DNA from: Acidimicrobiales bacterium
GTDB lineage: Bacteria > Actinomycetota > Acidimicrobiia > Acidimicrobiales > Acidimicrobilacustridaceae
Direction of reading: 5' to 3'
DNA length: 64,000 nucleotides
Assembly: GCA_030830565.1 (NCBI GenBank)
Contig: JAURMR010000041.1
Location: 124,001 to 188,000, forward strand
In this document: piece after piece, positions 1-64,000 of the stretch
Layout of the letters: each line of letters opens with the position of its first letter
How positions within the stretch are numbered: the stretch's first letter is position 1
Notes under the pieces: generated by a model
What the model saw: only the letters and a program-made list of their open reading frames with translations
What the model was told of the DNA's origin: nothing
Databases searched by the model: none
Made by a program: the position numbers and the translations under genes

Positions 1-63
1 GGTGCGGTACTGGCGACCGATGACCTTTTGGCGTGACGTCGGTGTGGCGACGGGAACTTCCAT
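1..63 (-). CDS. 5' end of an unidentified protein (partial)
   Basis: Reading the minus strand from 63, an ATG opens 21 codons (MEVPVATPTSRQKVIGRQYR...) that run off the window edge without a stop. A G-run (GGGGGG) about 7 nt before the ATG is a plausible ribosome binding site. The gene is divergent from the small Cys-rich gene at 141, so the 77 bp between them should hold both promoters. The peptide is too short to identify a family. The existence of the gene is an inference from the start, the ribosome site and the open frame. Confidence 0.4.
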   Translation of the reverse strand, partial: MEVPVATPTSRQKVIGRQYRT

Positions 64-140
64 GATGCGACCCCCCGGTGCGTAGGAACGGAAAGATCGT
101 AGACCGGAGGACTGTCTCACCCGACCGGCACTGTGTGGAG

Positions 141-380
141 ATGGACACACCTTCCCCTTCCTTCACCATCGATTGCGACACCTGCGTCATGCAGCACACC
201 GATGCCTGTGGCGACTGTGTCGTGTCGTTCATCTGCTCCCGAGAGCCCGGCGACGCTCTCGTGGTCGACCTCAACGAGTACCGGGCACTCGAAATGCTGG
301 CTGAGTCTGGGCTGGTGCCCGAACTTCGCCATCGCGGGCGTCCAAGCGACTCCCCGCAGCGCCGCCACCGCACCGGCTGA
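141..380 (+). CDS. Small Cys-rich conserved-type protein (79 aa)
   Basis: A 79-residue protein, if the ATG preceded by GTGTGGAG is used; the frame is open upstream to 78. The N-terminal half carries paired cysteines (CDTC, then CGDC seven residues later, then one more Cys), which looks like a small metal-binding or Fe-S module. The second half holds a short helical segment (EYRALEMLAESGLVPEL) and a basic tail. No enzyme motif is visible. It lies 25 nt upstream of queG on the same strand. Such small Cys-rich proteins occur in actinobacteria, but I cannot name the family and assign no function. Confidence 0.65.
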   Translation: MDTPSPSFTIDCDTCVMQHTDACGDCVVSFICSREPGDALVVDLNEYRALEMLAESGLVPELRHRGRPSDSPQRRHRTG

Positions 381-393
381 TCTGTTCACCTGT

Positions 394-399
394 GACAAT
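394..399 (+). promoter_or_regulatory. -10-like box of queG (leaderless)
   Basis: GACAAT ends 6 nt before the GTG start of queG. The spacing equals that of many other genes here, which suggests transcription begins at or next to the start codon. There is no clear Shine-Dalgarno sequence. Confidence 0.4.
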
Positions 400-405
400 G
401 GGGGC

Positions 406-1449
406 GTGAACGCGCCCGGCCTCATCGACGAACTCAACGATGCGGCCGAGAGCGCAGGACTGGTCGCCATCGGTGTCGCTGCAGTTGAACCCTTCGTCGA
501 TACCCGTGAGGCGCTTGAGACGCGAAAGGCCGAGGGTCTCCACGGAGGAATGGCCTTCACCTATCGCGATCCTCAGCGTTCCACTGATCCGGCTCGGATC
601 CTTCCGGGTGCTCGATCACTTGTTGTCGGTGCCTTCCCCTATTCGGCAGGGTCGGTAAGCGAACCTGCCTTTGAAGGGCCGGCCGGGCGAGTAGCTCGCT
701 ATGCGGTCACCGATCACTATGCGGCATTGCGATCAGCGCTGGAAGCTGTAGCGCAGGTTCTCGAAGCATCAGGTCATCGCACTCGCGTCGTGCTTGATGA
801 CAACGCGCTGGTTGATCGCGCTGCTGCGCAGCGTGCTGGGTTGGGTTGGTTTGGGCATAACGCCAACCTCCTTGTTCCCGGTTACGGAAGTTGGGTTGTG
901 CTCGGTTCGATCATCACCGATGCGGAACTTGTGCCGTCGGTACCAGTACCCGATGGGTGCGGAACCTGTCGTCGGTGTCTTGATGGATGTCCAACCGGTG
1001 CAATCGTCGCTCCCGGTGTTGTTGATGCTCGCCGTTGCCTCGCGTGGCTTGTCCAGGCTGAAGGCACCTTCCCGTTGGAGTTTCGAGAAGCGCTCGGCGA
1101 TCGCATCTATGGGTGCGATGAGTGTCAAGAGGTGTGTCCTCCCGCTCGACGCAGTCCGCAGGCGAAACAACTGATCGACGTGGAGGCCTCGTGGGTTGAG
1201 TTGTTGTGGATGCTGCAAGCCGATGACGAAGCGCTGATAGCGCAACTTGGTCGTTGGTATATCCCGCGTCGCGATCCTCGATATCTGCGCCGAAACGCAT
1301 TGCTTGCGATCGGGAACGCCGCGAATCCGCACGATGTCGACGTTCGTGCCGCAGTTGAAGCGTTTGTACTTGCCGACGACGAGATGTTGAAGGAACACGC
1401 GAAGTGGTCACTGCAGCGACTTGATGAACGAGCCAAGGCGTACGCGTGA
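406..1449 (+). CDS. queG: Epoxyqueuosine reductase QueG
   Basis: 347 aa. QueG reduces epoxyqueuosine to queuosine in tRNA, using cobalamin and two [4Fe-4S] clusters. The ferredoxin-like cysteines are clear: Cys185/188/191/195 (CGTCRRCLDGCP) and Cys211/237/240/244 (CDECQEVCP). The cobalamin-site region reads VVLDDNALVDR followed by AGLGWFGHN; the family usually has GKN there. A helical C-terminal region of about 90 residues follows. The GTG at 406 is chosen because homology begins there; the frame is open far upstream but translates to unrelated sequence. Its stop overlaps the next start (GTGA). No other queuosine gene is in the window. Confidence 0.93.
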   Translation: MNAPGLIDELNDAAESAGLVAIGVAAVEPFVDTREALETRKAEGLHGGMAFTYRDPQRSTDPARILPGARSLVVGAFPYSAGSVSEPAFEGPAGRVARYAVTDHYAALRSALEAVAQVLEASGHRTRVVLDDNALVDRAAAQRAGLGWFGHNANLLVPGYGSWVVLGSIITDAELVPSVPVPDGCGTCRRCLDGCPTGAIVAPGVVDARRCLAWLVQAEGTFPLEFREALGDRIYGCDECQEVCPPARRSPQAKQLIDVEASWVELLWMLQADDEALIAQLGRWYIPRRDPRYLRRNALLAIGNAANPHDVDVRAAVEAFVLADDEMLKEHAKWSLQRLDERAKAYA

Positions 1450-2579
1450 AACACCTCCTCGTCACGAATGATTTCCCACCGAAGGTCGGTGGCATCCAGA
1501 ACTACTTGTGGGAGTTGTGGCGACGCCTGCCGGTCGAATCGACGACCGTTCTCACCACGCCGTATCGGGGCGCTGCAGCGTTCGATGCGCAACAACCCAT
1601 TCGAATCGAACGGGATCGTTCCAAGGTGCTGTTACCGACGCGCGCGCTTTCGCGCCGCATCGACAAACTCGCCGCCGAACTCGATGTTGATCTTGTGTTA
1701 CTCGATCCCGCTGTCCCGCTCGGCGTTGTCGGACCTTGGCTTGAGCGACCGTATGGAGTCGTGCTGCATGGTGCGGAAGTAACTGTTCCCGGTCGGCTTC
1801 CACTTGCTGGTTCGGTCCTTCGCCGTGTGCTGCGCGGTGCACAGGTAGTGATCGCCGCCGGCGGCTATCCCGCTACTGAGGCGCGTCGATGCGCTGGTGT
1901 TGATCTTCCGACGATCGTGATTCCGCCCGGTGTCGACACACGTCGTTTTGTTCCTGTTGCGGAGAGCGATCGATCCGATGTCCGACGTCACCTGGGTTTC
2001 GATCCAGATGCTCCGCTCATCTTGGGCATGAGTCGACTCGTTCCCCGAAAAGGTTTCGATGTTCTGATCGACGCAAGTGCCGAGTTGGCGAAGCGGTGGC
2101 CAACATTGCAAGTGGCGATCGCTGGATCGGGACGCGATCGCGCCCGCCTTGAACGACGTGCGAAACATCGGGGAGCACCCGTTCGTTTCCTTGGTCGCGT
2201 TGATGACGCCGACCTTGTTCCACTGCTTGGTGCGGCTGATGTTTTCGCGATGTTGTGCCGCAATCGATGGGCTGGACTGGAGCAAGAGGGGTTCGGCATC
2301 GTGTTTCTGGAAGCGGCGGCCTGCGGTGTGCCCGTCGTTGCCGGTTTGAGTGGAGGTTCTGCTGAAGCGGTTGTCGATGGTCAGACCGGTGTTGTTGTCG
2401 CTCGGCCCCGAAATGTTGCCTCGGTCGTGACGGCCATTGAAGGCGTGCTTCAGGATGATGCGCATCGCCGACGACTAGGTGATGCTGGACGACGTCGTTC
2501 TGATGCTGAATTCACTCACGATCGGCTGGCAACATTGCTGCACCAAGAACTGGAACGGATTGGGTCCTCAGATGGGTGA
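1446..2579 (+). CDS. pimB: GT4 glycosyltransferase, PimB-like mannosyltransferase
   Basis: 377 aa, GT-B fold. The N terminus (TNDFPPKVGGIQNYL) and the second Rossmann half (ILGMSRLVPRKGFDVLI) are typical of GT4 enzymes; Arg197/Lys202 and the E281-x7-E289 motif in EQEGFGIVFLEA bind the nucleotide sugar. It most resembles actinobacterial PimB, which adds the second mannose to phosphatidylinositol mannosides at the inner face of the membrane. The exact acceptor is inferred. It is translationally coupled to queG (GTGA) and overlaps the next membrane protein by 8 nt. Confidence 0.8.
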   Translation: MKHLLVTNDFPPKVGGIQNYLWELWRRLPVESTTVLTTPYRGAAAFDAQQPIRIERDRSKVLLPTRALSRRIDKLAAELDVDLVLLDPAVPLGVVGPWLERPYGVVLHGAEVTVPGRLPLAGSVLRRVLRGAQVVIAAGGYPATEARRCAGVDLPTIVIPPGVDTRRFVPVAESDRSDVRRHLGFDPDAPLILGMSRLVPRKGFDVLIDASAELAKRWPTLQVAIAGSGRDRARLERRAKHRGAPVRFLGRVDDADLVPLLGAADVFAMLCRNRWAGLEQEGFGIVFLEAAACGVPVVAGLSGGSAEAVVDGQTGVVVARPRNVASVVTAIEGVLQDDAHRRRLGDAGRRRSDAEFTHDRLATLLHQELERIGSSDG

Positions 2580-3129
2580 CGAGAGCAACAACAAACAACC
2601 GGTGAGAGAAGTGGAACAGTCTCATGTCATCGCCGGAACCGGCATTCTTCGAACCACCATCGCGGGCACGGTGGTTTTCGTAGTGCTTGGACTTGCTGCG
2701 TCAGTATTTCAAGGTGCGCTCACTGGCGCATACGTGGCTCTGTCGCTTTTTGAATTTTTCATTGGCGTCGTGGTTTTCGGTCTGGCATTTTTCCGCGCCA
2801 TTGATCGAAGTCGAACTGAAGCAATCGGCATCGGCGGTTTGTTCTTTGCATCAGGTTCCGCACCCAAGCGAGTGCAGCTGATCCTCATGGTGTCGCTGTC
2901 GGTGCAGGTCGTGATGTCAATTGTCGTGGCGTCGCTTCATCTCTATACGGGTCTGGCTTTTGGAGTGCTCGCTCCAATGTGGGCGCTTGGGTTCAGCGGC
3001 CTTTGGGTCGCGGCGTACGGCACCTTTCCTGAGCGAACCCCAGAACTGAGTCGTGCCGGTCGCCGAGACGAGGCACGACGTGTCCACAAACAGTCGGCGC
3101 CGAAGCATTCTGCAAACGACGCCGAGTAG
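2572..3129 (+). CDS. Four-helix membrane protein of unknown function
   Basis: 185 aa from the ATG that overlaps the end of the glycosyltransferase. After about 25 polar residues there are four hydrophobic segments (near residues 27-48, 52-75, 100-122 and 126-148), then a basic cytoplasmic tail of about 35 residues rich in Arg and Lys. No catalytic motif is visible. Its position in an operon with a PimB-like enzyme suggests an envelope-lipid role, but that is only context. The frame is open upstream to 2479, inside the glycosyltransferase; coupling favours the 2572 start. Confidence 0.75.
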   Translation: MGDESNNKQPVREVEQSHVIAGTGILRTTIAGTVVFVVLGLAASVFQGALTGAYVALSLFEFFIGVVVFGLAFFRAIDRSRTEAIGIGGLFFASGSAPKRVQLILMVSLSVQVVMSIVVASLHLYTGLAFGVLAPMWALGFSGLWVAAYGTFPERTPELSRAGRRDEARRVHKQSAPKHSANDAE

Positions 3130-3137
3130 GAGCGGGG

Positions 3138-3143
3138 TAGGGT
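3138..3143 (+). promoter_or_regulatory. -10-like box of the SRPBCC gene (leaderless)
   Basis: TAGGGT ends 6 nt before the ATG at 3150. No Shine-Dalgarno sequence lies between them, so the transcript probably starts at the start codon. Confidence 0.5.
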
Positions 3144-3149
3144 ACGAAC

Positions 3150-3614
3150 ATGTCTGAACAGGCCAAAGAGCAGATCCGCATCGCAGCCCCGGTCGAGCGT
3201 TGCTTCGCGACGTTGGTCGATTTCACCTCGTATCCGGAATGGGCCGGAGACCTCAAAGAGGTGGCTGTCGTCGAAACCGACGCCGATGGACGCGCAATCG
3301 TTGTGGAATTTCGCGCCGCAGCAATGGGCCGCAGCACGACCTATCAACTTCGTTACGACTATTCCTCCGCTCCCAATCGTTTGGGTTGGGAATTGGTCGA
3401 AGGCGACCTTCCTCGTGAACTCGATGGCGCCTATGTGCTGATTGCAGCCGAAGGTGGCGCAGAGACCGACGTTGTCTATGAACTTGCCATCGATCTGGTC
3501 TATCCAATTCCAGGGTTCGTGAAGCGCCGAGCCGAGGGCCGCATCATCAAGACGGCGCTCGGAGAACTCAAGGCTCGGGTCGAAGGCTCGCCTCGTCCGA
3601 CCGACGACGACTGA
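3150..3614 (+). CDS. SRPBCC (START/polyketide cyclase-like) protein
   Basis: 154 aa. The pattern is that of SRPBCC ligand-binding proteins: an opening beta strand (QIRIAAPVERCFATLVDF), the YPEW segment, alternating strands, and a long C-terminal helix (FVKRRAEGRIIKTALGELKARVE). Members bind lipids or other hydrophobic ligands, or act as cyclases and toxins. There is no active-site motif from which to infer a substrate. It has its own promoter-like box and is followed after 12 nt by a 72-codon gene. Confidence 0.85.
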   Translation: MSEQAKEQIRIAAPVERCFATLVDFTSYPEWAGDLKEVAVVETDADGRAIVVEFRAAAMGRSTTYQLRYDYSSAPNRLGWELVEGDLPRELDGAYVLIAAEGGAETDVVYELAIDLVYPIPGFVKRRAEGRIIKTALGELKARVEGSPRPTDDD

Positions 3615-3626
3615 AGCACCGAAAAC

Positions 3627-3845
3627 ATGGCGCCCGACGAAGACGCGATGCGGGCGGCAGCCCGCGAACTCATCGCCGCAGGTCGCTCATTTCTCGACGC
3701 CGCTGAAGCGTTGCTTGATGACCCAGTTGCAACCGAACGGGTTGTCGGGATCATTTCTGTCATCGCGCAACAAGCGCAGCGCACCGCTGCCAATGCCTTC
3801 GGCGACATGAAGCGTTCTTCCGAGAGAACTGACCAGAGACCCTGA
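3627..3845 (+). CDS. Small helical protein of unknown function (72 aa)
   Basis: A 72-residue protein predicted to be almost all alpha-helical (MAPDEDAMRAAARELIAAGR...), acidic at the start and basic at the end. It starts 12 nt after the SRPBCC gene and has no competing frame, so it is probably the second gene of that operon. No motif, signal peptide or membrane segment is visible. Confidence 0.55.
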   Translation: MAPDEDAMRAAARELIAAGRSFLDAAEALLDDPVATERVVGIISVIAQQAQRTAANAFGDMKRSSERTDQRP

Positions 3846-3905
3846 GCAAAGCAAGAGTCAGGGGCCTACGCTTTGGCTGAGTAGTTCGACAACTGAGGAG
3901 GCACT

Positions 3906-5024
3906 ATGACCGTGATCACCGAGGCTTCGATCAAGGAATTGGCGGGTTTCCAAAGCGCCGAAGCTCCAGTCGTGAGTTGTTACCTCGATGTTGATGGTCG
4001 TCGTCACATACGCCCCAAGGATTATCTCCTCGAACTTGAGTCGTTAAAGAAACAACTCATTGCCACGCATCCCGGCCAAAATTTCGACGCCGATCTTTCG
4101 CTTATGTCCGACTATGTCGCGACACAACTTGATCGCCATGGTGTCCGCGGACTCGCAATGTTTTCGTGTGCTGCAAAAAAGTATTGGAGGGTCGTTCGGC
4201 TTCCAGTTTCAGTTGCGAACCGCCTGTCGGTAAATCAGTCACCAGTGGTAGCTCCACTCGAAGCGATCGTTCATACGCTTGAGCCGTTGGGGGTCCTTCT
4301 CGTCGACCGTCAACGAGCTCGGATGTTACTTTTCCAGTTCGGCGAAGTTGTTGAGCGCACCGAATTGTTCGAAGCGCTGCCGCGTGATTACGACCGACGT
4401 GACGATGCCAGTCGTGGCTCTCGAGAGCGAGAGCAGCATCACATTGATGAACTCGCGCACCAGCATTTCCGTCATTCAGCTGAAGCTGTGTTCCGACTTT
4501 TTCAAGATCGCGGATTTGGTCGGTTGAGTATTGGTGCTACCGACGAGGTCTACGCCGCAGTCGAGCACGAATTGCATCCGTACCTTCGCGAGCGACTGGC
4601 TCCGCGCATTCACGTTCCTGTTTCAGCCAACGAAACTGACATCGCAAAGGCTGCGTTCGACATCGAACGTGTCGTTGAGCGTGAACGTGAAGACGCTGCT
4701 GTGATCAAACTCCGTGACGCACTTGGCTCTGGCAACAAGGGAATTGCAGGGCTTGTGCCGGTTCTCGGTGCATTGAACGAACGGCGCGTGGCCACACTTC
4801 TTGTCTCGAACGGTTTCGAGGAATCCGGCTGGTTGTGTGGGTGCGGAGCGCTTGCGATGAAGGGTCCCAAGTGTCCGCTCGATGGTCAGGAAATGGAGCG
4901 TGTTGACGATGTCGTTAGCGACGCCGTCGATGCAGCGCTGCGTGAAGGGGCCCAAATCGTGACCTGCGAAGCCAATGCCGACCTCGACGTACACGGACGA
5001 ATCGGAGCGCTGTTGCGCTACTAG
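3906..5024 (+). CDS. eRF1/Vms1-like protein (bacterial release-factor-related, baeRF type)
   Basis: 372 aa with a good ribosome binding site (GAGGAGG at 3893-3899). The order is N-terminal domain (VVSCYLDVDGRR), central RNase-H-like domain (PLGVLLVDRQRARMLLF), a charged loop RGSREREQHHIDE followed by a long helix, and a C-terminal L7Ae-like domain ending in a Cys-rich knuckle (CGCGALAMKGPKCP). This layout matches bacterial relatives of eRF1 and Vms1, linked to ribosome rescue or peptidyl-tRNA hydrolysis. The usual GGQ-like tip reads RGSREREQ here, so hydrolase activity is uncertain. Confidence 0.75.
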   Translation: MTVITEASIKELAGFQSAEAPVVSCYLDVDGRRHIRPKDYLLELESLKKQLIATHPGQNFDADLSLMSDYVATQLDRHGVRGLAMFSCAAKKYWRVVRLPVSVANRLSVNQSPVVAPLEAIVHTLEPLGVLLVDRQRARMLLFQFGEVVERTELFEALPRDYDRRDDASRGSREREQHHIDELAHQHFRHSAEAVFRLFQDRGFGRLSIGATDEVYAAVEHELHPYLRERLAPRIHVPVSANETDIAKAAFDIERVVEREREDAAVIKLRDALGSGNKGIAGLVPVLGALNERRVATLLVSNGFEESGWLCGCGALAMKGPKCPLDGQEMERVDDVVSDAVDAALREGAQIVTCEANADLDVHGRIGALLRY

Positions 5025-5069
5025 GGCCCCTGGCGAGGGGAGAACTGTCATACCGTCGCGTCGATGGGC

Positions 5070-5075
5070 TAATCA
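5070..5075 (+). promoter_or_regulatory. -10-like box of the first ROK gene (leaderless)
   Basis: TAATCA ends 7 nt before the GTG start at 5083. Just upstream, after the preceding stop codon, CCCCT-GGCG-AGGGG could form a short hairpin, but no T-tract follows it. Confidence 0.4.
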
Positions 5076-5082
5076 TTGTCCC

Positions 5083-5982
5083 GTGAGTGAACGATTGGTC
5101 GGTATCGATGTGGGCGGAACCAAGATGCTCGCGGTTGCTATCGATCGTTCACAGCCCTCAGAGGTTCTTGAGATGCATCTCGTGCCGACGCCATCAACAT
5201 CCGATGGTGTGCTTTCTGCACTGAGGGAGTTATCAATTCGTTGCGGTGTTGACCAGCGTCTTGGTATTGGGTTGGCAGGGCTTGTCGAGGGCGGAGAGGT
5301 GCTGCGAGCCGCTCCGAATCTTCAAAGCATGATTGATATTCCTGTCCGTGCTGCGATTGAAGATGCACTTGGTGTGACGGTAAGGATCGATAATGACGCC
5401 ACATGCGCACTCGTTGCAGAAATGTCGACCGGTGTGGCGAGAGGTGTCGACGATGTTGTTCTTGTGGCGCTCGGAACCGGCATCGGTGGAGGCATCGCAA
5501 GTGGCGGTGAGATCCGACGAGGTGTGCACGGTTTTGCTGGCGAGCCGGGCCACATGTGCCTCGACCCGAATGGTCCGATGTGCGTCTGCGGCCGTCGAGG
5601 ATGCTGGGAACGGTATGCATCTGGTGCCGGGTTGGTGTGGTTGTCGCAGCAACGCAGTCTTCGTGTCGATGGCACTGGCAATGCAATAACTGCCGAGGAG
5701 CTAGCGGAACGTGCGCGCAGTGGAGAGACGGTCGCGCTTGAGGTCTGGGCGGAGTTTTCCGAATGGCTGGCTCGTGGCCTTGCGAACCTTGCTGATGTAC
5801 TTGATCCTGAACTCATCGTAATTGGTGGCGGGCTTGTCGCCGTGTCCGATCTCTATCTGGACCGAACGAGAGAACTCGTAGTTTCTGAGGTGCTGGGGGG
5901 AAGATCCCGGGGGAGAATTCGGATTGAACCTGCCCACTCCGGACCCTCGGCGGGTGCCATTGGCGCTGCGCTGCTCAACTAG
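5083..5982 (+). CDS. ROK family sugar kinase (glucokinase-like)
   Basis: 299 aa. The ATP-binding motif GIDVGGTK lies at residues 7-14, with the second phosphate loop at LGTGIGGGI. The ROK zinc signature is intact (GHMCLDP... then [10 protein letters not shown]). It probably phosphorylates glucose or a related sugar with ATP or polyphosphate; the absence of a helix-turn-helix argues against a repressor. The GTG at 5083 is chosen because the homology starts there and a -10-like box lies 7 nt upstream. A second ROK protein is at 17309. Confidence 0.88.
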
Positions 5983-5985
5983 CCT
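5980..5985 (+). promoter_or_regulatory. -10-like box of the aminotransferase gene (leaderless)
   Basis: TAGCCT, overlapping the TAG stop of the ROK gene, ends 7 nt before the ATG at 5993. Confidence 0.5.
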
Positions 5986-5992
5986 CGCCCGA

Positions 5993-7171
5993 ATGGAGTT
6001 CCGCCGAATCAATTCGTTGCCGCCCTATGTCTTCACGATTATCGATTCGCTGAAGATTGAGGCTCGCCGCGCCGGAGAGGACGTCATCGACCTCGGCTTT
6101 GGTAACCCCGACCTTCCGTCCCCTGACATCGCCGTAGAGAAACTGGCCGAGGCGGCCCATAACTCTCGGAACCACCGTTATTCAGCAAGTCGTGGTATCC
6201 CCAAACTTCGCGAAGCAATTGCTGGGTACTACCAGCATCGTTTCGGCGTCACGCTTGATCCCGATACCGAAGTCATCAGCACTATTGGCGCCAAGGAGGG
6301 TTTCTCGCACCTGATGTGGACGCTCTTGCAGCCCGGCGATGCGGCGCTCGTGCCCTCACCGTCCTACCCGATCCACATTTACGGTCCGCTTTTCGCGGGT
6401 GCTGATATCCGCGAGGTTCCCCTCGGAACTGGCCAAGACTTTTTCGACAATCTCCGTGAGCAATGGGAGTACTCCTGGCCGAAGCCGCGAGTCATTGTCA
6501 TGTCGTTCCCGCATAATCCGACCACGACCTGTGTGGATCTCGATTTCATGCAGAAGGTTGTTGACTTCGCCCGCGAGCACGATGTTGTCGTCGTTCACGA
6601 CAACGCCTATGCCGATGTCGGCTTCGATGGCTATCGACCACCTTCGATTCTTCAAGCCGAAGGTGCGAAGGAAGTTGCGGTCGAGCTGTACTCGATGACG
6701 AAATCATTCTCAATGGCGGGTTGGCGCGTGGCGTTCATGCTTGGACGTGCCGATGTTGTTGCTGCCCTTGCCAAGTTCAAGAGTTACCTCGATTACGGCA
6801 CGTTCCAGCCGATTCAGATCGCGGCCACCGTGACGCTCAACGAGGCTGCTGATTTCCCAACCGAAGTCAATGAGATCTACCAATCCCGTCGTGATTACCT
6901 GTGTGGCGGATTGCAGCGCATCGGCTGGGAAATTGAGCCGCCGAAGGGAACGATGTTCGTCTGGGCGCCGATCCCCGAGCAGTACTCCGATATGAAGTCG
7001 ATTGAATTCGCATCATTCCTCGTCAAAGAAGCGAACGTTGCCGTCTCGCCGGGTGTGGGTTTCGGCCCAGGTGGCGAGGGATTCGTGCGGTTTGCCCTCA
7101 TCGAAAATGAGCAGCGAACCCAACAGGCCGTTCGTAATCTTCGTCGGGCTCTTACTCGCCTCGACGGCTAA
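5993..7171 (+). CDS. Class I/II aminotransferase (alanine/LL-DAP aminotransferase-like)
   Basis: 392 aa PLP enzyme of fold type I. Key residues are visible: Asn175 in HNPTTT, Asp203 and Tyr206 in [10 protein letters not shown], the Schiff-base Lys237 in [12 protein letters not shown], and the C-terminal Arg in FVRFAL. The overall sequence fits the group annotated either as AlaC-type glutamate-pyruvate aminotransferase or LL-diaminopimelate aminotransferase; sequence alone does not separate them. It is followed after 93 nt by an ACT-domain protein, which fits amino-acid metabolism. Confidence 0.87.
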
Positions 7172-7264
7172 ATCTGCTTCATTGCGGGTAACGGTTTCTT
7201 CGTGTTCTCGTTTATGTCGTGCCATGGAAACATGGCGTTCATTCTTGATCTCTAAGGTGTCAAC

Positions 7265-7945
7265 ATGGCGCAGACGTACATCATTCGAGTGTGGATGCCT
7301 GATCGTCCCGGCGCCCTTGGGGCGCTTGCGAGTCGGATCGGTGCCGTAGGCGGCGACGTCACCGGCATCGACATCCTTGAACGCGGTGCCGGACGCGCTA
7401 TCGATGAGCTCGTTGTGGAACTACCCGACGATGCACTTGTTGATTTGCTGGTCGCAGAAATTCATCAGGTCGATGGTGTCGATATCGAAAGCATTCGGCC
7501 CGCCGCCGAGGCGCTTCATGACCCACGTGTCGATGCGCTTGAAACTGCTGCGGTGTTAGTTGGTGCTCCAACTCCGACGGCAGCGATCGACGAACTGTGC
7601 GTGCACGGCGTTCGGACGGTCGGAGCTCATTGGGGCGTCGTCCTTGACCTTGCCAATGGTTCCATCGTTTCTCAGGTAGGTGACTGTCCGCCGGCTGCAT
7701 GGATCGCAGCATTTGTCGCAGGCAGCCAATCTTCAGCGCAGGTTTCGGACGGCGATGCCGGGCCTTCGGATGTGGTGTGGGCCCCCTTGCCGGCGGCAGG
7801 AAAAGCGCTGGTGATGAGCCGGAACGGAGAAGCGTTCCGGGCTCGCGAACGGAGGCAAGCGGCCGCTCTGGCTCGGATCGTTGACACGAGGTTTCGAGAG
7901 TTGACGAATGTCGGGCGTCATGACCACCCTTCGTCACGGCACTAA
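7265..7945 (+). CDS. ACT-domain protein
   Basis: 226 aa. Residues 3-75 form an ACT regulatory domain (IIRVWMPDRPGALGALASRIG), which usually binds amino acids. The remaining 150 residues form a predicted globular domain (GSIVSQVGDCPPAAWIAAF) with an Arg-rich end and no recognised catalytic motif. It may be a GAF-like or enzyme-regulating module, but I cannot assign it. The weak ribosome site AAGGTG precedes the ATG. Its neighbour is an aminotransferase, so sensing of an amino acid is plausible. It converges with glpK (stops 8 nt apart). Confidence 0.8.
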   Translation: MAQTYIIRVWMPDRPGALGALASRIGAVGGDVTGIDILERGAGRAIDELVVELPDDALVDLLVAEIHQVDGVDIESIRPAAEALHDPRVDALETAAVLVGAPTPTAAIDELCVHGVRTVGAHWGVVLDLANGSIVSQVGDCPPAAWIAAFVAGSQSSAQVSDGDAGPSDVVWAPLPAAGKALVMSRNGEAFRARERRQAAALARIVDTRFRELTNVGRHDHPSSRH

Positions 7946-7955
7946 CGACCCGCTT

Positions 7956-9461
7956 TCAGTCGCCTGGTGATTCCTTCGCCCAACCTCGGGAGCGTTCGAT
8001 GGCACGAAGCCACTGAGCGTGATTGGCATCGACGAGTGAGCGGTCGGCAACTGGTTCGACCGTGACGTCAACTGCCCAGTTCTCGGTGATGTCGTCAAGT
8101 GATCCCCAAAAACCTTCGGCAAGTCCTGCGAGGTAGGCGGCACCGAGTGCAGTCGTTTCGGGAACCGTTGGTCGGTGCACCGGAACGCCCAATTGATCTG
8201 CTTGCAGTTGGAGAACCAAATCTGTCGCCGCTCCACCATCAGCCCGAAGGGACTGCAGTTCAAGCCCGCCCGCAGTGGTCATGGCGTCAACAACGTCGCG
8301 AGTTTGCAGTGCGATGGAATCGAGCATGGCGCGCGAGAGATGAGCTGCGGTTGTACCCCGAGTGATTCCAAGAATGGTTCCGCGCGCGTAAGGGTCCCAC
8401 CACGGGCTACCGAGTCCCGTGAATGCGGGAACGACGATGACGCCATCGGAGCTTTCAACCGAAGACGCCAGAGCGGTGACTTCGCTTGAGTTCTCGATGA
8501 GGTGCAGTCCGTCGCGGAGCCACTGCACACCGGAACCGGTGACAAAGATTGCACCTTCATAGGCATACGTGAGTTGCAGCCCACCGGTTGAAGCCGGCAG
8601 GGACCAAGCGATCGTGGTGAGTAAACCTTCGACAGGAGCCGGGCACTGCGTGCCCATATTCATGAGCACAAAACTGCCGGTTCCGTAGGTGTTCTTCGCC
8701 ATCCCCGGTTCAAAGCAGGCCTGGCCAAACAGCGATGCCTGTTGATCGCCGGCGATTCCGCTGATGGGGATACCGGCGCCAAGAGCACACGTTGACGCGG
8801 TTGTCGCAACACGTCCACTGGATGGAACGACACGGGGGAGTACGCCCTGCGGAACGGCGAGTAGGTCGCACAAGTCCTGCGACCATTCGCCAGTGCGGAT
8901 GTCGAACAACATCGTGCGACTTGCATTCGTTGCATCGGTGACGTGAGCGGCACCATCAGTCAGTTTCCAGACCAACCATGAATCAATCGTGCCGATCGCG
9001 ACGGAGTCGTCGGGTGTAATGCCGCCATTGGTGAACAGCCAATTGGCTTTCGATCCCGAAAAATAGGGATCGAGGACGAGTCCGGTCGTGGAGCGAACCT
9101 GGTCGAGCGCGCCATCAGATTCGAGTTGGGCACAAAAGTCGGCAGTTCGTCGGTCCTGCCACACGATGGCTCGGTGAAGGGGGGTACCCGTTGCTCGATC
9201 CCACGCAACGATTGTCTCGCGTTGATCAGTAATGCCGATCGCAACGATGGTCTCCTCGGCGGCGGCGAGTGTGGCCCTTAGTTCGCTAAGGACACCCTGA
9301 ATGGACGCCCAGATCTCATCAGCGTCATGTTCCACCCAGCCGGGTTGCGGAAAGAACTGGTTGAATTCCCGATACGCCGAAGCGACAGGAAGCCCGGCGT
9401 GGTTGAACGCAATCGTTCGAACGCCGGTTGTTCCTGCGTCGATCGCGACCACAACAGTCAT
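7956..9461 (-). CDS. glpK: Glycerol kinase
   Basis: 501 aa, the usual length of FGGY-family glycerol kinases, which make sn-glycerol 3-phosphate from glycerol and ATP. The N-terminal phosphate loop (DAGTTGVRTIAF), the FPQPGWVEHD segment, DQRETIVAWDRATG, the second phosphate loop (YGTGSFVLMNMGT) and the ligand helix GLGSPWWDPYARG are all present. It stands alone, with no glpF or glpD beside it. It is divergent from the acyl-CoA dehydrogenase at 9492, leaving 30 bp for both promoters. Confidence 0.95.
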   Translation of the reverse strand: MTVVVAIDAGTTGVRTIAFNHAGLPVASAYREFNQFFPQPGWVEHDADEIWASIQGVLSELRATLAAAEETIVAIGITDQRETIVAWDRATGTPLHRAIVWQDRRTADFCAQLESDGALDQVRSTTGLVLDPYFSGSKANWLFTNGGITPDDSVAIGTIDSWLVWKLTDGAAHVTDATNASRTMLFDIRTGEWSQDLCDLLAVPQGVLPRVVPSSGRVATTASTCALGAGIPISGIAGDQQASLFGQACFEPGMAKNTYGTGSFVLMNMGTQCPAPVEGLLTTIAWSLPASTGGLQLTYAYEGAIFVTGSGVQWLRDGLHLIENSSEVTALASSVESSDGVIVVPAFTGLGSPWWDPYARGTILGITRGTTAAHLSRAMLDSIALQTRDVVDAMTTAGGLELQSLRADGGAATDLVLQLQADQLGVPVHRPTVPETTALGAAYLAGLAEGFWGSLDDITENWAVDVTVEPVADRSLVDANHAQWLRAIERSRGWAKESPGD

Positions 9462-9491
9462 GAGGTCATCAGTTCAGGGCAGACTGCGGGC

Positions 9492-10727
9492 ATGAGCATT
9501 GATTTCAGTTTGTCACCCGAACTCGAAGAGATCCGCGGAAAGGTCCGCACCTTCATCGCCGAGGTCGTCGCTCCAACCGAAAAGCGACTGGAAGCATCAG
9601 GAGTTGCCGAGACCGATCGGCGCGCGTACGTCGCCGAGTTGATTGAATTGCGCCGCCAAGCTCAAGCGCTCGGGTTGTGGCTTCCTCATATGCCCGTCGA
9701 ATGGGGCGGTATGGGATTAGGTCATGTGCAACTCGCAATGGTGCAGGCTGAGGCGGCGCGAACTCGACTGGGGCCGTGGGTGCTCAATTGTCAGGCTCCC
9801 GACGAAGGCAACATGCACACCTTGTTGCATTGGGGTACTGACGAGCAGAAGGAAAAGTATTTACGACCACTCTGTGAAGGTCGTGTGTGGTCGTGTTTCG
9901 CGATGACCGAACCCGAGGTTGCTGGTTCGGATCCCACGCTGATCCGCACGCATGCCGAGCAGGACGGGGAGGAATGGGTGATTAACGGACATAAGTGGTT
10001 CATCTCAAATGCCCATCGCGCCAGCTTCGCCATCGTTGTCGCCCGGACCGAAGATGATCCCGATCTCCCGCAGGCGGCGAATACCGCGTTCATCGTTGAC
10101 ATTCCTACCGAGGGTTGGAATGAAGTTCGGCAGATCGAGACGATGCACGGCGCCACCGGTCATTCCGAGATCCTCATCGAAGACCTACGCGTTTCAGACG
10201 CAGCGATGCTTGGCGGGCGCGGTCAAGGCCATCGTTTAGGTCAGTACCGACTTGGACCAGCACGTCTCGCACACTGCATGCGTTGGATCGCCCAAGCCGA
10301 AATAGCGCTCGACATGATGGTTGAGCGTTCGCTCGAGCGTTATTCGCATGGTTCGATTCTTGCCGAGAAGCAGGGCATTCAATGGCTCATTGCTGATTCC
10401 GCCATGGAGCTCTACCAATGCAAGCTCATGGTCTTGCACGCGGCCTACAAAATTGATCGCGGCGATGACTTCACTGCCGAAGTGTCAATGGCAAAACATT
10501 TCGTCGCGAACTCGCTGAATCGAATCATCGACCGTTCGATCCAAGTGCATGGGGCTCTCGGATACTCAACTGATACGCCCCTTGCTCACATGTATCAGCA
10601 GGCCCGCTGGGCGCGATTCGCAGACGGTGCGGATGAAATTCATCAGATGCGAATTGCACAACGCACGATTGCAGCGTGGCGTGATCATGGGAGCACCCGT
10701 GCTGCAACGGGAGATTTACCGATTTAA
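9492..10727 (+). CDS. Acyl-CoA dehydrogenase (ACAD10/11-like)
   Basis: 411 aa flavoprotein that oxidises an acyl-CoA to the enoyl-CoA. The flavin-binding regions (CFAMTEPEVAGSDPT and WVINGHKWFISNA) and the C-terminal helical bundle are intact. The end reads VHGALGYSTDTPLAHMYQ then FADGADEIHQ, where the acidic residue in DGxDE is the likely base, as in ACAD10/11-type enzymes; the acyl chain cannot be inferred. The ATG at 9492 is chosen because homology starts there; the frame extends upstream only as antisense of glpK. Confidence 0.9.
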   Translation: MSIDFSLSPELEEIRGKVRTFIAEVVAPTEKRLEASGVAETDRRAYVAELIELRRQAQALGLWLPHMPVEWGGMGLGHVQLAMVQAEAARTRLGPWVLNCQAPDEGNMHTLLHWGTDEQKEKYLRPLCEGRVWSCFAMTEPEVAGSDPTLIRTHAEQDGEEWVINGHKWFISNAHRASFAIVVARTEDDPDLPQAANTAFIVDIPTEGWNEVRQIETMHGATGHSEILIEDLRVSDAAMLGGRGQGHRLGQYRLGPARLAHCMRWIAQAEIALDMMVERSLERYSHGSILAEKQGIQWLIADSAMELYQCKLMVLHAAYKIDRGDDFTAEVSMAKHFVANSLNRIIDRSIQVHGALGYSTDTPLAHMYQQARWARFADGADEIHQMRIAQRTIAAWRDHGSTRAATGDLPI

Positions 10728-10749
10728 TCGTCCCGATCTTGTGAATTGA

Positions 10750-10902
10750 TTACGGGTTCGACGCGACTGTTGTCGTTGTTTGTTCGCGGTTGATTGGCTG
10801 CGGTTGATCCTCTGTTGGAATGCCGCATGCGGCCGCTATGGCGGCCACGGTTACTGCTGCAATCACGGGAGCAAGGACTCGGAGAAGAGGTTTGCTGCTC
10901 AT
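10750..10902 (-). CDS. Short lipoprotein, probable truncated LpqB/GerMN-type protein (50 aa)
   Basis: The ATG overlaps the histidine kinase stop (ATGA), so the gene is translationally coupled to it. It encodes 50 residues: a lipoprotein signal peptide with a basic start, a hydrophobic core (LAPVIAAVTVAAIAAAC) and lipobox Cys26, followed by CGIPTEDQPQPINREQ. A CG(I/V)PT... start after the lipobox is typical of LpqB/GerMN lipoproteins, which follow MtrA-MtrB in actinobacteria and are normally several hundred residues long. Here the frame ends after a Thr run (TTTT), 22 nt from the convergent acyl-CoA dehydrogenase gene. It is either a 3'-deleted remnant or a naturally short lipoprotein. Confidence 0.7.
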   Translation of the reverse strand: MSSKPLLRVLAPVIAAVTVAAIAAACGIPTEDQPQPINREQTTTTVASNP

Positions 10903-12377
10903 TGGGCCTCCACTTCATCCTCGTCTAGTTCCGGCGGATCAACGAGGGGCAGTTCGACAACAAATCGAGCGCCGTGTTCTCCGTCGCGTCGATCTTCGAC
11001 CCACACTCGACCGCCGTGCAATCGGATGTGTTCATCGACAAGGGCCAAGCCAAGGCCTACGCCCGTGTCGTTCGAACGGTTGCCACCTTCACTGCCGCGA
11101 GAGAATCGATCGAAGACGATGTCGCGTTCATCCTCGGGAACACCATTGCCCTCGTCTTCGACACTGATCTGCACCATGTCGCCGACGCGTTCAATTGTGG
11201 CTGAGGTTGCCCCACCTGCGTAGCGGTGGGCGTTGTCGAGAAGGTTGGCAATAACTCTGCCGAAGCGACGCTTATCGACACGGACAATGAGCTCGTCGGT
11301 ATCGAAATCGTGAACAACGGGCACGCCTCCTCCTCCGAGGATGCTGACCGACTGGTACACGAGCTCCACCACAAGTACTTCTTCAAGATGCAGCGTGATG
11401 GCCCCAACGTCGAAGCGAGAAATCTCAAGGAGATCTTCAACGAGTTGTTGCAATCGATCGATGTCAGCAGAGAGCAGGACAAGCGCGGTACGTGCGCGTT
11501 CGGGTAAATCGTCTCTCGTGTTTTCGAGTACTTCGATTGAGGCTGCAAGCGTCATCAGGGGCGAACGCAACTCATGACTGACTTCGGACGCGAAACGCGC
11601 ATCTCGCTCGATTCGATCCTCAAGCGCCTGGGCCATTTCGTTGAACGGTTTCGAGATGAGATCAAGGTCAGCGTCGACGCCCTCGGGTAACCGGGTGTCG
11701 AGGCGACCGCCCGCAATTGCCCCTGCAGCGGTGCCGACATCAAGCAGCGGGGCGAAGACCCGGCGACTGGCCCAATAGCCAATAAGGGCGCCGGCGACTG
11801 TGGTGAGTGCTGAAGAGATCAAGAGTGTCCACGCCAGCCCATTAAGGGTGTGCTGAAGATCGGCGAGAGGGACGCTTTCGTAATACTGCGCATCGAGTCC
11901 GGAGACAGGAACGCCGACAAGAAGCTGTGTCGATCCGTTGATCCCTGTTCGCATTCGTGCAGCTTGGCCACTATCGACCATGTCACTGAGCGAGGTGGGG
12001 ATCGCCTGTTGTGTAAACGCAGAGGTATCTGTCGCATACCAGCGACCATTGTTGGAAAGAACGGCGTTTGCATCGTTGGGATGCGAGAGCCCATTCAGAT
12101 CTCGGGCCACCATCACAGGACTGGTGGCATAGGGGAGCTCGGCCGAAAGTCGGTCGGCATTGGCGAATGCCCGAGAGACCGACGAGTCCTGTCGCTGATC
12201 GATCAGGTTTTGGCGGGTGAGTCCAAAGGTGATGAACGCCAGAACCGCAGAGAGGACCGCTGCGCCAAGAGCGAATGTGAGCGTGAGTCGAGTACGAAGT
12301 CCGAAACGCCGACGGACGGGGGCAATGATCCGAGCCCGACGTCGGCGCCGTGTTCGGGTTGTGATGGGTTTCGTCAC
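10899..12377 (-). CDS. Sensor histidine kinase (MtrB-like)
   Basis: 492 aa. An Arg-rich N terminus is followed by a first membrane segment (LTFALGAAVLSAVLAFITFGL), an extracytoplasmic sensor of about 130 residues, a second segment (LLISSALTTVAGALIGYWAS) and a HAMP domain. Then come the HisKA box with the phospho-acceptor His in SEVSHELRSPL, the N box (ANLLDNAHRYAGG), G1 (DEGNGVPEDE), F (FDRFSRG) and G2 (GVGLGLAL). The tail is acidic. It is coupled to the response regulator upstream (GTGA) and to a lipoprotein downstream, the MtrA-MtrB-LpqB order. MtrB-like is inferred from that order. Confidence 0.9.
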   Translation of the reverse strand: MTKPITTRTRRRRRARIIAPVRRRFGLRTRLTLTFALGAAVLSAVLAFITFGLTRQNLIDQRQDSSVSRAFANADRLSAELPYATSPVMVARDLNGLSHPNDANAVLSNNGRWYATDTSAFTQQAIPTSLSDMVDSGQAARMRTGINGSTQLLVGVPVSGLDAQYYESVPLADLQHTLNGLAWTLLISSALTTVAGALIGYWASRRVFAPLLDVGTAAGAIAGGRLDTRLPEGVDADLDLISKPFNEMAQALEDRIERDARFASEVSHELRSPLMTLAASIEVLENTRDDLPERARTALVLLSADIDRLQQLVEDLLEISRFDVGAITLHLEEVLVVELVYQSVSILGGGGVPVVHDFDTDELIVRVDKRRFGRVIANLLDNAHRYAGGATSATIERVGDMVQISVEDEGNGVPEDERDIVFDRFSRGSEGGNRSNDTGVGLGLALVDEHIRLHGGRVWVEDRRDGEHGARFVVELPLVDPPELDEDEVEAQ

Positions 12378-13054
12378 TGCTGGAGCTTGTAGCCGAGGCC
12401 GCGAATCGTCATGACGTGGCGCGGATTGGCAGGATCAACTTCGACCTTCATGCGCAAACGACGCACGTGCACATCAACGAGACGTCCATCGCCGAAGTAG
12501 CCGTATCCCCAAACGCGTTCGAGAAGGACTTCACGGCTGAAAACTCGGCCTGGCGCCGACGCAAGTTCGACTAGCAGTCGGAATTCGGTCTTTGTGAGAT
12601 GTACCTCGGCGTTGTCGCGAAGCACGATGCCTTCATCGGGAATGATCTCAAGATCGCCAAACCGAAGATGGGTCGGAGCGAGGTCGATAGTTCTCGCCCG
12701 ACGGAGGAGGGCACGAATTCGAGCAGAGAGTTCTTTGGGCGCGAATGGTTTCGTGAGGTAATCGTCGGCGCCTGCTTCGAGGCCAGCAACAACATCGTGG
12801 GTATCTGCACGAGCGGTAACCATGACAATCGGGACATCGCTGACTCGGCGAATAGATCGGCAAACGTCGAAGCCATCGATGCCGGGAAGCATGATGTCGA
12901 TCAGGACAACATCACTCGGTTGACGGGTGAACGCTTGGAGCGCTTCTTCGCCCGTGTCTGCTTCTTCGACGTCCCAGCCCTCGTCCTCAAGCGCGAGGCG
13001 GACGGCGGTGCGGATTCGTTCGTCGTCCTCAACAGTAAGGATGCGGGTTCCCAT
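12374..13054 (-). CDS. OmpR/PhoB-type response regulator (MtrA-like)
   Basis: 226 aa. The receiver domain has the acidic pocket (Glu9, Asp10, Asp11), phospho-acceptor Asp53 (LIDIMLPGIDGF), Thr80 and Lys102 (YLTKPF). The C-terminal winged helix (residues 130-226) ends in VDVHVRRLRMKVE and TIRGLGYKL, typical of the OmpR/PhoB class. It should be phosphorylated by the coupled histidine kinase and bind DNA. The layout matches MtrA, which controls cell-wall and division genes in other actinobacteria; no binding site was looked for here. Confidence 0.92.
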   Translation of the reverse strand: MGTRILTVEDDERIRTAVRLALEDEGWDVEEADTGEEALQAFTRQPSDVVLIDIMLPGIDGFDVCRSIRRVSDVPIVMVTARADTHDVVAGLEAGADDYLTKPFAPKELSARIRALLRRARTIDLAPTHLRFGDLEIIPDEGIVLRDNAEVHLTKTEFRLLVELASAPGRVFSREVLLERVWGYGYFGDGRLVDVHVRRLRMKVEVDPANPRHVMTIRGLGYKLQQ

Positions 13055-13062
13055 AACTCACC

Positions 13063-13068
13063 ATTGTC
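13063..13068 (-). promoter_or_regulatory. -10-like box of the response regulator gene
   Basis: On the minus strand GACAAT lies 8 nt before the ATG of the response regulator. It would give a leaderless or near-leaderless transcript for the regulator-kinase-lipoprotein operon. Confidence 0.35.
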
Positions 13069-13122
13069 ACCGATGAGCGACCGCTGCGTCAGATTCTTCG
13101 GCCGAACCCCAAAGAGGGGAGG

Positions 13123-13920
13123 TCAAGCATTGGCGGCGTCGGCCGCGACGAGCAGTTCGCGGAGTGCATCAAACAGTGCCGGTGGTGCAGCAAGGCAGAA
13201 CTCGAATTCGGCTGCTCCGCCATAGAGATTGCCAACACGTGCACCAGCTTCGGTTGCAATGAGTGCACCGGCTGCGTGGTCCCAGGGCTGGAGGCCTCGT
13301 TCGTAATAGGCATCGACGCGTCCGCATGCGACGGAGCACAGGTCAACCGACGCGGCACCCATTCGGCGGATATCGCGGACCGAACTGATGATCTTTCCAA
13401 GTACGGCTGCCTGTCGGCGGCGACGATCGGGCTCATAGGAAAAACCTGTTGCGACAAGTGCATGAGAGAGGTTGGTCTCAGTCGATGCGCTGATTGCTTG
13501 ACCGTTACGGAATGCCCCTTGGCTCCGAATCGCGGTGAAGACGTCGCCATGCAAAGGATCGTGTACGACGCCAAGAGCAATTTCTCCGTCGATCTCCGCA
13601 GCAATCGAGATTGCGAATCCGGGGTGGCCATAGAGGTAGTTCGTCGTTCCATCGATTGGATCAACAATCCATCGCACACCGGTTGTGCCGGATCTGTCTG
13701 TTCCTTCTTCACCAAGGACTGCATCATTCGGCCGCTCGGCTGCGAGTCGACCGAGGATCAGTGCCTCTGACGCTTTGTCCATTTCGGTCACCATGTCGGT
13801 GCCCGTGGTTTTCGTGTCAACCATGGTGCGGGCTCGAGAAAGTCCGTCAACGATCAGGGCCGCTGCATCCGCAGCTGTTGATGTTGCGAGTTCGAGCAGC
13901 GCGGCTGGATCGTGGCTCAT
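13123..13920 (-). CDS. Inositol monophosphatase family protein
   Basis: 265 aa. Metal-dependent phosphatase of the inositol monophosphatase/histidinol phosphatase/CysQ superfamily. The signatures are complete: GEEGTDRSG, WIVDPIDGTTNYLYG and, near the C terminus, QPWDHAAGALIATEAG, which supply the Mg ligands. The substrate could be inositol 1-phosphate, which would fit the phosphatidylinositol mannoside chemistry suggested by the PimB-like gene, but relatives also act on histidinol phosphate or PAP. Its start overlaps the stop of the upstream membrane protein by 1 nt (TAATG). Confidence 0.9.
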   Translation of the reverse strand: MSHDPAALLELATSTAADAAALIVDGLSRARTMVDTKTTGTDMVTEMDKASEALILGRLAAERPNDAVLGEEGTDRSGTTGVRWIVDPIDGTTNYLYGHPGFAISIAAEIDGEIALGVVHDPLHGDVFTAIRSQGAFRNGQAISASTETNLSHALVATGFSYEPDRRRRQAAVLGKIISSVRDIRRMGAASVDLCSVACGRVDAYYERGLQPWDHAAGALIATEAGARVGNLYGGAAEFEFCLAAPPALFDALRELLVAADAANA

Positions 13921-14255
13921 TACCGAACGCGCGGAACGTTGCGAGTTGCAGCGGTGGACTTCGCTGCGGCAGCGGCTGCTTCATCACGGGCGCGGATGGT
14001 GTTCCACTCGCCCATAGCCCGAAGTGTGAGAACGACAACAACGGCGGTACCGAGCGCAGCGACAACTGCACCGATAAGCGCCCCGAGGCCGGCCCAAAAC
14101 GATGAGTCACCAGAGACCTGAAGGTCGACAAAGGCGAAGCCGATGAATCCGCCAGCCGTTCCACCGATGAGGATGGCGACGAAGGCAAGGACACGTGCAC
14201 CGACCGATGGCAGCGCAGACGAAGCCGATGATGTGGAGGGGTTTGATGGAGACAT
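13920..14255 (-). CDS. Small membrane protein with two predicted helices
   Basis: 111 aa from the ATG at 14255 (MSPSNPS). A Ser-rich N terminus is followed by two hydrophobic segments (VLAFVAILIGGTAGGFIGFA and AGLGALIGAVVAALGTAVVVV), then a charged, Ala-rich cytoplasmic helix and a basic end. The family is unknown. An in-frame ATG 9 nt upstream is possible, but the -10-like TACGAT placed 7 nt before 14255 favours this start. It is divergent from the mannosyltransferase at 14329 and coupled to the phosphatase downstream. Confidence 0.7.
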   Translation of the reverse strand: MSPSNPSTSSASSALPSVGARVLAFVAILIGGTAGGFIGFAFVDLQVSGDSSFWAGLGALIGAVVAALGTAVVVVLTLRAMGEWNTIRARDEAAAAAAKSTAATRNVPRVR

Positions 14256-14262
14256 CGGTCCC

Positions 14263-14268
14263 ATCGTA
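14263..14268 (-). promoter_or_regulatory. -10-like box of the membrane-protein/phosphatase operon
   Basis: TACGAT on the minus strand, 7 nt before the ATG at 14255. Together with the box at 14316 it forms a divergent promoter region of 73 bp. Confidence 0.5.
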
Positions 14269-14315
14269 CGGGTCTCAGCCCGCCCACTGCGCACCGGGGG
14301 AGCGCTCCGTGCTCC

Positions 14316-14321
14316 TACAGT
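14316..14321 (+). promoter_or_regulatory. -10-like box of the mannosyltransferase gene (leaderless)
   Basis: TACAGT ends 7 nt before the GTG start at 14329, which carries no Shine-Dalgarno sequence. Confidence 0.5.
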
Positions 14322-14328
14322 TGAGTTC

Positions 14329-15069
14329 GTGAAGCCGCTCGTCATCCTGCCGACCTACAACGAAGCCGAGAATATTCTCGAGGTCCTCGAGCGAATTGCG
14401 CAGGCACTGCCACAGGCCGATGTTCTTGTCGTTGACGATGGAAGTCCAGATGGAACCGCTGATCTCGCCGAAGGTTGGGGTGCGGACAACGGCGGCCACG
14501 TGTCAATCCTCCGCCGGGGAGCGAAAGCCGGCTTGGGTTCGGCGTATCGCGCTGGTTTCGCCTACGGCCTCGCAAATGGCTACGACGCATTGATCGAAAT
14601 GGATTCCGATCTTCAACATGACCCCGCTGCGCTTCCTTCGCTGGTGAATGCAGTCGAATCGGGTGCCGATCTCGCGATCGGCTCTCGCTATGTCCCGGGG
14701 GGCCACATTCCTGACTGGCCCCGTCATCGCGAATGGCTGTCACGGGGCGGCAACCGATATGCAGCGATCGTGCTTCGACTGCAGGTTCGCGATGCCACCG
14801 CCGGCTTCCGTTGCTACGCCGCTCCGATGCTGTCGCGTATCCCGCTCGACCTCGTGACTGCTGATGGTTACGGGTTTCAAATCGAAATGGCGTACAACAT
14901 CGCCCGACGCGACGGTCGCATCGTGGAAGTCCCCATCACGTTTAACGATCGTGAACGTGGGACATCCAAGATGTCTTCGCGAATTGTTTTCGAAGCGCTT
15001 CTTCTTGTGACCTGGTGGGCGGTTCGCGATCGCATTTTCCGCCGCCCGCTCCCACCGGACGTGTCGTAG
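14329..15069 (+). CDS. Polyprenol monophosphomannose synthase (DPM1/Ppm1-like GT2)
   Basis: 246 aa GT2 glycosyltransferase. The N terminus VILPTYNEAENI, the VVDDGSPDGTADLAE segment, the metal-binding DxD in EMDSDLQHDP, GSRYVPGG and the C-terminal ITFNDRERGTSKMS are the hallmark sequence of dolichol or polyprenol phosphate mannose synthases. It should move mannose from GDP-mannose to polyprenyl phosphate at the cytoplasmic membrane face, making the donor for extracytoplasmic mannosylation. No membrane anchor is present. The GTG start is set by homology. NUDIX and dinB follow closely. Confidence 0.9.
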   Translation: MKPLVILPTYNEAENILEVLERIAQALPQADVLVVDDGSPDGTADLAEGWGADNGGHVSILRRGAKAGLGSAYRAGFAYGLANGYDALIEMDSDLQHDPAALPSLVNAVESGADLAIGSRYVPGGHIPDWPRHREWLSRGGNRYAAIVLRLQVRDATAGFRCYAAPMLSRIPLDLVTADGYGFQIEMAYNIARRDGRIVEVPITFNDRERGTSKMSSRIVFEALLLVTWWAVRDRIFRRPLPPDVS

Positions 15070-15072
15070 GCG

Positions 15073-15558
15073 ATGCGCGACTGGCTCGTCGGCGGTGCGG
15101 TGATTGAGGGACCGTCGGGTCTCTTGCTGGTGCGTAATCGCCGCCGTGACGGAACGTTTGATTGGAGTCCTCCGGGTGGCGTCATCGATGCCGGCGAATC
15201 AGTTGTCGACGGAATCGCTCGTGAAGTCGTTGAGGAAACTGGACTCGTTGTTACCAAGTGGGCCGGAAAGATTTACGAAATAGAAGCGAATGCTCCCGAA
15301 ATGGGATGGACGCTTCGGGTCGAAGCGTGGCTGGCTGAATCATGGGAAGGCGAACTTCGATTCGATGATCCCGACGGGATCGTTGAAACCGCAGCGTGGG
15401 TTGAGCCCGAACACTGCGGGAGCCATCTCAATGACGGTGCACCTTGGGTGGCTGAACCCGTTCTCGAATGGTTGATGCATCGCTGGGTTGATCCGCGTGC
15501 GTTTGCCTACAACATTGAAGGATCTGACCGATCTTCGTTGGTGGTTACGCGCGTGTGA
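15073..15558 (+). CDS. NUDIX hydrolase
   Basis: 161 aa. The Nudix box is intact (GGVIDAGESVVDGIAREVVE then ETG), with the catalytic Glu residues in REVVEETG, so the protein should cleave nucleoside diphosphates linked to another group. The N-terminal strand VGGAVIEGPSGLLLV and the SPPGG turn fit the fold. Substrate unknown. It starts 3 nt after the mannosyltransferase stop and overlaps dinB (GTGA), so the three genes are likely one transcript. Confidence 0.9.
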   Translation: MRDWLVGGAVIEGPSGLLLVRNRRRDGTFDWSPPGGVIDAGESVVDGIAREVVEETGLVVTKWAGKIYEIEANAPEMGWTLRVEAWLAESWEGELRFDDPDGIVETAAWVEPEHCGSHLNDGAPWVAEPVLEWLMHRWVDPRAFAYNIEGSDRSSLVVTRV

Positions 15559-16820
15559 ACAAGTCACGCGACATCGCAAACATTCTCCACGTCGACATGG
15601 ATGCGTTCTTCGTATCGGTTGAATTACTTGATCAGCCCGAACTGCGCGGAAAGCCGGTCGTTGTTGGCGGTGACGGACAACGGGGAGTCGTGGCAGCTGC
15701 GTCCTATGAAGCACGAGCGTTCGGCGTTTACTCGGCAATGTCAGGGGCCCAGGCGCGTCGATTGTGCCCACACGCGATATTTCTGAGCGGAAGGTTTCAT
15801 CGCTATTCCGAAGTCAGTGCAAATGTGATGGCGATTTTTCGAGACGTCACGCCGCTCGTTGAACCCCTTTCACTCGATGAAGCTTTTCTCGATGTGAGTG
15901 GTGCTCAGCGTTTACTCGGTGACGCGCCGTTAATCGCCGCCTCGATCCGTCAGCGTGTATTTGAAGAGCAAGGACTTACGTGTTCGGTAGGAGTGGCAAG
16001 CACAAAGTTTGTTGCGAAACTCGCAACTGAAGCGGCGAAGCCCAAGGCTTCAAAAAATGGCCCGCAGTTTGGTAGCGGCGTCTTTGTTGTTGAGCCTGAA
16101 GAGACGTTGGACTTTCTTCGTCCTTTGCCAGTTGAAGCCTTATGGGGTGTAGGTCCAGCCACGCTGGCCAAGCTTCATCGGATCGGTGTCATGACGATCG
16201 CTGATCTCGCAGATTTGCCAGAAGAGAACATCGTTGCAGCTTTGGGTCGCTCCCATGGCCGGCATTTACATGCGCTTGCGAATGGTCGCGATGAACGTTC
16301 GGTCGAGCCTGAACGAGCCATGAAATCAATCGGTCACGAAGAAACTTTTTCTCGTGACCATCACTTGCGTTCGACGTTGGATCGTGAGCTCGTTCAGTTT
16401 GCCGACGCAGTCGCCTCACGGTTGCGTTCACAAGGGTTGGTAGGTCGGACTATCCAACTCAAGGTTCGATTCGGGGATTTCACGACGGTCACCCGGTCAA
16501 CCACATTGGCCGTCTCCGTGGACGATTCGCGTTCACTGCTTGAGGCTGGTCGGGGGCTGCTCGATCTCATCGATCCCTCTCAGGGAGTTCGACTTCTCGG
16601 CCTTTCGGTGAGCGGGTTGAGTTCTGATTCCTCACGTCAGCTCACATTCGATGAAGCGATGTCTGGTCCAGGCTGGCAGGAAACCGACCGCACAATTGAC
16701 GAAATCCGAGCACGATTCGGCGAAACGGCGATCGGGCCTGCGGCTGCGGCAGGTCCCGATGGCCTCCGCCTGAAACGCAGAGGGGCACAGCAATGGGGTC
16801 CAAATGCAGAGAAGGAGTAG
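15555..16820 (+). CDS. dinB: DNA polymerase IV
   Basis: 421 aa Y-family translesion polymerase. The catalytic motifs are clear: ILHVDMDAFFVSVE, SLDEAFLDVSG (catalytic Asp-Glu), GVASTKFVAKLA and the helix-hairpin-helix region LWGVGPATLAKLHRIGV. The little-finger domain follows, with a possible clamp-binding QLTF sequence near residue 360. It bypasses damaged template bases. It starts with GTG overlapping the NUDIX stop. A strong AAGGAG at its 3' end probably serves the small ORF that follows. Confidence 0.94.
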   Translation: MNKSRDIANILHVDMDAFFVSVELLDQPELRGKPVVVGGDGQRGVVAAASYEARAFGVYSAMSGAQARRLCPHAIFLSGRFHRYSEVSANVMAIFRDVTPLVEPLSLDEAFLDVSGAQRLLGDAPLIAASIRQRVFEEQGLTCSVGVASTKFVAKLATEAAKPKASKNGPQFGSGVFVVEPEETLDFLRPLPVEALWGVGPATLAKLHRIGVMTIADLADLPEENIVAALGRSHGRHLHALANGRDERSVEPERAMKSIGHEETFSRDHHLRSTLDRELVQFADAVASRLRSQGLVGRTIQLKVRFGDFTTVTRSTTLAVSVDDSRSLLEAGRGLLDLIDPSQGVRLLGLSVSGLSSDSSRQLTFDEAMSGPGWQETDRTIDEIRARFGETAIGPAAAAGPDGLRLKRRGAQQWGPNAEKE

Positions 16821-16824
16821 GCAC

Positions 16825-16932
16825 ATGGCAGGCTCGCAACCCACCAACACCTGCTCGTGTCACGGTGCCGTTGTGATTCGGGTCCCGTCGTGGGAGACTG
16901 TGTTTCCAAGTCGTAAGAAGGAGCAGGTGTAG
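16825..16932 (+). CDS. Candidate 35-aa small protein between dinB and the DUF3040 gene
   Basis: ATG 7 nt after a good Shine-Dalgarno sequence (AAGGAG, 16812-16817) at the end of dinB. It encodes 35 residues and stops exactly at the next gene (TAGTG, 1-nt overlap), as expected for coupled translation. The peptide starts MAGSQPTNTCSCHG, with a CxCH motif, and ends in a basic RKKEQV. It has no signal peptide and no known family. It may be a true microprotein or a leader peptide for the DUF3040 gene, because an inverted repeat spans most of it. Confidence 0.45.
   Translation: MAGSQPTNTCSCHGAVVIRVPSWETVFPSRKKEQV
16847..16930 (+). repeat. 10-bp inverted repeat that covers the DUF3040 ribosome binding site
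   Basis: ACACCTGCTC at 16847-16856 is the exact reverse complement of GAGCAGGTGT at 16921-16930. The 3' arm overlaps the end of AAGGAG (16917-16922) and sits 1 nt before the GTG start at 16932. In RNA the stem would hide the ribosome site. The loop is 64 nt. Confidence 0.5.
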
Positions 16933-17312
16933 TGCCGCTTTCCGAGGACGAACAACGCATCCTCAGCGAGATCGAGCAGCAGCTCTATCAGACCGACCCC
17001 GGTCTGGCTCGAGACATCGCGGACACCACCGTTTACACCGCGGCGTCTCGCGGGTTGAAGTGGTCAGCATTCGGCTTTGTCGTCGGACTTATCCTGCTGG
17101 TCGTTCTGCTTGGCACATCGTTCCTCCTCGCCTTTGGCGGATTCCTCATCATGCTTGTGTCGGCGCTTGCGTTTGAACGAAACGGTCGTCGCCTCGGCAA
17201 GGTCGGGATGCAGCAAATGACGCAGTCGGTGAAGGCCGCAGGATTTCGTGATGCACTCGGAAACACGCGCTCACGTCTGAAGGATCGTCTCCAGCGTGAG
17301 GACGAGGACTGA
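16932..17312 (+). CDS. DUF3040 membrane protein
   Basis: 126 aa. The N terminus (PLSEDEQRILSEIEQQL) is the signature of the actinobacterial DUF3040 family. Two adjacent hydrophobic segments (SAFGFVVGLILLVVLLG and FLLAFGGFLIMLVSALAF) follow, then a basic tail. The function is unknown; members sit near mraZ in other actinobacteria, as here. The GTG start has AAGGAG 9 nt upstream, inside an inverted repeat. Its stop probably overlaps a CTG start of the next gene. Confidence 0.88.
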   Translation: MPLSEDEQRILSEIEQQLYQTDPGLARDIADTTVYTAASRGLKWSAFGFVVGLILLVVLLGTSFLLAFGGFLIMLVSALAFERNGRRLGKVGMQQMTQSVKAAGFRDALGNTRSRLKDRLQREDED

Positions 17313-18184
17313 CACTGTCTGTCCCGGCAGCACTCGCCGTCGATATTGGCGGAACCAAGATCGACGTTGGCCTGGTCGATCGAAATGGAGTTGTTGTTGC
17401 TCGCGAACGTGCAGCCACACCAGCGCACGGTTCTGGCGATGGAATGTTTGCGGTTCTCGAGTCGCTCATCGCCCAAGTTCGCAGCGGAACTTCCGAGGTC
17501 CCAGTGGTTTGCGGTGTTGGCACTGGTGGGCCGATGACACGAGGTGGTGTTCACGTCTCGCCAGTGAATATCCCGGCATGGCGTTCGTTCCCATTGCTTG
17601 ATCGACTTTCTGCGTCGACCGGGCTGCCAACATTTATTGAGAACGATGCGAAAGCGCTTGCGTTGGCCGAAGGTTGGTTGGGTGCAGCGCAGGGTGTCGA
17701 GAACTACCTTGCGATGGTTGTCTCGACGGGCGTCGGCGGCGGGATTGTTCTCGACGGTCGACTTCTTGACGGTGCCGATGGAAACGCAGGGCATGTTGGA
17801 CACATCTGCGTTGAACCCGAAGGTCGCGAGTGCGGTTGTGGCGCGCGCGGTTGTCTCGAAGCTGAAGCCTCCGGAACCGCGATTGCCGCCTACACAGGTC
17901 GACCTGCGGCAGAAGCCACTCCAGAGGTCATCGAACGAACTGGTCGACTCGTCGGTCGTGCCGTAGCGACGGTCGCCAATCTTCTGGATCTTCGACTCGC
18001 CGTCGTTGCCGGTTCCGTTGCGCTTGGCTTTGGTGACCCATTCTTTGCTGCTGCGAACGACGAGATTGCACTGCGCGCGCAACTCGATTTCTCAAGGGGA
18101 TGCGAACTGCGGCGCGGAGGCCTTGGCGCTGAGGGTCCGCTTGTTGGCGCTGCAGCGGTCGGCTGGCGCGGACTCGATCAGTAG
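17309..18184 (+). CDS. ROK family protein, probable CTG start
   Basis: 291 aa if started at CTG 17309, which overlaps the DUF3040 stop as CTGA. The essential phosphate loop AVDIGGTK (residues 10-17) lies upstream of the first in-frame ATG (17444), and a stop at 17297 blocks extension; no ATG, GTG or TTG lies between. A second CTG at 17315 is possible. The zinc motif (GHICVEP... CGCGARGCLE) and the GVGGGIVLDG loop are complete, so the enzyme looks functional. It is likely a sugar kinase; the substrate is unknown. It is a paralogue of the ROK gene at 5083. Confidence 0.8.
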   Translation: MTLSVPAALAVDIGGTKIDVGLVDRNGVVVARERAATPAHGSGDGMFAVLESLIAQVRSGTSEVPVVCGVGTGGPMTRGGVHVSPVNIPAWRSFPLLDRLSASTGLPTFIENDAKALALAEGWLGAAQGVENYLAMVVSTGVGGGIVLDGRLLDGADGNAGHVGHICVEPEGRECGCGARGCLEAEASGTAIAAYTGRPAAEATPEVIERTGRLVGRAVATVANLLDLRLAVVAGSVALGFGDPFFAAANDEIALRAQLDFSRGCELRRGGLGAEGPLVGAAAVGWRGLDQ

Positions 18185-18187
18185 GAT
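18182..18187 (+). promoter_or_regulatory. -10-like box of the 89-aa gene (leaderless)
   Basis: TAGGAT, beginning with the TAG stop of the ROK gene, ends 6 nt before the GTG at 18194. Confidence 0.45.
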
Positions 18188-18193
18188 CATCTC

Positions 18194-18463
18194 GTGGCTG
18201 ATCAACCTTCTCCGCGTTGGATGCTCGCCGGAGCAGTTGCTGTGCTGCGTCACCCGTCGTTGTGGACGACAGCGGTGCGTCAACTGTTTCGCCTCGCCCC
18301 ACGGGGTTGGTGGAAGCGTGCACCGTTCTTGCCGTTGCCCGACGCGTCGTATCTGAAGTTTCGGTTGGTCACTGCCTACGGTGGCTCGGGTGGAGATCCT
18401 CGCCCCGAGGATCTCATCACCTATCTGCACTGGTGCCGTGCGTGGCCCGAAGTGACGTCCTGA
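18194..18463 (+). CDS. Small conserved-type protein of unknown function (89 aa)
   Basis: 89 residues, basic and Trp-rich (SLWTTAVRQLFRLAPRGWWK, then FLPLPDASYLKFRLVTAYGG and a C-terminal LHWCRAWPE). The pattern resembles small uncharacterised actinobacterial proteins encoded near core genes, but no domain is identified. It has a GTG start with a -10-like box 6 nt upstream. It ends 17 nt before the convergent SDR gene. Confidence 0.7.
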   Translation: MADQPSPRWMLAGAVAVLRHPSLWTTAVRQLFRLAPRGWWKRAPFLPLPDASYLKFRLVTAYGGSGGDPRPEDLITYLHWCRAWPEVTS

Positions 18464-18480
18464 AGCATCGTCACACTGAG

Positions 18481-19329
18481 TTACGACAGGTACTGATCGC
18501 CTGACGCTCGGACCGTGATGTCACTGATTGAAACGCCCCAAGGTTGGTCAATCACATAGATGATCTGCTCGGCGAGTTCTTGTGGTGAGATCGCCCAGTA
18601 ACGGATGTCCTCTGGGTCAGTCAGGCCTTCAGATTCGCCTGGGGTCATGAACTTCACCGCGTTCTCTCGGAACGACTCCATGTTCTGACCCAGAATCCCG
18701 ATCATTGCGTCGCCATTGACGATGGTTGATCCGAGATTGGTGCCGATAACGCCGGTTGGCTTGACCGTGGTGACTTTGATCCGTCCTTGCGATTCAATGC
18801 GCAGAGATTCAGAAAGCACATTCACCGCTGCTTTGGTCGCGGTGTAGATGGCCGAACCGGCGACGGGAACATTTCCGTAGATCGATGAAATGTTTACGAC
18901 CTGTCCTCGGCCCTGTTTGATCATCTGGTCATGAACTGCCGCAATGCCATTGACAACGCCTTTGAAGTTGATGTCGATACAACGGCTCCATGCATCGGAA
19001 GCGGCGGCATGATCTGCCCAAAACGCGAGAGGCATGATGCCGGCGTTGTTGACGAGAACATCGATCGCTCCGAAGTGTTCGAGGCACGACCCTGCCATTC
19101 CGTGCATCTGTTGGGGATCAGTGACATCGGCGGCGCATGCCATAACAGATCGTCCGGTTTGCTGAAGCTCTGCGACGAGTGCATTTAGGCCATCAGTATC
19201 GACATCGACGGCAAGAACATTCGCGCCTCTTTGTGAAGCGATGTCGGTGACGAGTCGGCCAAAGCCGCTTGCAGCGCCTGTGACAATGATGGTTCGTCCA
19301 GTGAGATATCCGTTTTCAGCAACAGTCAT
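18481..19329 (-). CDS. Short-chain dehydrogenase/reductase
   Basis: 282 aa NAD(P)-dependent oxidoreductase of the classical SDR family. The dinucleotide site GAASGFG, the NNAG motif, the catalytic Ser (VNISSIYG) and YTATK are all visible. Substrate unknown; the nearest groups act on alcohols or ketones. The frame continues upstream to 19443, but the ATG at 19329 is chosen because the homology starts there and a -10-like TACGGT lies 7 nt before it. It is divergent from the lipoate-ligase-like gene with only 36 bp between. Confidence 0.9.
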   Translation of the reverse strand: MTVAENGYLTGRTIIVTGAASGFGRLVTDIASQRGANVLAVDVDTDGLNALVAELQQTGRSVMACAADVTDPQQMHGMAGSCLEHFGAIDVLVNNAGIMPLAFWADHAAASDAWSRCIDINFKGVVNGIAAVHDQMIKQGRGQVVNISSIYGNVPVAGSAIYTATKAAVNVLSESLRIESQGRIKVTTVKPTGVIGTNLGSTIVNGDAMIGILGQNMESFRENAVKFMTPGESEGLTDPEDIRYWAISPQELAEQIIYVIDQPWGVSISDITVRASGDQYLS

Positions 19330-19336
19330 GATGGTG

Positions 19337-19359
19337 ACCGTATCGCTGGTCGGTAACCT
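19337..19359. promoter_or_regulatory. Interlocked divergent -10-like boxes
   Basis: TACGGT on the minus strand (19342-19337) lies 7 nt before the SDR start, and TAACCT on the plus strand (19354-19359) lies 6 nt before the GTG at 19366. The two boxes are 11 bp apart, so each falls in the expected spacer of the other promoter. Simultaneous polymerase binding seems impossible. Confidence 0.5.
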
Positions 19360-19365
19360 GCGCCG

Positions 19366-20028
19366 GTGGCCCGTTGGGATGTTGTGCGAGCAAAGGGAGA
19401 CGCGCGGGGCTTTCACAGCCACGGCGTCCCCGCCGGTGCACAACGTTCAGTTCGGTTGCTTGAGGTCACCGGCTCGGCGCTTGCGCTTGGTTCGTCGCAA
19501 TCAATCGACGATGTTGATCTTGAAGCTGCAAAGCGACTCGACGTTGATGTTTTCAATCGTCAGAGCGGGGGAGGGGCGGTGCTACTCGACCCAGCGGCGC
19601 AGGTCTGGATCGACGTTGTCATTGGCCGCTCAGACCCGTTGTGGCAAGACGATGTGAGTTTGGCTTCGCAATGGCTCGCAGAAGTGTGGGTCACTGCATT
19701 GCGTTCGGTTGGTATCGAAGGTGATGTGCATCAAGGCACGATGGTGACGAATGCCCTGTCGCCTGTTGTGTGTTTCGCTGGTCTTGCCGCTGGTGAAGTG
19801 ACTGTCGGCGGAGCGAAGGTCGTCGGAATTTCGCAACGACGCACCCGAGCTGGCGCTCGCTTTCAGTGTTCAGTGCCGTTGCAGTGGGATGCAGAGCGTC
19901 ATGCCGAACTGTTGGCGCCCGGCATTACGAACAGCGGCGGATCGATCTCAGAAGTCCAAGTGTTTCCTGCGACGCTTGGGGATCCGGGGTTCGATTTACG
20001 CGACGCGTTTCTCGATGCGTTGCCGTAA
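19366..20028 (+). CDS. Lipoate/biotin protein ligase family protein (LplA-like)
   Basis: 220 aa. The core of the LplA/BPL fold is visible: VFNRQSGGGAVLLDP (family RRxGGG loop), VWIDVVIG, and the nucleotide-binding lysine region VGGAKVVGISQRRTRAG. The family joins lipoate, octanoate or biotin to lysine of carrier proteins through an acyl-AMP. At 220 residues it lacks the C-terminal accessory domain of long LplA enzymes. Which cofactor it moves is not shown by sequence. GTG start with a -10-like box 6 nt upstream. Confidence 0.82.
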   Translation: MARWDVVRAKGDARGFHSHGVPAGAQRSVRLLEVTGSALALGSSQSIDDVDLEAAKRLDVDVFNRQSGGGAVLLDPAAQVWIDVVIGRSDPLWQDDVSLASQWLAEVWVTALRSVGIEGDVHQGTMVTNALSPVVCFAGLAAGEVTVGGAKVVGISQRRTRAGARFQCSVPLQWDAERHAELLAPGITNSGGSISEVQVFPATLGDPGFDLRDAFLDALP

Positions 20029-20031
20029 TTT

Positions 20032-20823
20032 TCAGATATCGGCGGACATTTGATCAAAGCCTTCGATGTAGTCGCCCGCAAGATGTCCGCCATCGACGGG
20101 TATGTCGGCCCCGGTCACCATCTCGGCAAGATCGCTAGCGAGAAAGAGTGCGACACGGGCAATCTCATCGGGTGATGCTTCGCGAGGAATGGCCCGGTTC
20201 GATCCATAGGACGTAAGTCCGGGACCCAACTTCATGAGTTGGGTTCCCCACGGTCCGTACATTCCGGGGTTCCCTCCAGCGGGGCAGACCGAGTTCACAC
20301 GTATGCCGGAACGGCCGAGTTCAAGAGCCGCGGCATGGGTGAGTCCGCGCAGGGCCCATTTGCTTGCGGTGTACGCGCTCAGTCCGTTCATTCCATGCAG
20401 CGCGTCGATCGACGCGATGTTGATGATTGATCCACTGCCGCGTGCGCTCATGGGCGGTGCGACGGCAGCGATGCCGGCGAATGCACCAGTTGCGTTGACA
20501 TCAACGACGCGCCGAAATGTTTCCATCGAGGTGTTTGCAATCGAGCCGATATGGAGGATGCCGGCGTTATTGACGAGTACGTCGATCTGGCCATGAGAGG
20601 CGAGAACTCCACCGACGGTTGCTTCCCAGGCCGAATTGTCGGTGACATCGAGCGCAGCGAAGGACGCCTGGGGCCCGAGCTTCTGGGCCATGGCTTGGCC
20701 CTCGTCGACAAGGACGTCGGTCGCCACGACGGTCGCTCCCTCGTCAACGAATCGTCGGCAGATAGCCGCTCCGGTACCCCGGGCTGCCCCAGTGACGATT
20801 GCAACTTTGCCCGTAAGCAGCAT
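20032..20823 (-). CDS. Short-chain dehydrogenase/reductase (hydroxysteroid dehydrogenase-like)
   Basis: 263 aa classical SDR: GAARGTG cofactor loop, DVTD, NNAGILH, INIASIDALHG with the catalytic Ser, YTASK, and the GGHLAGDY end. The order and the Asp in VVATDV suggest NAD preference. The sequence looks like the 3-alpha/20-beta-hydroxysteroid group, which is used for many substrates. The frame is open upstream to 21393 but crosses mraZ as antisense, so the ATG at 20823 is used; GGGGGA about 7 nt upstream is a possible ribosome site. It is divergent from mraZ. Confidence 0.9.
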   Translation of the reverse strand: MLLTGKVAIVTGAARGTGAAICRRFVDEGATVVATDVLVDEGQAMAQKLGPQASFAALDVTDNSAWEATVGGVLASHGQIDVLVNNAGILHIGSIANTSMETFRRVVDVNATGAFAGIAAVAPPMSARGSGSIINIASIDALHGMNGLSAYTASKWALRGLTHAAALELGRSGIRVNSVCPAGGNPGMYGPWGTQLMKLGPGLTSYGSNRAIPREASPDEIARVALFLASDLAEMVTGADIPVDGGHLAGDYIEGFDQMSADI

Positions 20824-20950
20824 CGAAATTCCCCCATTTTTGCTGTTGGATCCAGACCCTAGGCCTGGGGTTGCCGTCGAGGGGGCTGGGCGCGGTGCGC
20901 CCATTTTTCGGTCGATTTGGGGTCTCCGGGGACAAAGGGGAGGGATGTAC

Positions 20951-20980
20951 TTGCGTAGTGGGGGGAAGTGGGGCAATATG
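20951..20980 (+). promoter_or_regulatory. mraZ promoter with MraZ-type operator repeats
   Basis: A possible -35 TTGCGT (20951-20956) and -10 CAATAT (20974-20979) are 17 nt apart. Between and overlapping them are two direct repeats AGTGGGG (20957-20963 and 20967-20973) with a 10-bp period; a third GTGGGG lies at 20999. MraZ proteins are known to bind GTGGG/TGGGN repeats one helical turn apart and repress their own operon. The assignment is by match to that pattern. Confidence 0.65.
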
Positions 20981-21027
20981 TCTGCTCGTAGGGGCTCCGT
21001 GGGGAGTCGGTGGAGAGGATTGCAGGC

Positions 21028-21447
21028 ATGTTCGTTGGGACGTTCGAGCATTCGCTCGATGACAAGGGCCGAGTGGTCCTTCCCGCGACCTTCCGCGCCC
21101 AGTTGGTCGAGAAGGGGTTCATCTCTCAGCTCGACCGCTGTCTTGGCCTCTGGACCGAAGAAGGCTTCGGCGAAATGGCCACCCGCCTCCAGGACAAAGT
21201 CCGTTCGGGTGAAACCAGCCAGGAATCGCTCCGCGCCTTCGCCGCCAACGCCCACGAAGTCCGACCTGATTCTCAAGGTCGCATCACGATTCCCCAGCGC
21301 TTGCGCGACTTCGCCTCGCTCGACAAGGAAGCCGTCGTCATCGGCGCCTTCGGTCGCATCGAGATCTGGAACGCCGGCCGCTGGAACGACCAAGCCTCAC
21401 TCGCTGACGACAGCCTCACCCAAGCCGTTACGTCCTTGGGGCTCTAG
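21028..21447 (+). CDS. mraZ: Transcriptional regulator MraZ
   Basis: 139 aa with two SpoVT-AbrB-like DNA-binding halves: MFVGTFEHSLDDKGRVVLPA at the start and PDSQGRITIPQRLRDFA in the middle. The protein forms a ring and represses the division and cell-wall cluster through GTGGG repeats, which are present upstream. The ATG at 21028 is used because MFVG is the conserved start; the ribosome site is weak (GGAGAGG, 15 nt upstream). It opens the cluster that runs to divIVA. Confidence 0.96.
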   Translation: MFVGTFEHSLDDKGRVVLPATFRAQLVEKGFISQLDRCLGLWTEEGFGEMATRLQDKVRSGETSQESLRAFAANAHEVRPDSQGRITIPQRLRDFASLDKEAVVIGAFGRIEIWNAGRWNDQASLADDSLTQAVTSLGL

Positions 21448-21498
21448 TCCGTGTCATGTCCCCCCTGTCCCTGACCCAGAAACGAAAGGACCACTCCT

Positions 21499-21672
21499 GC
21501 GACCGAGCCGGTCGCCCGATTTTCAGCAGTCTCTCGGAACACACGATGGAAGGCCCCTACTCCGCCCGCTTCCCATCGAGCCCGACCGGGGAGAAATCCC
21601 GGCGGGCGCCCGTGTTCCGAGGGACTGCTGAGGACCGGTACCGGCTTTGCCGGCTGGCTCAGCAGCGAGAGG
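21499..21672 (+). ncRNA. Structured rsmH leader RNA (mraW-motif-like)
   Basis: The 233 bp between mraZ and rsmH are rich in structure. A 6-bp hairpin (21499-21515) is followed by TTTT. CAGCAGTCTCTCGGAACAC (21524-21542) pairs over 19 bp with 21612-21630, one pair being G-U, and encloses two further hairpins (CGATGG/CCATCG at 21544/21573, and CCGGG/CCCGG near 21585-21600). CTGCTGAG (21625-21632) pairs perfectly with CTCAGCAG (21658-21665) around CCGGC-TTT-GCCGG. The last helix shares CTGCTG with the first, so they compete just before the GAGAGG ribosome site. A structured mraW RNA motif is known upstream of mraW (rsmH) in actinobacteria; this is probably a member. Confidence 0.75.
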
Positions 21673-21680
21673 TATCTGTC

Positions 21681-22622
21681 ATGGCCGAGAACCGCGAATC
21701 GTTCGACCACCGCCCGGTGATGCTCGACGAGATCGTGGCGGCCTTTGGTTCTGTGCCCGCCGGTTGGGTCATCGACGCAACGCTTGGTGGTGCGGGCCAC
21801 ACGACTGCGATTCTCGAGGCCTATCCGCACCTGTCGGTTCTCGGTATCGATCAAGACCCCGATGCGCTTGTCGTTGCTCGTGAACGTCTCGACCCATTCG
21901 GCGAGCGCGCCCGCACTGTCCGGGCCCGATTCGATTCGCTCGGCGCAGTGGTTCGTTCTGAACTCACCGATCAGCCGATCGTTGGTGCACTTTTCGACCT
22001 CGGTGTGAGCTCACCTCAGTTCGATCGTGCTGAGCGGGGCTTCAGCTATCGGTTTGATGCACCGCTTGATATGCGGATGGACCCCTCACGCGCGTTGAGT
22101 GCGATGACCGTGGTCAATGAGTACGAAGAAAAAGACCTTGCCCGAGTTCTCCGTGAATTCGGTGATGAACGATTTGCTGTTCGGATTGCGCGCGCAATCG
22201 TCGCTGCCCGACCTGTTGAATCGACATTCCAGCTCGCAGAAATCACCCGCGACGCAATTCCCGCTCCGGCTCGGCGCACGGGTGGTCATCCGGCGAAGCG
22301 GACGTTTCAAGCGATTCGCATTGAAGTGAATAACGAACTCGGCGTACTTCCCGTTGCGCTCGAAGCGGCAATCGGTGCAATGAGTCCTGGCGGCCGTTTG
22401 GTGGTGTTGTCCTATCACTCGGGTGAAGACCGGATTGTGAAGCAGGTCATGCGCGATGCGGAGTCTGGCGGCTGCAGCTGTCCTCCGAATCTTCCATGTG
22501 TATGCGGCGCAGTATCAACAGTTCGACTCGTTCGCCGCGGCGGAACGACGCCAACGGCAACTGAACGGGAACAAAATCCGCGCGCTGAAAGTGCTCGACT
22601 CCGAATTGCGGAGCGATCATGA
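21681..22622 (+). CDS. rsmH: 16S rRNA m4C1402 methyltransferase RsmH
   Basis: 313 aa, the usual family length. RsmH uses SAM to N4-methylate C1402 of 16S rRNA. The start HRPVMLDEI, the SAM site VIDATLGGAGHT, LGIDQDPDA, FDLGVSSPQFD, RGFSYRFDAPLDMRMD and VLSYHSGEDR are intact. The frame is open upstream to 21456, but that part is the leader RNA; the ATG at 21681, 8 nt after GAGAGG, begins the homology. The stop overlaps ftsL (ATGA). Confidence 0.95.
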   Translation: MAENRESFDHRPVMLDEIVAAFGSVPAGWVIDATLGGAGHTTAILEAYPHLSVLGIDQDPDALVVARERLDPFGERARTVRARFDSLGAVVRSELTDQPIVGALFDLGVSSPQFDRAERGFSYRFDAPLDMRMDPSRALSAMTVVNEYEEKDLARVLREFGDERFAVRIARAIVAARPVESTFQLAEITRDAIPAPARRTGGHPAKRTFQAIRIEVNNELGVLPVALEAAIGAMSPGGRLVVLSYHSGEDRIVKQVMRDAESGGCSCPPNLPCVCGAVSTVRLVRRGGTTPTATEREQNPRAESARLRIAERS

Positions 22623-23143
22623 CAAGTGCACGAGTCGCCACCGAAGGCCGTCGCGCTGCAGCGCTTCGCGCACCGCAGGAGTCAACGCGAGAAGGATTGC
22701 GGTCCCGGCTTCGTCTTGTTGATCGCACCGCTCCAGAGCGTCGACGCATTGGCATATTCGCCGGCGTTGTGGGTGTTGTCGTCGTGCTGTTTGCCATCGC
22801 CGCCGCCCAGACACTGATTATCTCGGAACAGGCTCACATTGATCGCGTCAACAATCGCATCGCCGAAGCGGAAACTCGTGCAGAGAAGCTGCGCGTTGAA
22901 CTTGCGCAGTTGCAGAGCCCGCAAAACATCACGACGTTGGCGACGACCAAACTTGGGATGATTCCGGCCCCGACTCCGGTCTACCTGCAGCCAAAGTCCA
23001 CTGACGATGCCCGTGCAGGCGAAGCGCCGCCCGCTCCGACACCGACAACGATTGCGCGGGCCACAGCGACGACAGTTGCGCCGAAAACCACTCCGTCCAC
23101 CGTTGCAAAGGCGACGACTCCTACGACGGCGGCGAAACGATGA
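22619..23143 (+). CDS. ftsL: FtsL-like division protein
   Basis: 174 aa single-pass membrane protein. A basic cytoplasmic part is followed by one hydrophobic segment (IGIFAGVVGVVVVLFAIAAA, about residues 44-63), a short coiled coil (HIDRVNNRIAEAETRAEKLR) and a long Ala/Pro/Thr-rich tail of about 60 residues. Size, topology and position between rsmH and ftsI identify it as FtsL, which with FtsB and FtsQ activates FtsW-FtsI. The low-complexity tail is longer than in model species. Coupled at both ends by ATGA overlaps. Confidence 0.85.
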   Translation: MTSARVATEGRRAAALRAPQESTREGLRSRLRLVDRTAPERRRIGIFAGVVGVVVVLFAIAAAQTLIISEQAHIDRVNNRIAEAETRAEKLRVELAQLQSPQNITTLATTKLGMIPAPTPVYLQPKSTDDARAGEAPPAPTPTTIARATATTVAPKTTPSTVAKATTPTTAAKR

Positions 23144-25455
23144 ATCCACCTCCCGGCCCGGGATCACCGTCGGTTGAACATCCGCCCAGGAATGCACCTT
23201 GGAATTCGCCGGACTACTTGCCACGTGGTCGTCGTCGTGCAACAACAACGACGCGTCCTCCGCGTCACGCAACGGGTCGGGGAACGACAGCTCCGCGTCC
23301 TTCAAGCGCTCAGCGCGAACCGCGGGTCGCTCGAGAAGTACGTCCGGTCGAACGGGTCCAGACCTCGCAGCGTTCGGGGCTGCGCGGTCCTGCGGGCGGT
23401 GCGGGCTACACCACACATCGCCCTGCAGGAAACGGGTCTGTGCCGGCAGCGGAACTTATTCAGACTGTCATCGCGTCAACCCTCGCAGCAGTGATCGCGT
23501 CGCTTCGTGGTGTGTTCGATCCGGCGAGTTCCGGCAAGGGCTCGCGTCCCGTCATGGTTCAAACGACAGTCGGCAATCAACGTCGTCGTTCACTCGTTGT
23601 ACTGGTAGTCATCGTCCTGCTCTTTGGCATCGTTCTTGCGCAGGTCGTGAACCTTCAGACATTTGGTCGCGGTCGGTACGTCACCTACGGAGAGGGACAG
23701 CGAACGAATAACCAGGTCTTGGCTGCCGATCGTGGTGCGATTCTCGATCGCAATGGCGCGGAACTCGTGATTTCGCGTCCAGGGCGCTCGATTTTTGTCG
23801 ATCCAAAACTCGTCACCGACGCGTCGGCGGAAGCGGCAAAGCTCGCACCAATCCTGGGACTTGATCCGCTCTTCATTGAGTCGAAGATGAATGGAAGCGG
23901 AAGATTTGCTTATCTTTCACGACGCGTCTCTGCAGAGGTTGCTGATCAAGTGGAGGCACTCGGACTTGCTGGTGTCGCATTCTTGGAAGAAAGCGAACGA
24001 TTTGCTCCCGCCGGCGACTCCGCTCGCTCGTTGCTCGGTGGCGTCGATGTCGACAATGTTGGAATCTCGGGCCTGGAGTCCCAATACGGCACCGCCCTTA
24101 CAGGTACACCGGGCAGTCTGTCGCTTGAACGAAGCCCGAGAGGCCAGACCATCGCCGTTGGTGATCATTCGCTGACTCCTGCGCAAAAGGGCGACGATCT
24201 CAAGTTGACGATCGATCAGTCGATCCAATTCGAAGCAGAACGTCTGTTGGGCGAGCAGGTGAAAGCCACTGGAGCGAAGGGTGGTGTTGCGATCGTAAGT
24301 AAGCCTGGCACTGGCGAAATTCTCGCAATCGCGGACATGGTTCTTGATCCCGAAACTGGACAAGTTCGTGTGAGCTCAAACAATTCAGCGGTCACGACTC
24401 AGTACGAACCTGGTTCGGTGATGAAGGTCGTCACAATCGCTGGTGCGATGGACGCGGGACAGATCAGCCCGACGACTCAGTTCAATCTTCCGCCAACGCT
24501 GAAAATTTACGATGCGGTATTTGGTGAAGCCGAAGGACGCGGCACCGTCACGTGGGACACCACACAGATCCTCACTCATTCATCCAACATCGGAACGATC
24601 AAAATCGGTCAGGGTCTCGGTAAGGAAGCGTTGTACAACACACAAAAGGCATTTGGTCTTGGAGCGAAAACTGCGCTTGATTTCCCCAACGAAGCTTCGG
24701 GGACTGTGCTGGCTCCATCGAAGTATTCCGGCACCTCACTTCCTTCGATCGCAATCGGTCAGGGAATTTCGGTGACACCGATGCAGATGCTCTTTGCTTA
24801 CAACACAATCGCGAATCAGGGCGTCTACGTCGCTCCGAAACTTGTCGACTCAACCATCGATGCACAAGGCATTGAACATCCGACTGCTGCGGGTGAATCT
24901 CACCGTGCCGTTAGTGCGGCGACTGCCGACAAACTCAACATCATGATGCGCAACGTCGTCAATGAAGGTACGGGTCAACTCGCATCGATTAACGGCTATT
25001 CAGTTGCGGGCAAGACTGGAACGGCACGTAAGCCGCAACCTGGCGGCGGTTACACCGACAAGATGGGCGTGACTCGCTACCAGTCAACGTTCGTCGGGTT
25101 TGTGCCCGCACAACAGCCGGCACTCTCGGTTTACGTCATGATGGATGAACCCGGTGGCGACTACACCGGCGGCGCCACTGCAGCACCGGTGTTCTCGAAG
25201 CTTGGATCCTTCGCCCTCAATCGTCTTGGCATTGCGCCTGCAGCGACCGACGTCTCTCTCGGTGGAGCGCCAGTGTCTGGAGAACTTGGACTCCCGAGTT
25301 CATCGGCTCATGCAACAGTGACTGAAGGCAATCGCGTACGTGCTCTTACTGCGGGATCGCCTGAAGCGCTCGCATCAACTGTTCCCAGCACGATCGCACC
25401 GCCTGCACCGACAACAACCACGACCACTGCGCGCAAAACTGCAGCGGTGAGGTGA
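23140..25455 (+). CDS. ftsI: Septal peptidoglycan transpeptidase FtsI (class B PBP)
   Basis: 771 aa. Residues 1-150 are a cytoplasmic, Pro/Arg-rich, disordered tail; residues 151-170 form the membrane anchor; the pedestal domain follows (AADRGAILDRNGAELVISRP). The transpeptidase domain has Ser426-x-x-Lys429 (GSVMK), Ser481-Ser-Asn (SSN) and Lys625-Thr-Gly (KTGTARK). The C terminus is a Thr/Ala-rich low-complexity tail. It cross-links septal peptidoglycan with FtsW. The long N-terminal tail is typical of actinobacterial FtsI, but this one is unusually long. Confidence 0.95.
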   Translation: MNPPPGPGSPSVEHPPRNAPWNSPDYLPRGRRRATTTTRPPRHATGRGTTAPRPSSAQREPRVAREVRPVERVQTSQRSGLRGPAGGAGYTTHRPAGNGSVPAAELIQTVIASTLAAVIASLRGVFDPASSGKGSRPVMVQTTVGNQRRRSLVVLVVIVLLFGIVLAQVVNLQTFGRGRYVTYGEGQRTNNQVLAADRGAILDRNGAELVISRPGRSIFVDPKLVTDASAEAAKLAPILGLDPLFIESKMNGSGRFAYLSRRVSAEVADQVEALGLAGVAFLEESERFAPAGDSARSLLGGVDVDNVGISGLESQYGTALTGTPGSLSLERSPRGQTIAVGDHSLTPAQKGDDLKLTIDQSIQFEAERLLGEQVKATGAKGGVAIVSKPGTGEILAIADMVLDPETGQVRVSSNNSAVTTQYEPGSVMKVVTIAGAMDAGQISPTTQFNLPPTLKIYDAVFGEAEGRGTVTWDTTQILTHSSNIGTIKIGQGLGKEALYNTQKAFGLGAKTALDFPNEASGTVLAPSKYSGTSLPSIAIGQGISVTPMQMLFAYNTIANQGVYVAPKLVDSTIDAQGIEHPTAAGESHRAVSAATADKLNIMMRNVVNEGTGQLASINGYSVAGKTGTARKPQPGGGYTDKMGVTRYQSTFVGFVPAQQPALSVYVMMDEPGGDYTGGATAAPVFSKLGSFALNRLGIAPAATDVSLGGAPVSGELGLPSSSAHATVTEGNRVRALTAGSPEALASTVPSTIAPPAPTTTTTTARKTAAVR

Positions 25456-25458
25456 CGC

Positions 25459-26892
25459 GTGCGACTGGCGACGATCGTTGCCGAATTGAATGAGGTTGAT
25501 GTGGTGGGCGATGAACGCGCCTCCGCAGTTGCTGACCTCGACATCACCGATGTGACTTTCGATTCTCGCCTCGTACGTCCCGGTTCACTCTTTTGTTGTG
25601 TGCCCGGAGTAAACGACGATGGCCACGCTCATGCGAGCGAAGCGGTGGGCGCTGGAGCGGTTGCGTTGCTTGTTGATCACCGTGTTGATGCTGATGTGCC
25701 GCAACTGGTTGTTCCCAACGTGCGGGAAGCGATGGCATCGGCCTCGGCAACCTGCTTTGGACATCCATCAGATGACCTCATTGTCGTTGGCGTCACGGGC
25801 ACGAACGGCAAGACAACCGTGACGTGGATGCTTCGAAACATTTTTAAGGCGGCGCATCGCAATGTTGAGGTTCTCGGCACGCTGTCGGGGGCCCGAACCA
25901 CTCCTGAATCGCCCGACCTTCAGCGCCAACTCGCGCAGTGGCGAACAAGTGGCGTGGACGTTGTTGCAATGGAGGTCTCCTCGCACGCAATCGATCTTCA
26001 CCGGGTCGATGCGATGAAATTCCGAGTCGCAGTGTTCACGAACCTGAGTCGCGACCATCTCGACTATCACGGCTCAATGGAGGAGTACTTCGAGACGAAA
26101 GCTCGATTGTTCGACGCAGAGCGTTGCGATTCGGCCGTAGTCAACCTTGATAGTCCTCACGGTCGACTCCTGGCTGACGTTGCCACGGTTCCTACAGATG
26201 GCTACTCGCTCAGCGAAGCGGAGAATCTCGAACTTTCCGTGGACGGATCAACGTTTACCTGGTCGGGTCAGACGGTTTCACTCACATTGGGCGGTCTCTT
26301 CAATGTCAGTAACGCGCTTGGCGCTGCCCATGTCGCCCGCGCCTTAGGTGTCGACGATGCGACGATTGCTGAAGGGCTCTCACTTCCGCTTGTTGTTGAA
26401 GGTCGATTCGAGCGAGTCGAAGCTGGACAGCCCTTCGCTGTCATCGTTGACTACGCCCACACGCCCGACGGACTCGAGCAACTGCTTGCTGCTGCAGGCG
26501 ACCTTGTCGATGGACGCGTCATCGTGGTTTTCGGTTGTGGTGGTGACCGTGATCAGTCGAAGCGCTCGATGATGGGAGAAACCGCGGTCGCGCATGCTGA
26601 CTCGGTCATCATTACTGCAGACAATTCGCGATCTGAGTCAACCGATCAGATCATCGCTTCGATCATGGAAGGTGTGCAGCGGGTGCCGGGTCCTCGAGCC
26701 AGTTCAGTCATCGTCGAACCCGATCGCCGCGCTGCGATTTCTCTTGCCCTTCAAAGCGCAACCGAGGGAGACATTGTTCTTCTCGCCGGCAAAGGGCATG
26801 AAACAGTTCAGATCATCGGAGAGATGACGACTCCCTTCGATGATCGAGTCGTTGCCGTCGAGGAATGGAAGCAGTTGGAGGACGCAAAGTGA
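25459..26892 (+). CDS. murE: UDP-MurNAc-tripeptide synthetase MurE
   Basis: 477 aa Mur ligase adding the third-position amino acid to UDP-MurNAc-L-Ala-D-Glu. The ATP loop GTNGKTT is at 114-120, MEVSSHAIDLHRVD and TNLSRDHLDYHGSMEEY follow, and DYAHTPDGLE begins the C-terminal domain. The residues that normally read DNPR(x)EDP in diaminopimelate-adding enzymes are Asp388-Asn-Ser-Arg-Ser-Glu-Ser-Thr, so substrate choice (meso-DAP, LL-DAP, Lys) is uncertain. GTG start 3 nt after ftsI; the stop overlaps mraY (GTGA). murF does not follow. Confidence 0.93.
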   Translation: MRLATIVAELNEVDVVGDERASAVADLDITDVTFDSRLVRPGSLFCCVPGVNDDGHAHASEAVGAGAVALLVDHRVDADVPQLVVPNVREAMASASATCFGHPSDDLIVVGVTGTNGKTTVTWMLRNIFKAAHRNVEVLGTLSGARTTPESPDLQRQLAQWRTSGVDVVAMEVSSHAIDLHRVDAMKFRVAVFTNLSRDHLDYHGSMEEYFETKARLFDAERCDSAVVNLDSPHGRLLADVATVPTDGYSLSEAENLELSVDGSTFTWSGQTVSLTLGGLFNVSNALGAAHVARALGVDDATIAEGLSLPLVVEGRFERVEAGQPFAVIVDYAHTPDGLEQLLAAAGDLVDGRVIVVFGCGGDRDQSKRSMMGETAVAHADSVIITADNSRSESTDQIIASIMEGVQRVPGPRASSVIVEPDRRAAISLALQSATEGDIVLLAGKGHETVQIIGEMTTPFDDRVVAVEEWKQLEDAK

Positions 26893-27923
26893 TTCGCCTC
26901 CTTATTGCTGCAGCCATTGCGCTCTCACTTTCATTGTTTGGAACTCGGCTCCTGATTTCGTGGCTTGAACGACGTCGTATCGGCCAACCCATCAGGGAAG
27001 ACGGTCCCCAGGGTCACATCACGAAGGCTGGTACCCCCACAATGGGAGGCGTCGCATTCGTCGCAGCCGCAGCAGTCGGCTGGTTTGTGAGCGATCTGAG
27101 CGGCGCGGTGTTCACTCGCCGTGGCCTGTTGTGTATGGCGGCGATCGTCGGAGCCGGTCTCGTTGGTCTCCTCGATGACTCAATCAAAGTCTTTCGTGAG
27201 CGCAATCTCGGCCTGACAAAACGAGCAAAGACTCTCGGGCTCCTGGTCGTGGCGGTGGCGTTTGCTGTTTCCATGCTGGCGTTCACGAATGTCACAACCT
27301 CGCTGTCGTTCACGCGTTTTGATTTCCCCGGCATCGAAATCGGCAAAATCGGCTGGGTTGTTCTTGCCGTCATCATCTTCTATGCGACCACCAACGCGGT
27401 GAATCTCACCGATGGTCTCGACGGTTTGGCTGCGGGAGCATCAATCTTCGGTTTCGCTGCCTACACCGTGATCGCGTTTTGGGGATTCCGTCACAACTCG
27501 ATTTACGGCGACGAAAGTTTCCTTGACACGGCCGTTGTTTCTGCCTCGATGATGGCTGCTGTTGCCGGTTTCTTGTGGTGGAACGCAGCGCCGGCCCGAA
27601 TCTTTATGGGAGATACCGGTGCCCTCGCGATTGGCGCTGGTCTCGCAGCGTTGTCGCTCAGCACCAACACAATTCTTCTGCTGCCTCTCGTCGGCGGCCT
27701 GTTTGTCATGGAAACGGTTTCAGTCATGCTCCAGGTGGGTAGCTACCGAGCATTTGGACGCCGGATTTTCCGAATGGCTCCGCTCCATCATCACTTTGAA
27801 CTCGGGGGATGGCCCGAAACCACAGTGATCATTCGGCTCTGGATTGTGGCCGGGTTGTTCACCGCTGTCGCACTTGGCATCTACTACGCCGACTTCGTGC
27901 GCCTGCCCGGAGTGATCGACTGA
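26889..27923 (+). CDS. mraY: Phospho-MurNAc-pentapeptide translocase MraY
   Basis: 344 aa polytopic membrane enzyme with about ten helices that makes lipid I. Motifs present: GPQGHITKAGTPTMGG, LDDSIKV, NAVNLTDGLDGLAAG, MGDTGALAIGAGLA and PLHHHFELGGWPE, which contain the catalytic and UDP-binding Asp and His residues. The GTG at 26889 overlaps the murE stop and is preferred over an in-frame start at 26865 inside murE. In most relatives murF lies just upstream. Confidence 0.95.
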   Translation: MIRLLIAAAIALSLSLFGTRLLISWLERRRIGQPIREDGPQGHITKAGTPTMGGVAFVAAAAVGWFVSDLSGAVFTRRGLLCMAAIVGAGLVGLLDDSIKVFRERNLGLTKRAKTLGLLVVAVAFAVSMLAFTNVTTSLSFTRFDFPGIEIGKIGWVVLAVIIFYATTNAVNLTDGLDGLAAGASIFGFAAYTVIAFWGFRHNSIYGDESFLDTAVVSASMMAAVAGFLWWNAAPARIFMGDTGALAIGAGLAALSLSTNTILLLPLVGGLFVMETVSVMLQVGSYRAFGRRIFRMAPLHHHFELGGWPETTVIIRLWIVAGLFTAVALGIYYADFVRLPGVID

Positions 27924-29290
27924 TGGACGCGCCGACGCGAGGGCCCTTGCGGTCCGCGCTCGTCTTCGGATTCGGTATCACTGGCCGTGCAGTTGCGCGC
28001 GCCCTGGTTTCCCGTGGGATCACAGTTGTGGCCGTCGACGAGCATCCCACTCACACGATTCGCGCTGAGGCAGCATCACTAGGAGTGGAACTCGTCGAAT
28101 CGCCTTCCTCGCAGGATCTGACGCGCCTTGTCTCAGGGTGCGATCTTGTCGTACCGAGCCCCGGGCTTCCTGAATCTCATGAGGTGTTCGGAATCGCCGA
28201 ATCGACAGGCATCGCGATCGAGTCGGAATTCGATCTCGCTGATCGCTGGGATTCGCGCCCCATCATTGCCATCACTGGTACCGACGGGAAAACCACGGTC
28301 ACCACGCTGGTCACCGCAATGCTTGTCGCCTCGGGTGTGCGGGCCATCGCTTGCGGGAACACCGATACGCCTCTGGTCGAGGCCATCGCCGATTCAAGTA
28401 CCGAGGTTTTCGTTGTCGAAGCTTCCTCGTTTCGATTGGCAACCACACGTTGGTTCCAGCCGTCGGTTGCGGTCTGGCTGAATTTTGCGCCCGACCACCT
28501 TGATGCTCACATCTCGCTCTCGTCCTACGAGGCAGCGAAAGCATCGATCTGGGCGCACGTCGATGCAAAAGAGGGCGTTGCCATTGCGTCGGCGACTGAC
28601 CCGGTTGTACTTGCCAATCGCAATGCTGAACTCTCAACGATCACATTCGGCGGAGCGGGGACAGATGCCGATGCAACGGTTATCGACGGATGGCTGTGTT
28701 TGCCCGACGGCACGAAACTGGTATCTGTCGACGAACTTCCTCGTTCCTTTCCTCATGACATCACCAATGCGCTTGCTGCATCTGTTGCCGCAATGGCGGC
28801 GGGCGCGACGCTTGAAGGCGTTCGGCACACGCTTCGATCATTCCGAGGTCTTCATCACCGAGTGGAACTTGTTGGCGACGTCAATGGTGCAACCTGGTTC
28901 GACGATTCGAAAGCCACGACGCCTCACGCAGTTGAAACGGCGCTCGGTGCATTTGATTCGGTGGTGCTCATCGCCGGTGGGCGAAATAAAGGACTTGACC
29001 TTGCCGTCCTCGGAGCCCACGTTCCTCCGGTACGTGCCGTTGTAGCGATTGGTGAAGCTGCAACTGAAGTGAGGGCGGCGTTTGATGGTCGCTGCGAGGT
29101 CCGTGTCATCACCACATCGATCGAAGATGCGGTTGCGGCGGCGTTAGAACTGTCTCGGCCCGGCGATGCAGTTCTTCTCTCGCCGGGTTGTGCATCGTTC
29201 GACTGGTTCACTTCGTACGGAGAGCGCGGCGATCGCTTCGCTGACGCTGTGCGCAAACTTCCCGGATTTCGAATGGTGGGAGCGCAATGA
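27923..29290 (+). CDS. murD: UDP-MurNAc-L-alanine:D-glutamate ligase MurD
   Basis: 455 aa. The N-terminal Rossmann domain (LVFGFGITGRAVARALVSRG), the ATP loop GTDGKTT (119-125), NFAPDHLDAHISLSSYEAAK and the late WFDDSKATTPHAVETAL and LIAGGRNKG segments are typical of MurD. It adds D-Glu to UDP-MurNAc-L-Ala. The start overlaps the mraY stop by 1 nt (TGATG) and the stop overlaps ftsW by 4 nt (ATGA). Confidence 0.95.
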   Translation: MDAPTRGPLRSALVFGFGITGRAVARALVSRGITVVAVDEHPTHTIRAEAASLGVELVESPSSQDLTRLVSGCDLVVPSPGLPESHEVFGIAESTGIAIESEFDLADRWDSRPIIAITGTDGKTTVTTLVTAMLVASGVRAIACGNTDTPLVEAIADSSTEVFVVEASSFRLATTRWFQPSVAVWLNFAPDHLDAHISLSSYEAAKASIWAHVDAKEGVAIASATDPVVLANRNAELSTITFGGAGTDADATVIDGWLCLPDGTKLVSVDELPRSFPHDITNALAASVAAMAAGATLEGVRHTLRSFRGLHHRVELVGDVNGATWFDDSKATTPHAVETALGAFDSVVLIAGGRNKGLDLAVLGAHVPPVRAVVAIGEAATEVRAAFDGRCEVRVITTSIEDAVAAALELSRPGDAVLLSPGCASFDWFTSYGERGDRFADAVRKLPGFRMVGAQ

Positions 29291-30444
29291 GCGCAACAGT
29301 TTCTGAAACACGTTCGCCGATCGGCCGAATGATGCGCTCGGCACGTGAACCCCAACCTCGTACAACCGATTTCAAGATTCTTTGGGTGATCATCATCGCC
29401 CTGAATCTCTTCGGCCTTCTGATGATCCTGTCTGCATCATCAGTAACTGCGCTCTATCAATACGGCACGTCCTGGTACCAGTTCCGACTTCAGGCAATCT
29501 GGTTCGTCATCGGATGCGGTGCCATGTTCGTCATGAGCCGCTATTCATACGAGTTGCTGTCGAAATGGATGAAGTGGATTCTCCTCGGCTCGGGCGCACT
29601 GATGACCGCGGTGCTCATACCTGGGGTCGGCGTTTCAGTCAATGGTGCCTCGCGTTGGCTTGGTTGGGGCCCACTGCGTATGCAGCCATCAGAAATGGCA
29701 AAGCTCGCAGTGATTCTTTATGCCGCCGACACACTCACCCGCCGTGTGGGTCAAATCGGCGATTGGAAAGCAGTACTCCGACCTGTTGCCATCGTGTTCG
29801 GCGGGTTCGCAGTTCTGCTCATGGCTCAACCGAATCTCGGGACCACCATCATCCTCGCCACCATTGTTTTGGTGATGTTGTTTGTGGGCGGTGCGCCCGG
29901 AAAGCCCCTGGCGATCCTCTCGGGAGGATTAGTCCTCGGCGCAACGGTGTTCGCGTTTACCGAGCCCTACCGATTCCGTCGTCTCATGGCATTTCGCGAT
30001 CCGTGGGCTGATCCTCTGAACACCGGATTCCAAACCATTCAGAGTCAGATTGGTTTCGCCAACGGTGGAGTGCTCGGAACCGGACTCGGCCAAGGTCGGG
30101 CCAAGTGGGGATTCCTCCCTGAAGCTCATACCGATTTCATTTACGCAATCATCGGCGAAGAAATCGGGTTGGTTGGATCGGCACTCGTCATCGCAATGTT
30201 CTTGGGCTTTGCATTGTTCGGCGTCCGCACCGCACTGCACGCTCGCGACCGCTTCGGAATGTTGTTGGCAACAGGAATTACGACGTGGATCCTTGTGCAG
30301 GCATTCATCAACATTGGTGCGTGCGTTGGTGTTCTGCCGATTACCGGTGTTCCACTTCCGTTTGTTTCAGCGGGTGGATCCTCGCTGCTGTTCACCATGG
30401 CGGCTTCCGGCATTCTCCTGAACATCGCCCGACAGGAACGCTGA
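29287..30444 (+). CDS. ftsW: Septal peptidoglycan glycosyltransferase FtsW
   Basis: 385 aa SEDS protein with about ten membrane helices. Conserved SEDS segments are SASRWLGWGPLRMQPSEMAK, the large loop near RDPWADPLNTGFQTIQS, EAHTDFIYAIIGEEIGLVG with the catalytic Asp, and GVPLPFVSAGGSS. It polymerises lipid II into glycan strands with FtsI. A basic cytoplasmic stretch of about 35 residues precedes the first helix. Coupled to murD and murG by overlapping stop/start codons. Confidence 0.95.
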   Translation: MSATVSETRSPIGRMMRSAREPQPRTTDFKILWVIIIALNLFGLLMILSASSVTALYQYGTSWYQFRLQAIWFVIGCGAMFVMSRYSYELLSKWMKWILLGSGALMTAVLIPGVGVSVNGASRWLGWGPLRMQPSEMAKLAVILYAADTLTRRVGQIGDWKAVLRPVAIVFGGFAVLLMAQPNLGTTIILATIVLVMLFVGGAPGKPLAILSGGLVLGATVFAFTEPYRFRRLMAFRDPWADPLNTGFQTIQSQIGFANGGVLGTGLGQGRAKWGFLPEAHTDFIYAIIGEEIGLVGSALVIAMFLGFALFGVRTALHARDRFGMLLATGITTWILVQAFINIGACVGVLPITGVPLPFVSAGGSSLLFTMAASGILLNIARQER

Positions 30445-31574
30445 TGACGAATCGGCCCACCGCCGATTCCGCCACATTCGCCCTCGTGGCCGGTGGTGGC
30501 ACTGCAGGTCATGTGCTTCCCGGACTTGCCGTTGCACAAGCACTTGTTGATCGAGGACACGACAGTTCCTCGATCCATTTTGTGGGAAGCGAGCGAGGCC
30601 TCGAACGAACGCTGGTGCCCGATGCGGGGTTCGACGTCACGCTGCTACCTGGACGCGGAATCCAACGACGATTCACGGTCGAAAACCTCGCGGCGGCGTG
30701 GGGTCTTCTCCGAGCGGTATTCAAAGGCATTGGGATCGTTCGTCGACGTCGTCCGAAGGTGGTGTTGGTGCTTGGCGGCTATGCCAGCATCGCTAGCACC
30801 ATCGGAGCGGTGATCTGGCGAGTACCAATCGTTGTAATGGAGCAGAACGCAAGAGCCGGTGCTGCGAATCGGCTCGCTGGTCGCTTCGCCAAGGCATGTG
30901 CGGTGCCGTTTGTCGAAACCGACCTGCCCAGAAGCGTTGTCACGGGTAATCCCGTTCGCGCAGAAGTACGAGCAATCAACCGCGAACGCGATCGTGTAAC
31001 CGCACGAACAAAACTCGGTGTGAGCGAGGGCCGAACGATGATCGCAGTCGTTACCGGTTCGCTTGGATCTCGAAAAGTCAATGAAGCGGTCTTCGATGCT
31101 GTTGCGAAGTGGTCGACTCGGACCGATCTTTCGATCAGACATGTAATCGGGTCTCGTGACTGGGAAGCAGTCCAGGAACGGCTTCCCTCGCCCGACGGCC
31201 TTGAGTACGTCGCAGTGCGCTACGAAGACCATATGGACACTGTTTTGGCTGCGGCTGACCTGCTTATCGGTCGCGCTGGTGGCACGACTGTTGCTGAACT
31301 CGCCGAAGTTGGTATCGGCGGTGTGCTCGTTCCACTTCCGCAAGCGCCTCGGGACCATCAAACCGCAAATGCGGCAGCGCTTGTTCGCGCTGGAGCAGCA
31401 GTGCTGATCGCCGATTCCGAACTTGATGGCGATCGACTTTTTGCCGAGGTGCAACCGCTTCTTGACGATCCCACGAAGATTGAACGAATGGGAACCGCTG
31501 CGCACACGTTGGCACAGCCCGATGCTGCCGATGCTGTCGCCGAACTCGTGGAGCGTCATGCCCGCCGTGGCTGA
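30444..31574 (+). CDS. murG: Lipid II synthase MurG (GT28)
   Basis: 376 aa GT-B enzyme that adds GlcNAc to lipid I on the inner membrane face. The N-terminal loop AGGGTAGHVLPGLAVAQAL, VLVLGGYASIASTIGA, VVMEQNARAGAANRL, VTGNPVRAEV, VTGSLGSRKVN and the UDP-GlcNAc site LIGRAGGTTVAELAEVG with PLPQAPRDHQTANA are conserved. The ATG at 30444 overlaps the ftsW stop (TGATG). The 3' end overlaps murC by 17 nt if murC starts at 31558. Confidence 0.95.
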   Translation: MTNRPTADSATFALVAGGGTAGHVLPGLAVAQALVDRGHDSSSIHFVGSERGLERTLVPDAGFDVTLLPGRGIQRRFTVENLAAAWGLLRAVFKGIGIVRRRRPKVVLVLGGYASIASTIGAVIWRVPIVVMEQNARAGAANRLAGRFAKACAVPFVETDLPRSVVTGNPVRAEVRAINRERDRVTARTKLGVSEGRTMIAVVTGSLGSRKVNEAVFDAVAKWSTRTDLSIRHVIGSRDWEAVQERLPSPDGLEYVAVRYEDHMDTVLAAADLLIGRAGGTTVAELAEVGIGGVLVPLPQAPRDHQTANAAALVRAGAAVLIADSELDGDRLFAEVQPLLDDPTKIERMGTAAHTLAQPDAADAVAELVERHARRG

Positions 31575-32967
31575 CAACGATCCTTCTCCGTCGCTCGCGA
31601 CGCCTCGGTCGATCCATGTGGTCGGAGTGGGCGGACCAGGCATGTCGGCAATCGCATCATCGCTTGTAGGAATGGGTCATTCTGTGTCGGGGAGTGATGT
31701 CGTTGAGTCACCGGTACTTGATCGACTTCGGTCCGAAGGCGTCGAAGTCTTTGTGGGCCATTCCGCCGAGAACATCGGACCTGACACCGATTTCATTGCT
31801 GTCTCGACAGCGATTCCCGACGACAACCTTGAGGTGCTCGCAGCACGCGCCCGTTCCCTGCCCGTCGTTCGCCGACGCGCGTTGTTGCCCGCAATGGCCG
31901 CTGAACGTCGCACGATCGCGGTAGCGGGAACGCACGGAAAGACGACGACCTCGTCGATGCTTGCGCTCGTACTTCTCGAGGCGGGGCTCGATCCTTCGTT
32001 CCTGATCGGCGGAGAAATCAGTCAGCTTGGAGTCAATGCGAAGTGGTCGCAGGGCGAATGGTTCGTCCTTGAGGCTGATGAAAGCGATGGATCAGGGTTC
32101 GCTATCGATCACGAAGCGCTCATCGTGACCAACATCGAAGCGGATCATCTTGAACATCACGGTTCGTTCGAAAATCTCCGCGCCGCATTTGAGCGATTCA
32201 TCGCATCCACTCGCGGTCCAGTCGTGCTGTGCGCAGACGATCCTGAAACTGCTGCTATTGCTCTCGGAACCGACGCAGTCACCTATGGGCAGTCTGAAGT
32301 TGCCACTGTTCAGATCATCAATCTTCAAGGTTCGCGTGGTGGCATTGATTTCGATGTCGTGCGTTCGGGTCATCGGATCGGACATATTCATCTTCCCGTC
32401 CCTGGAACGCATAACGCACTCAACGCGTGCGCCGTTGTTGCGTTAGCCCTTGAGCTTGACGTTCCGTTTTCAGCATGCGAAACAGCGCTAGCAAGCTTTG
32501 GTGGCGTTCGCCGCCGCTTCGAGCTGCGTGGTGAAGCGGCAGATGTCGTCTTTGTCGATGACTACGCCCATCTGCCAACCGAAATTGAAGCAGCGATTTC
32601 GGCAGGTCGCGATGGAAACTGGGATCGAGTTGTTGCAGTCTTTCAACCTCATCGATACAGCCGAACACAATCACTCTGGCGCGAGTATTCCGATGCATTC
32701 GTCAATGCAGATGTTCTTGTGCTCACCGGTATCTATTCAGCGGGCGAAACGCCACGTGAAGGAGTATCGGGGCGCCTCATCCTCGATGCGGTGACACAGG
32801 CACATCCTGAACAGACGGTTTTGTACGTCGAAGACCGATCAATCTTGGCAGCAACACTTGCGAAAGAACTCCGTCCCGGCGATTTGTGCTTGACGCTCGG
32901 GGCTGGCGACATCACCAAACTCGCCGATGAAGTGCTGCCCCTATTTGGCGACGGGGGGCCATCATGA
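31558..32967 (+). CDS. murC: UDP-MurNAc:L-alanine ligase MurC
   Basis: 469 aa. The N-terminal HVVGVGGPGMSAIASSLVGMG, the ATP loop GTHGKTT (about 124-130), ADESDGSGFAIDHE, NIEADHLEHHGSFENL and FVDDYAHLPTEIEAAI identify MurC, which adds the first amino acid to UDP-MurNAc. A GTG at 31567, four codons from the murG stop, is an equally possible start. The stop overlaps murB (ATGA). Confidence 0.94.
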   Translation: MPAVADNDPSPSLATPRSIHVVGVGGPGMSAIASSLVGMGHSVSGSDVVESPVLDRLRSEGVEVFVGHSAENIGPDTDFIAVSTAIPDDNLEVLAARARSLPVVRRRALLPAMAAERRTIAVAGTHGKTTTSSMLALVLLEAGLDPSFLIGGEISQLGVNAKWSQGEWFVLEADESDGSGFAIDHEALIVTNIEADHLEHHGSFENLRAAFERFIASTRGPVVLCADDPETAAIALGTDAVTYGQSEVATVQIINLQGSRGGIDFDVVRSGHRIGHIHLPVPGTHNALNACAVVALALELDVPFSACETALASFGGVRRRFELRGEAADVVFVDDYAHLPTEIEAAISAGRDGNWDRVVAVFQPHRYSRTQSLWREYSDAFVNADVLVLTGIYSAGETPREGVSGRLILDAVTQAHPEQTVLYVEDRSILAATLAKELRPGDLCLTLGAGDITKLADEVLPLFGDGGPS

Positions 32968-33920
32968 ACATCGATCACGTGTTTCATGCCCTCGAACCCG
33001 TATTCGGCGATCGCGTTGAACGCGACGCAGCCCTAGGCGAGCTCACCACCTATCGCGTTGGGGGCCGAGCCTCGATTCGTGTTCGCGCCGAATCGGCCTC
33101 AGATCTCGAGGTCATCGGGAAATTAATTGCAGAGACCCGCGTTCAATTCGCCGTTCTGGGACGCGGTTCGAATCTCCTTGTCGCCGATCAAGGCTTCGAC
33201 GGAATAGTCGTAACGCTCGGAGAAGGCCTCGCGTCCGTCACGATTTCGGAGACGACAGTGCGTGTCGGTGGTGCTGCTCCGCTCCCTGTTGTCGCACGCC
33301 GAACAGCAGCCGCCGGACTCACCGGGTTTGAATGGGCTGTTGGTGTCCCAGGTTCCATTGGTGGCGCGGTGCGTATGAATGCTGGTGGCCATGGCTCCGA
33401 TATGGCGCAGTCGCTCGTCGGGGTCCACGTCGTCGATCTCGCGACCGGCGACCATGGGGAGATGTCAGCGGCCGATCTGGAACTGGGATTTCGTTCCTCA
33501 GCGCTCGGCCGAACGTTGGTTGTGACCGAGGCAGAACTTGCGCTTTCGATTGGCGATCGGGCTGCTGCGGAAGCGGAAATCTCAGACATCGTTCGCTGGC
33601 GACGGGAGAACCAACCCGGTGGCGCCAACGCTGGTTCAGTCTTCGTGAACCCTCGGCCTGATTCGGCCGGTCGACTCGTCGACGAGGCTGGCGCGAAAGG
33701 TTTGCGACATGGTTCAGCCGAGGTCTCGACCAAACACGCGAATTTCATTCAGGTCGACGATGGTGGTTCCGCCAACGACGTGGCCGCACTCATGACCATT
33801 GTTCGCGCGCAGGTTCGAGAACGCACCGGCGTGGACCTTCATGCAGAAACTCATTTCCTCGGCTTTTCTCCTGAAATTTCAAATGCAGCCGGAGCTCGAC
33901 GCGTCGAGGATCACAACTGA
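32964..33920 (+). CDS. murB: UDP-N-acetylenolpyruvoylglucosamine reductase MurB
   Basis: 318 aa FAD enzyme that makes UDP-MurNAc with NADPH. The opening LTTYRVGGRASI, FAD-binding LGRGSNLLVADQGFDGIV, GSIGGAVRMNAGGHGSDM, RWRRENQPGGANAGSVFVNP (catalytic Ser) and the terminal DLHAETHFLGFS with the catalytic Glu are intact. It is a type I MurB by layout. Coupled to murC (ATGA) and ftsQ (TGATG). Confidence 0.95.
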   Translation: MNIDHVFHALEPVFGDRVERDAALGELTTYRVGGRASIRVRAESASDLEVIGKLIAETRVQFAVLGRGSNLLVADQGFDGIVVTLGEGLASVTISETTVRVGGAAPLPVVARRTAAAGLTGFEWAVGVPGSIGGAVRMNAGGHGSDMAQSLVGVHVVDLATGDHGEMSAADLELGFRSSALGRTLVVTEAELALSIGDRAAAEAEISDIVRWRRENQPGGANAGSVFVNPRPDSAGRLVDEAGAKGLRHGSAEVSTKHANFIQVDDGGSANDVAALMTIVRAQVRERTGVDLHAETHFLGFSPEISNAAGARRVEDHN

Positions 33921-34711
33921 TGGCCAGCCGAATCCTCGATCGAAAAGGTGCTGATGCCGAGATCGATCCGCGTATCGCTGCGCGTCGCGACGCGGTGGAA
34001 AACGAGAAGCGACGTCGACGCGGTCGGTGGTGGCTCGCCGCGTCGATCGTTGCCGCCCTACTTGTTGGAGCGTGGTTCGTTACGCGCACTCCGCTACTTG
34101 ACGTCGATCGCATCGAGGTTCGCGGTGCAGTTGTCACGACCGTCGACGACATCGTCGCGACGTCTGGTCTCCGAACCGGTGAACCACTCCTTGAAGTCGA
34201 CGCGTCGTCAGCTGAATCCCGGCTCCGTGAACTTCCCTACATCGAGAGTGCATCGGTGGCCCGAAAGTGGGACGGCCTTGTCACGATTACCGTTACTGAA
34301 CGTTCGCCGGTTGCAATTGCCGCGTCCTCCGATGGCGTTGCGATGCTTATTGACGCTTCTGGCAGAGTCATTGGCCCTCATGTGGCTGGTGACGGAGTCG
34401 AAACTGTTCTGATTGGCGTCGAGGCCGGAGCTCCGGGAACCGTGGTGGAAGGAGTCGCTGGGGCCCTTGAAGTGGCCTCGCTCCTCACCCCGGGAATGCG
34501 GGCTCGGATCGCGGGGATTGCGACCGCTCCCGATGGTGCGCTCAATCTGGCCCTCCTGCCCCAAGGCATCGTCATCATGGGCCCGCCTACAGACCTCCCA
34601 GCCAAGGTCGACTCGTTGCGGATTGTGATGGGCCAGGTCGACCAAAGAGACCTTTCGACGATCAACGTAGTGAATCCCTCAACCCCCGTCGTCGTGAGAA
34701 CCCCGAAATAG
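33920..34711 (+). CDS. ftsQ: Division protein FtsQ
   Basis: 263 aa. A highly basic cytoplasmic segment (ENEKRRRRGR) leads into one membrane helix (WWLAASIVAALLVGAWFV), a POTRA domain (LLDVDRIEVRGAVVTTVDDI...ASVARKWDGLVTITVTERSP) and the beta domain. FtsQ links the early and late parts of the divisome through FtsL and FtsB. It is the last gene of the tightly overlapping block; ftsZ follows after 81 nt. Confidence 0.92.
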   Translation: MASRILDRKGADAEIDPRIAARRDAVENEKRRRRGRWWLAASIVAALLVGAWFVTRTPLLDVDRIEVRGAVVTTVDDIVATSGLRTGEPLLEVDASSAESRLRELPYIESASVARKWDGLVTITVTERSPVAIAASSDGVAMLIDASGRVIGPHVAGDGVETVLIGVEAGAPGTVVEGVAGALEVASLLTPGMRARIAGIATAPDGALNLALLPQGIVIMGPPTDLPAKVDSLRIVMGQVDQRDLSTINVVNPSTPVVVRTPK

Positions 34712-34792
34712 CCCTAACGGGCGAGTAACCTCGCTCTAGTTCTTCTACGTCTTTCTGAAGTCCGTCCTGCATTTCTCTCGAAGGAGCTCCCC

Positions 34793-35863
34793 ATGGCCGC
34801 CAGTCCGCAGAACTACCTCGCGGTGATCAAGGTCGTCGGCGTCGGTGGTGGTGGCGTTAACGCCGTCAATCGCATGATCGACGCTGGCCTCAAGGGTGTT
34901 GAGTTCATTGCCGTCAACACTGACGCACAGGCGCTGCTCATGAGCGATGCCGACGTCAAGCTCGACATCGGCCGTGACCTCACCAAGGGTCTTGGTGCAG
35001 GGTCCGATCCAGAAATCGGTCGTGCCGCTGCCGAGGCACATGTCGACGAAATTGAAGAAGCGCTCAAGGGTGCCGACATGGTGTTCATTACCGCCGGTAA
35101 GGGTGGTGGTACCGGAACGGGTGCAGCACCGGTTATCGCGCAGGTCGCCAAGAGCCTTGGTGCACTCACCATTGGTGTGGTTACCCGCCCCTTTGGCTTT
35201 GAAGGAAAGCGTCGTTCGACGCAGGCCGATACCGGTATCAAAACCTTGAAGGAAAAGGTCGACACCCTCATCGTCATTCCCAATGACCGATTGCTCACGG
35301 TCTCCAATGACAAGACCTCGGTGCTCAACGCGTTCAAGATGGCCGACGAGGTCCTTCTTCAAGGTGTTCAGGGCATCACCGACCTCATCACGACACCAGG
35401 CCTCATCAACACCGACTTTGCCGACGTCAAGATGATCATGAGCGACGCTGGTTCGGCGCTTATGGGTATCGGTTACGGCTCGGGCGAGGGTCGTGCGGTT
35501 GCTGCGGCCAAGGCGGCGATTTCCTCGCCGCTGCTTGAAGCCTCAATCGAAGGCGCTCGCGGAATCCTTCTCACCATCGCTGGTGGAAGCGACCTTGGCC
35601 TCTTCGAAGTGAACGAAGCAGCCGAGATCATCCACGCTGTTGCCCATGCCGACGCCAACATCATCTTTGGCACGGTCATCGACGACGAAATGGGCGACGA
35701 AGTTCGCGTCACGGTCATTGCAGCCGGTTTCGACCGCTGGGATGGCGAGGTTCGTTCCGGCCGTATCGGTCGTGATGATCGACCGATCGCTCGTGATGTG
35801 TTCTCTACCGACGACGACCTCGATGACGACGGCGACTTCGACGTCCCGTCGTTCCTTCAGTAG
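34793..35863 (+). CDS. ftsZ: Tubulin-like division GTPase FtsZ
   Basis: 356 aa. The GTP-binding tubulin signature GGGTGTG is at 104-110, the T7 synergy loop NTDFADV at 206-212, and the C-terminal anchor peptide ends DFDVPSFLQ, which SepF and FtsW bind in actinobacteria. The disordered linker is short (about 30 residues, very acidic). A strong ribosome site (GAAGGAG, 8 nt before the ATG) contrasts with the weak or absent ones of its neighbours, as expected for a highly expressed gene. The 81-nt gap before it holds TAACCT, a possible own promoter. Confidence 0.98.
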
Positions 35864-35880
35864 TCACCGTCTCCGCCACG

Positions 35881-36570
35881 GTGCGGTTCTTTGATCGAGC
35901 GCTCGTCGACGGGCGCTCGATCCGCGTCCGAAGCACCGAACGATCCGACGGGGACTTCTCCGTTGGGGGAGTGGGCCCAGAACTTGAGGCACGTCGTCGA
36001 GCAGTCGTTGATCGCCCATGGGTGTGGCTCTCTCAGGTGCACGGCGATGTCTGTCTTGACGTCGACGAACTTGGTATCGAGACCGTGCATGGTTCCCCAG
36101 CCGATGCGTCACTGACTTGCCAAACCGACATTGCTCTTTCGATACAGACTGCAGACTGTGTTCCGATTGCGCTGTGGTCGGAAGACGGAGTGATCGCTGC
36201 GGTGCATGCGGGGTGGCGTGGGCTTGAAGTTGGCGTGATCGATGCGGCGGTTCTGTCGATGCGAGAGCGGACCTCCGAGCCACTTTCGGCCGTTATCGGC
36301 CCGTCGATTGGGCCGGAGTGCTACGAGTTCGGAGAGGCTGACCTTGTTCGTCTCGAACGACGTTTTGGTTCTGGAGTCCGGTCGAATACGTCAACCGGTC
36401 GCCCCGCACTCGATGTGCGAGCAGGAGTTCGCTCAGAACTCGCTCGTCTCGGTGTCAGTATCGAAGTTGACGATGCGGTCTGCACCGCGTGTGCAGGTGA
36501 TTTCTTTTCGCACCGTGCGCGATCTGAGAATGAGCGTCAAGCGACCGTAATTTGGATCGAGGAATCGTGA
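35881..36570 (+). CDS. pgeF: PgeF/YfiH family purine nucleoside phosphorylase (laccase-domain)
   Basis: 229 aa. Zinc ligands His54 (SQVHGD), Cys93 (TADCVP) and His109 (VHAGWRG) are in place, together with GPSIGPECYEFG and CTACAGDFFSHRA. Proteins of this family were once called multicopper polyphenol oxidases; members cleave purine nucleosides, and E. coli PgeF edits UDP-MurNAc-L-Ser, which fits the location beside mur genes. GTG start 17 nt after ftsZ; the stop overlaps yggS (GTGA). Confidence 0.9.
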   Translation: MRFFDRALVDGRSIRVRSTERSDGDFSVGGVGPELEARRRAVVDRPWVWLSQVHGDVCLDVDELGIETVHGSPADASLTCQTDIALSIQTADCVPIALWSEDGVIAAVHAGWRGLEVGVIDAAVLSMRERTSEPLSAVIGPSIGPECYEFGEADLVRLERRFGSGVRSNTSTGRPALDVRAGVRSELARLGVSIEVDDAVCTACAGDFFSHRARSENERQATVIWIEES

Positions 36571-37244
36571 CCACTCAAGTCAATGCGCAACTCGTTGCCG
36601 AACACGTTGACGAACTGCGCGCACGTCTTACGCAGTTGTCTCCCAATCGAACCGTTCGCATCGTTGCGGTCACTAAGGGATTCGGAGTGGATGCTCCGCG
36701 TGCGGCACTCGCTGCTGGTCTCACAATGATCGGCGAAAACTACGCGCAGGAACTCATTGCGAAGCACGCGGAACTCACACCTGAAGAGCAGGCGAGAATC
36801 GAGTGGCATTTTCTTGGAAGGTTGCAACGGAACAAAGTGCGCAGCTTGGCCTCGATCGTGTCGGTGTGGCAGAGCGTTGATCGTTCCGAATTGATTGACG
36901 AGATCGCTCGTCGAGCCCCGGGCGCCCGGGTCATGATCCAGCTGAATCTCTCCAATGAGCCTCAAAAGGGTGGCGCTCCGCTGGGCGAATGTGGCTCGCT
37001 GGTTGAACAGGCTCGGGCAGTGGGACTCGACGTCGTTGGCCTGATGGGCGTTGGCACTGTCGGTGACCCGGTCGAATCCGCAGAGGCATTTTCCCGGTTG
37101 GTCGGTTTGGCCAGTGAACTCGGTATCGCTGAAAGCTCGATCGGTATGTCCGACGACCTCGAAGAGGCGGTGGCCGCGGGTTCGACCATGGTCAGGGTCG
37201 GGACGGCACTTTTCGGGGCCCGGGCCCCTCGAACTGAAGTTTGA
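36567..37244 (+). CDS. PLP homeostasis protein (YggS/PLPBP family)
   Basis: 225 aa from the GTG overlapping the pgeF stop. Single-domain PLP-binding barrel protein: VRIVAVTKGFG holds the PLP lysine (Lys37), followed by IGENYAQEL, WHFLGRLQRNK, GLMGVGTVGD, SIGMSDDLEEAVAAGSTMVR and VGTALFG. It buffers PLP and is usually found between ftsZ and sepF in actinobacteria, as here. A TTG at 36552 is an alternative start. Confidence 0.92.
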   Translation: MTTQVNAQLVAEHVDELRARLTQLSPNRTVRIVAVTKGFGVDAPRAALAAGLTMIGENYAQELIAKHAELTPEEQARIEWHFLGRLQRNKVRSLASIVSVWQSVDRSELIDEIARRAPGARVMIQLNLSNEPQKGGAPLGECGSLVEQARAVGLDVVGLMGVGTVGDPVESAEAFSRLVGLASELGIAESSIGMSDDLEEAVAAGSTMVRVGTALFGARAPRTEV

Positions 37245-37275
37245 CGGGCCGAATCGCCGTTTGGTGGGACGAATG

Positions 37276-37303
37276 TTGTCTCCCGGTGCGGACCAACTAG
37301 CCT
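37276..37303 (+). promoter_or_regulatory. Putative sepF promoter
   Basis: TTGTCT (37276-37281) and TAGCCT (37298-37303) are 16 nt apart, in the 102-nt gap before sepF. The predicted transcript would begin just before a GGGGG-AGTT-CCCCC hairpin (37319-37332), which stands right before the ACGGAGGG ribosome site. Confidence 0.4.
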
Positions 37304-37346
37304 GCCGGGTCGGACCGGGGGGGAGTTCCCCCGCACGGAGGGTCAG

Positions 37347-37940
37347 ATGTCTTCGATGTGGCGCAAGGCCATGGTGTACCTCGGGCTTGGGCCCGACGAC
37401 GAGTACGACGATTATGCGGCGTCGCCCGACGATCGCCCGTTGCCGCCACCCCCAGCGCAGGTGACTCGTCAACAGCCTGCACGGCCCACCGGCACTGTGC
37501 GCGCCCGTCCGCCAGTTTCCTCTGGCCCAGTTCTTTCGACTGCTCCTGAGACCGGCGAGGTATCTGCGGTGCGTCCCGTCGCTGCACCGACTGCGCCGGC
37601 ACGCTCGGCCGCAGTGGAAGACGCGTCGAAGCCGCGTGTCCGTGCGGTGCCCCGACGTCAGTCGGTACGTCCGCTGTTGGTGACACCAACCCGCTTCAAC
37701 CAGGCGCAGGATGTTGCCGACAACTTCAAGGCGGGAAAGGCAGTGGCGATGGATCTCGCCGATGCCGACGGCGATCTTGCTCGTCGCCTCATCGATTTCT
37801 CTAGCGGCCTTTGCTACGGAATCGGTGGTTCGATGCAACGCCTCGAACGTTCCTCGGTCTACCTGATCCTTCCTGTCGGGGTAGAAGTGCCCGAGGAAGA
37901 ACGAGCACTTCTGCTCGGCCGCATCGACGAAGATCAGTAG
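37347..37940 (+). CDS. sepF: FtsZ-anchoring protein SepF
   Basis: 197 aa. A conserved amphipathic membrane-binding start (MSSMWRKAMVYLGLG) is followed by about 85 residues of Pro/Arg-rich linker and the SepF domain (residues 107-190: VRPLLVTPTRFNQAQDVADN, RRLIDFSSGLCYGIGGSM, VYLILPVGVEV). SepF tethers FtsZ to the membrane in organisms without FtsA and ZipA, and neither is seen in this window. yggT follows after 9 nt. Confidence 0.94.
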   Translation: MSSMWRKAMVYLGLGPDDEYDDYAASPDDRPLPPPPAQVTRQQPARPTGTVRARPPVSSGPVLSTAPETGEVSAVRPVAAPTAPARSAAVEDASKPRVRAVPRRQSVRPLLVTPTRFNQAQDVADNFKAGKAVAMDLADADGDLARRLIDFSSGLCYGIGGSMQRLERSSVYLILPVGVEVPEEERALLLGRIDEDQ

Positions 37941-37949
37941 CCCGCAACT

Positions 37950-38207
37950 GTGTGGGTCCTGATTCACTACGTCGCGCAGATTTTTCTGCTTTGCCTTCTC
38001 GGACGCATCGTTCTGAGTTGGTTCCCTCCGTCACGTCCGGGTCCAGTGGAAACACTCAGGGTGGTGCTTTTCCGCATCACCGAACCCGTGCTTGGACCAA
38101 TTCGCGCCCTCTTGCCCCCAGTCCGAATTGGCGGAATGGGGCTCGATCTTTCGCCGATGATCGTGTTTATCGGCCTCGAAATCCTTCTGGCGTGGTTGCC
38201 GGGCTGA
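37950..38207 (+). CDS. YggT family membrane protein
   Basis: 85 aa with two hydrophobic helices (IHYVAQIFLLCLLGRIVLSW and the C-terminal SPMIVFIGLEILLAWLPG) around the conserved YggT segment ITEPVLGPIRALLPP. Members sit next to sepF and divIVA in Gram-positive bacteria and may act in membrane or osmotic homeostasis. GTG start, 9 nt after the sepF stop. Confidence 0.9.
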   Translation: MWVLIHYVAQIFLLCLLGRIVLSWFPPSRPGPVETLRVVLFRITEPVLGPIRALLPPVRIGGMGLDLSPMIVFIGLEILLAWLPG

Positions 38208-38223
38208 GTCCGCTTCGAAGCCG

Positions 38224-38255
38224 TTGACACCCGGGCTCCTTTCGGCCGATACCAT
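38224..38255 (+). promoter_or_regulatory. Putative divIVA promoter
   Basis: A perfect TTGACA (38224-38229) is followed by TACCAT (38250-38255), which ends 7 nt before the ATG at 38263. The 20-nt spacer is long; reading the -10 as GATACC reduces it to 18. It would give divIVA its own leaderless transcript. Confidence 0.5.
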
Positions 38256-38262
38256 CGCCGCC

Positions 38263-39174
38263 ATGGAAACCACTCCCGGAACTCCCCATCTCCTTACTGA
38301 CGTTCGATTCTCTGTCAGCCGCAAGGGGTATGACCCCGACGAGGTCGACAACTTCCTTGAGCGTGTGAGCGCTGCGGTTGCGCAGCTGCAGGACAAGCTC
38401 CGTCAGGCAACCGCGTCGGCGGAAGCAGCCGAGACGCGTGCTGCCGATGCGGTTCGCAACGAAAGCCGTCTCCAGGCTCGCATCGCAGAACTCGAGTCAG
38501 GTGTTGTCTCCGCACCGGCTGCCGCAGTCGTGGCGCCAATTCGTTCTGTCGATCCGACACTTGAAGCCGAACAGGCATCGTCAGTGCTTGTCATGGCACA
38601 GCGAACCGCTGATGCAACGATCAACGAAGCACGTACGAACGCAGCGCAGATGCTTTCGGAATCCGAGGTCGAAGCCAGTCGCATACTTTCGGCGGCAAAG
38701 ACCCAAGCCGATGAAGCGATTCGTGATCTTGATAAGACTCGCCGCGAACTCGCTGCCGACAACGCTGCACTCGATGCGTTCCTTTCCGAACAGCGTGCAG
38801 TTATCGCCAACGGACTTTCACGAATCCAGGCGGTTCTCGATGATCCGGCTGCACTTCGTGTTGGAACTCCGCCTGTGGAACTCACGACGCCTTCTGTGGT
38901 GCCTGCACCGGCTCCTGCGGCGTTCACAGCTCCTGCTCCCGCTCCGGCACCTGAACCCGAGCCTGAGGTCTTCCAGCCCGTTTTGGCCGAAGACAGCGGA
39001 TGGAGCCCCGAACCGGCCCCGACAACGCTGTTTGTTGACGAAGAGGTCGATGGTGGTCCCGCCACCGCCGCCGTTCCGGTATTTGATGATGAATTCCTTG
39101 CCGAGGACGACGATGATGCCGATGCGGCAATGCGTCGCTTCTTCGACGCAGATTTCGACGACGATCGTCGCTGA
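38263..39174 (+). CDS. divIVA: DivIVA/Wag31 polar growth protein
   Basis: 303 aa. The lipid-binding N-terminal domain (LTDVRFSVSRKGYDPDEVDN then FLERV) is diagnostic of DivIVA. A first coiled coil (to about residue 85), a Pro/Ala linker, a second coiled coil (about 105-190) and an acidic, Pro/Ala-rich tail with repeated APAPAP follow. It marks negatively curved membrane and directs pole or septum growth in actinobacteria. A TTG at 38224 is open but falls on the -35 box, so the ATG is chosen. A terminator follows. Confidence 0.93.
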   Translation: METTPGTPHLLTDVRFSVSRKGYDPDEVDNFLERVSAAVAQLQDKLRQATASAEAAETRAADAVRNESRLQARIAELESGVVSAPAAAVVAPIRSVDPTLEAEQASSVLVMAQRTADATINEARTNAAQMLSESEVEASRILSAAKTQADEAIRDLDKTRRELAADNAALDAFLSEQRAVIANGLSRIQAVLDDPAALRVGTPPVELTTPSVVPAPAPAAFTAPAPAPAPEPEPEVFQPVLAEDSGWSPEPAPTTLFVDEEVDGGPATAAVPVFDDEFLAEDDDDADAAMRRFFDADFDDDRR

Positions 39175-39200
39175 CGACGTTTCAAACATCAACGATCGTT

Positions 39201-39243
39201 CGGGACTCTTCAGCTTCGGCTGAGGGGTCCCGTTTCGTTTTGT
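39201..39243 (+). terminator. Rho-independent terminator after divIVA
   Basis: A 14-bp stem (39201-39214 with 39219-39232, two G-U pairs) capped by a TTCG tetraloop is followed by TTTCGTTTTGTT. It closes the mraZ-divIVA cluster and faces the end of the convergent ileS. Confidence 0.88.
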
Positions 39244-39269
39244 TGTCGGGTGGTGCGGTTCGCTCTGCG

Positions 39270-42200
39270 TCAGTCGACGCGAACGAGTGCAATGCCGATC
39301 GTGGTGCCGTCGATCTCGATTGATCGGTCGCCGTTTCCGAACTCGATCGTGCGGGCAAGGATTTCGGTGGTGATCGTGTCTCGATGGGTTTCGATCACCG
39401 CACGAAGGCCGTCATCAGCGTCGATGGTGACTGCAATACGATCAGCGATTTCGAGGCCGGCGCTCTTGCGTGCGTCATTGAGTGCACGCACAAGTTCGCG
39501 AGCCGTACCTTCGGCGCGTAGTTCATCGTTGAGTTCGAGGTCAAGTGCTACTGCCCATCCGTCGTCTTCGACGAGTGCGAGATCGGCGTGCTTCTCGGCA
39601 CGAACTTCGACCTCTTCGGCAGTCAGGCGTTCGCCGACGATCTCGATCCAACCGTTCTGGGCGAGTTGGGCCTGCAATGCAGATCCATCGGCATCGGCCA
39701 AAGCGGCTTTGACCTCGTTGACCCGAGGGCCGAGGCGAGGACCAAGAAGGCGGAAGTTGGGGATGACGGTCCAGCCCATGAGACCCGAAAGCGAATCGAG
39801 TCGTTCAAGCGTCTTGACGTTGAGCTCGGCTTCGATTTCGGCCTCGATGGCCTGATCGAGATCGGTTCCCCCGTGAAGGAGGAGGGCTCGGGCAAGAGGC
39901 TGACGAACCTTCATCTTTGCGTCGGTGCGTGCGGAGCGCCCAAGGCTTACGAGACGACGAGCAGCATCCATCTGCTCGGCCAATGAGGCGTCGTGTCGAC
40001 CCTTTGCGACTGGCCAATCAGTGAGATGCACGGACTTTTCGTCGGTGAGCGTTGTGTAGATCTCGTCAGCAAGGAACGGGCAGAACGGTGCGAGCACTTG
40101 CGCAATGGTGGTGAGGCACTCGTACAACGTCGCGTGTGCTGCAGCGTCGCTGGACTTCCAGAAGCGAGGGCGACTGCGACGGACGTACCAGTTCGACAAA
40201 TCGTCGACGAACTTGGCAATGCGTCCGGAACCACCAAGCGCATCGAAATTCTCGAGAGCAGTGGTGACCGAGGCGACGGTGTCATCGAGTTCGGAAAGGA
40301 TCCAGCGATCGAGTACGTGTGTCGGCGCAGGAGCATCGGGATCGGGCTGCCATCCGTCGAGATCGGCGTAGGTGGCAAAGAATGAAAACACGTTCCAGAG
40401 CGTGAGCAGTGTTTGGCGCGTTGCTTCGCGAATGCCATCGGGGAACACTCGACGTGGTGTCCATGGCTGTCCGGAAGAAAAGAAATACCAACGCAGAGCA
40501 TCGGCACCGAGAGTGTCGAAGATGTCGAATGGGGCAATGACGTTGCCGCGCGACTTCGACATTTTCTGTCCGTTTTCATCGACGATGAGGGCGAGACAAA
40601 CAACGTTCTTGTAGGGCGTCGAATCAAACACCAACGAGTTCACGGCGAGAAGTGAGTAGAACCAGCCACGGGTTTGGTCGATGGCTTCGCAAATGAAATC
40701 GGCAGGAAATGCGCCAGTGAATGAGTCGGCATTTTCGAACGGATGGTGACGCTGTGCCGATGGCATGGAGCCAGAGTCGAACCAAGCGTCGAGCACTGGT
40801 GCGACGCGTCGCATTGTGCCTGTGCAGCTGTCGGCGCTGCACGCAAACGTGATGTTGTCGACGTGCGGGCGGTGCAGATCGAGTTCTGTGAGGTCACGGC
40901 CAGTCAGTGTGCTGAGTTCTTCAACGGAACCAATGCAGTGTTCATGTCCGTTGGCGTCGCAACGCCAAATCGGAAGCGGTGTTCCCCAGTAGCGATCGCG
41001 TGACAACGCCCAGTCGATATTGCCTTCAAGCCACTTGCCGAAGCGGCCGTGCTTGATGAACTCGGGATGCCACTCGATGCGTTCGTTTTCGCGCATGAGC
41101 AGATCGCGATGTTCTGACGTGCGCACGAACCAAGAGGTCTTTGCCCAGTAAATGAGCGGTGTGCTGCATCGCCAGCAATGCGGGTAACTGTGTTCGTAGG
41201 CCTGTTCGCGAACGAGAAGACCACGGGTATCGAGGTCGGCGATTATGTCGCGGTCGGCCTCTTTGACAAACGTTCCGGCAAATGTGGGAACAGATTCATC
41301 GAACGCAGCGTCGGCATTGACCGGATTGAGAACTGGAAGCTTTTCTGCGCGCGCGACGGCAGCGTCGTCCTCGCCAAATGCAGGAGCGAGATGAACGATG
41401 CCTGAGCCATCATCGGTGGTGACGAATTCCGCGGCGACGACTCGCCAACCATCTGCTCCGGGTGGGGGAGTCAGCGTTTCGAATGGGCGCTGGTAACGCC
41501 AACCAACAAGTTCCGAACCCTTCAATGTTTCGACAACGATCGCGTCTTCGGGCGCAAGGGATGCAGCCATAACGAGATCGCGAGTTCCGTCAGTCGAAGC
41601 AACTCGGACGTAGTCAATGTCGGGGCCTACCGCTGCAGCCACATTCGAAATGAGGGTCCAGGGGGTTGTCGTCCAGACCAGAAGATCAACATCGCGATCA
41701 ACGATTGGGAATCGGACATAGACAGACGGATCCACAATGTCGCGATAGACGTCGGGTTGGCCAAGTTCGTGGCTTGATAGTGCGGTGCCGCACCTACCGC
41801 AATACGGCGAAACTTTGTGGCCCTCATACAGAAGCCCTTTGTCCCAGAGCTGACGAATGAGCCACCACACTGACTCGACGTAGGAATTGTCGAGGGTCCA
41901 GTACGCGTCGGCAGTATCAATCCAGACGCCGGAGCGCTCGGTGAGTGCGGTCCAGTCGGTGACATAGCGCTGCACCGATTCACGGCAGCGTTGGTTGAAC
42001 TCGGCGATGCCGAACGCTTCGATTTCGTACTTGGTGGAAAGCCCGAGTTCCTTCTCGACCTCAAGTTCGACCGGCAGACCGTGACAGTCCCAGCCGCCCT
42101 TGCGGGGGACATCGCGGCCTCGCATTGTCTGGAAGCGGGGATAAATGTCTTTGAAGACCCGCGCCCACACATGGTGGAGGCCGGGTCGGCCATTTGCCGT

Positions 42201-42347
42201 TGGGGGACCTTCGTAAAAGATCCAGGGCTCGCTGCCGGCCCGCAGGCGACGGGTCGCGCCGATGGTGTCCTCGGCCTTCCAGAGCTGCAGGCGGCGTTGT
42301 TCGAGGGAGGGGAGGTCGAGATCTGGGTCGACGGGACCGAATGACAT
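39270..42347 (-). CDS. ileS: Isoleucyl-tRNA synthetase (type 2, eukaryote-like)
   Basis: 1025 aa class I synthetase. The HIGH-equivalent reads GLHHVWARVFKD (His58-His59) after PPTANGRPG, the catalytic KMSKS loop is GQKMSKSRGN, and WDCHGLPVELEVEKELG and the editing region (TTTPWTLISN) are present. This HIGH-region form is that of the eukaryote-like type 2 enzymes common in actinobacteria. The frame continues antisense through the downstream dksA-like gene to 43046; homology fixes the start at 42347, with TACGCT 8 nt upstream. Divergent from the DksA-family gene. Confidence 0.96.
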   Translation of the reverse strand: MSFGPVDPDLDLPSLEQRRLQLWKAEDTIGATRRLRAGSEPWIFYEGPPTANGRPGLHHVWARVFKDIYPRFQTMRGRDVPRKGGWDCHGLPVELEVEKELGLSTKYEIEAFGIAEFNQRCRESVQRYVTDWTALTERSGVWIDTADAYWTLDNSYVESVWWLIRQLWDKGLLYEGHKVSPYCGRCGTALSSHELGQPDVYRDIVDPSVYVRFPIVDRDVDLLVWTTTPWTLISNVAAAVGPDIDYVRVASTDGTRDLVMAASLAPEDAIVVETLKGSELVGWRYQRPFETLTPPPGADGWRVVAAEFVTTDDGSGIVHLAPAFGEDDAAVARAEKLPVLNPVNADAAFDESVPTFAGTFVKEADRDIIADLDTRGLLVREQAYEHSYPHCWRCSTPLIYWAKTSWFVRTSEHRDLLMRENERIEWHPEFIKHGRFGKWLEGNIDWALSRDRYWGTPLPIWRCDANGHEHCIGSVEELSTLTGRDLTELDLHRPHVDNITFACSADSCTGTMRRVAPVLDAWFDSGSMPSAQRHHPFENADSFTGAFPADFICEAIDQTRGWFYSLLAVNSLVFDSTPYKNVVCLALIVDENGQKMSKSRGNVIAPFDIFDTLGADALRWYFFSSGQPWTPRRVFPDGIREATRQTLLTLWNVFSFFATYADLDGWQPDPDAPAPTHVLDRWILSELDDTVASVTTALENFDALGGSGRIAKFVDDLSNWYVRRSRPRFWKSSDAAAHATLYECLTTIAQVLAPFCPFLADEIYTTLTDEKSVHLTDWPVAKGRHDASLAEQMDAARRLVSLGRSARTDAKMKVRQPLARALLLHGGTDLDQAIEAEIEAELNVKTLERLDSLSGLMGWTVIPNFRLLGPRLGPRVNEVKAALADADGSALQAQLAQNGWIEIVGERLTAEEVEVRAEKHADLALVEDDGWAVALDLELNDELRAEGTARELVRALNDARKSAGLEIADRIAVTIDADDGLRAVIETHRDTITTEILARTIEFGNGDRSIEIDGTTIGIALVRVD

Positions 42348-42355
42348 GGGGGCCA

Positions 42356-42361
42356 AGCGTA
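42356..42361 (-). promoter_or_regulatory. -10-like box of ileS (leaderless)
   Basis: TACGCT on the minus strand, 8 nt before the ATG of ileS, with no Shine-Dalgarno sequence between. No T-box leader could fit in the gap. Confidence 0.45.
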
Positions 42362-42456
42362 CGCTGTCGCCGAACGGCTCCGGTGCGTGCGGGTTGACGT
42401 GGGAGGGTGGCGCCCATACCCTCCGCCGATCCACCGCCACCCGAGGGAGAACATCC

Positions 42457-43170
42457 GTGGCAGTCAAAAAGGCACCGGCGAAGAAGTCCGCAGCGAAGAA
42501 AGCTCCGGCAAAGAAGGCAGTGGCCAAGAAGGCTCCGGCCAAGAAGGCAGCCGTCAAGGCTCCGGCCAAGAAGGTTGTGAAGAAGGCGGCTCCGGCCAAG
42601 AAAGCTCCGGCCAAGAAGGCTCCTGCGAAGAAGGCGGCAGTCAAGGCTCCGGCCAAAAAGGTTGCGGCCAAAGCACCAGCACCGAAGGCCCCCGCGAAGA
42701 AGGCGGCTCCCGCCAAGAAGGCCGAAGTTGCGCCCGTCATGGCGCCGCGACCCAACCGGCTTCCGGCGATTCCAAAGGAACCGAAGAAGATCAAGTACCC
42801 ATTCGACGCCAAGTTCCTCGATGCGCAGCGGGCCTTGTTGCTCGAAGAGCGCCGTCGTCTTGTGCACGACGCCGAAGCACTGACCGCCGAAGCGAACTCG
42901 CTTGCGGAACTTCGCGAACCAGGTGATGTGCAGTTCGACGAGGAATCGGGCGAAGGTGACACCCTTGCTGTCGAGCGTGAGCGCGATCTTGCACTTTCGG
43001 CGCAGTTCCTTGACCAGGTCGATGAAATCGATCGAGCGATGGCCAAGATCGGTCAGAACACTTACGGCATTTGCGAAATCTCAGGACTCGCGATTCCCAA
43101 GGAACGTCTGCGTGCGATTCCTTGGTGCCGTGAGCGCGTGGAATACAAGGTCGGAAACTTCCGTCGCTGA
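42457..43170 (+). CDS. DksA/TraR family protein with histone-H1-like Lys/Ala/Pro tail
   Basis: 237 aa. Residues 1-90 consist almost only of Lys, Ala, Pro and Val, with ten PAKK units, like the C-terminal tail of histone H1 and of AlgP-type proteins. Residues 105-237 are a DksA/TraR-like coiled coil and finger ([15 protein letters not shown]...[19 protein letters not shown]). The C4 zinc site is half lost: CEISG instead of CxxC, and WCRERV instead of CxxC, leaving two of four Cys. It has a leader with ribosome site GAGGGAG and TACCCT upstream. Probably binds nucleic acid as well as RNA polymerase; inferred. Confidence 0.85.
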
Positions 43171-43198
43171 ACAACCATGTATCGGGCAAACCAGCCCC

Positions 43199-43204
43199 TA
43201 GGTT
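43199..43204 (+). promoter_or_regulatory. -10-like box of lspA (leaderless)
   Basis: TAGGTT ends 7 nt before the GTG at 43212 and decides that start over TTG 43203 or ATG 43218. Confidence 0.5.
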
Positions 43205-43211
43205 GGAACCC

Positions 43212-43820
43212 GTGACAATGTCGACTCCACCAGCCACAGCGGCACCCACGCATCGGGTGCTGTTTGGCGCGGTGGCGATCGGATGGCTCATTGCCGATCA
43301 GTTGACGAAGGCGTGGGCGGTGTCGTCGCTTGACGATCGCACGATCGACGTTGTCTGGACCCTTCGTTTTCATCTCACGATGAACTACGGGGCGTCATTC
43401 AGTCTCGGTTCCGGCTTTGGTGCTTGGATCGGCCTCCTTGCCTTGGTTGTCGTCGGCGTCTTGGTCTGGAAGGGCGGGTCAGTTCGCTCGCGTCTCGGCG
43501 CTGTTGCCCTCGGCATGATCGTTGGGGGCGCGCTTGGCAATGTCTTGGACCGCGCTTTTCGCAGCGACTCTGGTTTCTTTCAGGGTGGCGTTGTCGATTT
43601 CATCGACTTGCAGTGGTGGCCGGTGTTCAACATTGCCGATATCGGTGTCGTCTGCGGGGCGATCCTTCTCGTGATCTCAACACTCCTCGCTCCTGCTCCA
43701 GAGGATGACAACGCTTCGAGTGCACCCACAACGAGCAAGCCGGCGACTTCTTCTTCATCATCATCCTCTGAGGACGTTCACACCTCCGAGAACAACTCCT
43801 CAACGATTGAGAGCAACTGA
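43212..43820 (+). CDS. lspA: Lipoprotein signal peptidase II
   Basis: 202 aa with four membrane helices. Catalytic aspartates Asp113 ([12 protein letters not shown]) and Asp143 ([11 protein letters not shown]) are present, with [11 protein letters not shown] and MNYGASFS. It cuts diacylated prolipoproteins before the lipobox Cys. The C-terminal 45 residues form a Ser/Thr/Glu-rich tail, absent from the shorter model enzymes. The stop is followed after 1 nt by the RluD-like gene. Confidence 0.92.
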
Positions 43821-43821
43821 T

Positions 43822-44763
43822 ATGGCCTATATCGAGGTCATCCCCGCCGCACTAGCTGGAGAACGTATCGACCGAGTCGTAGCGATGATTACCGGAGCAA
43901 GTCGAACCCGCGTCACCGAGTGGCTCGAACAAGGACTTGTTCTGTGTAACGACGCTGTCGTCTCGACACGTTCGCGTCGCGTCGCTGACGGCGACACGGT
44001 GCAAATCAATGTCGAACCCGACCTTGGTCCCGCTCCGCTCGTCGCGGAACCCGATATCGATGTTCCGATCATGTACGTCGATGACGACGTCATCGTGATC
44101 GATAAACCCGCTGGTCTGGTTGTGCATCCAGGCGCAGGAAACGCCACCGGAACGTTGGTGCAGGCGATGCTCGCGATCTATCCCGAGATCGCCGATATCG
44201 GAGAACCCGAGCGTCCGGGGGTTGTGCATCGACTCGATAAGGACACATCGGGTCTCATGCTCATGGCGCGGTCACCTGAAGCGCATGCGGAACTCAGCGC
44301 GATGTTGGCTGCTCACGAAGTTGAGCGCACTTATCTCACACTTGTGTGGGGTATTCCCGAAGCGGGCAGCGGTCTTATTGATGCGCCAATCGGGCGGTCA
44401 ACGCGTGAGCCAACGAAAATGGTGGTGAGCGCACAAGGTCGCGAAGCGCGCACCCGCTACACCGTTCTCGAAACGTTCGAAGAGCCTGTGCCTTGCGCGT
44501 TGGTTGAGTGTCGTCTTGAAACAGGTCGCACTCATCAGATTCGTGTGCACATGGCAGCAATTGGTCATGCCGTCGTCGGCGACGACCGTTACCGGGGATC
44601 GCGTCCGGCAATCGAAACGCCTCGAATCTTCTTGCATTCGGCTGCGCTTGAATTCGACCATCCAGTTCGACTTGATGAACGCCTTGAGTTCGTGTCGGAA
44701 CTTCCCGAAGACCTTGCGTCGGTGTTGGGTCGAATCAGGAACCAGACGCCCACGGAGGGGTAA
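43822..44763 (+). CDS. RluA/RluD family pseudouridine synthase
   Basis: 313 aa. An S4 RNA-binding domain (residues 14-65: RIDRVVAMITGASRTRVTEW) precedes the synthase domain with catalytic Asp139 in HRLDKDTSGLM and the ETGRTHQIRVHMA motif. It follows lspA, as in many bacteria, where the gene is called rluD or ylyB; the target is probably 23S rRNA uridines. Its 3' end overlaps the convergent Rrf2 gene by 29 bp. Confidence 0.93.
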   Translation: MAYIEVIPAALAGERIDRVVAMITGASRTRVTEWLEQGLVLCNDAVVSTRSRRVADGDTVQINVEPDLGPAPLVAEPDIDVPIMYVDDDVIVIDKPAGLVVHPGAGNATGTLVQAMLAIYPEIADIGEPERPGVVHRLDKDTSGLMLMARSPEAHAELSAMLAAHEVERTYLTLVWGIPEAGSGLIDAPIGRSTREPTKMVVSAQGREARTRYTVLETFEEPVPCALVECRLETGRTHQIRVHMAAIGHAVVGDDRYRGSRPAIETPRIFLHSAALEFDHPVRLDERLEFVSELPEDLASVLGRIRNQTPTEG

Positions 44764-45229
44764 CCGCGGGAGTGGTTGCAACTTCGGTTGGCCACTTCCC
44801 CTGACCGCGTGCCATCGAAACGATGTCTGCCAAGGTCGCAGCTTCGAGATAGCGGCGCATGTGCTCGCCGACGTCGTCCCAAACTGCGAGCAACACACAC
44901 TGGCCCTCGTGGTCGCAGGCGCCATCGGTATGCGGTTGTCCGAAGTCGCCGGCAACGATTGGTCCGTCGACGGCGCTAATGATGTCGGACAAACTGATTT
45001 CCTCAGGAGCGCGGGCCAAGACGTAGCCACCGCCAACTCCGCGCTTTGAACGAACGAGGCCAGCACCTTTCAGTGCCAGGAGGATCTGTTCGAGGTACGG
45101 CTGCGGCAGACCGGTGCGCTCGGCGATATCGCGAACCGAGGTGGGACCACCCTCATCAGAGTGCAGGGCTAAAGACAGCAATGCCCTGCTTGCGTAGTCG
45201 CCTCGGGTCGATACCTTCACGACCGGCAT
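44735..45229 (-). CDS. Rrf2 family transcriptional regulator
   Basis: 164 aa. Winged helix start VVKVSTRGDYASRALLSLAL, recognition helix GLPQPYLEQILLALKGAGLVRSKRG and wing GVGGGYVLARAPEEISL are typical of Rrf2 regulators (IscR, NsrR, CymR). Two cysteines spaced CDHEGQC match the first two Fe-S ligands of IscR/NsrR; the third position is Trp, so cluster binding is doubtful. It is divergent from the phosphodiesterase-like gene, 68 bp apart, and may regulate that gene and itself. Confidence 0.88.
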   Translation of the reverse strand: MPVVKVSTRGDYASRALLSLALHSDEGGPTSVRDIAERTGLPQPYLEQILLALKGAGLVRSKRGVGGGYVLARAPEEISLSDIISAVDGPIVAGDFGQPHTDGACDHEGQCVLLAVWDDVGEHMRRYLEAATLADIVSMARGQGKWPTEVATTPAVTPPWASGS

Positions 45230-45297
45230 CGTAGGTGGAAGTCGCCGAGTCGGGGACATGGAGCCCTCGGCACTACCGTGACCGGCGGAGGGCCACC

Positions 45298-46428
45298 GTG
45301 GATTCTCGATCTTCAACAACTGATGCATTGCCAAATGGGCTTGTGCTTCCCGATTACGGCGGAGCCTGCATCTCGAACATTGTTCCGGCGCTCCTTGATC
45401 CGTCCAACCCATGGCCCGCTTGGATTCCAGAGGTTGCGGCCGATGCCGATCAGATCGTGCTGCTCGTTCTCGACGGAATTGGTTGGAACCAATTGCGCGA
45501 CCGCCGTCACCTCGCACCGACGCTGTCGGCCATGGTCGGCGGCCCAGTCACGAGCGTCGCTCCATCGACTACTGCGACGGCGCTGACCTCCATCAGTACT
45601 GGTCTCGCTCCGGGGGAGCACGGGATCATGGGGTACCGAATGACGGTTGGGCGCGACGTGCTCAACGTCTTGCGATGGTCGGCAAACGGACGCGACGCTC
45701 GAAACGCGATTCCCCCCGAGTCGCTGCAAACGCATGATGCATTCGAAGGTCAGCGTCCTCCAGTCATTACGCGTTCAGAATTCCGCGACTCTGGTTTCAC
45801 ACGCGCTCATCTTGAGAAGACAAGGCTTGTCGGTTGGCGCGTGTCATCAACTCTCGTAGCTGAGGTTGCAGCCGCAGTAAATCGCAACGAACCATTCGTG
45901 TATGCCTATTACGACGGCATCGACAAAATCGCCCACGAGTTTGGGCTCGGCGTGCATTACGACGCGGAGTTCGCGTTTGTTGATCGCCTTGTTGCCGACA
46001 TCTTGAGTGTGTTGCCGTCGGGGGCCGTATTGGTTGTGACATCCGATCATGGGCAAGTCGATGTTGGTGACGATGTCCTGACGCCTGATCCCTCTGTGAT
46101 GTCGCATGTCGACCTGCAATCAGGTGAAGGAAGATTCCGCTGGCTTCACGCTCGTCCCGGCCACGCTCGGGCCCTCTTTGACGATGCGATGGCGCATCAC
46201 TCCGATCGATCATGGGTTGTCACGGTTGATCAAGTGATTGACGAGGGTTGGTTCGGCTCAGTCGTGACCGACGCTTCGAGGTCACGTCTGGGTGACATTG
46301 CTCTGGTGGCTAGAGACGCAATCGCGTTTTCTGATCCGGCTGATAGTGGGGCATTTCCTCTTCGAGCCCGCCACGGGTCGCTCACTGCCGATGAAATGTT
46401 TGTTCCGCTACTGGTTGGCACTCACTGA
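45298..46428 (+). CDS. Alkaline phosphatase-superfamily protein (nucleotide pyrophosphatase/phosphodiesterase-like)
   Basis: 376 aa. Metal sites of the superfamily are visible: VLLVLDGIGWNQL (first Asp), SVAPSTTATALTSISTGLAPGEHGIMGY (nucleophile Thr region), YAYYDGIDKIAHEFG and VVTSDHGQVDV (Asp-His pair), and a late His in RARHGSL. It should hydrolyse phosphomono- or diesters; substrate unknown. No signal peptide, so cytoplasmic. GTG start with ribosome site GGAGGG; divergent from the Rrf2 gene. Confidence 0.85.
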   Translation: MDSRSSTTDALPNGLVLPDYGGACISNIVPALLDPSNPWPAWIPEVAADADQIVLLVLDGIGWNQLRDRRHLAPTLSAMVGGPVTSVAPSTTATALTSISTGLAPGEHGIMGYRMTVGRDVLNVLRWSANGRDARNAIPPESLQTHDAFEGQRPPVITRSEFRDSGFTRAHLEKTRLVGWRVSSTLVAEVAAAVNRNEPFVYAYYDGIDKIAHEFGLGVHYDAEFAFVDRLVADILSVLPSGAVLVVTSDHGQVDVGDDVLTPDPSVMSHVDLQSGEGRFRWLHARPGHARALFDDAMAHHSDRSWVVTVDQVIDEGWFGSVVTDASRSRLGDIALVARDAIAFSDPADSGAFPLRARHGSLTADEMFVPLLVGTH

Positions 46429-46449
46429 GTCCTCGGGAAGACTGATGCA

Positions 46450-46953
46450 ATGACTGATTCCATGAACGGCGGCGCCGAACGAGGCGAACTCATCATCCCG
46501 GTTGACGAAACTGAAGTCCAAGAACAGCAGCGAGAAATGGTGTCCGAACCAGCCAAGGTGATGCGCGTCGGTTCGATGATCAAGCAGTTGCTCGACGAAG
46601 TTCGCCAAACCGAACTCGATGAGCCGTCACGGGTTCGACTCCGCGCGATTTACGACACCTCAATTGAAGAACTTGGCTCGGCGCTTTCACCTGATCTTCA
46701 GGACGAACTGCAGCGTCTCGCATTTCCGTTTACTGAAGAGGGAACGCCGACCGATATCGAATTGCGAGTAGCCCAAGCACAGCTCGTTGGCTGGCTCGAA
46801 GGCCTCTTTCATGGCATCCAGGCCACGCTGTTTGCTCAGCAGATGGCCGCCCGTCAACAACTTGAGAACATGCGGGGCCAACTGCCACCCGGGGCCGGTC
46901 GCCCAGGTTCGGAAATTCCCGAACCCGAGGACCGTCCCGGGACGTATCTGTAA
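46450..46953 (+). CDS. bpa: Bacterial proteasome activator Bpa
   Basis: 167 aa, DUF2587 family. The helical core (MRVGSMIKQLLDEVRQTELDE, RLRAIYDTSIEELGSALSPDL, LVGWLEGLFHGIQATLFAQQMAARQQLE) matches Bpa, which forms a dodecameric ring and opens the 20S proteasome without ATP. The C terminus ends GTYL; the mycobacterial protein ends GQYL, the HbYX-like gate-opening motif, so the function is probably kept. It implies a proteasome in this organism, though its genes are not in the window. Confidence 0.9.
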   Translation: MTDSMNGGAERGELIIPVDETEVQEQQREMVSEPAKVMRVGSMIKQLLDEVRQTELDEPSRVRLRAIYDTSIEELGSALSPDLQDELQRLAFPFTEEGTPTDIELRVAQAQLVGWLEGLFHGIQATLFAQQMAARQQLENMRGQLPPGAGRPGSEIPEPEDRPGTYL

Positions 46954-46968
46954 CGCGTCAGTGTTGTG

Positions 46969-47547
46969 TCACCGGCCAGAAGCGAGCGTGGCCTTGACCT
47001 TGCTCAGCTGGTAACCGGAGAAGAGGAACAGCAGGCCAAGCAGTGTCAGGCCGATGCCGATCACGACGCCAAGCACGTTCTTGGTTGCTTCGGGCCACGC
47101 CATGATGACGATGCCGATAGCGATGGTGACAATGCCCTCGAGGAGAAGTGCGCCTCGGCCACCTTCCTTGCCAATCATGAACGAGACGACAATCGCAAGC
47201 AGGCCTGTGATCACGAAATCCAAGCCAACGAGCCAAACGATGACGTTGACGGTTGCGCCTGTCCAAAAAATAAGGGCGAGACCAAAGCCGAAGTTCACGA
47301 GGCCACGGATGAGCAGCAAGCCCCAGTAGGTGCCCCTGCGGTGGGTCGTAACTGCCTCGGCGGCCTGGCCAAAGCCAGAGACGACGAAGAGGAATCCGAG
47401 GATGATCGCGATGATCTGGAGCTCGCGATCGGGGCGAAAGAGCAGGACAAGGCCGGCCACCAAGCTGATGAAGCCGATGGAATAGGCGGTAATTCGGGAA
47501 CCTCGGAGGAGGTCCATCGTGGATCGGTCGTCAGCTGCAGCGGTCAT
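46969..47547 (-). CDS. HdeD/DUF308 membrane protein
   Basis: 192 aa with six hydrophobic helices arranged as three pairs (AYSIGFISLVAGLVLLF, IIAIILGFLFVVSGFGQA, YWGLLLIRGLVNFGFGLALIF, VIVWLVGLDFVITGLLAIV, ALLLEGIVTIAIGIVIMAW, VLGVVIGIGLTLLGLLFLFS). This matches the HdeD family, linked to acid resistance in E. coli, with little known elsewhere. It converges with bpa: the two stops are only 15 nt apart, with no obvious terminator. GAGGTC upstream is a weak ribosome site. Confidence 0.88.
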   Translation of the reverse strand: MTAAADDRSTMDLLRGSRITAYSIGFISLVAGLVLLFRPDRELQIIAIILGFLFVVSGFGQAAEAVTTHRRGTYWGLLLIRGLVNFGFGLALIFWTGATVNVIVWLVGLDFVITGLLAIVVSFMIGKEGGRGALLLEGIVTIAIGIVIMAWPEATKNVLGVVIGIGLTLLGLLFLFSGYQLSKVKATLASGR

Positions 47548-47686
47548 GGTGACCTCCGGGTTGAAGGGGCAATCAAAGGTTCACGAAAGGCTAGGACCGG
47601 GCTTTGACGGTGCCGGGGATGCCCGGAGCGAGCATGGGGGACTGACGCTACGATCGCCGGGCATCACATCGGTGTAATTCGCAGAG

Positions 47687-50600
47687 GTGCGGACCTCTTC
47701 GAACGACAATTTCCCGGAGCTCCTCGAAGTGCCCGATTCCTTTACCCATCTGCATTTGCACACCGAGTTCTCGATGCTTGATGGTGCCGCGCGTGTGGGC
47801 GAAGTTGTCGCGGCCGCAGCGGCCGATGGTCAACCAGCAGTTGGTATTACCGACCACGGGAACATGTATGGCGTCCTCGATTTCTACAAGGCAGCCAAGG
47901 ACGTCGGGGTAAAGCCGATTATCGGTTCTGAGCTCTACCAGGCCTACGACAGCCGCACCGAGCGTCCCACTCGCCGGGGTCGCATGGACGACTCGGGTGG
48001 CGAAGCCGAGGGTGGACGCAAGGCGTACTACCACCTCACCGCGCTGGCCGAGAACGCAACTGGTTACAAGAACCTCATCCAACTCTCGAGTCGTGCATTT
48101 CTTGAGGGTTACTACATGAAGCCCAAGGTCGACTGGGAACTTCTCGAAGAGCACCACGACGGCCTCATTGTTACAAGCGGCTGTCTCGGCGGACAGGTGT
48201 TGCAAGCACTCATGAATGGCGACGAGCGCGGCGCGCTCGAAAAGGCAGCACGACTCCAAGACATCTTCGGACGCGACAATTTCTTCGTCGAGATCCAAGA
48301 TCACGGCATTCCCGAACAGAAGACCACGAATCCGCAATTGCTCGACATCGCTCGCGCGATCAAAGCTCCACTCGTTGCTACGAACGACAGTCACTATGTG
48401 CATCAGCACGACGCCGTGTCGCATGACGCGTTGTTGTGTGTGCAGACCGGCTCGCTCATGAGTGATCCCGATCGCTTCAAGTTCCACGGTGATCAGCACT
48501 ATCTCAAGACCGCTGCGGAAATGCGTTGGCTGTTCGACGAAGTTCCGGAAGCGTGCGACAACACACTTTGGATTGCTGAACGATGCAACGTTGAGATCGA
48601 ATTCGGGAATCCGCAACTCCCGAACTTCCCGTTACCCGAAGGTTTTGCAGACGACGCTGAGTACTTGCGTTTCCTCACGTTTGAAGGGGCGAAGGAACGC
48701 TGGGGTCAACAACTTCCCGATCACATCGTTGAGCGATTGGTTTACGAACTCCAGGTCATCGCCGATATGGGATTTTCTTCCTACTTCCTCATTGTGTGGG
48801 ACCTCATCAAGCACGCTCGCGACAACAACATTCGAGTTGGCCCGGGCCGAGGTTCCGCCGCAGGTTGCGCAGTGGCTTACACATTGCGCATTACCGATCT
48901 TGATCCGATCGAATACGACTTGCTGTTTGAGAGATTCTTGAACCCCAGCCGTATCTCGATGCCAGATATCGACATGGACTTCGACTCGCGTTACCGAGAC
49001 GAAATGATTCGCTACGCCGCCGAAAAATACGGCCGCGACCATGTTGCGCAGATCGTTACGTTCTCCACTATCAAAGCGCGCGCTGCAGTGCGCGACGCTG
49101 CTCGAGTACTTGGTTACCCCTACGCAGTGGGCGACAAAGTGGCAAAGCTCATGCCGCCACTGGTGATGGGTCGTGATACGCCTCTGCACGCCTGTTTCGA
49201 AGAAACCCCGAAGTTCGCCGACGGCTACAAGATGGCTGCCGATCTGCGCGAGGTCTACGCCGCCGATAACGACGCTCGTCAGGTTATTGACGTCGCTCGT
49301 GGTCTTGAAGGTCTTCGTCGTCAGGACGGTATCCACGCCGCTGCAGTGGTGATTACGAAAGAGCCGCTTACCGAGTATCTGCCCATTCAGCGAAAGCCAG
49401 AAGCAGGTTCAGATCCCGAGCTCGCACCGGTGGTGACCCAGTACGAAATGCATGGGGTGGAGGAACTCGGCCTGCTCAAGATGGATTTCCTGGGCCTCCG
49501 AAACCTCGATGTCATTACCGACACGCTGGCAATGCTCAAGGTCACGCAAGGTATCGACGTCGATATCGACAACGTTCCGCTCGATGACGATCTCACATTG
49601 CAATTGCTGCGCGATGGAGACTCGATCGGTGTGTTCCAGCTTGAAGGCGGTCCAATGCGCGCGCTGATGCGTTCGCTGGCGCCAACTTCGTTTGAAGACG
49701 TTGCTGCCCTTGTGGCGCTCTATCGACCGGGCCCGATGGCCGCCAACATGCACAACGATTACGCCGATCGAAAGAATGGCCGTAAACCGATCGACTACCT
49801 GCACGACGATCTTGCCGAACTGCTTGGCGATACCTACGGACTCATGATCTATCAAGAGTCCGTCATGCGTGTCGCGCAGAAGTTTGCTGGTTATTCGTTG
49901 GCCGATGCTGACAACCTTCGAAAAGCTTGCGGTAAGAAAGTCCGCGAGCTGATTCAGAAGGAACGCGAGAAGTTCGTCGAAGGTTGCGATTCCGCTGGCT
50001 ACGGGCGCGAAATTGGTTCGGCGTTGTTTGATGTCATCGAACCATTTGCCGATTATGCGTTCAACAAGAGCCATAGTTACGGCTACGGACTCATCGCGTA
50101 TCAAACCGCATATCTCAAAGCGCACTACCCGGTCGAGTACCTCGCCGCACTTCTCACCAGCGTCAAGACCAACCTCGACAAAGCCGCGGTGTATCTCAAC
50201 GAATGTCGTCAAATGGGAATTGAGGTACTTGTTCCTGACGTGAACATTTCTGTGAGCGACTTCATTGCAGTCGACAAACCCGACGGCACACGTGCAATTG
50301 CGTTCGGAATGTCGGCGGTCCGAAATGTTGGCGAAGGCCTCGTCGGACTTATGCTGGCCGAGCGCGACGAAAACGGACCATTCGAGGACTTCTTCGATTT
50401 CTGTGATCGCGTTGATGTCAGCGTTCTCAATAAACGAACGCTTGAGTCACTCATCAAAGCCGGAGGCTTTGATTCCATGGGCTATTCCCGTAAGGGCTTG
50501 CTCGGGTACTTCGATCGCATCATCGATGACACCGTTGCTCGTCGCCGCAAAGAAGCCGAAGGTCAATTCGATCTGTTCTCGATGGCCGACGACGATGACG

Positions 50601-51268
50601 ATGGTGCGCTTGTCGCTGGCACCCGCATCGTCATTCCCGAAGAGGATTTCGATAAGCGTCAACGTCTCGCCTTCGAAAAGGAGATGCTCGGCCTCTACGT
50701 GTCCGACCATCCGCTGATGGGCGCCGAAGCTTCGTTGCGTCGTCGAACGGAAACCACGATTGCTGAGCTCGAAGGTGTCGAGGATGGCACCATGCGAACG
50801 ACGGGCGGCCTTGTCACCTCGTTGCAGAAGAAGTGGACTCGCAAGGGCGATCTCATGGCGGTCTTCACGCTTGAAGACCTTCAGTCCACCGTCGAGGTGA
50901 TGGTCTTCCCGAAGACCATGCAGAACTACGGCCATCTCCTCGAAGACGATGCCGTGGTCATCGTGCGGGGCAGAGTCGATACTCGGGACGACCAGCCGAA
51001 GCTCATGGCCATGGAACTTGAGCGATTCGAGCCCGTTGTCGACGGCAATCCGCCGGTGCATGTGAACCTGCGCCCGGCGGCGCTGTCCGACGAACTCCTG
51101 AGCGCCCTCAAGGCTCTCCTGACCGAGCATCCCGGCGAGTCCCAGGTTTTTCTCCACATCGGGGAGCATCAAGTCCTGCTCCTCCCAGAGAATTTTGCGG
51201 TCTCGGCCACGGCCGGTCTTCTCGCTGAACTCAGGGAATTGCTTGGGCCAGATGCGGTCGCTGCCTGA
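47687..51268 (+). CDS. dnaE: DNA polymerase III alpha subunit (DnaE1)
   Basis: 1193 aa replicative polymerase. The PHP domain begins FTHLHLHTEFSMLDGAARV, then PAVGITDHGNMYGVLDF; the catalytic triad is in MPDIDMDFDSRYRDEMIRY (about residues 425-443) with GPGRGSAAGC upstream; the tandem HhH and OB-fold (GDLMAVFTLEDLQSTVEVMV) close the protein. GTG 47687 has TGTAAT and TAATTC boxes 6-8 nt upstream; GTG 47732 with GGAG 9 nt before it is the alternative start and begins exactly at the homology. It is a singleton gene. Confidence 0.97.
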   Translation: MRTSSNDNFPELLEVPDSFTHLHLHTEFSMLDGAARVGEVVAAAAADGQPAVGITDHGNMYGVLDFYKAAKDVGVKPIIGSELYQAYDSRTERPTRRGRMDDSGGEAEGGRKAYYHLTALAENATGYKNLIQLSSRAFLEGYYMKPKVDWELLEEHHDGLIVTSGCLGGQVLQALMNGDERGALEKAARLQDIFGRDNFFVEIQDHGIPEQKTTNPQLLDIARAIKAPLVATNDSHYVHQHDAVSHDALLCVQTGSLMSDPDRFKFHGDQHYLKTAAEMRWLFDEVPEACDNTLWIAERCNVEIEFGNPQLPNFPLPEGFADDAEYLRFLTFEGAKERWGQQLPDHIVERLVYELQVIADMGFSSYFLIVWDLIKHARDNNIRVGPGRGSAAGCAVAYTLRITDLDPIEYDLLFERFLNPSRISMPDIDMDFDSRYRDEMIRYAAEKYGRDHVAQIVTFSTIKARAAVRDAARVLGYPYAVGDKVAKLMPPLVMGRDTPLHACFEETPKFADGYKMAADLREVYAADNDARQVIDVARGLEGLRRQDGIHAAAVVITKEPLTEYLPIQRKPEAGSDPELAPVVTQYEMHGVEELGLLKMDFLGLRNLDVITDTLAMLKVTQGIDVDIDNVPLDDDLTLQLLRDGDSIGVFQLEGGPMRALMRSLAPTSFEDVAALVALYRPGPMAANMHNDYADRKNGRKPIDYLHDDLAELLGDTYGLMIYQESVMRVAQKFAGYSLADADNLRKACGKKVRELIQKEREKFVEGCDSAGYGREIGSALFDVIEPFADYAFNKSHSYGYGLIAYQTAYLKAHYPVEYLAALLTSVKTNLDKAAVYLNECRQMGIEVLVPDVNISVSDFIAVDKPDGTRAIAFGMSAVRNVGEGLVGLMLAERDENGPFEDFFDFCDRVDVSVLNKRTLESLIKAGGFDSMGYSRKGLLGYFDRIIDDTVARRRKEAEGQFDLFSMADDDDDGALVAGTRIVIPEEDFDKRQRLAFEKEMLGLYVSDHPLMGAEASLRRRTETTIAELEGVEDGTMRTTGGLVTSLQKKWTRKGDLMAVFTLEDLQSTVEVMVFPKTMQNYGHLLEDDAVVIVRGRVDTRDDQPKLMAMELERFEPVVDGNPPVHVNLRPAALSDELLSALKALLTEHPGESQVFLHIGEHQVLLLPENFAVSATAGLLAELRELLGPDAVAA

Positions 51269-51349
51269 CATCGGGGCCCGAATTGCGTTAGCGGCCGAGC
51301 CGGGGTGAACTAGTACTCCGGTTTTGTCTGTTTCAGGGGCTGTTGAACC

Positions 51350-52018
51350 ATGGCTATCAAGGTCGTTACGAAGGATTGCACCCAACTCAGTGATGCTGAG
51401 TTGGCCGAGATGGCTGACATCTGCGCGGATGGGCCAAGTCTCTACGAGGTCGGGCTGCTGTCGAAGCAGGTCGACGCGTGGGTTCTCGTCTCCTTGGCGA
51501 GAGAGGGCAACGGCCTCAAGGGGTTCTCGTTCTGCACCCTCGAGCGCATCGGCGGCACTCCCAGTGTGCTCATTGGTCTGGCATCGGTGAAGCGCACGTC
51601 GAAGCGCTCCTCGGTGCTGCGCGCGATTCTCGCTGATCAGTTCAAGCGTGCCGTCATGGCGTTCCCTGACGAAGACGTTCTGATGGGCACTCGCTTTGCC
51701 ACGGCAAGTGGTTTCGAAGCGTTCCGCACCCTCGATGACATCATTCCTCGCCCCGATCACAAGGCCACTGGCGAAGAGCGTGCATGGGGTCGTCGTCTCG
51801 CTAAACGATTCGGTATCGACTCAAGTTCCTACGACGACAAGACGTTCATCGCAACTGGCGATGGTTCGTTCCCGTTGGCCCTCGATTACGAATCACTCGA
51901 AGCCGACAAGATCGATCCGCAGATCGTCGCGTTGTTCAAGAGCGTCGGCGCCAAGCGAGGCGACTCTCTCGTTGCCTTCGGTTGGGCAATGGCCGAGGAT
52001 CTCGCCAAAATCAAGTGA
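51350..52018 (+). CDS. Uncharacterised protein (222 aa)
   Basis: 222 aa, no recognised domain. The first 130 residues have the alternating pattern of a GNAT-like alpha/beta fold (LAEMADICADGPSLYEVGLL, WVLVSLAREGNGLKGFSFC, VLIGLASVKRTSKRSSVLRA), but the acetyl-CoA loop is not clear. The C-terminal part reads SLVAFGWAMAEDLAKIK. Soluble, no signal peptide. It has a leader of about 40 nt after TAGTACT and weak ribosome site, so probably its own promoter. It may be specific to this lineage. Confidence 0.75.
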   Translation: MAIKVVTKDCTQLSDAELAEMADICADGPSLYEVGLLSKQVDAWVLVSLAREGNGLKGFSFCTLERIGGTPSVLIGLASVKRTSKRSSVLRAILADQFKRAVMAFPDEDVLMGTRFATASGFEAFRTLDDIIPRPDHKATGEERAWGRRLAKRFGIDSSSYDDKTFIATGDGSFPLALDYESLEADKIDPQIVALFKSVGAKRGDSLVAFGWAMAEDLAKIK

Positions 52019-52031
52019 TTGATCGGTCGGC

Positions 52032-52634
52032 GTGATGCAGTTCGCCGACGTTGTTACAAAACGCCGCATGGTTCGTGCGTTCGAGTCGCGTTCAGTTCCA
52101 TCGGATGTTCTTGACCGGGTGCTCGATCTTGCGCGTCGAGTTCCTGCCGCGGGTAATACGCAAGGTCTTGATCTCGTTGTCCTTGAAGGCGTGCAGACGC
52201 AGCGCTATTGGGACGCAACGCTGACCGCTGAACGGCGCGCGTCATTCCCGTGGCCGCGACTTCTAGATGCGCCGGTATTGCTTATTCCTGTGTCGTGGCC
52301 GTCGGCGTATGTCGAGCGCTATAGCGAAGCCGATAAAGCACGGACAGGACTCGGTGACGGTGAATCATCGTGGGACGTGCCGTATTGGTATGTCGACACA
52401 GCATTCGCTGCGATGGTCGCGATGCTGGCTGCGGTTGACGAAGGACTTGGTGCGTTGTTTTTTGGTCAGTTCGAACACGAAGCTGCAGTGAAGCTTGCAT
52501 TGGGGATTCCCGAGGATCGTCGCCCTGTGGGGACGATTGCGCTTGGGTATGCCGCTGACGAGCAGAGGCCGAGCGCGTCATCGAAACGGCCGCGTCGGCC
52601 GTTCGACGAGGTTGTGCATCGCGGCGGCTGGTAA
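52032..52634 (+). CDS. Nitroreductase family protein
   Basis: 200 aa FMN-binding oxidoreductase. The phosphate-binding start (FADVVTKRRMVRAFESRSVP), AARRVPAAGNTQ-type loop (ARRVPAAGNTQGLDLVVLEG), VDTAFAAMVAMLAAVDEGLGALFFG and GTIALGYAADE fit the nitroreductase fold. Substrate unknown. GTG 52032 and ATG 52035 are both possible starts. It is 13 nt downstream of the uncharacterised gene and ends beside the convergent YyaL-like gene. Confidence 0.85.
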   Translation: MMQFADVVTKRRMVRAFESRSVPSDVLDRVLDLARRVPAAGNTQGLDLVVLEGVQTQRYWDATLTAERRASFPWPRLLDAPVLLIPVSWPSAYVERYSEADKARTGLGDGESSWDVPYWYVDTAFAAMVAMLAAVDEGLGALFFGQFEHEAAVKLALGIPEDRRPVGTIALGYAADEQRPSASSKRPRRPFDEVVHRGGW

Positions 52635-54620
52635 CTAACCGAGCGCGCGCAGTCGGTCGTTCAGTTCTTCGACAGTTGACGCAGGCGCAGCACACATCAT
52701 TTGGCGACAGATATAGGCCCGACCCTCGCCGCCTGACTCGGTGCGGCCTTCCCAGAGCGGTGAGGAGCCCGGGGTTCCCCATGTGAGAACGCTTCGAGGC
52801 AGCCAGCGTTGCTGAACGTCGGCAAGGAGGTCGGGGCGATCGCCCGAAATGACAATTTCGTCAACGCCGAGAACACGAAGTTCGGCGGCAAGAAGGAGGT
52901 GGCCAAAACCAAGCGGGAGGCGTGCGGCTGCTTCAGCGAGACGATCGACAATGGCGGTGGCGAATTCTCGGTGTCGGTCATTGCCGGTGATCGCGGAAAG
53001 CCGGAGAAGTCCAACGGCGGCGAGGCTGTTGGCGCACGCCGTTGCGTTGTCCATGAATTCTTTGGGACGGGCGACGAGTTGATCGCCGTCGCTCCCATTG
53101 GTGAAAACACCGATGTCTTCAGGGTCGGCGAACAAATCCAGGAGCGCATCGGCGGTGGTTGCCGCTTCGTCGAGCCAACGTGGATCGCCGGTTGCTTCAT
53201 GTACTCGAACGAAGGCGTCGACAAGCGCTCCGTAGTCGGCGCTAAAGGCCAGGACGCGCGCTTCGCCCTGCCATGAGCGCATCCATCGTCCGTTCACCCG
53301 CAAGTTGTCGCATAAGAAATTGGCATTTGTGACTGCGGCGTCGAGCCACTCGGTAGTGCCGGTTGCAGCTGCGGCCTCGGCGATGGTGGAAAGCATGAGT
53401 GCGTTCCATTCAGTGAGGACCTTGTCGTCGAGTCCCGGTCGAATGCGTGTGTTGCGCTCATTGAGCAGTGCTCGACGCCCGCGCTCTACATCATCCGGGC
53501 GGGCGAGGTCGCCGCGCACGACGCGCTCAAGAATGTTTGTGTGTTCCCAATTGCCGTGTTCGGTCACTCCGAACCATTCGATGACAGCGTCAGCATCGGC
53601 ACCACAGATAGTGCGAACTTCATCAAGTGACCAGACGTAGAACTTCCCTTCGACCCCCTCAGAGTCGGCATCCTCGGCAGAGAAGAAGCCACCGAGCCGA
53701 TGGCGGAGATCGTGCAGGACATAGTCGATGGTCTCGTCGAGCGTTTGGCGATAGCGCTGTTCGCCAGTGAGCTGCCATGCGTGCAGATAGACGCGAGCCA
53801 GCAACGCCTGGTCATAGAGCATTTTTTCGAAGTGGGGGATGAGCCAGCGGCGGTCGGTGGCATAGCGCGCGAATCCACCAGCGAGGTGGTCGTAGATGCC
53901 GCCAGCAGCCATCGCGTCGAGTGAAAGGAGTGCAGCATCGAGTGCTGTGGTGTCGCCGGTGCGGGCGTAGTGACGCAACAGCGCATCGATCGCAAATGTT
54001 TGCGGGAACTTCGGTGCGCCGCCAAAGCCGCCATCGGTTACGTCGATCTGGCCAATGAGCGCAGAAGTTGCTGCGGCAAACAGCTCGTCGTCTGGTTCCC
54101 GCGTAGGTTGGGGGAGTTGCACGCCCTCGTCAATTGCTTCAGTGATCGCCGTTGCTTGTTCAATGAGATCATTGCGACGTGTGCGCCATAACTCATTGAT
54201 TCGTTCGCAAAGTTCGGCGAAACCGAGATGTCCGCCACGAGTGGTTTTCGGAAAATACGTGCCCGCGAAGAACGGTTTGCCGTCGGGAAGGCAGAATACG
54301 GTCATCGGCCAGCCGCCATGTCCGTTCATGGCCTGGACGGCATCCATATAGACCGCATCGACATCGGGTCGTTCTTCGCGGTCGACTTTCACGTTCACAA
54401 ACAGACGATTCATCAGTTCGCCTGTGGCTTCGTCCTCAAAGGATTCGTGAGCCATGACGTGGCACCAATGGCACGCGGAATACCCGACGGAAATAAGGAC
54501 GGGAACATCGCGGCGCTTGGCTTCTGCCAGCGCTTCTGGTCCCCAGGGCCACCAATCCACCGGGTTGTCAGCGTGTTGACGAAGGTACGGACTGGTTTCA
54601 TTGGCGAGGCGATTTGTCAC
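52635..54620 (-). CDS. YyaL/SSP411-like thioredoxin-domain protein (DUF255)
   Basis: 661 aa. The N terminus ([20 protein letters not shown]) and the thioredoxin-like motif [16 protein letters not shown] with CxxC are diagnostic, followed by [17 protein letters not shown] and GTYFPK. The remaining 450 residues are an alpha/alpha-toroid like N-acylglucosamine epimerases. The biological role is not known. GTG start with TACCCT 7 nt upstream, divergent by 40 bp from the aldo/keto reductase gene. Confidence 0.92.
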
Positions 54621-54627
54621 GGGCGGG

Positions 54628-54654
54628 AGGGTATCGGTGATGAGGTCCTACGAT
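54628..54654. promoter_or_regulatory. Divergent -10-like boxes of the YyaL-like and aldo/keto reductase genes
   Basis: TACCCT on the minus strand (54633-54628) is 7 nt from the GTG at 54620; TACGAT on the plus strand (54649-54654) is 6 nt from the ATG at 54661. The gap between the two start codons is only 40 bp. Confidence 0.5.
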
Positions 54655-54660
54655 GCGGTC

Positions 54661-55488
54661 ATGTCGCAGATCCCACGCATCGAATTCAACGACGGCAATT
54701 CCATCCCTCAGATCGGTTTCGGCGTTTTTCAGATTCCGGCAGAGGAAGCCGAACAACTCGTCGGGCAGGCGATCGAAGTGGGTTACCGCCACATCGATAC
54801 CGCCTGGGGCTACTTCAACGAAGAAGGTGTCGGCGCTGCGGTGAACAATTGTGGCCTTCCGCGAGAGGACATCTTCGTCACCACGAAGGTCTGGAACAGT
54901 TCGCAGGGACGTGCCCTGTCGACCGAATCGCTTGAGCGTTCACTTGAGACTCTTGGTTTCGATTACCTCGACCTTTTGCTGATCCATTGGCCTGCACCAG
55001 CAAACGACCTCTATGTCGAAACCTGGGAAACGTTCATCGAACTCCGAGAGAGCGGACGAATTCGTTCCATCGGCGTCTCAAACTTCGAGCCAGAACATCT
55101 GCACCGAATCATCGAAGCAACGGGAGTTGTGCCGGCGCTCAATCAGATAGAGCTACATCCGTTCTTCCAGCAGAAACTGCTTCGTGATTTCCACGATCTC
55201 CACGGAATCGTTACTGAAGCTTGGGGTCCCATTGCTCGCGGCGCCGTGGACAACGACCCACTCCTCGTCGTTCTGGCCAATTCCTATGGTCGCAGTCCTG
55301 CACAGATCGCGTTGCGCTGGGAGATCCAGCACGGGATCGTGACCATTCCGAAATCGGCAACTCCGTCTCGAATCGCCTCGAATTTTGATGTCTTTGATTT
55401 CGAAATCACTGCCGACGATATGGCGATGATCGATGCGCTCGATCGCGAAGACGGACGTTTCGGTCCACTGCCTTCAGCAATGAACTGA
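54661..55488 (+). CDS. Aldo/keto reductase
   Basis: 275 aa NADPH-dependent TIM-barrel reductase. Catalytic Asp and Tyr in HIDTAWGYFNEEGVG, Lys in VTTKVWN, His in LLIHWPAP; the cofactor region is VTIPKSATPSRIASN. It resembles 2,5-diketogluconate reductases and related aldehyde reductases; substrate unknown. The ATG at 54661 is chosen by homology and its -10-like box; the frame is open upstream to 54601. It converges with the DJ-1-like gene, stops adjacent. Confidence 0.92.
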   Translation: MSQIPRIEFNDGNSIPQIGFGVFQIPAEEAEQLVGQAIEVGYRHIDTAWGYFNEEGVGAAVNNCGLPREDIFVTTKVWNSSQGRALSTESLERSLETLGFDYLDLLLIHWPAPANDLYVETWETFIELRESGRIRSIGVSNFEPEHLHRIIEATGVVPALNQIELHPFFQQKLLRDFHDLHGIVTEAWGPIARGAVDNDPLLVVLANSYGRSPAQIALRWEIQHGIVTIPKSATPSRIASNFDVFDFEITADDMAMIDALDREDGRFGPLPSAMN

Positions 55489-55489
55489 T

Positions 55490-56074
55490 CTACGACTTCG
55501 GCGGATATTCCATTCGTAGCGAGGCGCGAGTAGCAGCCTCATCGCCGAAAAATCGCTTCACGAGGTGAAGTCCGATATCGAGTCCGCTCGTCACGCCTGC
55601 ACCTGTGATGAGATCTCCATCATCGACGACACGTTCGTCAACAAACGTTGCTCCTGTCGCGATGAGGTCATCACGAGCTGCGGTATGCGTTGTTGCTTGG
55701 CGAGAGCCGATGACACCGGCATGGGCAAGCAGGAGTGCGCCGGTGCAGACGCTCACCATTGTCGAGCCCCTTTCGGCTGCTTCGCGCAGTAGCGGTAGCC
55801 ATTCACCTCGTTCGACCTCGCCCCAGGTGCCGATCGTGTCTCTTGCGGCCCAACCTCCTCCAGGGACGATCACGACATCAGCGCTTCCTGCCTCAAAGAC
55901 GCCGTCGGGAACGACGCGCATGCCGAACGAGCACGTGACGATTGTGGTTTCGTCTCGGGTTCGCAGCCGGACTTCGGCATCAGATCCTGAGCGAGATGCG
56001 GCGCGGAGCACTTCCATCGGCCCGACAAAGTCGAGCTCGTCGACTCCGTCATAGAGCACGATGTCGAAACGCAT
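55490..56074 (-). CDS. DJ-1/PfpI family protein (isonitrile hydratase-like)
   Basis: 194 aa class-I glutamine amidotransferase-like fold. Nucleophilic Cys110 sits in VSVCTGALLLAHAG, the N terminus (FDIVLYDGVDELDFVGPMEV) carries the acidic residue and Asp pair seen in isocyanide hydratases, and TTHTAARDDL follows. No helix-turn-helix is attached. The reaction is not certain. It is coupled to the upstream crotonase gene (TGATG) in the menE operon. Confidence 0.85.
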   Translation of the reverse strand: MRFDIVLYDGVDELDFVGPMEVLRAASRSGSDAEVRLRTRDETTIVTCSFGMRVVPDGVFEAGSADVVIVPGGGWAARDTIGTWGEVERGEWLPLLREAAERGSTMVSVCTGALLLAHAGVIGSRQATTHTAARDDLIATGATFVDERVVDDGDLITGAGVTSGLDIGLHLVKRFFGDEAATRASLRMEYPPKS

Positions 56075-56892
56075 CAGTGGCCCTGAAAGTTCGGGGTGCG
56101 CTTTTCGGCGAAGGCCTTCATGCCTTCTTTGGCGTCAGCGGAGCGCATGACCGGTGAAACGAATCCAATTTCGATTGGCTGTGCCTCTGCTTCTGGGAGC
56201 CAACCGGTAGCGATGACCGAAGCCTTGGCAGCTTTCACTGCAAGCGGACCATTGGCACAAATCACGTCGGCGATTTCACGTGCTTTCGCCATGCCTTCGC
56301 CGCTCGGAGCAATGTGGCTCACGAGTCCCCAGCGCAATGCCTCGTCGGCATCCAGCACACGACCAGTGATGAGCATGTCCATCGCGACGGCGTAGGGAAT
56401 CTGTCGCTTGAGGCGCATTGTTGATCCGGCGCCAGCGATGAGTCCACGCTTGACCTCAGGTACGCCAAACGTTGCATGCGCTTCAGCGATACGAATGTCA
56501 GTGGCTTGAAGCATTTCGCAACCACCACCCATGCATTGACCGTTCACCACAGCGATGATTGGCTTCGTGCACCAATGGGTGAGAAGGAGTCCTTTACCGA
56601 CGACGCCCGGGTCGTCTTTCAGGCGATCTTGAATTCGCTTGGCTTCTTCGGTGACTTCGCCGGACATCCATCCGTCGTTGAGGTCGCCACCTGCGCAATA
56701 CGCGACGTCACCTGCGCCAGTCAGAATGACGCAGCGGATGGAGTCATCGGAATCAGCGAGATCCCACGCATCGGCGAACCGAACGAGCATGTCCGGTACG
56801 AGGGCGTTGCGGCGGTGCGGCCGGTTCATCGTGAGGATCAGCACTGAACCTTCACGCTCAACGAGAAGGCTTGGTCCATCGGTTTCGGTCAT
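56074..56892 (-). CDS. Enoyl-CoA hydratase/isomerase (crotonase) family protein
   Basis: 272 aa. The oxyanion holes are in AYCAGGDLNDG and GQCMGGGCEMLQATDI, followed by FGVPEVKRGLIAGAG. The usual catalytic Glu pair is not both visible, so the reaction is uncertain. MenB, the DHNA-CoA synthase missing from this men region, is also a crotonase, but the segments here look like ordinary enoyl-CoA hydratases. The frame is open upstream to 56994; ATG 56892 starts the homology. Lies 25 nt after menE, same operon. Confidence 0.88.
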   Translation of the reverse strand: MTETDGPSLLVEREGSVLILTMNRPHRRNALVPDMLVRFADAWDLADSDDSIRCVILTGAGDVAYCAGGDLNDGWMSGEVTEEAKRIQDRLKDDPGVVGKGLLLTHWCTKPIIAVVNGQCMGGGCEMLQATDIRIAEAHATFGVPEVKRGLIAGAGSTMRLKRQIPYAVAMDMLITGRVLDADEALRWGLVSHIAPSGEGMAKAREIADVICANGPLAVKAAKASVIATGWLPEAEAQPIEIGFVSPVMRSADAKEGMKAFAEKRTPNFQGH

Positions 56893-56917
56893 AGTTTCCC
56901 CTTTGGTGCGAGTGGTG

Positions 56918-58018
56918 TCACAAAGAACGGCGTTCGACTTTTCCGAGTGTCGTGCGCGGAAGGGCATCAACAACTTCGATGCGTCGAGGCGCACAGTAGG
57001 CCGGAAGCGTCTGCTTCACGTGCTCACGGAGGTCATCGAGGGTAGGTGGTGCCGACGGATCGGCGGCAACGACGATTGCCGTCACAACCTGACCCCATTC
57101 GTCGTCGGGCCTTCCGATGATGGCAACTTCGTTGACTGAGCTCAACGCCGCAATTGATTCCTCGACCGGCGCGGGCCAGATCTTTTCTCCACCGGAAATG
57201 ATGAGGTCGCCTCGACGGCCATGCACGATGAGTCGACCATCGATGAGTTCGCCGGCGTCATTTGTCGGAAACCAACCCTCGGCGTTTCGTGGATCTGTTC
57301 CGTCTCGGTAGCAACGCAGCAACATGTCACCGCGTATCTGGATCTCGCCGTCGAGGATCCGAAGTTCAACGCCGGGAAGCATCTCGCCATCAAACACCAC
57401 TGCACTGCCAGTTTCGGTCATTCCGTAGCTCGCCCGGCAGTTGGCTGGCAGGTGTTCCGGAGTGGCTTGTCCGCCAACGATGATCCGATGAAAAAGTTGC
57501 GGATCGATACGAGCAAGTGTCGTCGGCACGAGTGAAGTGAGCGTTGCGCCCTCTCGGGCTGCGGTTTCGACGGAAGCGGCGTCGAAACGATCATGGACAA
57601 TCAGTGGGATCTCGAACGTGCGGGCTCGAACCACGATGGCCAGCCCAGCGATATGGGTGAGCGGCAGACAGCACAACCATTGATCGGTTGAAGCATTGAC
57701 TCCGAGAGCACTCGAGGTGGATCGGGCAGATGCTTCGAGTGACGAGTGTGTGTGCACGACTCCCTTCGGTGTGCCTGTGCTGCCTGAGGTGGCAATGACG
57801 AGTGCATCCCCAGAATCGACGAGGCGACCTTTGAGTCGATGTTCGGAGTCATCGGCATCAATGAGACGTGTCGGGGCGAGGGCGGAGAGAAGTTCCTGGC
57901 GGGCGGAGTCAGGGAGTCTGGGATCGAGGGGCATGGCGGCGTCGCCGCGCTCCCAGACCTTCGAAAGGGTCTCAACGAAGCGCTGTCCGGTTTGGGCGAT
58001 CGCTACCAGTTCCTGCAT
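56918..58018 (-). CDS. menE: o-Succinylbenzoate-CoA ligase MenE
   Basis: 366 aa, short for an acyl-AMP ligase, as expected for actinobacterial MenE. The AMP-binding motif IATSGSTGTPKGVVHTHSS, SYGMTETGS, the hinge GRLIVHGRRGD, GGEKIWPAPVEE and C-terminal Lys in RTTLGKVERRSL are visible. It activates o-succinylbenzoate in menaquinone synthesis. ATG 58018 starts the homology, with TAGCCT 8 nt upstream. It is divergent from menA, 62 bp apart. Confidence 0.88.
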   Translation of the reverse strand: MQELVAIAQTGQRFVETLSKVWERGDAAMPLDPRLPDSARQELLSALAPTRLIDADDSEHRLKGRLVDSGDALVIATSGSTGTPKGVVHTHSSLEASARSTSSALGVNASTDQWLCCLPLTHIAGLAIVVRARTFEIPLIVHDRFDAASVETAAREGATLTSLVPTTLARIDPQLFHRIIVGGQATPEHLPANCRASYGMTETGSAVVFDGEMLPGVELRILDGEIQIRGDMLLRCYRDGTDPRNAEGWFPTNDAGELIDGRLIVHGRRGDLIISGGEKIWPAPVEESIAALSSVNEVAIIGRPDDEWGQVVTAIVVAADPSAPPTLDDLREHVKQTLPAYCAPRRIEVVDALPRTTLGKVERRSL

Positions 58019-58026
58019 CGGGGATG

Positions 58027-58032
58027 AGGCTA
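58027..58032 (-). promoter_or_regulatory. -10-like box of the menE operon
   Basis: TAGCCT on the minus strand, 8 nt before the menE ATG. It would drive menE, the crotonase and the DJ-1-like gene. Confidence 0.45.
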
Positions 58033-58080
58033 GGCCCAAGATTCGGCGGGTTCGGGTTCCACCGGCCACACTTGCCGCCT

Positions 58081-58971
58081 ATGAAGGACTGGATTGCTGG
58101 AGCCCGACCCCGAACCCTGCCTGCGGCGCTGGTGCCCGTGCTTGTCGGAACCGCTGCGGCGGCTGGCATGAATGGCGACACCAATGCACTGAAGGGCCTC
58201 ATTGTTTGGAAATTCGTTGCCGCTCTTGTGGTGTCGCTGGCTCTGCAGGTTGGTGTGAATTACGCGAACGATTACTCCGACGGCATCCGGGGTACTGATG
58301 CAGACCGAGTTGGGCCGATGCGTCTCACCGGATCGGGTCGTAAAAAGCCGAGTTCGGTCAAGCGCGCTGCGTTCCTTTCTTTCGGTGTTGCTGCAGTCGC
58401 TGGTCTCGGGCTGGCCGCCACGACGACTTGGTGGCTCATCGCCGTTGGCTTTGTGGCGATCGCTGCTGCGTGGTTTTACACCGGCGGTCCTCGCCCATAC
58501 GGTTATGCCGGACTTGGTGAAGTGTTTGTCTTCGTGTTCTTCGGTGTTGTCGCAACCACCGGCTCTGCATTCGTTCAGATCGAGCGGTTTACGCCACTGA
58601 CGGTGTTGGTCTCGATCCCTGTTGGCCTTTTTGCGACTGCACTTCTTGTCGTGAACAACCTTCGCGATATTCCAGGAGATACCGAGTCGGGCAAGCGTAC
58701 GCTTGCAGTGCGACTTGGGGACAAGCGCACGCGAATTTTCTACATCGTGCTGGTCGTATTTCCATTCATCACGGTGCCGCTGTTGAGTGGACTGTCCCAG
58801 CGTCCTGCGGGTGCGCTTTCAATGTTTGCGATCCTCATTGCCCGCAAACCAGTGCAGCGAGTGATCGAAGGTGCGAAGGGTCCGGCGTTGATTCCAGTTC
58901 TTGGGGCGACGGGAAAAGTCCAGTTGGCGTTCGGCGTTCTGATCTCCGTCGGCCTGTTTATCGGGGGCTAA
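58081..58971 (+). CDS. menA: 1,4-Dihydroxy-2-naphthoate polyprenyltransferase MenA
   Basis: 296 aa UbiA-superfamily membrane protein with about nine helices. The first Asp-rich motif is NYANDYSDGIRGTDADRVGP, the second is NNLRDIPGDTESGKRTL, both binding Mg-diphosphate of the prenyl donor. It joins the polyprenyl tail to DHNA. The start WIAGARPRTLPAALVPVLVGTA is typical. The ATG is chosen by homology; the open frame upstream overlaps menE as antisense. Converges with menH, stops adjacent. Confidence 0.94.
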   Translation: MKDWIAGARPRTLPAALVPVLVGTAAAAGMNGDTNALKGLIVWKFVAALVVSLALQVGVNYANDYSDGIRGTDADRVGPMRLTGSGRKKPSSVKRAAFLSFGVAAVAGLGLAATTTWWLIAVGFVAIAAAWFYTGGPRPYGYAGLGEVFVFVFFGVVATTGSAFVQIERFTPLTVLVSIPVGLFATALLVVNNLRDIPGDTESGKRTLAVRLGDKRTRIFYIVLVVFPFITVPLLSGLSQRPAGALSMFAILIARKPVQRVIEGAKGPALIPVLGATGKVQLAFGVLISVGLFIGG

Positions 58972-59742
58972 TCACGAAGTTGTCGCAAGCCATTCGCTGA
59001 TGGCAGTGGCCGTCGTGAATGGCTGTTCCAGTTGGGCGCTGTGCCCCGCATGCTGAATCGCTTGAAAGGTCGCGTTGCTGCCGATCGATTCGACAATGCG
59101 GTGGCCGATCTGGATGAACTTGGCATCGTTTGCTCCAGCAATGCTGAGTACTGGCATGGAGAGCTCAGACAGTCGATCCCAAAGTGGTTCCTGCGTACCC
59201 GTTCCGCTCAATCGCAAACTTGACGACAAACCACGCGCTGAGTTTTGGGCCCGCACGTTGCGAAACGATTGCTCTGGGGAGAGCGATGCAAACAGTGGTT
59301 GTGAAAGCCACTCTTCAAGAAACGGGTCGACGCCGATCTTTTCGATATGGAGAGCGAGGGCGTCATCATCAATCTTTCGCTGCGATCGTTCCTCGACCGT
59401 GTCGATTCCTCCCGTGGCGCCGATGAGGACGAGTCGGTGGACGAGTTCCGGGTGCATGAGCGCGAGATGGAGGGCGACGCGTCCGCCCAATGAATAGCCA
59501 ATGACGATGCTTGGCTCAATCGCCGAAGCAAGAAGAGTCGCCGTTTCGGGCAGGTTCGCTTGCACTTCGCCCGAACCTCCGTGGCCCGGTAGATCGAACG
59601 CCACCACTGGGTGGGTCCGAGCAAGTTCTGTCCCAAACGGACCCCAGCACTCGGCGGTCTGAGTGAATCCGTGGAGAAGAACGATTGGGGCGGCGGTGGT
59701 GCTCGTTCCGATTCGGAGAGAAGCGAGCGCTTGGGAAGTCAC
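58972..59742 (-). CDS. menH: Alpha/beta hydrolase, probable SHCHC synthase MenH
   Basis: 256 aa. Catalytic triad: Ser in VIGYSLGGRVALH, Asp in AGANDAKF, His in QHAGHSAQLEQP; the oxyanion segment is LLHGFTQTAECW, FDLPGHGGSG follows. The sequence features and position next to menD fit MenH, which removes pyruvate in menaquinone synthesis. Other alpha/beta hydrolases look similar, so the assignment rests partly on context. GTG start with TACGCT 6 nt upstream; divergent from menD. Confidence 0.82.
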   Translation of the reverse strand: MTSQALASLRIGTSTTAAPIVLLHGFTQTAECWGPFGTELARTHPVVAFDLPGHGGSGEVQANLPETATLLASAIEPSIVIGYSLGGRVALHLALMHPELVHRLVLIGATGGIDTVEERSQRKIDDDALALHIEKIGVDPFLEEWLSQPLFASLSPEQSFRNVRAQNSARGLSSSLRLSGTGTQEPLWDRLSELSMPVLSIAGANDAKFIQIGHRIVESIGSNATFQAIQHAGHSAQLEQPFTTATAISEWLATTS

Positions 59743-59748
59743 CCGCCC

Positions 59749-59781
59749 AGCGTAGAGGCGGGCCGGCGCGGACCGTAGGCT
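59749..59781. promoter_or_regulatory. Divergent -10-like boxes of menH and menD
   Basis: TACGCT (minus, 59754-59749) is 6 nt from the menH start; TAGGCT (plus, 59776-59781) is 6 nt from the menD ATG. The region between starts is 45 bp. Confidence 0.55.
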
Positions 59782-59787
59782 GCGGAC

Positions 59788-61485
59788 ATGACTGTCGAGG
59801 ACAATGGCGTACTCAACGCAACGTTCTGCGCCACCCTCGTCGATGAATGGGCGCGCAGCGGACTGACCGATGCAGTTGTATGTCCTGGTTCGCGTTCGAC
59901 ACCGATGGCGGTGGCGCTAGCGGCTGATGGGCGTGTTCGTGTTCACGTGCATCACGATGAACGATCTGGATCGTTCATGGCGCTCGGGCTCGCTCGTGCC
60001 ACTGGCCGTGCTGTTGCTGTGCTTTCAACCAGCGGAACCGCCGCAGTGGAATTTCACCCTGCAGTTGTCGAAGCTGATCTCGATCGGGTTCCGTTGCTCG
60101 TGCTCACAGCCGATCGGCCACCAAGGTTGCGCGGGATCGGTGCTCCGCAAACGATTGATCAGGTCGATCTTTTTGGAACCGCTGTTCGCCTGTCGATCGA
60201 TGCGCCGGTTCCGACACTTTCAGCAACCGCGACGTGGCGATCGCTAGCGAAACGCACTTGGTGGGCAACTTCAGGTGTCGACCCTGGCCCGGTGCATTGC
60301 AATCTTCCTTTCGACGAACCGCTCCTTGGCGTGCCAATGGCGCTACCGGCGCTCGACGATACCGAGCACGCAATCGTTGATCTCGGCGATCCATTTACTG
60401 ATCCAGGTCCGTTGCCAGTGCGCGGGGTGATCATTGCCGGAAGCGGAATCGACGATGGCGAAGCGGTTTTGAAATTGGCCGAGGTCCTGAATTGGCCCGT
60501 ACTTGCCGATCCGAGGAGTGGATGCAGGCGTTCACATCGTTGCGTCATTGCGCACGGCGACACTTTGGTGCGAACTGATGGCGCACAAGTTGATGTCGAA
60601 ATGATTATTCGGTTTGGGGCGCTTCCCGCCTCGAAGATGGTTGGCGAGTGGGTGGCGCGAGCGTCAGTTCCACATGTTCACGTCGATCCAACCGCGGCGG
60701 TGAACGATCCCTCTCGCACCGTCACACATCGCATTCGCCAGTCAGCAGGCAACTATGCGCGTTCTGTCATTGAGTTGGTCGATGCTGAGACCGATTCGTC
60801 ATGGGTTGACCGTTGGCGTCGTGCCGACGATGCAGTTGACAGTGCGCTTTCGGAGGCGCTGAGTGCGGCGGACTCAATAACCGAGCCCGGCGTTTCCCGG
60901 AATGTTGTTGCTGCGATGCCTGCGGGCGGAACCTTGGTTGTTTCGTCGTCCATGCCAATTCGAGATGTTGAGTGGTTTAGCGCCCGACGCGATGACCTCG
61001 AGGTACTTTCGAATCGCGGAGCGAATGGCATCGACGGTGTTGTGTCAACGGCTGTGGGTGTTGCTCTTGCCGGTGGTCCAACTGCGCTTCTGATCGGCGA
61101 TGTCGCGTTTCTGCACGATACAAATGGACTGCTGGGTCTCGATGCTCGAGGTGTTGACCTATGCATCGTCGTTGTCGACAACGACGGAGGCGGAATCTTC
61201 TCGTTCCTTCCGCAAGCTGGAGCGCTTAAGCCAGAGCAATTCGAACAACTCTTCGGAACCCCACACGGTGTCGACTTGTCAATGCTTGCGCACGCTCACG
61301 GATTGCCCGTCTTAGAGGCAACCGACGATCTGACTGTCGGCCTCGCGGTGCAAGCATCACTTGCGACAGGCGGAGTTCACGTTGTCCTTGCGAAATCAAA
61401 CCGCGTGAAAAATGTGGCCGTTCATGATGAGTTGCATCGGGTGGGTATCGCGGCGGCGGCAGCAGCTGGTTGGACTACGGCCTAA
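59788..61485 (+). CDS. menD: SEPHCHC synthase MenD
   Basis: 565 aa thiamine-diphosphate enzyme that joins isochorismate and 2-oxoglutarate. The N-terminal part (VVCPGSRSTPMAVAL, HHDERSGSFMALGLARATG, STSGTAAVEFHPAVVEA, LLVLTADRPPRLRG) and the ThDP-binding part (NRGANGIDGVVSTAVG, LIGDVAFLHDTNGL, VVDNDGGGIFSFLPQA) are complete. Its 3' end overlaps the convergent menF by 11 bp. Confidence 0.96.
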   Translation: MTVEDNGVLNATFCATLVDEWARSGLTDAVVCPGSRSTPMAVALAADGRVRVHVHHDERSGSFMALGLARATGRAVAVLSTSGTAAVEFHPAVVEADLDRVPLLVLTADRPPRLRGIGAPQTIDQVDLFGTAVRLSIDAPVPTLSATATWRSLAKRTWWATSGVDPGPVHCNLPFDEPLLGVPMALPALDDTEHAIVDLGDPFTDPGPLPVRGVIIAGSGIDDGEAVLKLAEVLNWPVLADPRSGCRRSHRCVIAHGDTLVRTDGAQVDVEMIIRFGALPASKMVGEWVARASVPHVHVDPTAAVNDPSRTVTHRIRQSAGNYARSVIELVDAETDSSWVDRWRRADDAVDSALSEALSAADSITEPGVSRNVVAAMPAGGTLVVSSSMPIRDVEWFSARRDDLEVLSNRGANGIDGVVSTAVGVALAGGPTALLIGDVAFLHDTNGLLGLDARGVDLCIVVVDNDGGGIFSFLPQAGALKPEQFEQLFGTPHGVDLSMLAHAHGLPVLEATDDLTVGLAVQASLATGGVHVVLAKSNRVKNVAVHDELHRVGIAAAAAAGWTTA

Positions 61486-62761
61486 CGATTGCACCCAGCA
61501 TCGTTTGAAGTTTGGCTCGGGTTTCTGCAAGTTCTTGTTCGGCCTGCGAATCGGCAACCACGCCGACTCCGGCGTGGATCCGAGTCGTTGTTCCGTTGAT
61601 CTGAGCAGAGCGGATGCCCACTGCCCATGTCCCGTTGCCCTCGGCGTCGATCCAGCCGACAGGACCTGCGAAACGACCGCGGTCAAGTCCCTCAAACTCG
61701 TCAATGAGCGCCAGAGCTGCGTCGCGTGGCATTCCTCCAACCGCAGGGGTTGGATGCAATGCGCCGACGAGGTCGAGTACGGACGCAATTGGCTCTGAAA
61801 GTTGGCCTTCGAGTCGTGTCGAGAGATGTTGCACATTGGCGACAGCGACGATCGAAGGTTCCGCTTCTTCGTCGAGGTACGAACACCATGGCAGGAGCGT
61901 GTCGTGGACCATATCGATGGTGTGGCGGTGCTCATCTCGCGTATTTGTCGAGGCAAGAAGCGCAGCTGCGAGTCGAGCATCGGTGTCGGGATCGCCGCTG
62001 CGTGGAGCGGTTCCTGCCATCGGGTGAGCGCGAACGATTGTTCCAACGCGTTGAACAAGAAGTTCGGGCGTGGCACCGACGAATCCGTCGATGGAGAACA
62101 AGTGGCTTCCGGGGAAGGTGCGTCGAAGTTGGGAGAGCACGGCGCTGGGACTGACTGGACGATCGGTAGTGATTTCAATTCCGCGAGCGAGGACGACTTT
62201 GCGAGCATCGCCGGCGGCAAGCCGTTGTGTCGCAGCTGTGACGGCATCACACCAGTCTTCAGGGCTTCGCAATGGTCGTAGATCAAAGTGGGAAGGCGAT
62301 TCGCTTGAAGGGTGCAAGCCTGCATCCCGGGCGAAACCAGCACCAACGGTTGCTGCTCGTTCGAGAACTGCGGTGATCTCTGCATCAGACGGTTCGTCGT
62401 CAGGTGTCGCGATAGTTGTGAGCCATGTGGCGCCATCGCCATTCCGGCCAATTGCGATGCGGGGAACGATGAGTTCGCCGTCAAGGTGCGTATCGAATGG
62501 GAATGCTCCGAGAGCAACGGGGCCCGAACCGGGGATCTCAAGCTCGTTAACGACCTGAATCTGTTCGAAGGCAGATTGGACGACTGATGAGGTCAGAGCG
62601 CGATCGGAACGCGGTACCGCAATTCGTGCAGCGCGACCGATACCAACGATGCCCTCGCCATTGGTGGAAAACAAGATGTCGTTGTCATCGCAAAGTGCAA
62701 CGAGATCAACATCGGCTTCAAGCGCACGGGTGCGAGCAACAAGGCCCACGGTCTGGTTCAC
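61475..62761 (-). CDS. menF: Isochorismate synthase MenF
   Basis: 428 aa chorismate-binding enzyme. The core segments SHLFSIDGFVGATPELLV, HPMAGTAPRSGD, VQHLSTRLEGQL, LHPTPAVGGMP and FAGPVGWIDAEGNG are those of isochorismate synthases. It supplies isochorismate to MenD. Because menD and menG flank it, menaquinone rather than siderophore use is likely. GTG start overlaps the menG stop (GTGA), so it is the second gene of a menG-menF operon. Confidence 0.93.
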   Translation of the reverse strand: MNQTVGLVARTRALEADVDLVALCDDNDILFSTNGEGIVGIGRAARIAVPRSDRALTSSVVQSAFEQIQVVNELEIPGSGPVALGAFPFDTHLDGELIVPRIAIGRNGDGATWLTTIATPDDEPSDAEITAVLERAATVGAGFARDAGLHPSSESPSHFDLRPLRSPEDWCDAVTAATQRLAAGDARKVVLARGIEITTDRPVSPSAVLSQLRRTFPGSHLFSIDGFVGATPELLVQRVGTIVRAHPMAGTAPRSGDPDTDARLAAALLASTNTRDEHRHTIDMVHDTLLPWCSYLDEEAEPSIVAVANVQHLSTRLEGQLSEPIASVLDLVGALHPTPAVGGMPRDAALALIDEFEGLDRGRFAGPVGWIDAEGNGTWAVGIRSAQINGTTTRIHAGVGVVADSQAEQELAETRAKLQTMLGAIVRP

Positions 62762-63468
62762 CGTTTGTCGTCGCGCCGCGTCGCGGTGATGAGCTGGGAG
62801 ATGCCAACGGAAAGCAATTGCCGTTCAACTTGCACGAATCCTGCGTCCGCGAGTCGCTGCAACATCACGCCCGGCTCGGGGAGGTAGGCGACCGACTTCG
62901 GGAGGTACTGGTAGGCCGAAGGATCTGACAGAAGCCCGCCGACCTTTGGGACGATCGAGCCGAAGTAAATCGAGTGGCCCCATCGGAGGAAACGATTCGG
63001 CGGTTCCGCCACCTCAAGGAGCGCAATGCGACCACCAGGACGAACCGTACGAGCGAGCTCGGTAAAGAAACCGTCGAGTTCGACGAGGTTGCGAAGCGCG
63101 AACCCGCAGGTAATGCCGTCGAGGGAACCGTCAGGTACAGGAAGCGCAAGTGCATCGGCTTCGGCCAGCGGCGCTGAAGTGCGAGCCGCAGCAAGCATTC
63201 CGAAAGAAAGGTCGAACCCAATCGGGCGAAGGCCCTGTTTTTGAAGCTCACGGCAGAAGTCACCTGTGCCGCAGGCAAGATCTGCGACGAGAGATCCGTT
63301 CGGCAGTCCAAGTTCACGAACGGTTCTGGTTCTCCAGCCGACGTCCATGCGGAAGGTCATCACTCGATTGACGAGGTCGTAACGAGGAGCGATGGCGTCG
63401 AACATCGATCGAACGGCGCGGACCTTCTCTTCGCCCTGCGGGAGTTGTTGACTATCCATCTCGGTCAC
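62758..63468 (-). CDS. menG: Demethylmenaquinone methyltransferase MenG/UbiE
   Basis: 236 aa SAM methyltransferase that makes the last step to menaquinone. The start VRSMFDAIAPRYDLVNRVMTF, SAM motif VADLACGTGDFCREL, DLSFGML, CGFALRNLVELDGFFTELAR and PGGRIALLEVAEPP are typical. GTG 63468 is chosen because TAGGCT lies exactly 6 nt upstream; ATG 63459 is the alternative. It heads an operon with menF. Confidence 0.95.
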   Translation of the reverse strand: MTEMDSQQLPQGEEKVRAVRSMFDAIAPRYDLVNRVMTFRMDVGWRTRTVRELGLPNGSLVADLACGTGDFCRELQKQGLRPIGFDLSFGMLAAARTSAPLAEADALALPVPDGSLDGITCGFALRNLVELDGFFTELARTVRPGGRIALLEVAEPPNRFLRWGHSIYFGSIVPKVGGLLSDPSAYQYLPKSVAYLPEPGVMLQRLADAGFVQVERQLLSVGISQLITATRRDDKR

Positions 63469-63474
63469 GTCGTC

Positions 63475-63480
63475 AGCCTA
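63475..63480 (-). promoter_or_regulatory. -10-like box of the menG-menF operon (leaderless)
   Basis: TAGGCT on the minus strand, 6 nt before the GTG start of menG. Confidence 0.5.
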
Positions 63481-63540
63481 CGGGGCGATTCGGCACTCTG
63501 ACGAAGCGGAGAACAATCGATTCCCTGCCTCCTCGTCTGA

Positions 63541-64000
63541 TTATCGAGGGGACGTCGTTGACGTTGTCGAGGACGAGGGCGGCGTTATCGCTCTCGGAGT
63601 GGCAATTCCAAACTTCGCAAGGTTCGACACACTTGGGTGAGGAATGCCGGCGGGACCTTTGGAAAATGCATCCAAGATGTTTTCGGTGACTTTCTGCAGT
63701 TTGCAGATCGGAGTCGACGGAGGTTCAGGCGGACACGCATCGAGAAGTCGAGGCGACCAACCGAAGGTGGCAGCAGTCAGAACGCCCGCACCGCTAGGAA
63801 CCGTGTACCAGGTTGTATCGGCGAAGGAACTTTTTCCTTTGCACGTCACAGGTGAGTGAGCGAGAACCTGGATGTTTGCAGGGGTCGGCGCGCTTGGTGT
63901 GACGCGGTCATATTCGTTGCCAACCATCTTGGGGACCCGGTCGCCATTTTTAAATTGGGATCCTTCAAACATCCACATTGATGCATCGCCCACAACCCAG
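63541..64000 (-). CDS. 3' part of a protein resembling N,N-dimethylformamidase large-subunit domain (partial)
   Basis: The frame is open from the window edge to a TAA at 63541, at least 150 codons; the true start lies outside. The visible part reads WVVGDASMWMFEGSQFKNGD, VGNEYDRV, VLAHSPVTCKGKSSFADTTW, SGAGVLTAATFGWSPRL and ends in a Thr/Ser-rich tail. The EYDR and AGVxxxxT patterns recall the catalytic-domain end of N,N-dimethylformamidase beta subunits; this is a weak match. The Cys residues and the composition suggest export. Transcribed towards menG. Confidence 0.6.
   Translation of the reverse strand, partial: WVVGDASMWMFEGSQFKNGDRVPKMVGNEYDRVTPSAPTPANIQVLAHSPVTCKGKSSFADTTWYTVPSGAGVLTAATFGWSPRLLDACPPEPPSTPICKLQKVTENILDAFSKGPAGIPHPSVSNLAKFGIATPRAITPPSSSTTSTTSPR

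Follow-up and report, generated by a model that had tools for sequence, protein, structure and literature searches.

Leaders that sequester the ribosome-binding site under the control of a protein or metabolite ligand are well known, and ribosomal-protein leaders and translational riboswitches are their standard examples. In actinobacteria, the gap between mraZ and rsmH (mraW) has an RNA of its own, the mraW motif (Rfam RF01746), which the literature, PMC2864571 and PMC5784534 included, treats as a possible cis-regulator of unproven function, with a table entry in PMC2864571 giving its taxa as Actinomycetales. In PMC3526491, a small RNA candidate of M. tuberculosis maps to the same place between the two genes, and the rsmH start given by the annotation is considered to lie too far upstream. 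In C. diphtheriae the motif precedes the point where mraW transcription begins (PMC5784534), which cautions against assuming that RNAs of this kind always belong to the rsmH message.

We analysed the mraZ-rsmH gap in a stretch of 64,000 nucleotides from an Acidimicrobiales bacterium (the window; coordinates below are those of this stretch). As an earlier note on this DNA had stated, the gap measures 233 bp (mraZ stop at 21447, homologous rsmH start at 21681). Downstream of rsmH lie a gene for a penicillin-binding protein and then Mur ligase and MraY genes, and the nearest titled relatives of the window RsmH include Microthrixaceae and Candidatus Microthrix records with 85-89% identity. Just 5' of mraZ, at 20955-21015, there are G-rich direct repeats of the TGGGG type, which we take to resemble MraZ operator boxes. 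The gap itself carries a structured RNA with no match in Rfam, which we regard as a new family within a known type, the cis-acting leaders. Here found only in Acidimicrobiia, this cis-acting RNA probably controls rsmH translation. The element and its surroundings are as follows, where R1 is a covariance model built from 21 leaders of the window's family and A3 is the class-wide alignment described below:

21028..21447, plus strand: mraZ, the gene 5' of the RNA, ending in a TAG stop (Pfam PF02381 MraZ, E 2.1e-29)
21508..21643 (about), plus strand: the structured RNA element (R1 matched over its full length, 1-136, with 147.5 bits and E 1.1e-36; the window sequence is itself among those from which R1 was built)
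21516..21523, plus strand: 5' strand of P0, pairing with 21631-21638 (numbers 1 and 2 among the helices of A3, with 96.4% and 91.7% of cells paired)
21524..21542, plus strand: 5' strand of P1 and left arm of helix 1 of the earlier note, a stem with covariation; in relatives it complements the ribosome site
21544..21554, plus strand: 5' strand of P2 (number 4 in A3, where 94.4% of cells are paired and 8 of 10 pairs have changed on both sides)
21555..21567, plus strand: loop of P2, whose best-conserved part is CUCCGCCC at 21560-21567
21568..21578, plus strand: 3' strand of P2 (family fold and class covariation)
21580..21590, plus strand: 5' strand of P3 (numbers 5 and 6 in A3, 84.9% and 97.1% of cells paired)
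21598..21607, plus strand: 3' strand of P3 (family fold and class covariation)
21612..21630, plus strand: 3' strand of P1 and right arm of helix 1; the G-rich ribosome site of rsmH lies here in 31 of 73 relatives from outside the family
21625..21665, plus strand: helix 2 of the earlier note (8+4+5 bp), drawable, not conserved, its outer eight pairs of probability 0.0
21631..21638, plus strand: 3' strand of P0; it holds an in-frame ATG or GTG of rsmH in 31 of the 73 non-family relatives and no start codon in the window
21667..21672, plus strand: GAGAGG, the Shine-Dalgarno-like site of the window rsmH, read from the sequence
21681..22622, plus strand: rsmH (mraW), of the 16S rRNA C1402 N4-methyltransferase family (Pfam PF01795, E 7.8e-102)

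Rfam 15 contained no match to the element in the window, nor any match for nine loci of the class; weak minus-strand hits (mir-370, TtnuCD16, TP73-AS1) stayed below the gathering threshold and were taken as chance. The comparison with the mraW model that the earlier note had proposed was likewise negative: RF01746 found nothing in 21400-21720 even at E values up to 10, and its gathering score of 50 bits was not reached in the window or in the nine class loci. When RF01746 was run on a phylum sample of 246 genomes it exceeded the cut-off in 11, and all 15 genomes with a match lay outside Acidimicrobiia. The reverse searches gave no bridge either. On 13 mraW loci, R1 produced only antisense hits or hits elsewhere (best E 0.006, away from the mraW RNA). 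A second covariance model, R2, had its best E on mraW loci (0.021) elsewhere as well, its sole sense overlap being at L045 with 10.8 bits and E 3.2, and a sequence profile (nhmmer) run on 19 loci reached at best E 4.2. With no RF01746 match, a different loop and profile bridging that failed both ways, we rejected membership in the mraW RNA family. Among the articles listed in searches of open-licence PMC, none described this RNA.

The overall shape is that of a long P0/P1 helix closing a three-way junction that bears the hairpins P2 and P3. The window RNA corresponds to contig positions 145508-145643, and R1 scored it at only 37.3 bits in antisense against 147.5 bits in sense, a strand preference expected for an RNA with G-U pairs. 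The fold z-score was -6.49 for 21448-21683 and -7.63 for 21500-21666, neither being equalled by any of 200 shuffles, and the longest stem in the gap, with G-U allowed, was 23 bp, while none of 2000 mononucleotide shuffles reached 19 bp (shuffle maximum 17). The 19-bp helix 1 of the earlier note, enclosing two hairpins, is exactly at 21524-21542 with 21612-21630; it contains one U-G pair and was recovered as P1 of the conserved junction, with a pair probability of 0.996-1.0 (partition function, 21448-21700). The hairpin that it had seen upstream is also there, at 21499-21515, with 7 bp in the predicted fold and TTTT four nt beyond. Helix 2 can indeed be drawn, ending 1 nt before GAGAGG, and does share CTGCTG with helix 1. 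However, the competition between the two that had been proposed carries no weight in the predicted ensemble, because forcing the outer pairs of helix 2 raised the energy from -125.8 to -110.5 kcal/mol, a penalty of 15.3 kcal/mol. Moreover, 1989 of 2000 shuffled gaps contained a stem of 8 bp or more. A scan for promoters and terminators found nothing promoter-like within the element, and nothing terminator-like on its plus strand. Within P3, positions 21588-21594 read GGGGAGA, which is ribosome-site-like and could pair with part of the P1 5' strand as a possible competing partner.

RsmH was detected in 34 of the 37 genomes of the window's family, L001 (a duplicate of L002) and L023 (a contig end without leader) having been left out before the family counts. 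All 34 leaders carried the core CTACTCCGCCCGCTTCCC with at most two substitutions, and the core was kept even where the first 120 residues of RsmH were no more than about 52% identical. We aligned 21 of these leaders with MAFFT without using structure (alignment A1), after leaving out eight of the 34 that were identical over the extracted stretch and five that were similar (L003, L004, L008, L013, L024). In A1 the junction of P0/P1, P2 and P3 was paired in 94.9% of cells, and the covariation score was 0.301, compared with 0.147 in shuffled alignments (0/500 reached it) and at most 0.112 when the helices were slid. Two of the five measures were weaker: 14 pairs with double changes against 10.7 shuffled (5/500 shuffles reached this) and 39 further pair types against 37.4 (145/500).

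For the class, removal of 48 antisense matches from 142, keeping the best row per locus (A2), preceded the examination of 94 sense copies, 21 from the family and 73 from other loci; the latter were drawn from 167 class hits as the best-scoring ones plus hand-picked mid-range and weak ones. A3 holds the 85 of the 94 that were kept by E-value and aligned to the model, and, being fitted, it leans toward the structure: 40 of 43 pairs had changed on both sides, with 617 double-change cells compared with 178 in shuffles, and the covariation score was 0.503 against at most 0.125 when slid, with 0/500 shuffles reaching the observed values on all five measures. The 8-nt core of the P2 loop, CUCCGCCC, was identical in 90 of the 94 copies, three others carrying CUCCACCC and one CUCCACCU. 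Thirteen copies (L088, L090, L092, L124, L125, L127 and L130-L136) have no P3 and keep P1, P2 and the loop, indicating that the loop, rather than P3, is the feature common to the copies. The P0/P1 helices with their covariation and the near-invariant loop are thus strongly supported as RNA.

Covariation across relatives, by which the earlier note had suggested judging both helices, therefore divided them: it was very strong for helix 1 and its hairpins, and for helix 2 there was none beyond the slid controls. Among 19 same-genus leaders, all 17 pairs of helix 2 formed in the window alone; 12 close rows formed 16, the missing pair resulting from a one-sided change, and the six distant rows formed between 7 and 13. 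Changes on both sides were absent from the 13 close rows and occupied four cells in distant rows (L016 once, L019 twice, L020 once), and the same helix slid by one to three columns gave 0-3 such cells over all 19.

R1 matched 167 of 247 Acidimicrobiia genomes, representing 104 of 124 genera. On the 246-genome phylum sample it matched 12 genomes and R2, run on 396 phylum genomes, matched 23, all of them Acidimicrobiia, in scans with strict filters and few candidates scored per genome, so that weak copies may be missed. Every copy examined lies in the mraZ-rsmH gap, with P1 beginning 17-186 nt past the mraZ stop in 94/94. An 18-mer of the loop, allowing one mismatch, occurred in 54 of 148 class genomes with exactly one match each (the reversed control matched four genomes), so no second 18-mer copy was seen in those 54 genomes.

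The class genomes without an R1 hit numbered 80; from a list of 20 of them we examined 19, leaving out G264, which R2 matched. Of these 19, 18 have rsmH. Four of the 18 contain a diverged copy with CTCCGCCC (L153-L155 and L157; R2 E values from 2.6e-8 to 0.001), and no element was found in the remaining 14, which shows that it is dispensable. In those 14 RNA-less genomes the distance from the mraZ stop to the RsmH match was at most 67 nt in 13 and 145 nt in one. Among public contigs, R2 matched 20 of the 79 loci searched (L211 was left out of 80). Six of the 20 are titled Acidimicrobiia or a subgroup (Microthrixaceae twice, Candidatus Microthrix, Acidimicrobiales, Ilumatobacteraceae, Acidimicrobiia), ten Actinomycetota, actinobacterium or similar, two Actinomycetes, one Bifidobacterium breve and one Acidobacteria. 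The last two labels (records L205 and L210) look wrong, since the RsmH proteins are 84% and 69% identical to that of the window, and these records with an Acidimicrobiia RNA appear mislabelled or contaminated. The same appears true of L237, titled Kitasatospora arboriphila, whose leader matches those of Williamsia L233 and L235 over the stretch compared.

The position of the rsmH start in relatives points to what the element may do. At one alignment position in the P0 3' strand (+/-3 nt), 32 of the 73 non-family copies have an in-frame, unstopped rsmH start (ATG 21, GTG 10, TTG 1); of the other 41, 26 have no start there and 15 have one in the wrong frame or followed by a stop. Nine shifted positions, 10-70 nt away, gave 0-6 ATG or GTG among the 73, as opposed to 31. 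Directly 5' of this start stands a run of G (GGGGGGCUG, GAGGGGCUG) that is the P1 3' strand. The 31 ATG/GTG copies are spread over 21 families. In 25 of them no further ATG or GTG lies between this start and the RsmH match, and in eight of those 25 there is also none upstream as far as the mraZ stop; an alternative start, upstream or downstream, is thus possible in 23 of the 31. In these 31 copies the ribosome site had a predicted unpaired fraction of 0.05, compared with 0.34 in the 14 RNA-less class genomes (one-sided Mann-Whitney p 6e-7), and the start codon one of 0.12 compared with 0.33 (p 0.008), p-values that are optimistic because rows are related and the control starts were chosen mechanically, each being the most upstream in-frame ATG or GTG, which may be wrong. 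Control of rsmH translation by the RNA in these relatives is accordingly a reading well supported by prediction.

The window's own family differs. Of the 21 family leaders, ten are empty at the P0 position, ten have a start there in the wrong frame or followed by a stop, and one has it in frame; the homologous start of rsmH is found 34-244 nt 3' of the element. In the window, P0 contains no start codon and the ribosome site of rsmH falls outside the element. In ten family leaders (L016, L018-L020, L022, L025, L030 and L033-L035) the P0 ATG is kept behind a G-rich stretch, out of the rsmH frame, where it opens a short other ORF. Upstream translation as the opener of P1 was considered and set aside: 20 of 73 class copies fitted it against 15.3 expected, no clear excess, and the family figure of 13 of 21 against 4.3 comes from related rows. 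A search for complements of the loop ahead of rsmH in 62 leaders found none above chance, the longest averaging 6.1 nt compared with 6.5 in shuffles.

We propose that the closed P0/P1 helix would keep ribosomes off rsmH, and that a partner recognising the P2 loop would set how often the helix opens. The partner would most likely be a protein, either RsmH itself or another RNA-binding protein, and a helix with the stability of P0/P1 would leave the gene off by default. With the family start 34-244 nt past the element, a direct block is not possible there as drawn, and the block is deduced from the relatives. The window RNA ends at about 21643, just short of where a ribosome initiating on 21681 would sit; hence we suggest that in this family the RNA, lying upstream of the ribosome site, may act indirectly, through a steric effect or through RNA processing or stability, the least-supported step of the scheme. 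What stands of the earlier note's interpretation is that a conserved structured RNA occupies the rsmH leader and that rsmH expression is probably regulated by it at the level of the ribosome site. The element heads, class-wide, the row of division and cell-wall genes, and the near-invariant loop and the ribosome site embedded in P1 of the relatives make the question of what is sensed directly testable.

Other explanations were weighed against translational control. The one that survives best, unlikely as we hold it to be, is an intercistronic processing or stability element, in which RNase III would cut P1, or P1 would protect the 3' part of the message, uncoupling mraZ from rsmH and the later genes, with the ribosome site in P1 being incidental. 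RNase III prefers long helices of this kind, and P1 with P0 forms a nearly perfect one between two genes, which in the window reaches 23 bp, at a place as constant as the 17-186 nt behind mraZ seen in every copy. Such an element, however, would leave unexplained both a near-invariant loop on top of freely varying stems and the presence of start codon and ribosome site in P0/P1 (31 of 73, versus 0-6 at shifted positions).

A somewhat smaller chance is given to autogenous control through mimicry of the RsmH target. The P2 loop ACUCCGCCCG would here imitate 16S ACACCGCCCG around C1402, copying C1399-G1405, so that RsmH not engaged with the 30S would bind, and perhaps methylate, its own messenger and hold the helix shut over the ribosome site. 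If this doubtful reading were true, division-gene expression would follow the supply of newly made 30S subunits. Loop and target share an exact match of 7 nt, CCGCCCG, and 9 of 10 positions over C1402, which 4-5% of shuffled loops equal (p 0.04-0.05), and the single loop 18-mer in each of 54 genomes fits a regulator of one gene. Yet shuffles of the whole RNA reached the match in 18-24%, the best site of the loop profile was elsewhere in all four class 16S sequences scanned, and the best site of column-shuffled profiles fell on C1402 in 584-1189 of 5000. Furthermore, the invariant U of the loop is the very base that differs from 16S, the loop G that corresponds to G1401 is replaced by A in four of the 94 copies, and two mraW RNA loops tried matched the 16S target over 4 nt only. 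RsmH is also reported to need the assembled 30S, in a passage of PMC5053481 that cites earlier work. The resemblance being only weakly above chance, we set mimicry aside as a main claim; a protein that binds C-rich loops is an equally open candidate for the partner.

Still less probable is that the conserved region is mainly coding, an N-terminal extension of rsmH from right after mraZ with the RNA fold overlaid. This at first looked strong as a cause of the conservation: in 32 of 34 family leaders the rsmH frame crosses the RNA without a stop, and by inspection an in-frame ATG soon past mraZ is common in the family. In the window the open frame runs from 21456 to 21680, that is, from just past mraZ across the entire RNA, and automatic annotation may therefore assign RsmH a false N-terminal extension. 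A second frame, however, is also open in 22 of the 34 leaders, five (L030, L031, L032, L034, L035) read the core in a different phase, and in L026 and L027 the frame is stopped and the RNA kept. Outside the family, the three frames are open in 45, 35 and 25 of 70 loci. These phase changes, stops and class-wide frames weakened the idea enough for us to reject it, and a like annotation, that of M. tuberculosis Rv2165c, was judged wrong in PMC3526491, the true start being placed 53 codons downstream of the annotated one.

Finally, the switch of the earlier note, with helix 1 and helix 2 as alternative folds exposing or hiding the rsmH ribosome site, has next to no probability left and is largely refuted, since the shared CTGCTG and the four double-change cells in three distant rows are outweighed by the fold energies, which make helix 2 negligible in the ensemble, by the genus alignment, in which it decays, and by the comparison with slid controls.

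In comparison with leaders that sequester the ribosome-binding site, the element is alike in having, by prediction, the ribosome site and start codon paired within its closing helix in 31 of 73 relatives from outside the family, and in its conserved apical loop; it differs in that the window's own copy has neither within the fold, and in that the sole alternative fold tested here, helix 2, is not conserved. The likeness to the mraW RNA is one of place and general build. Both occupy the mraZ-rsmH gap (mraW loci L037-L049), upstream of rsmH in 94/94 copies of the RNA described here, and both show an extended helix, rich in C on its 5' side and in G on its 3' side, below an apical loop rich in pyrimidines. 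In the mraW RNA, however, the loop ACUUCCCC caps a single hairpin, whereas CUCCGCCC sits in P2 of a three-way junction, and the two are found in different classes, the mraW RNA in Mycobacteriales and relatives. With this element, leader RNAs of rsmH number two, the mraW RNA and one that appears to be unrelated to it, suggesting that actinobacterial lineages have placed RNA control between mraZ and rsmH more than once.
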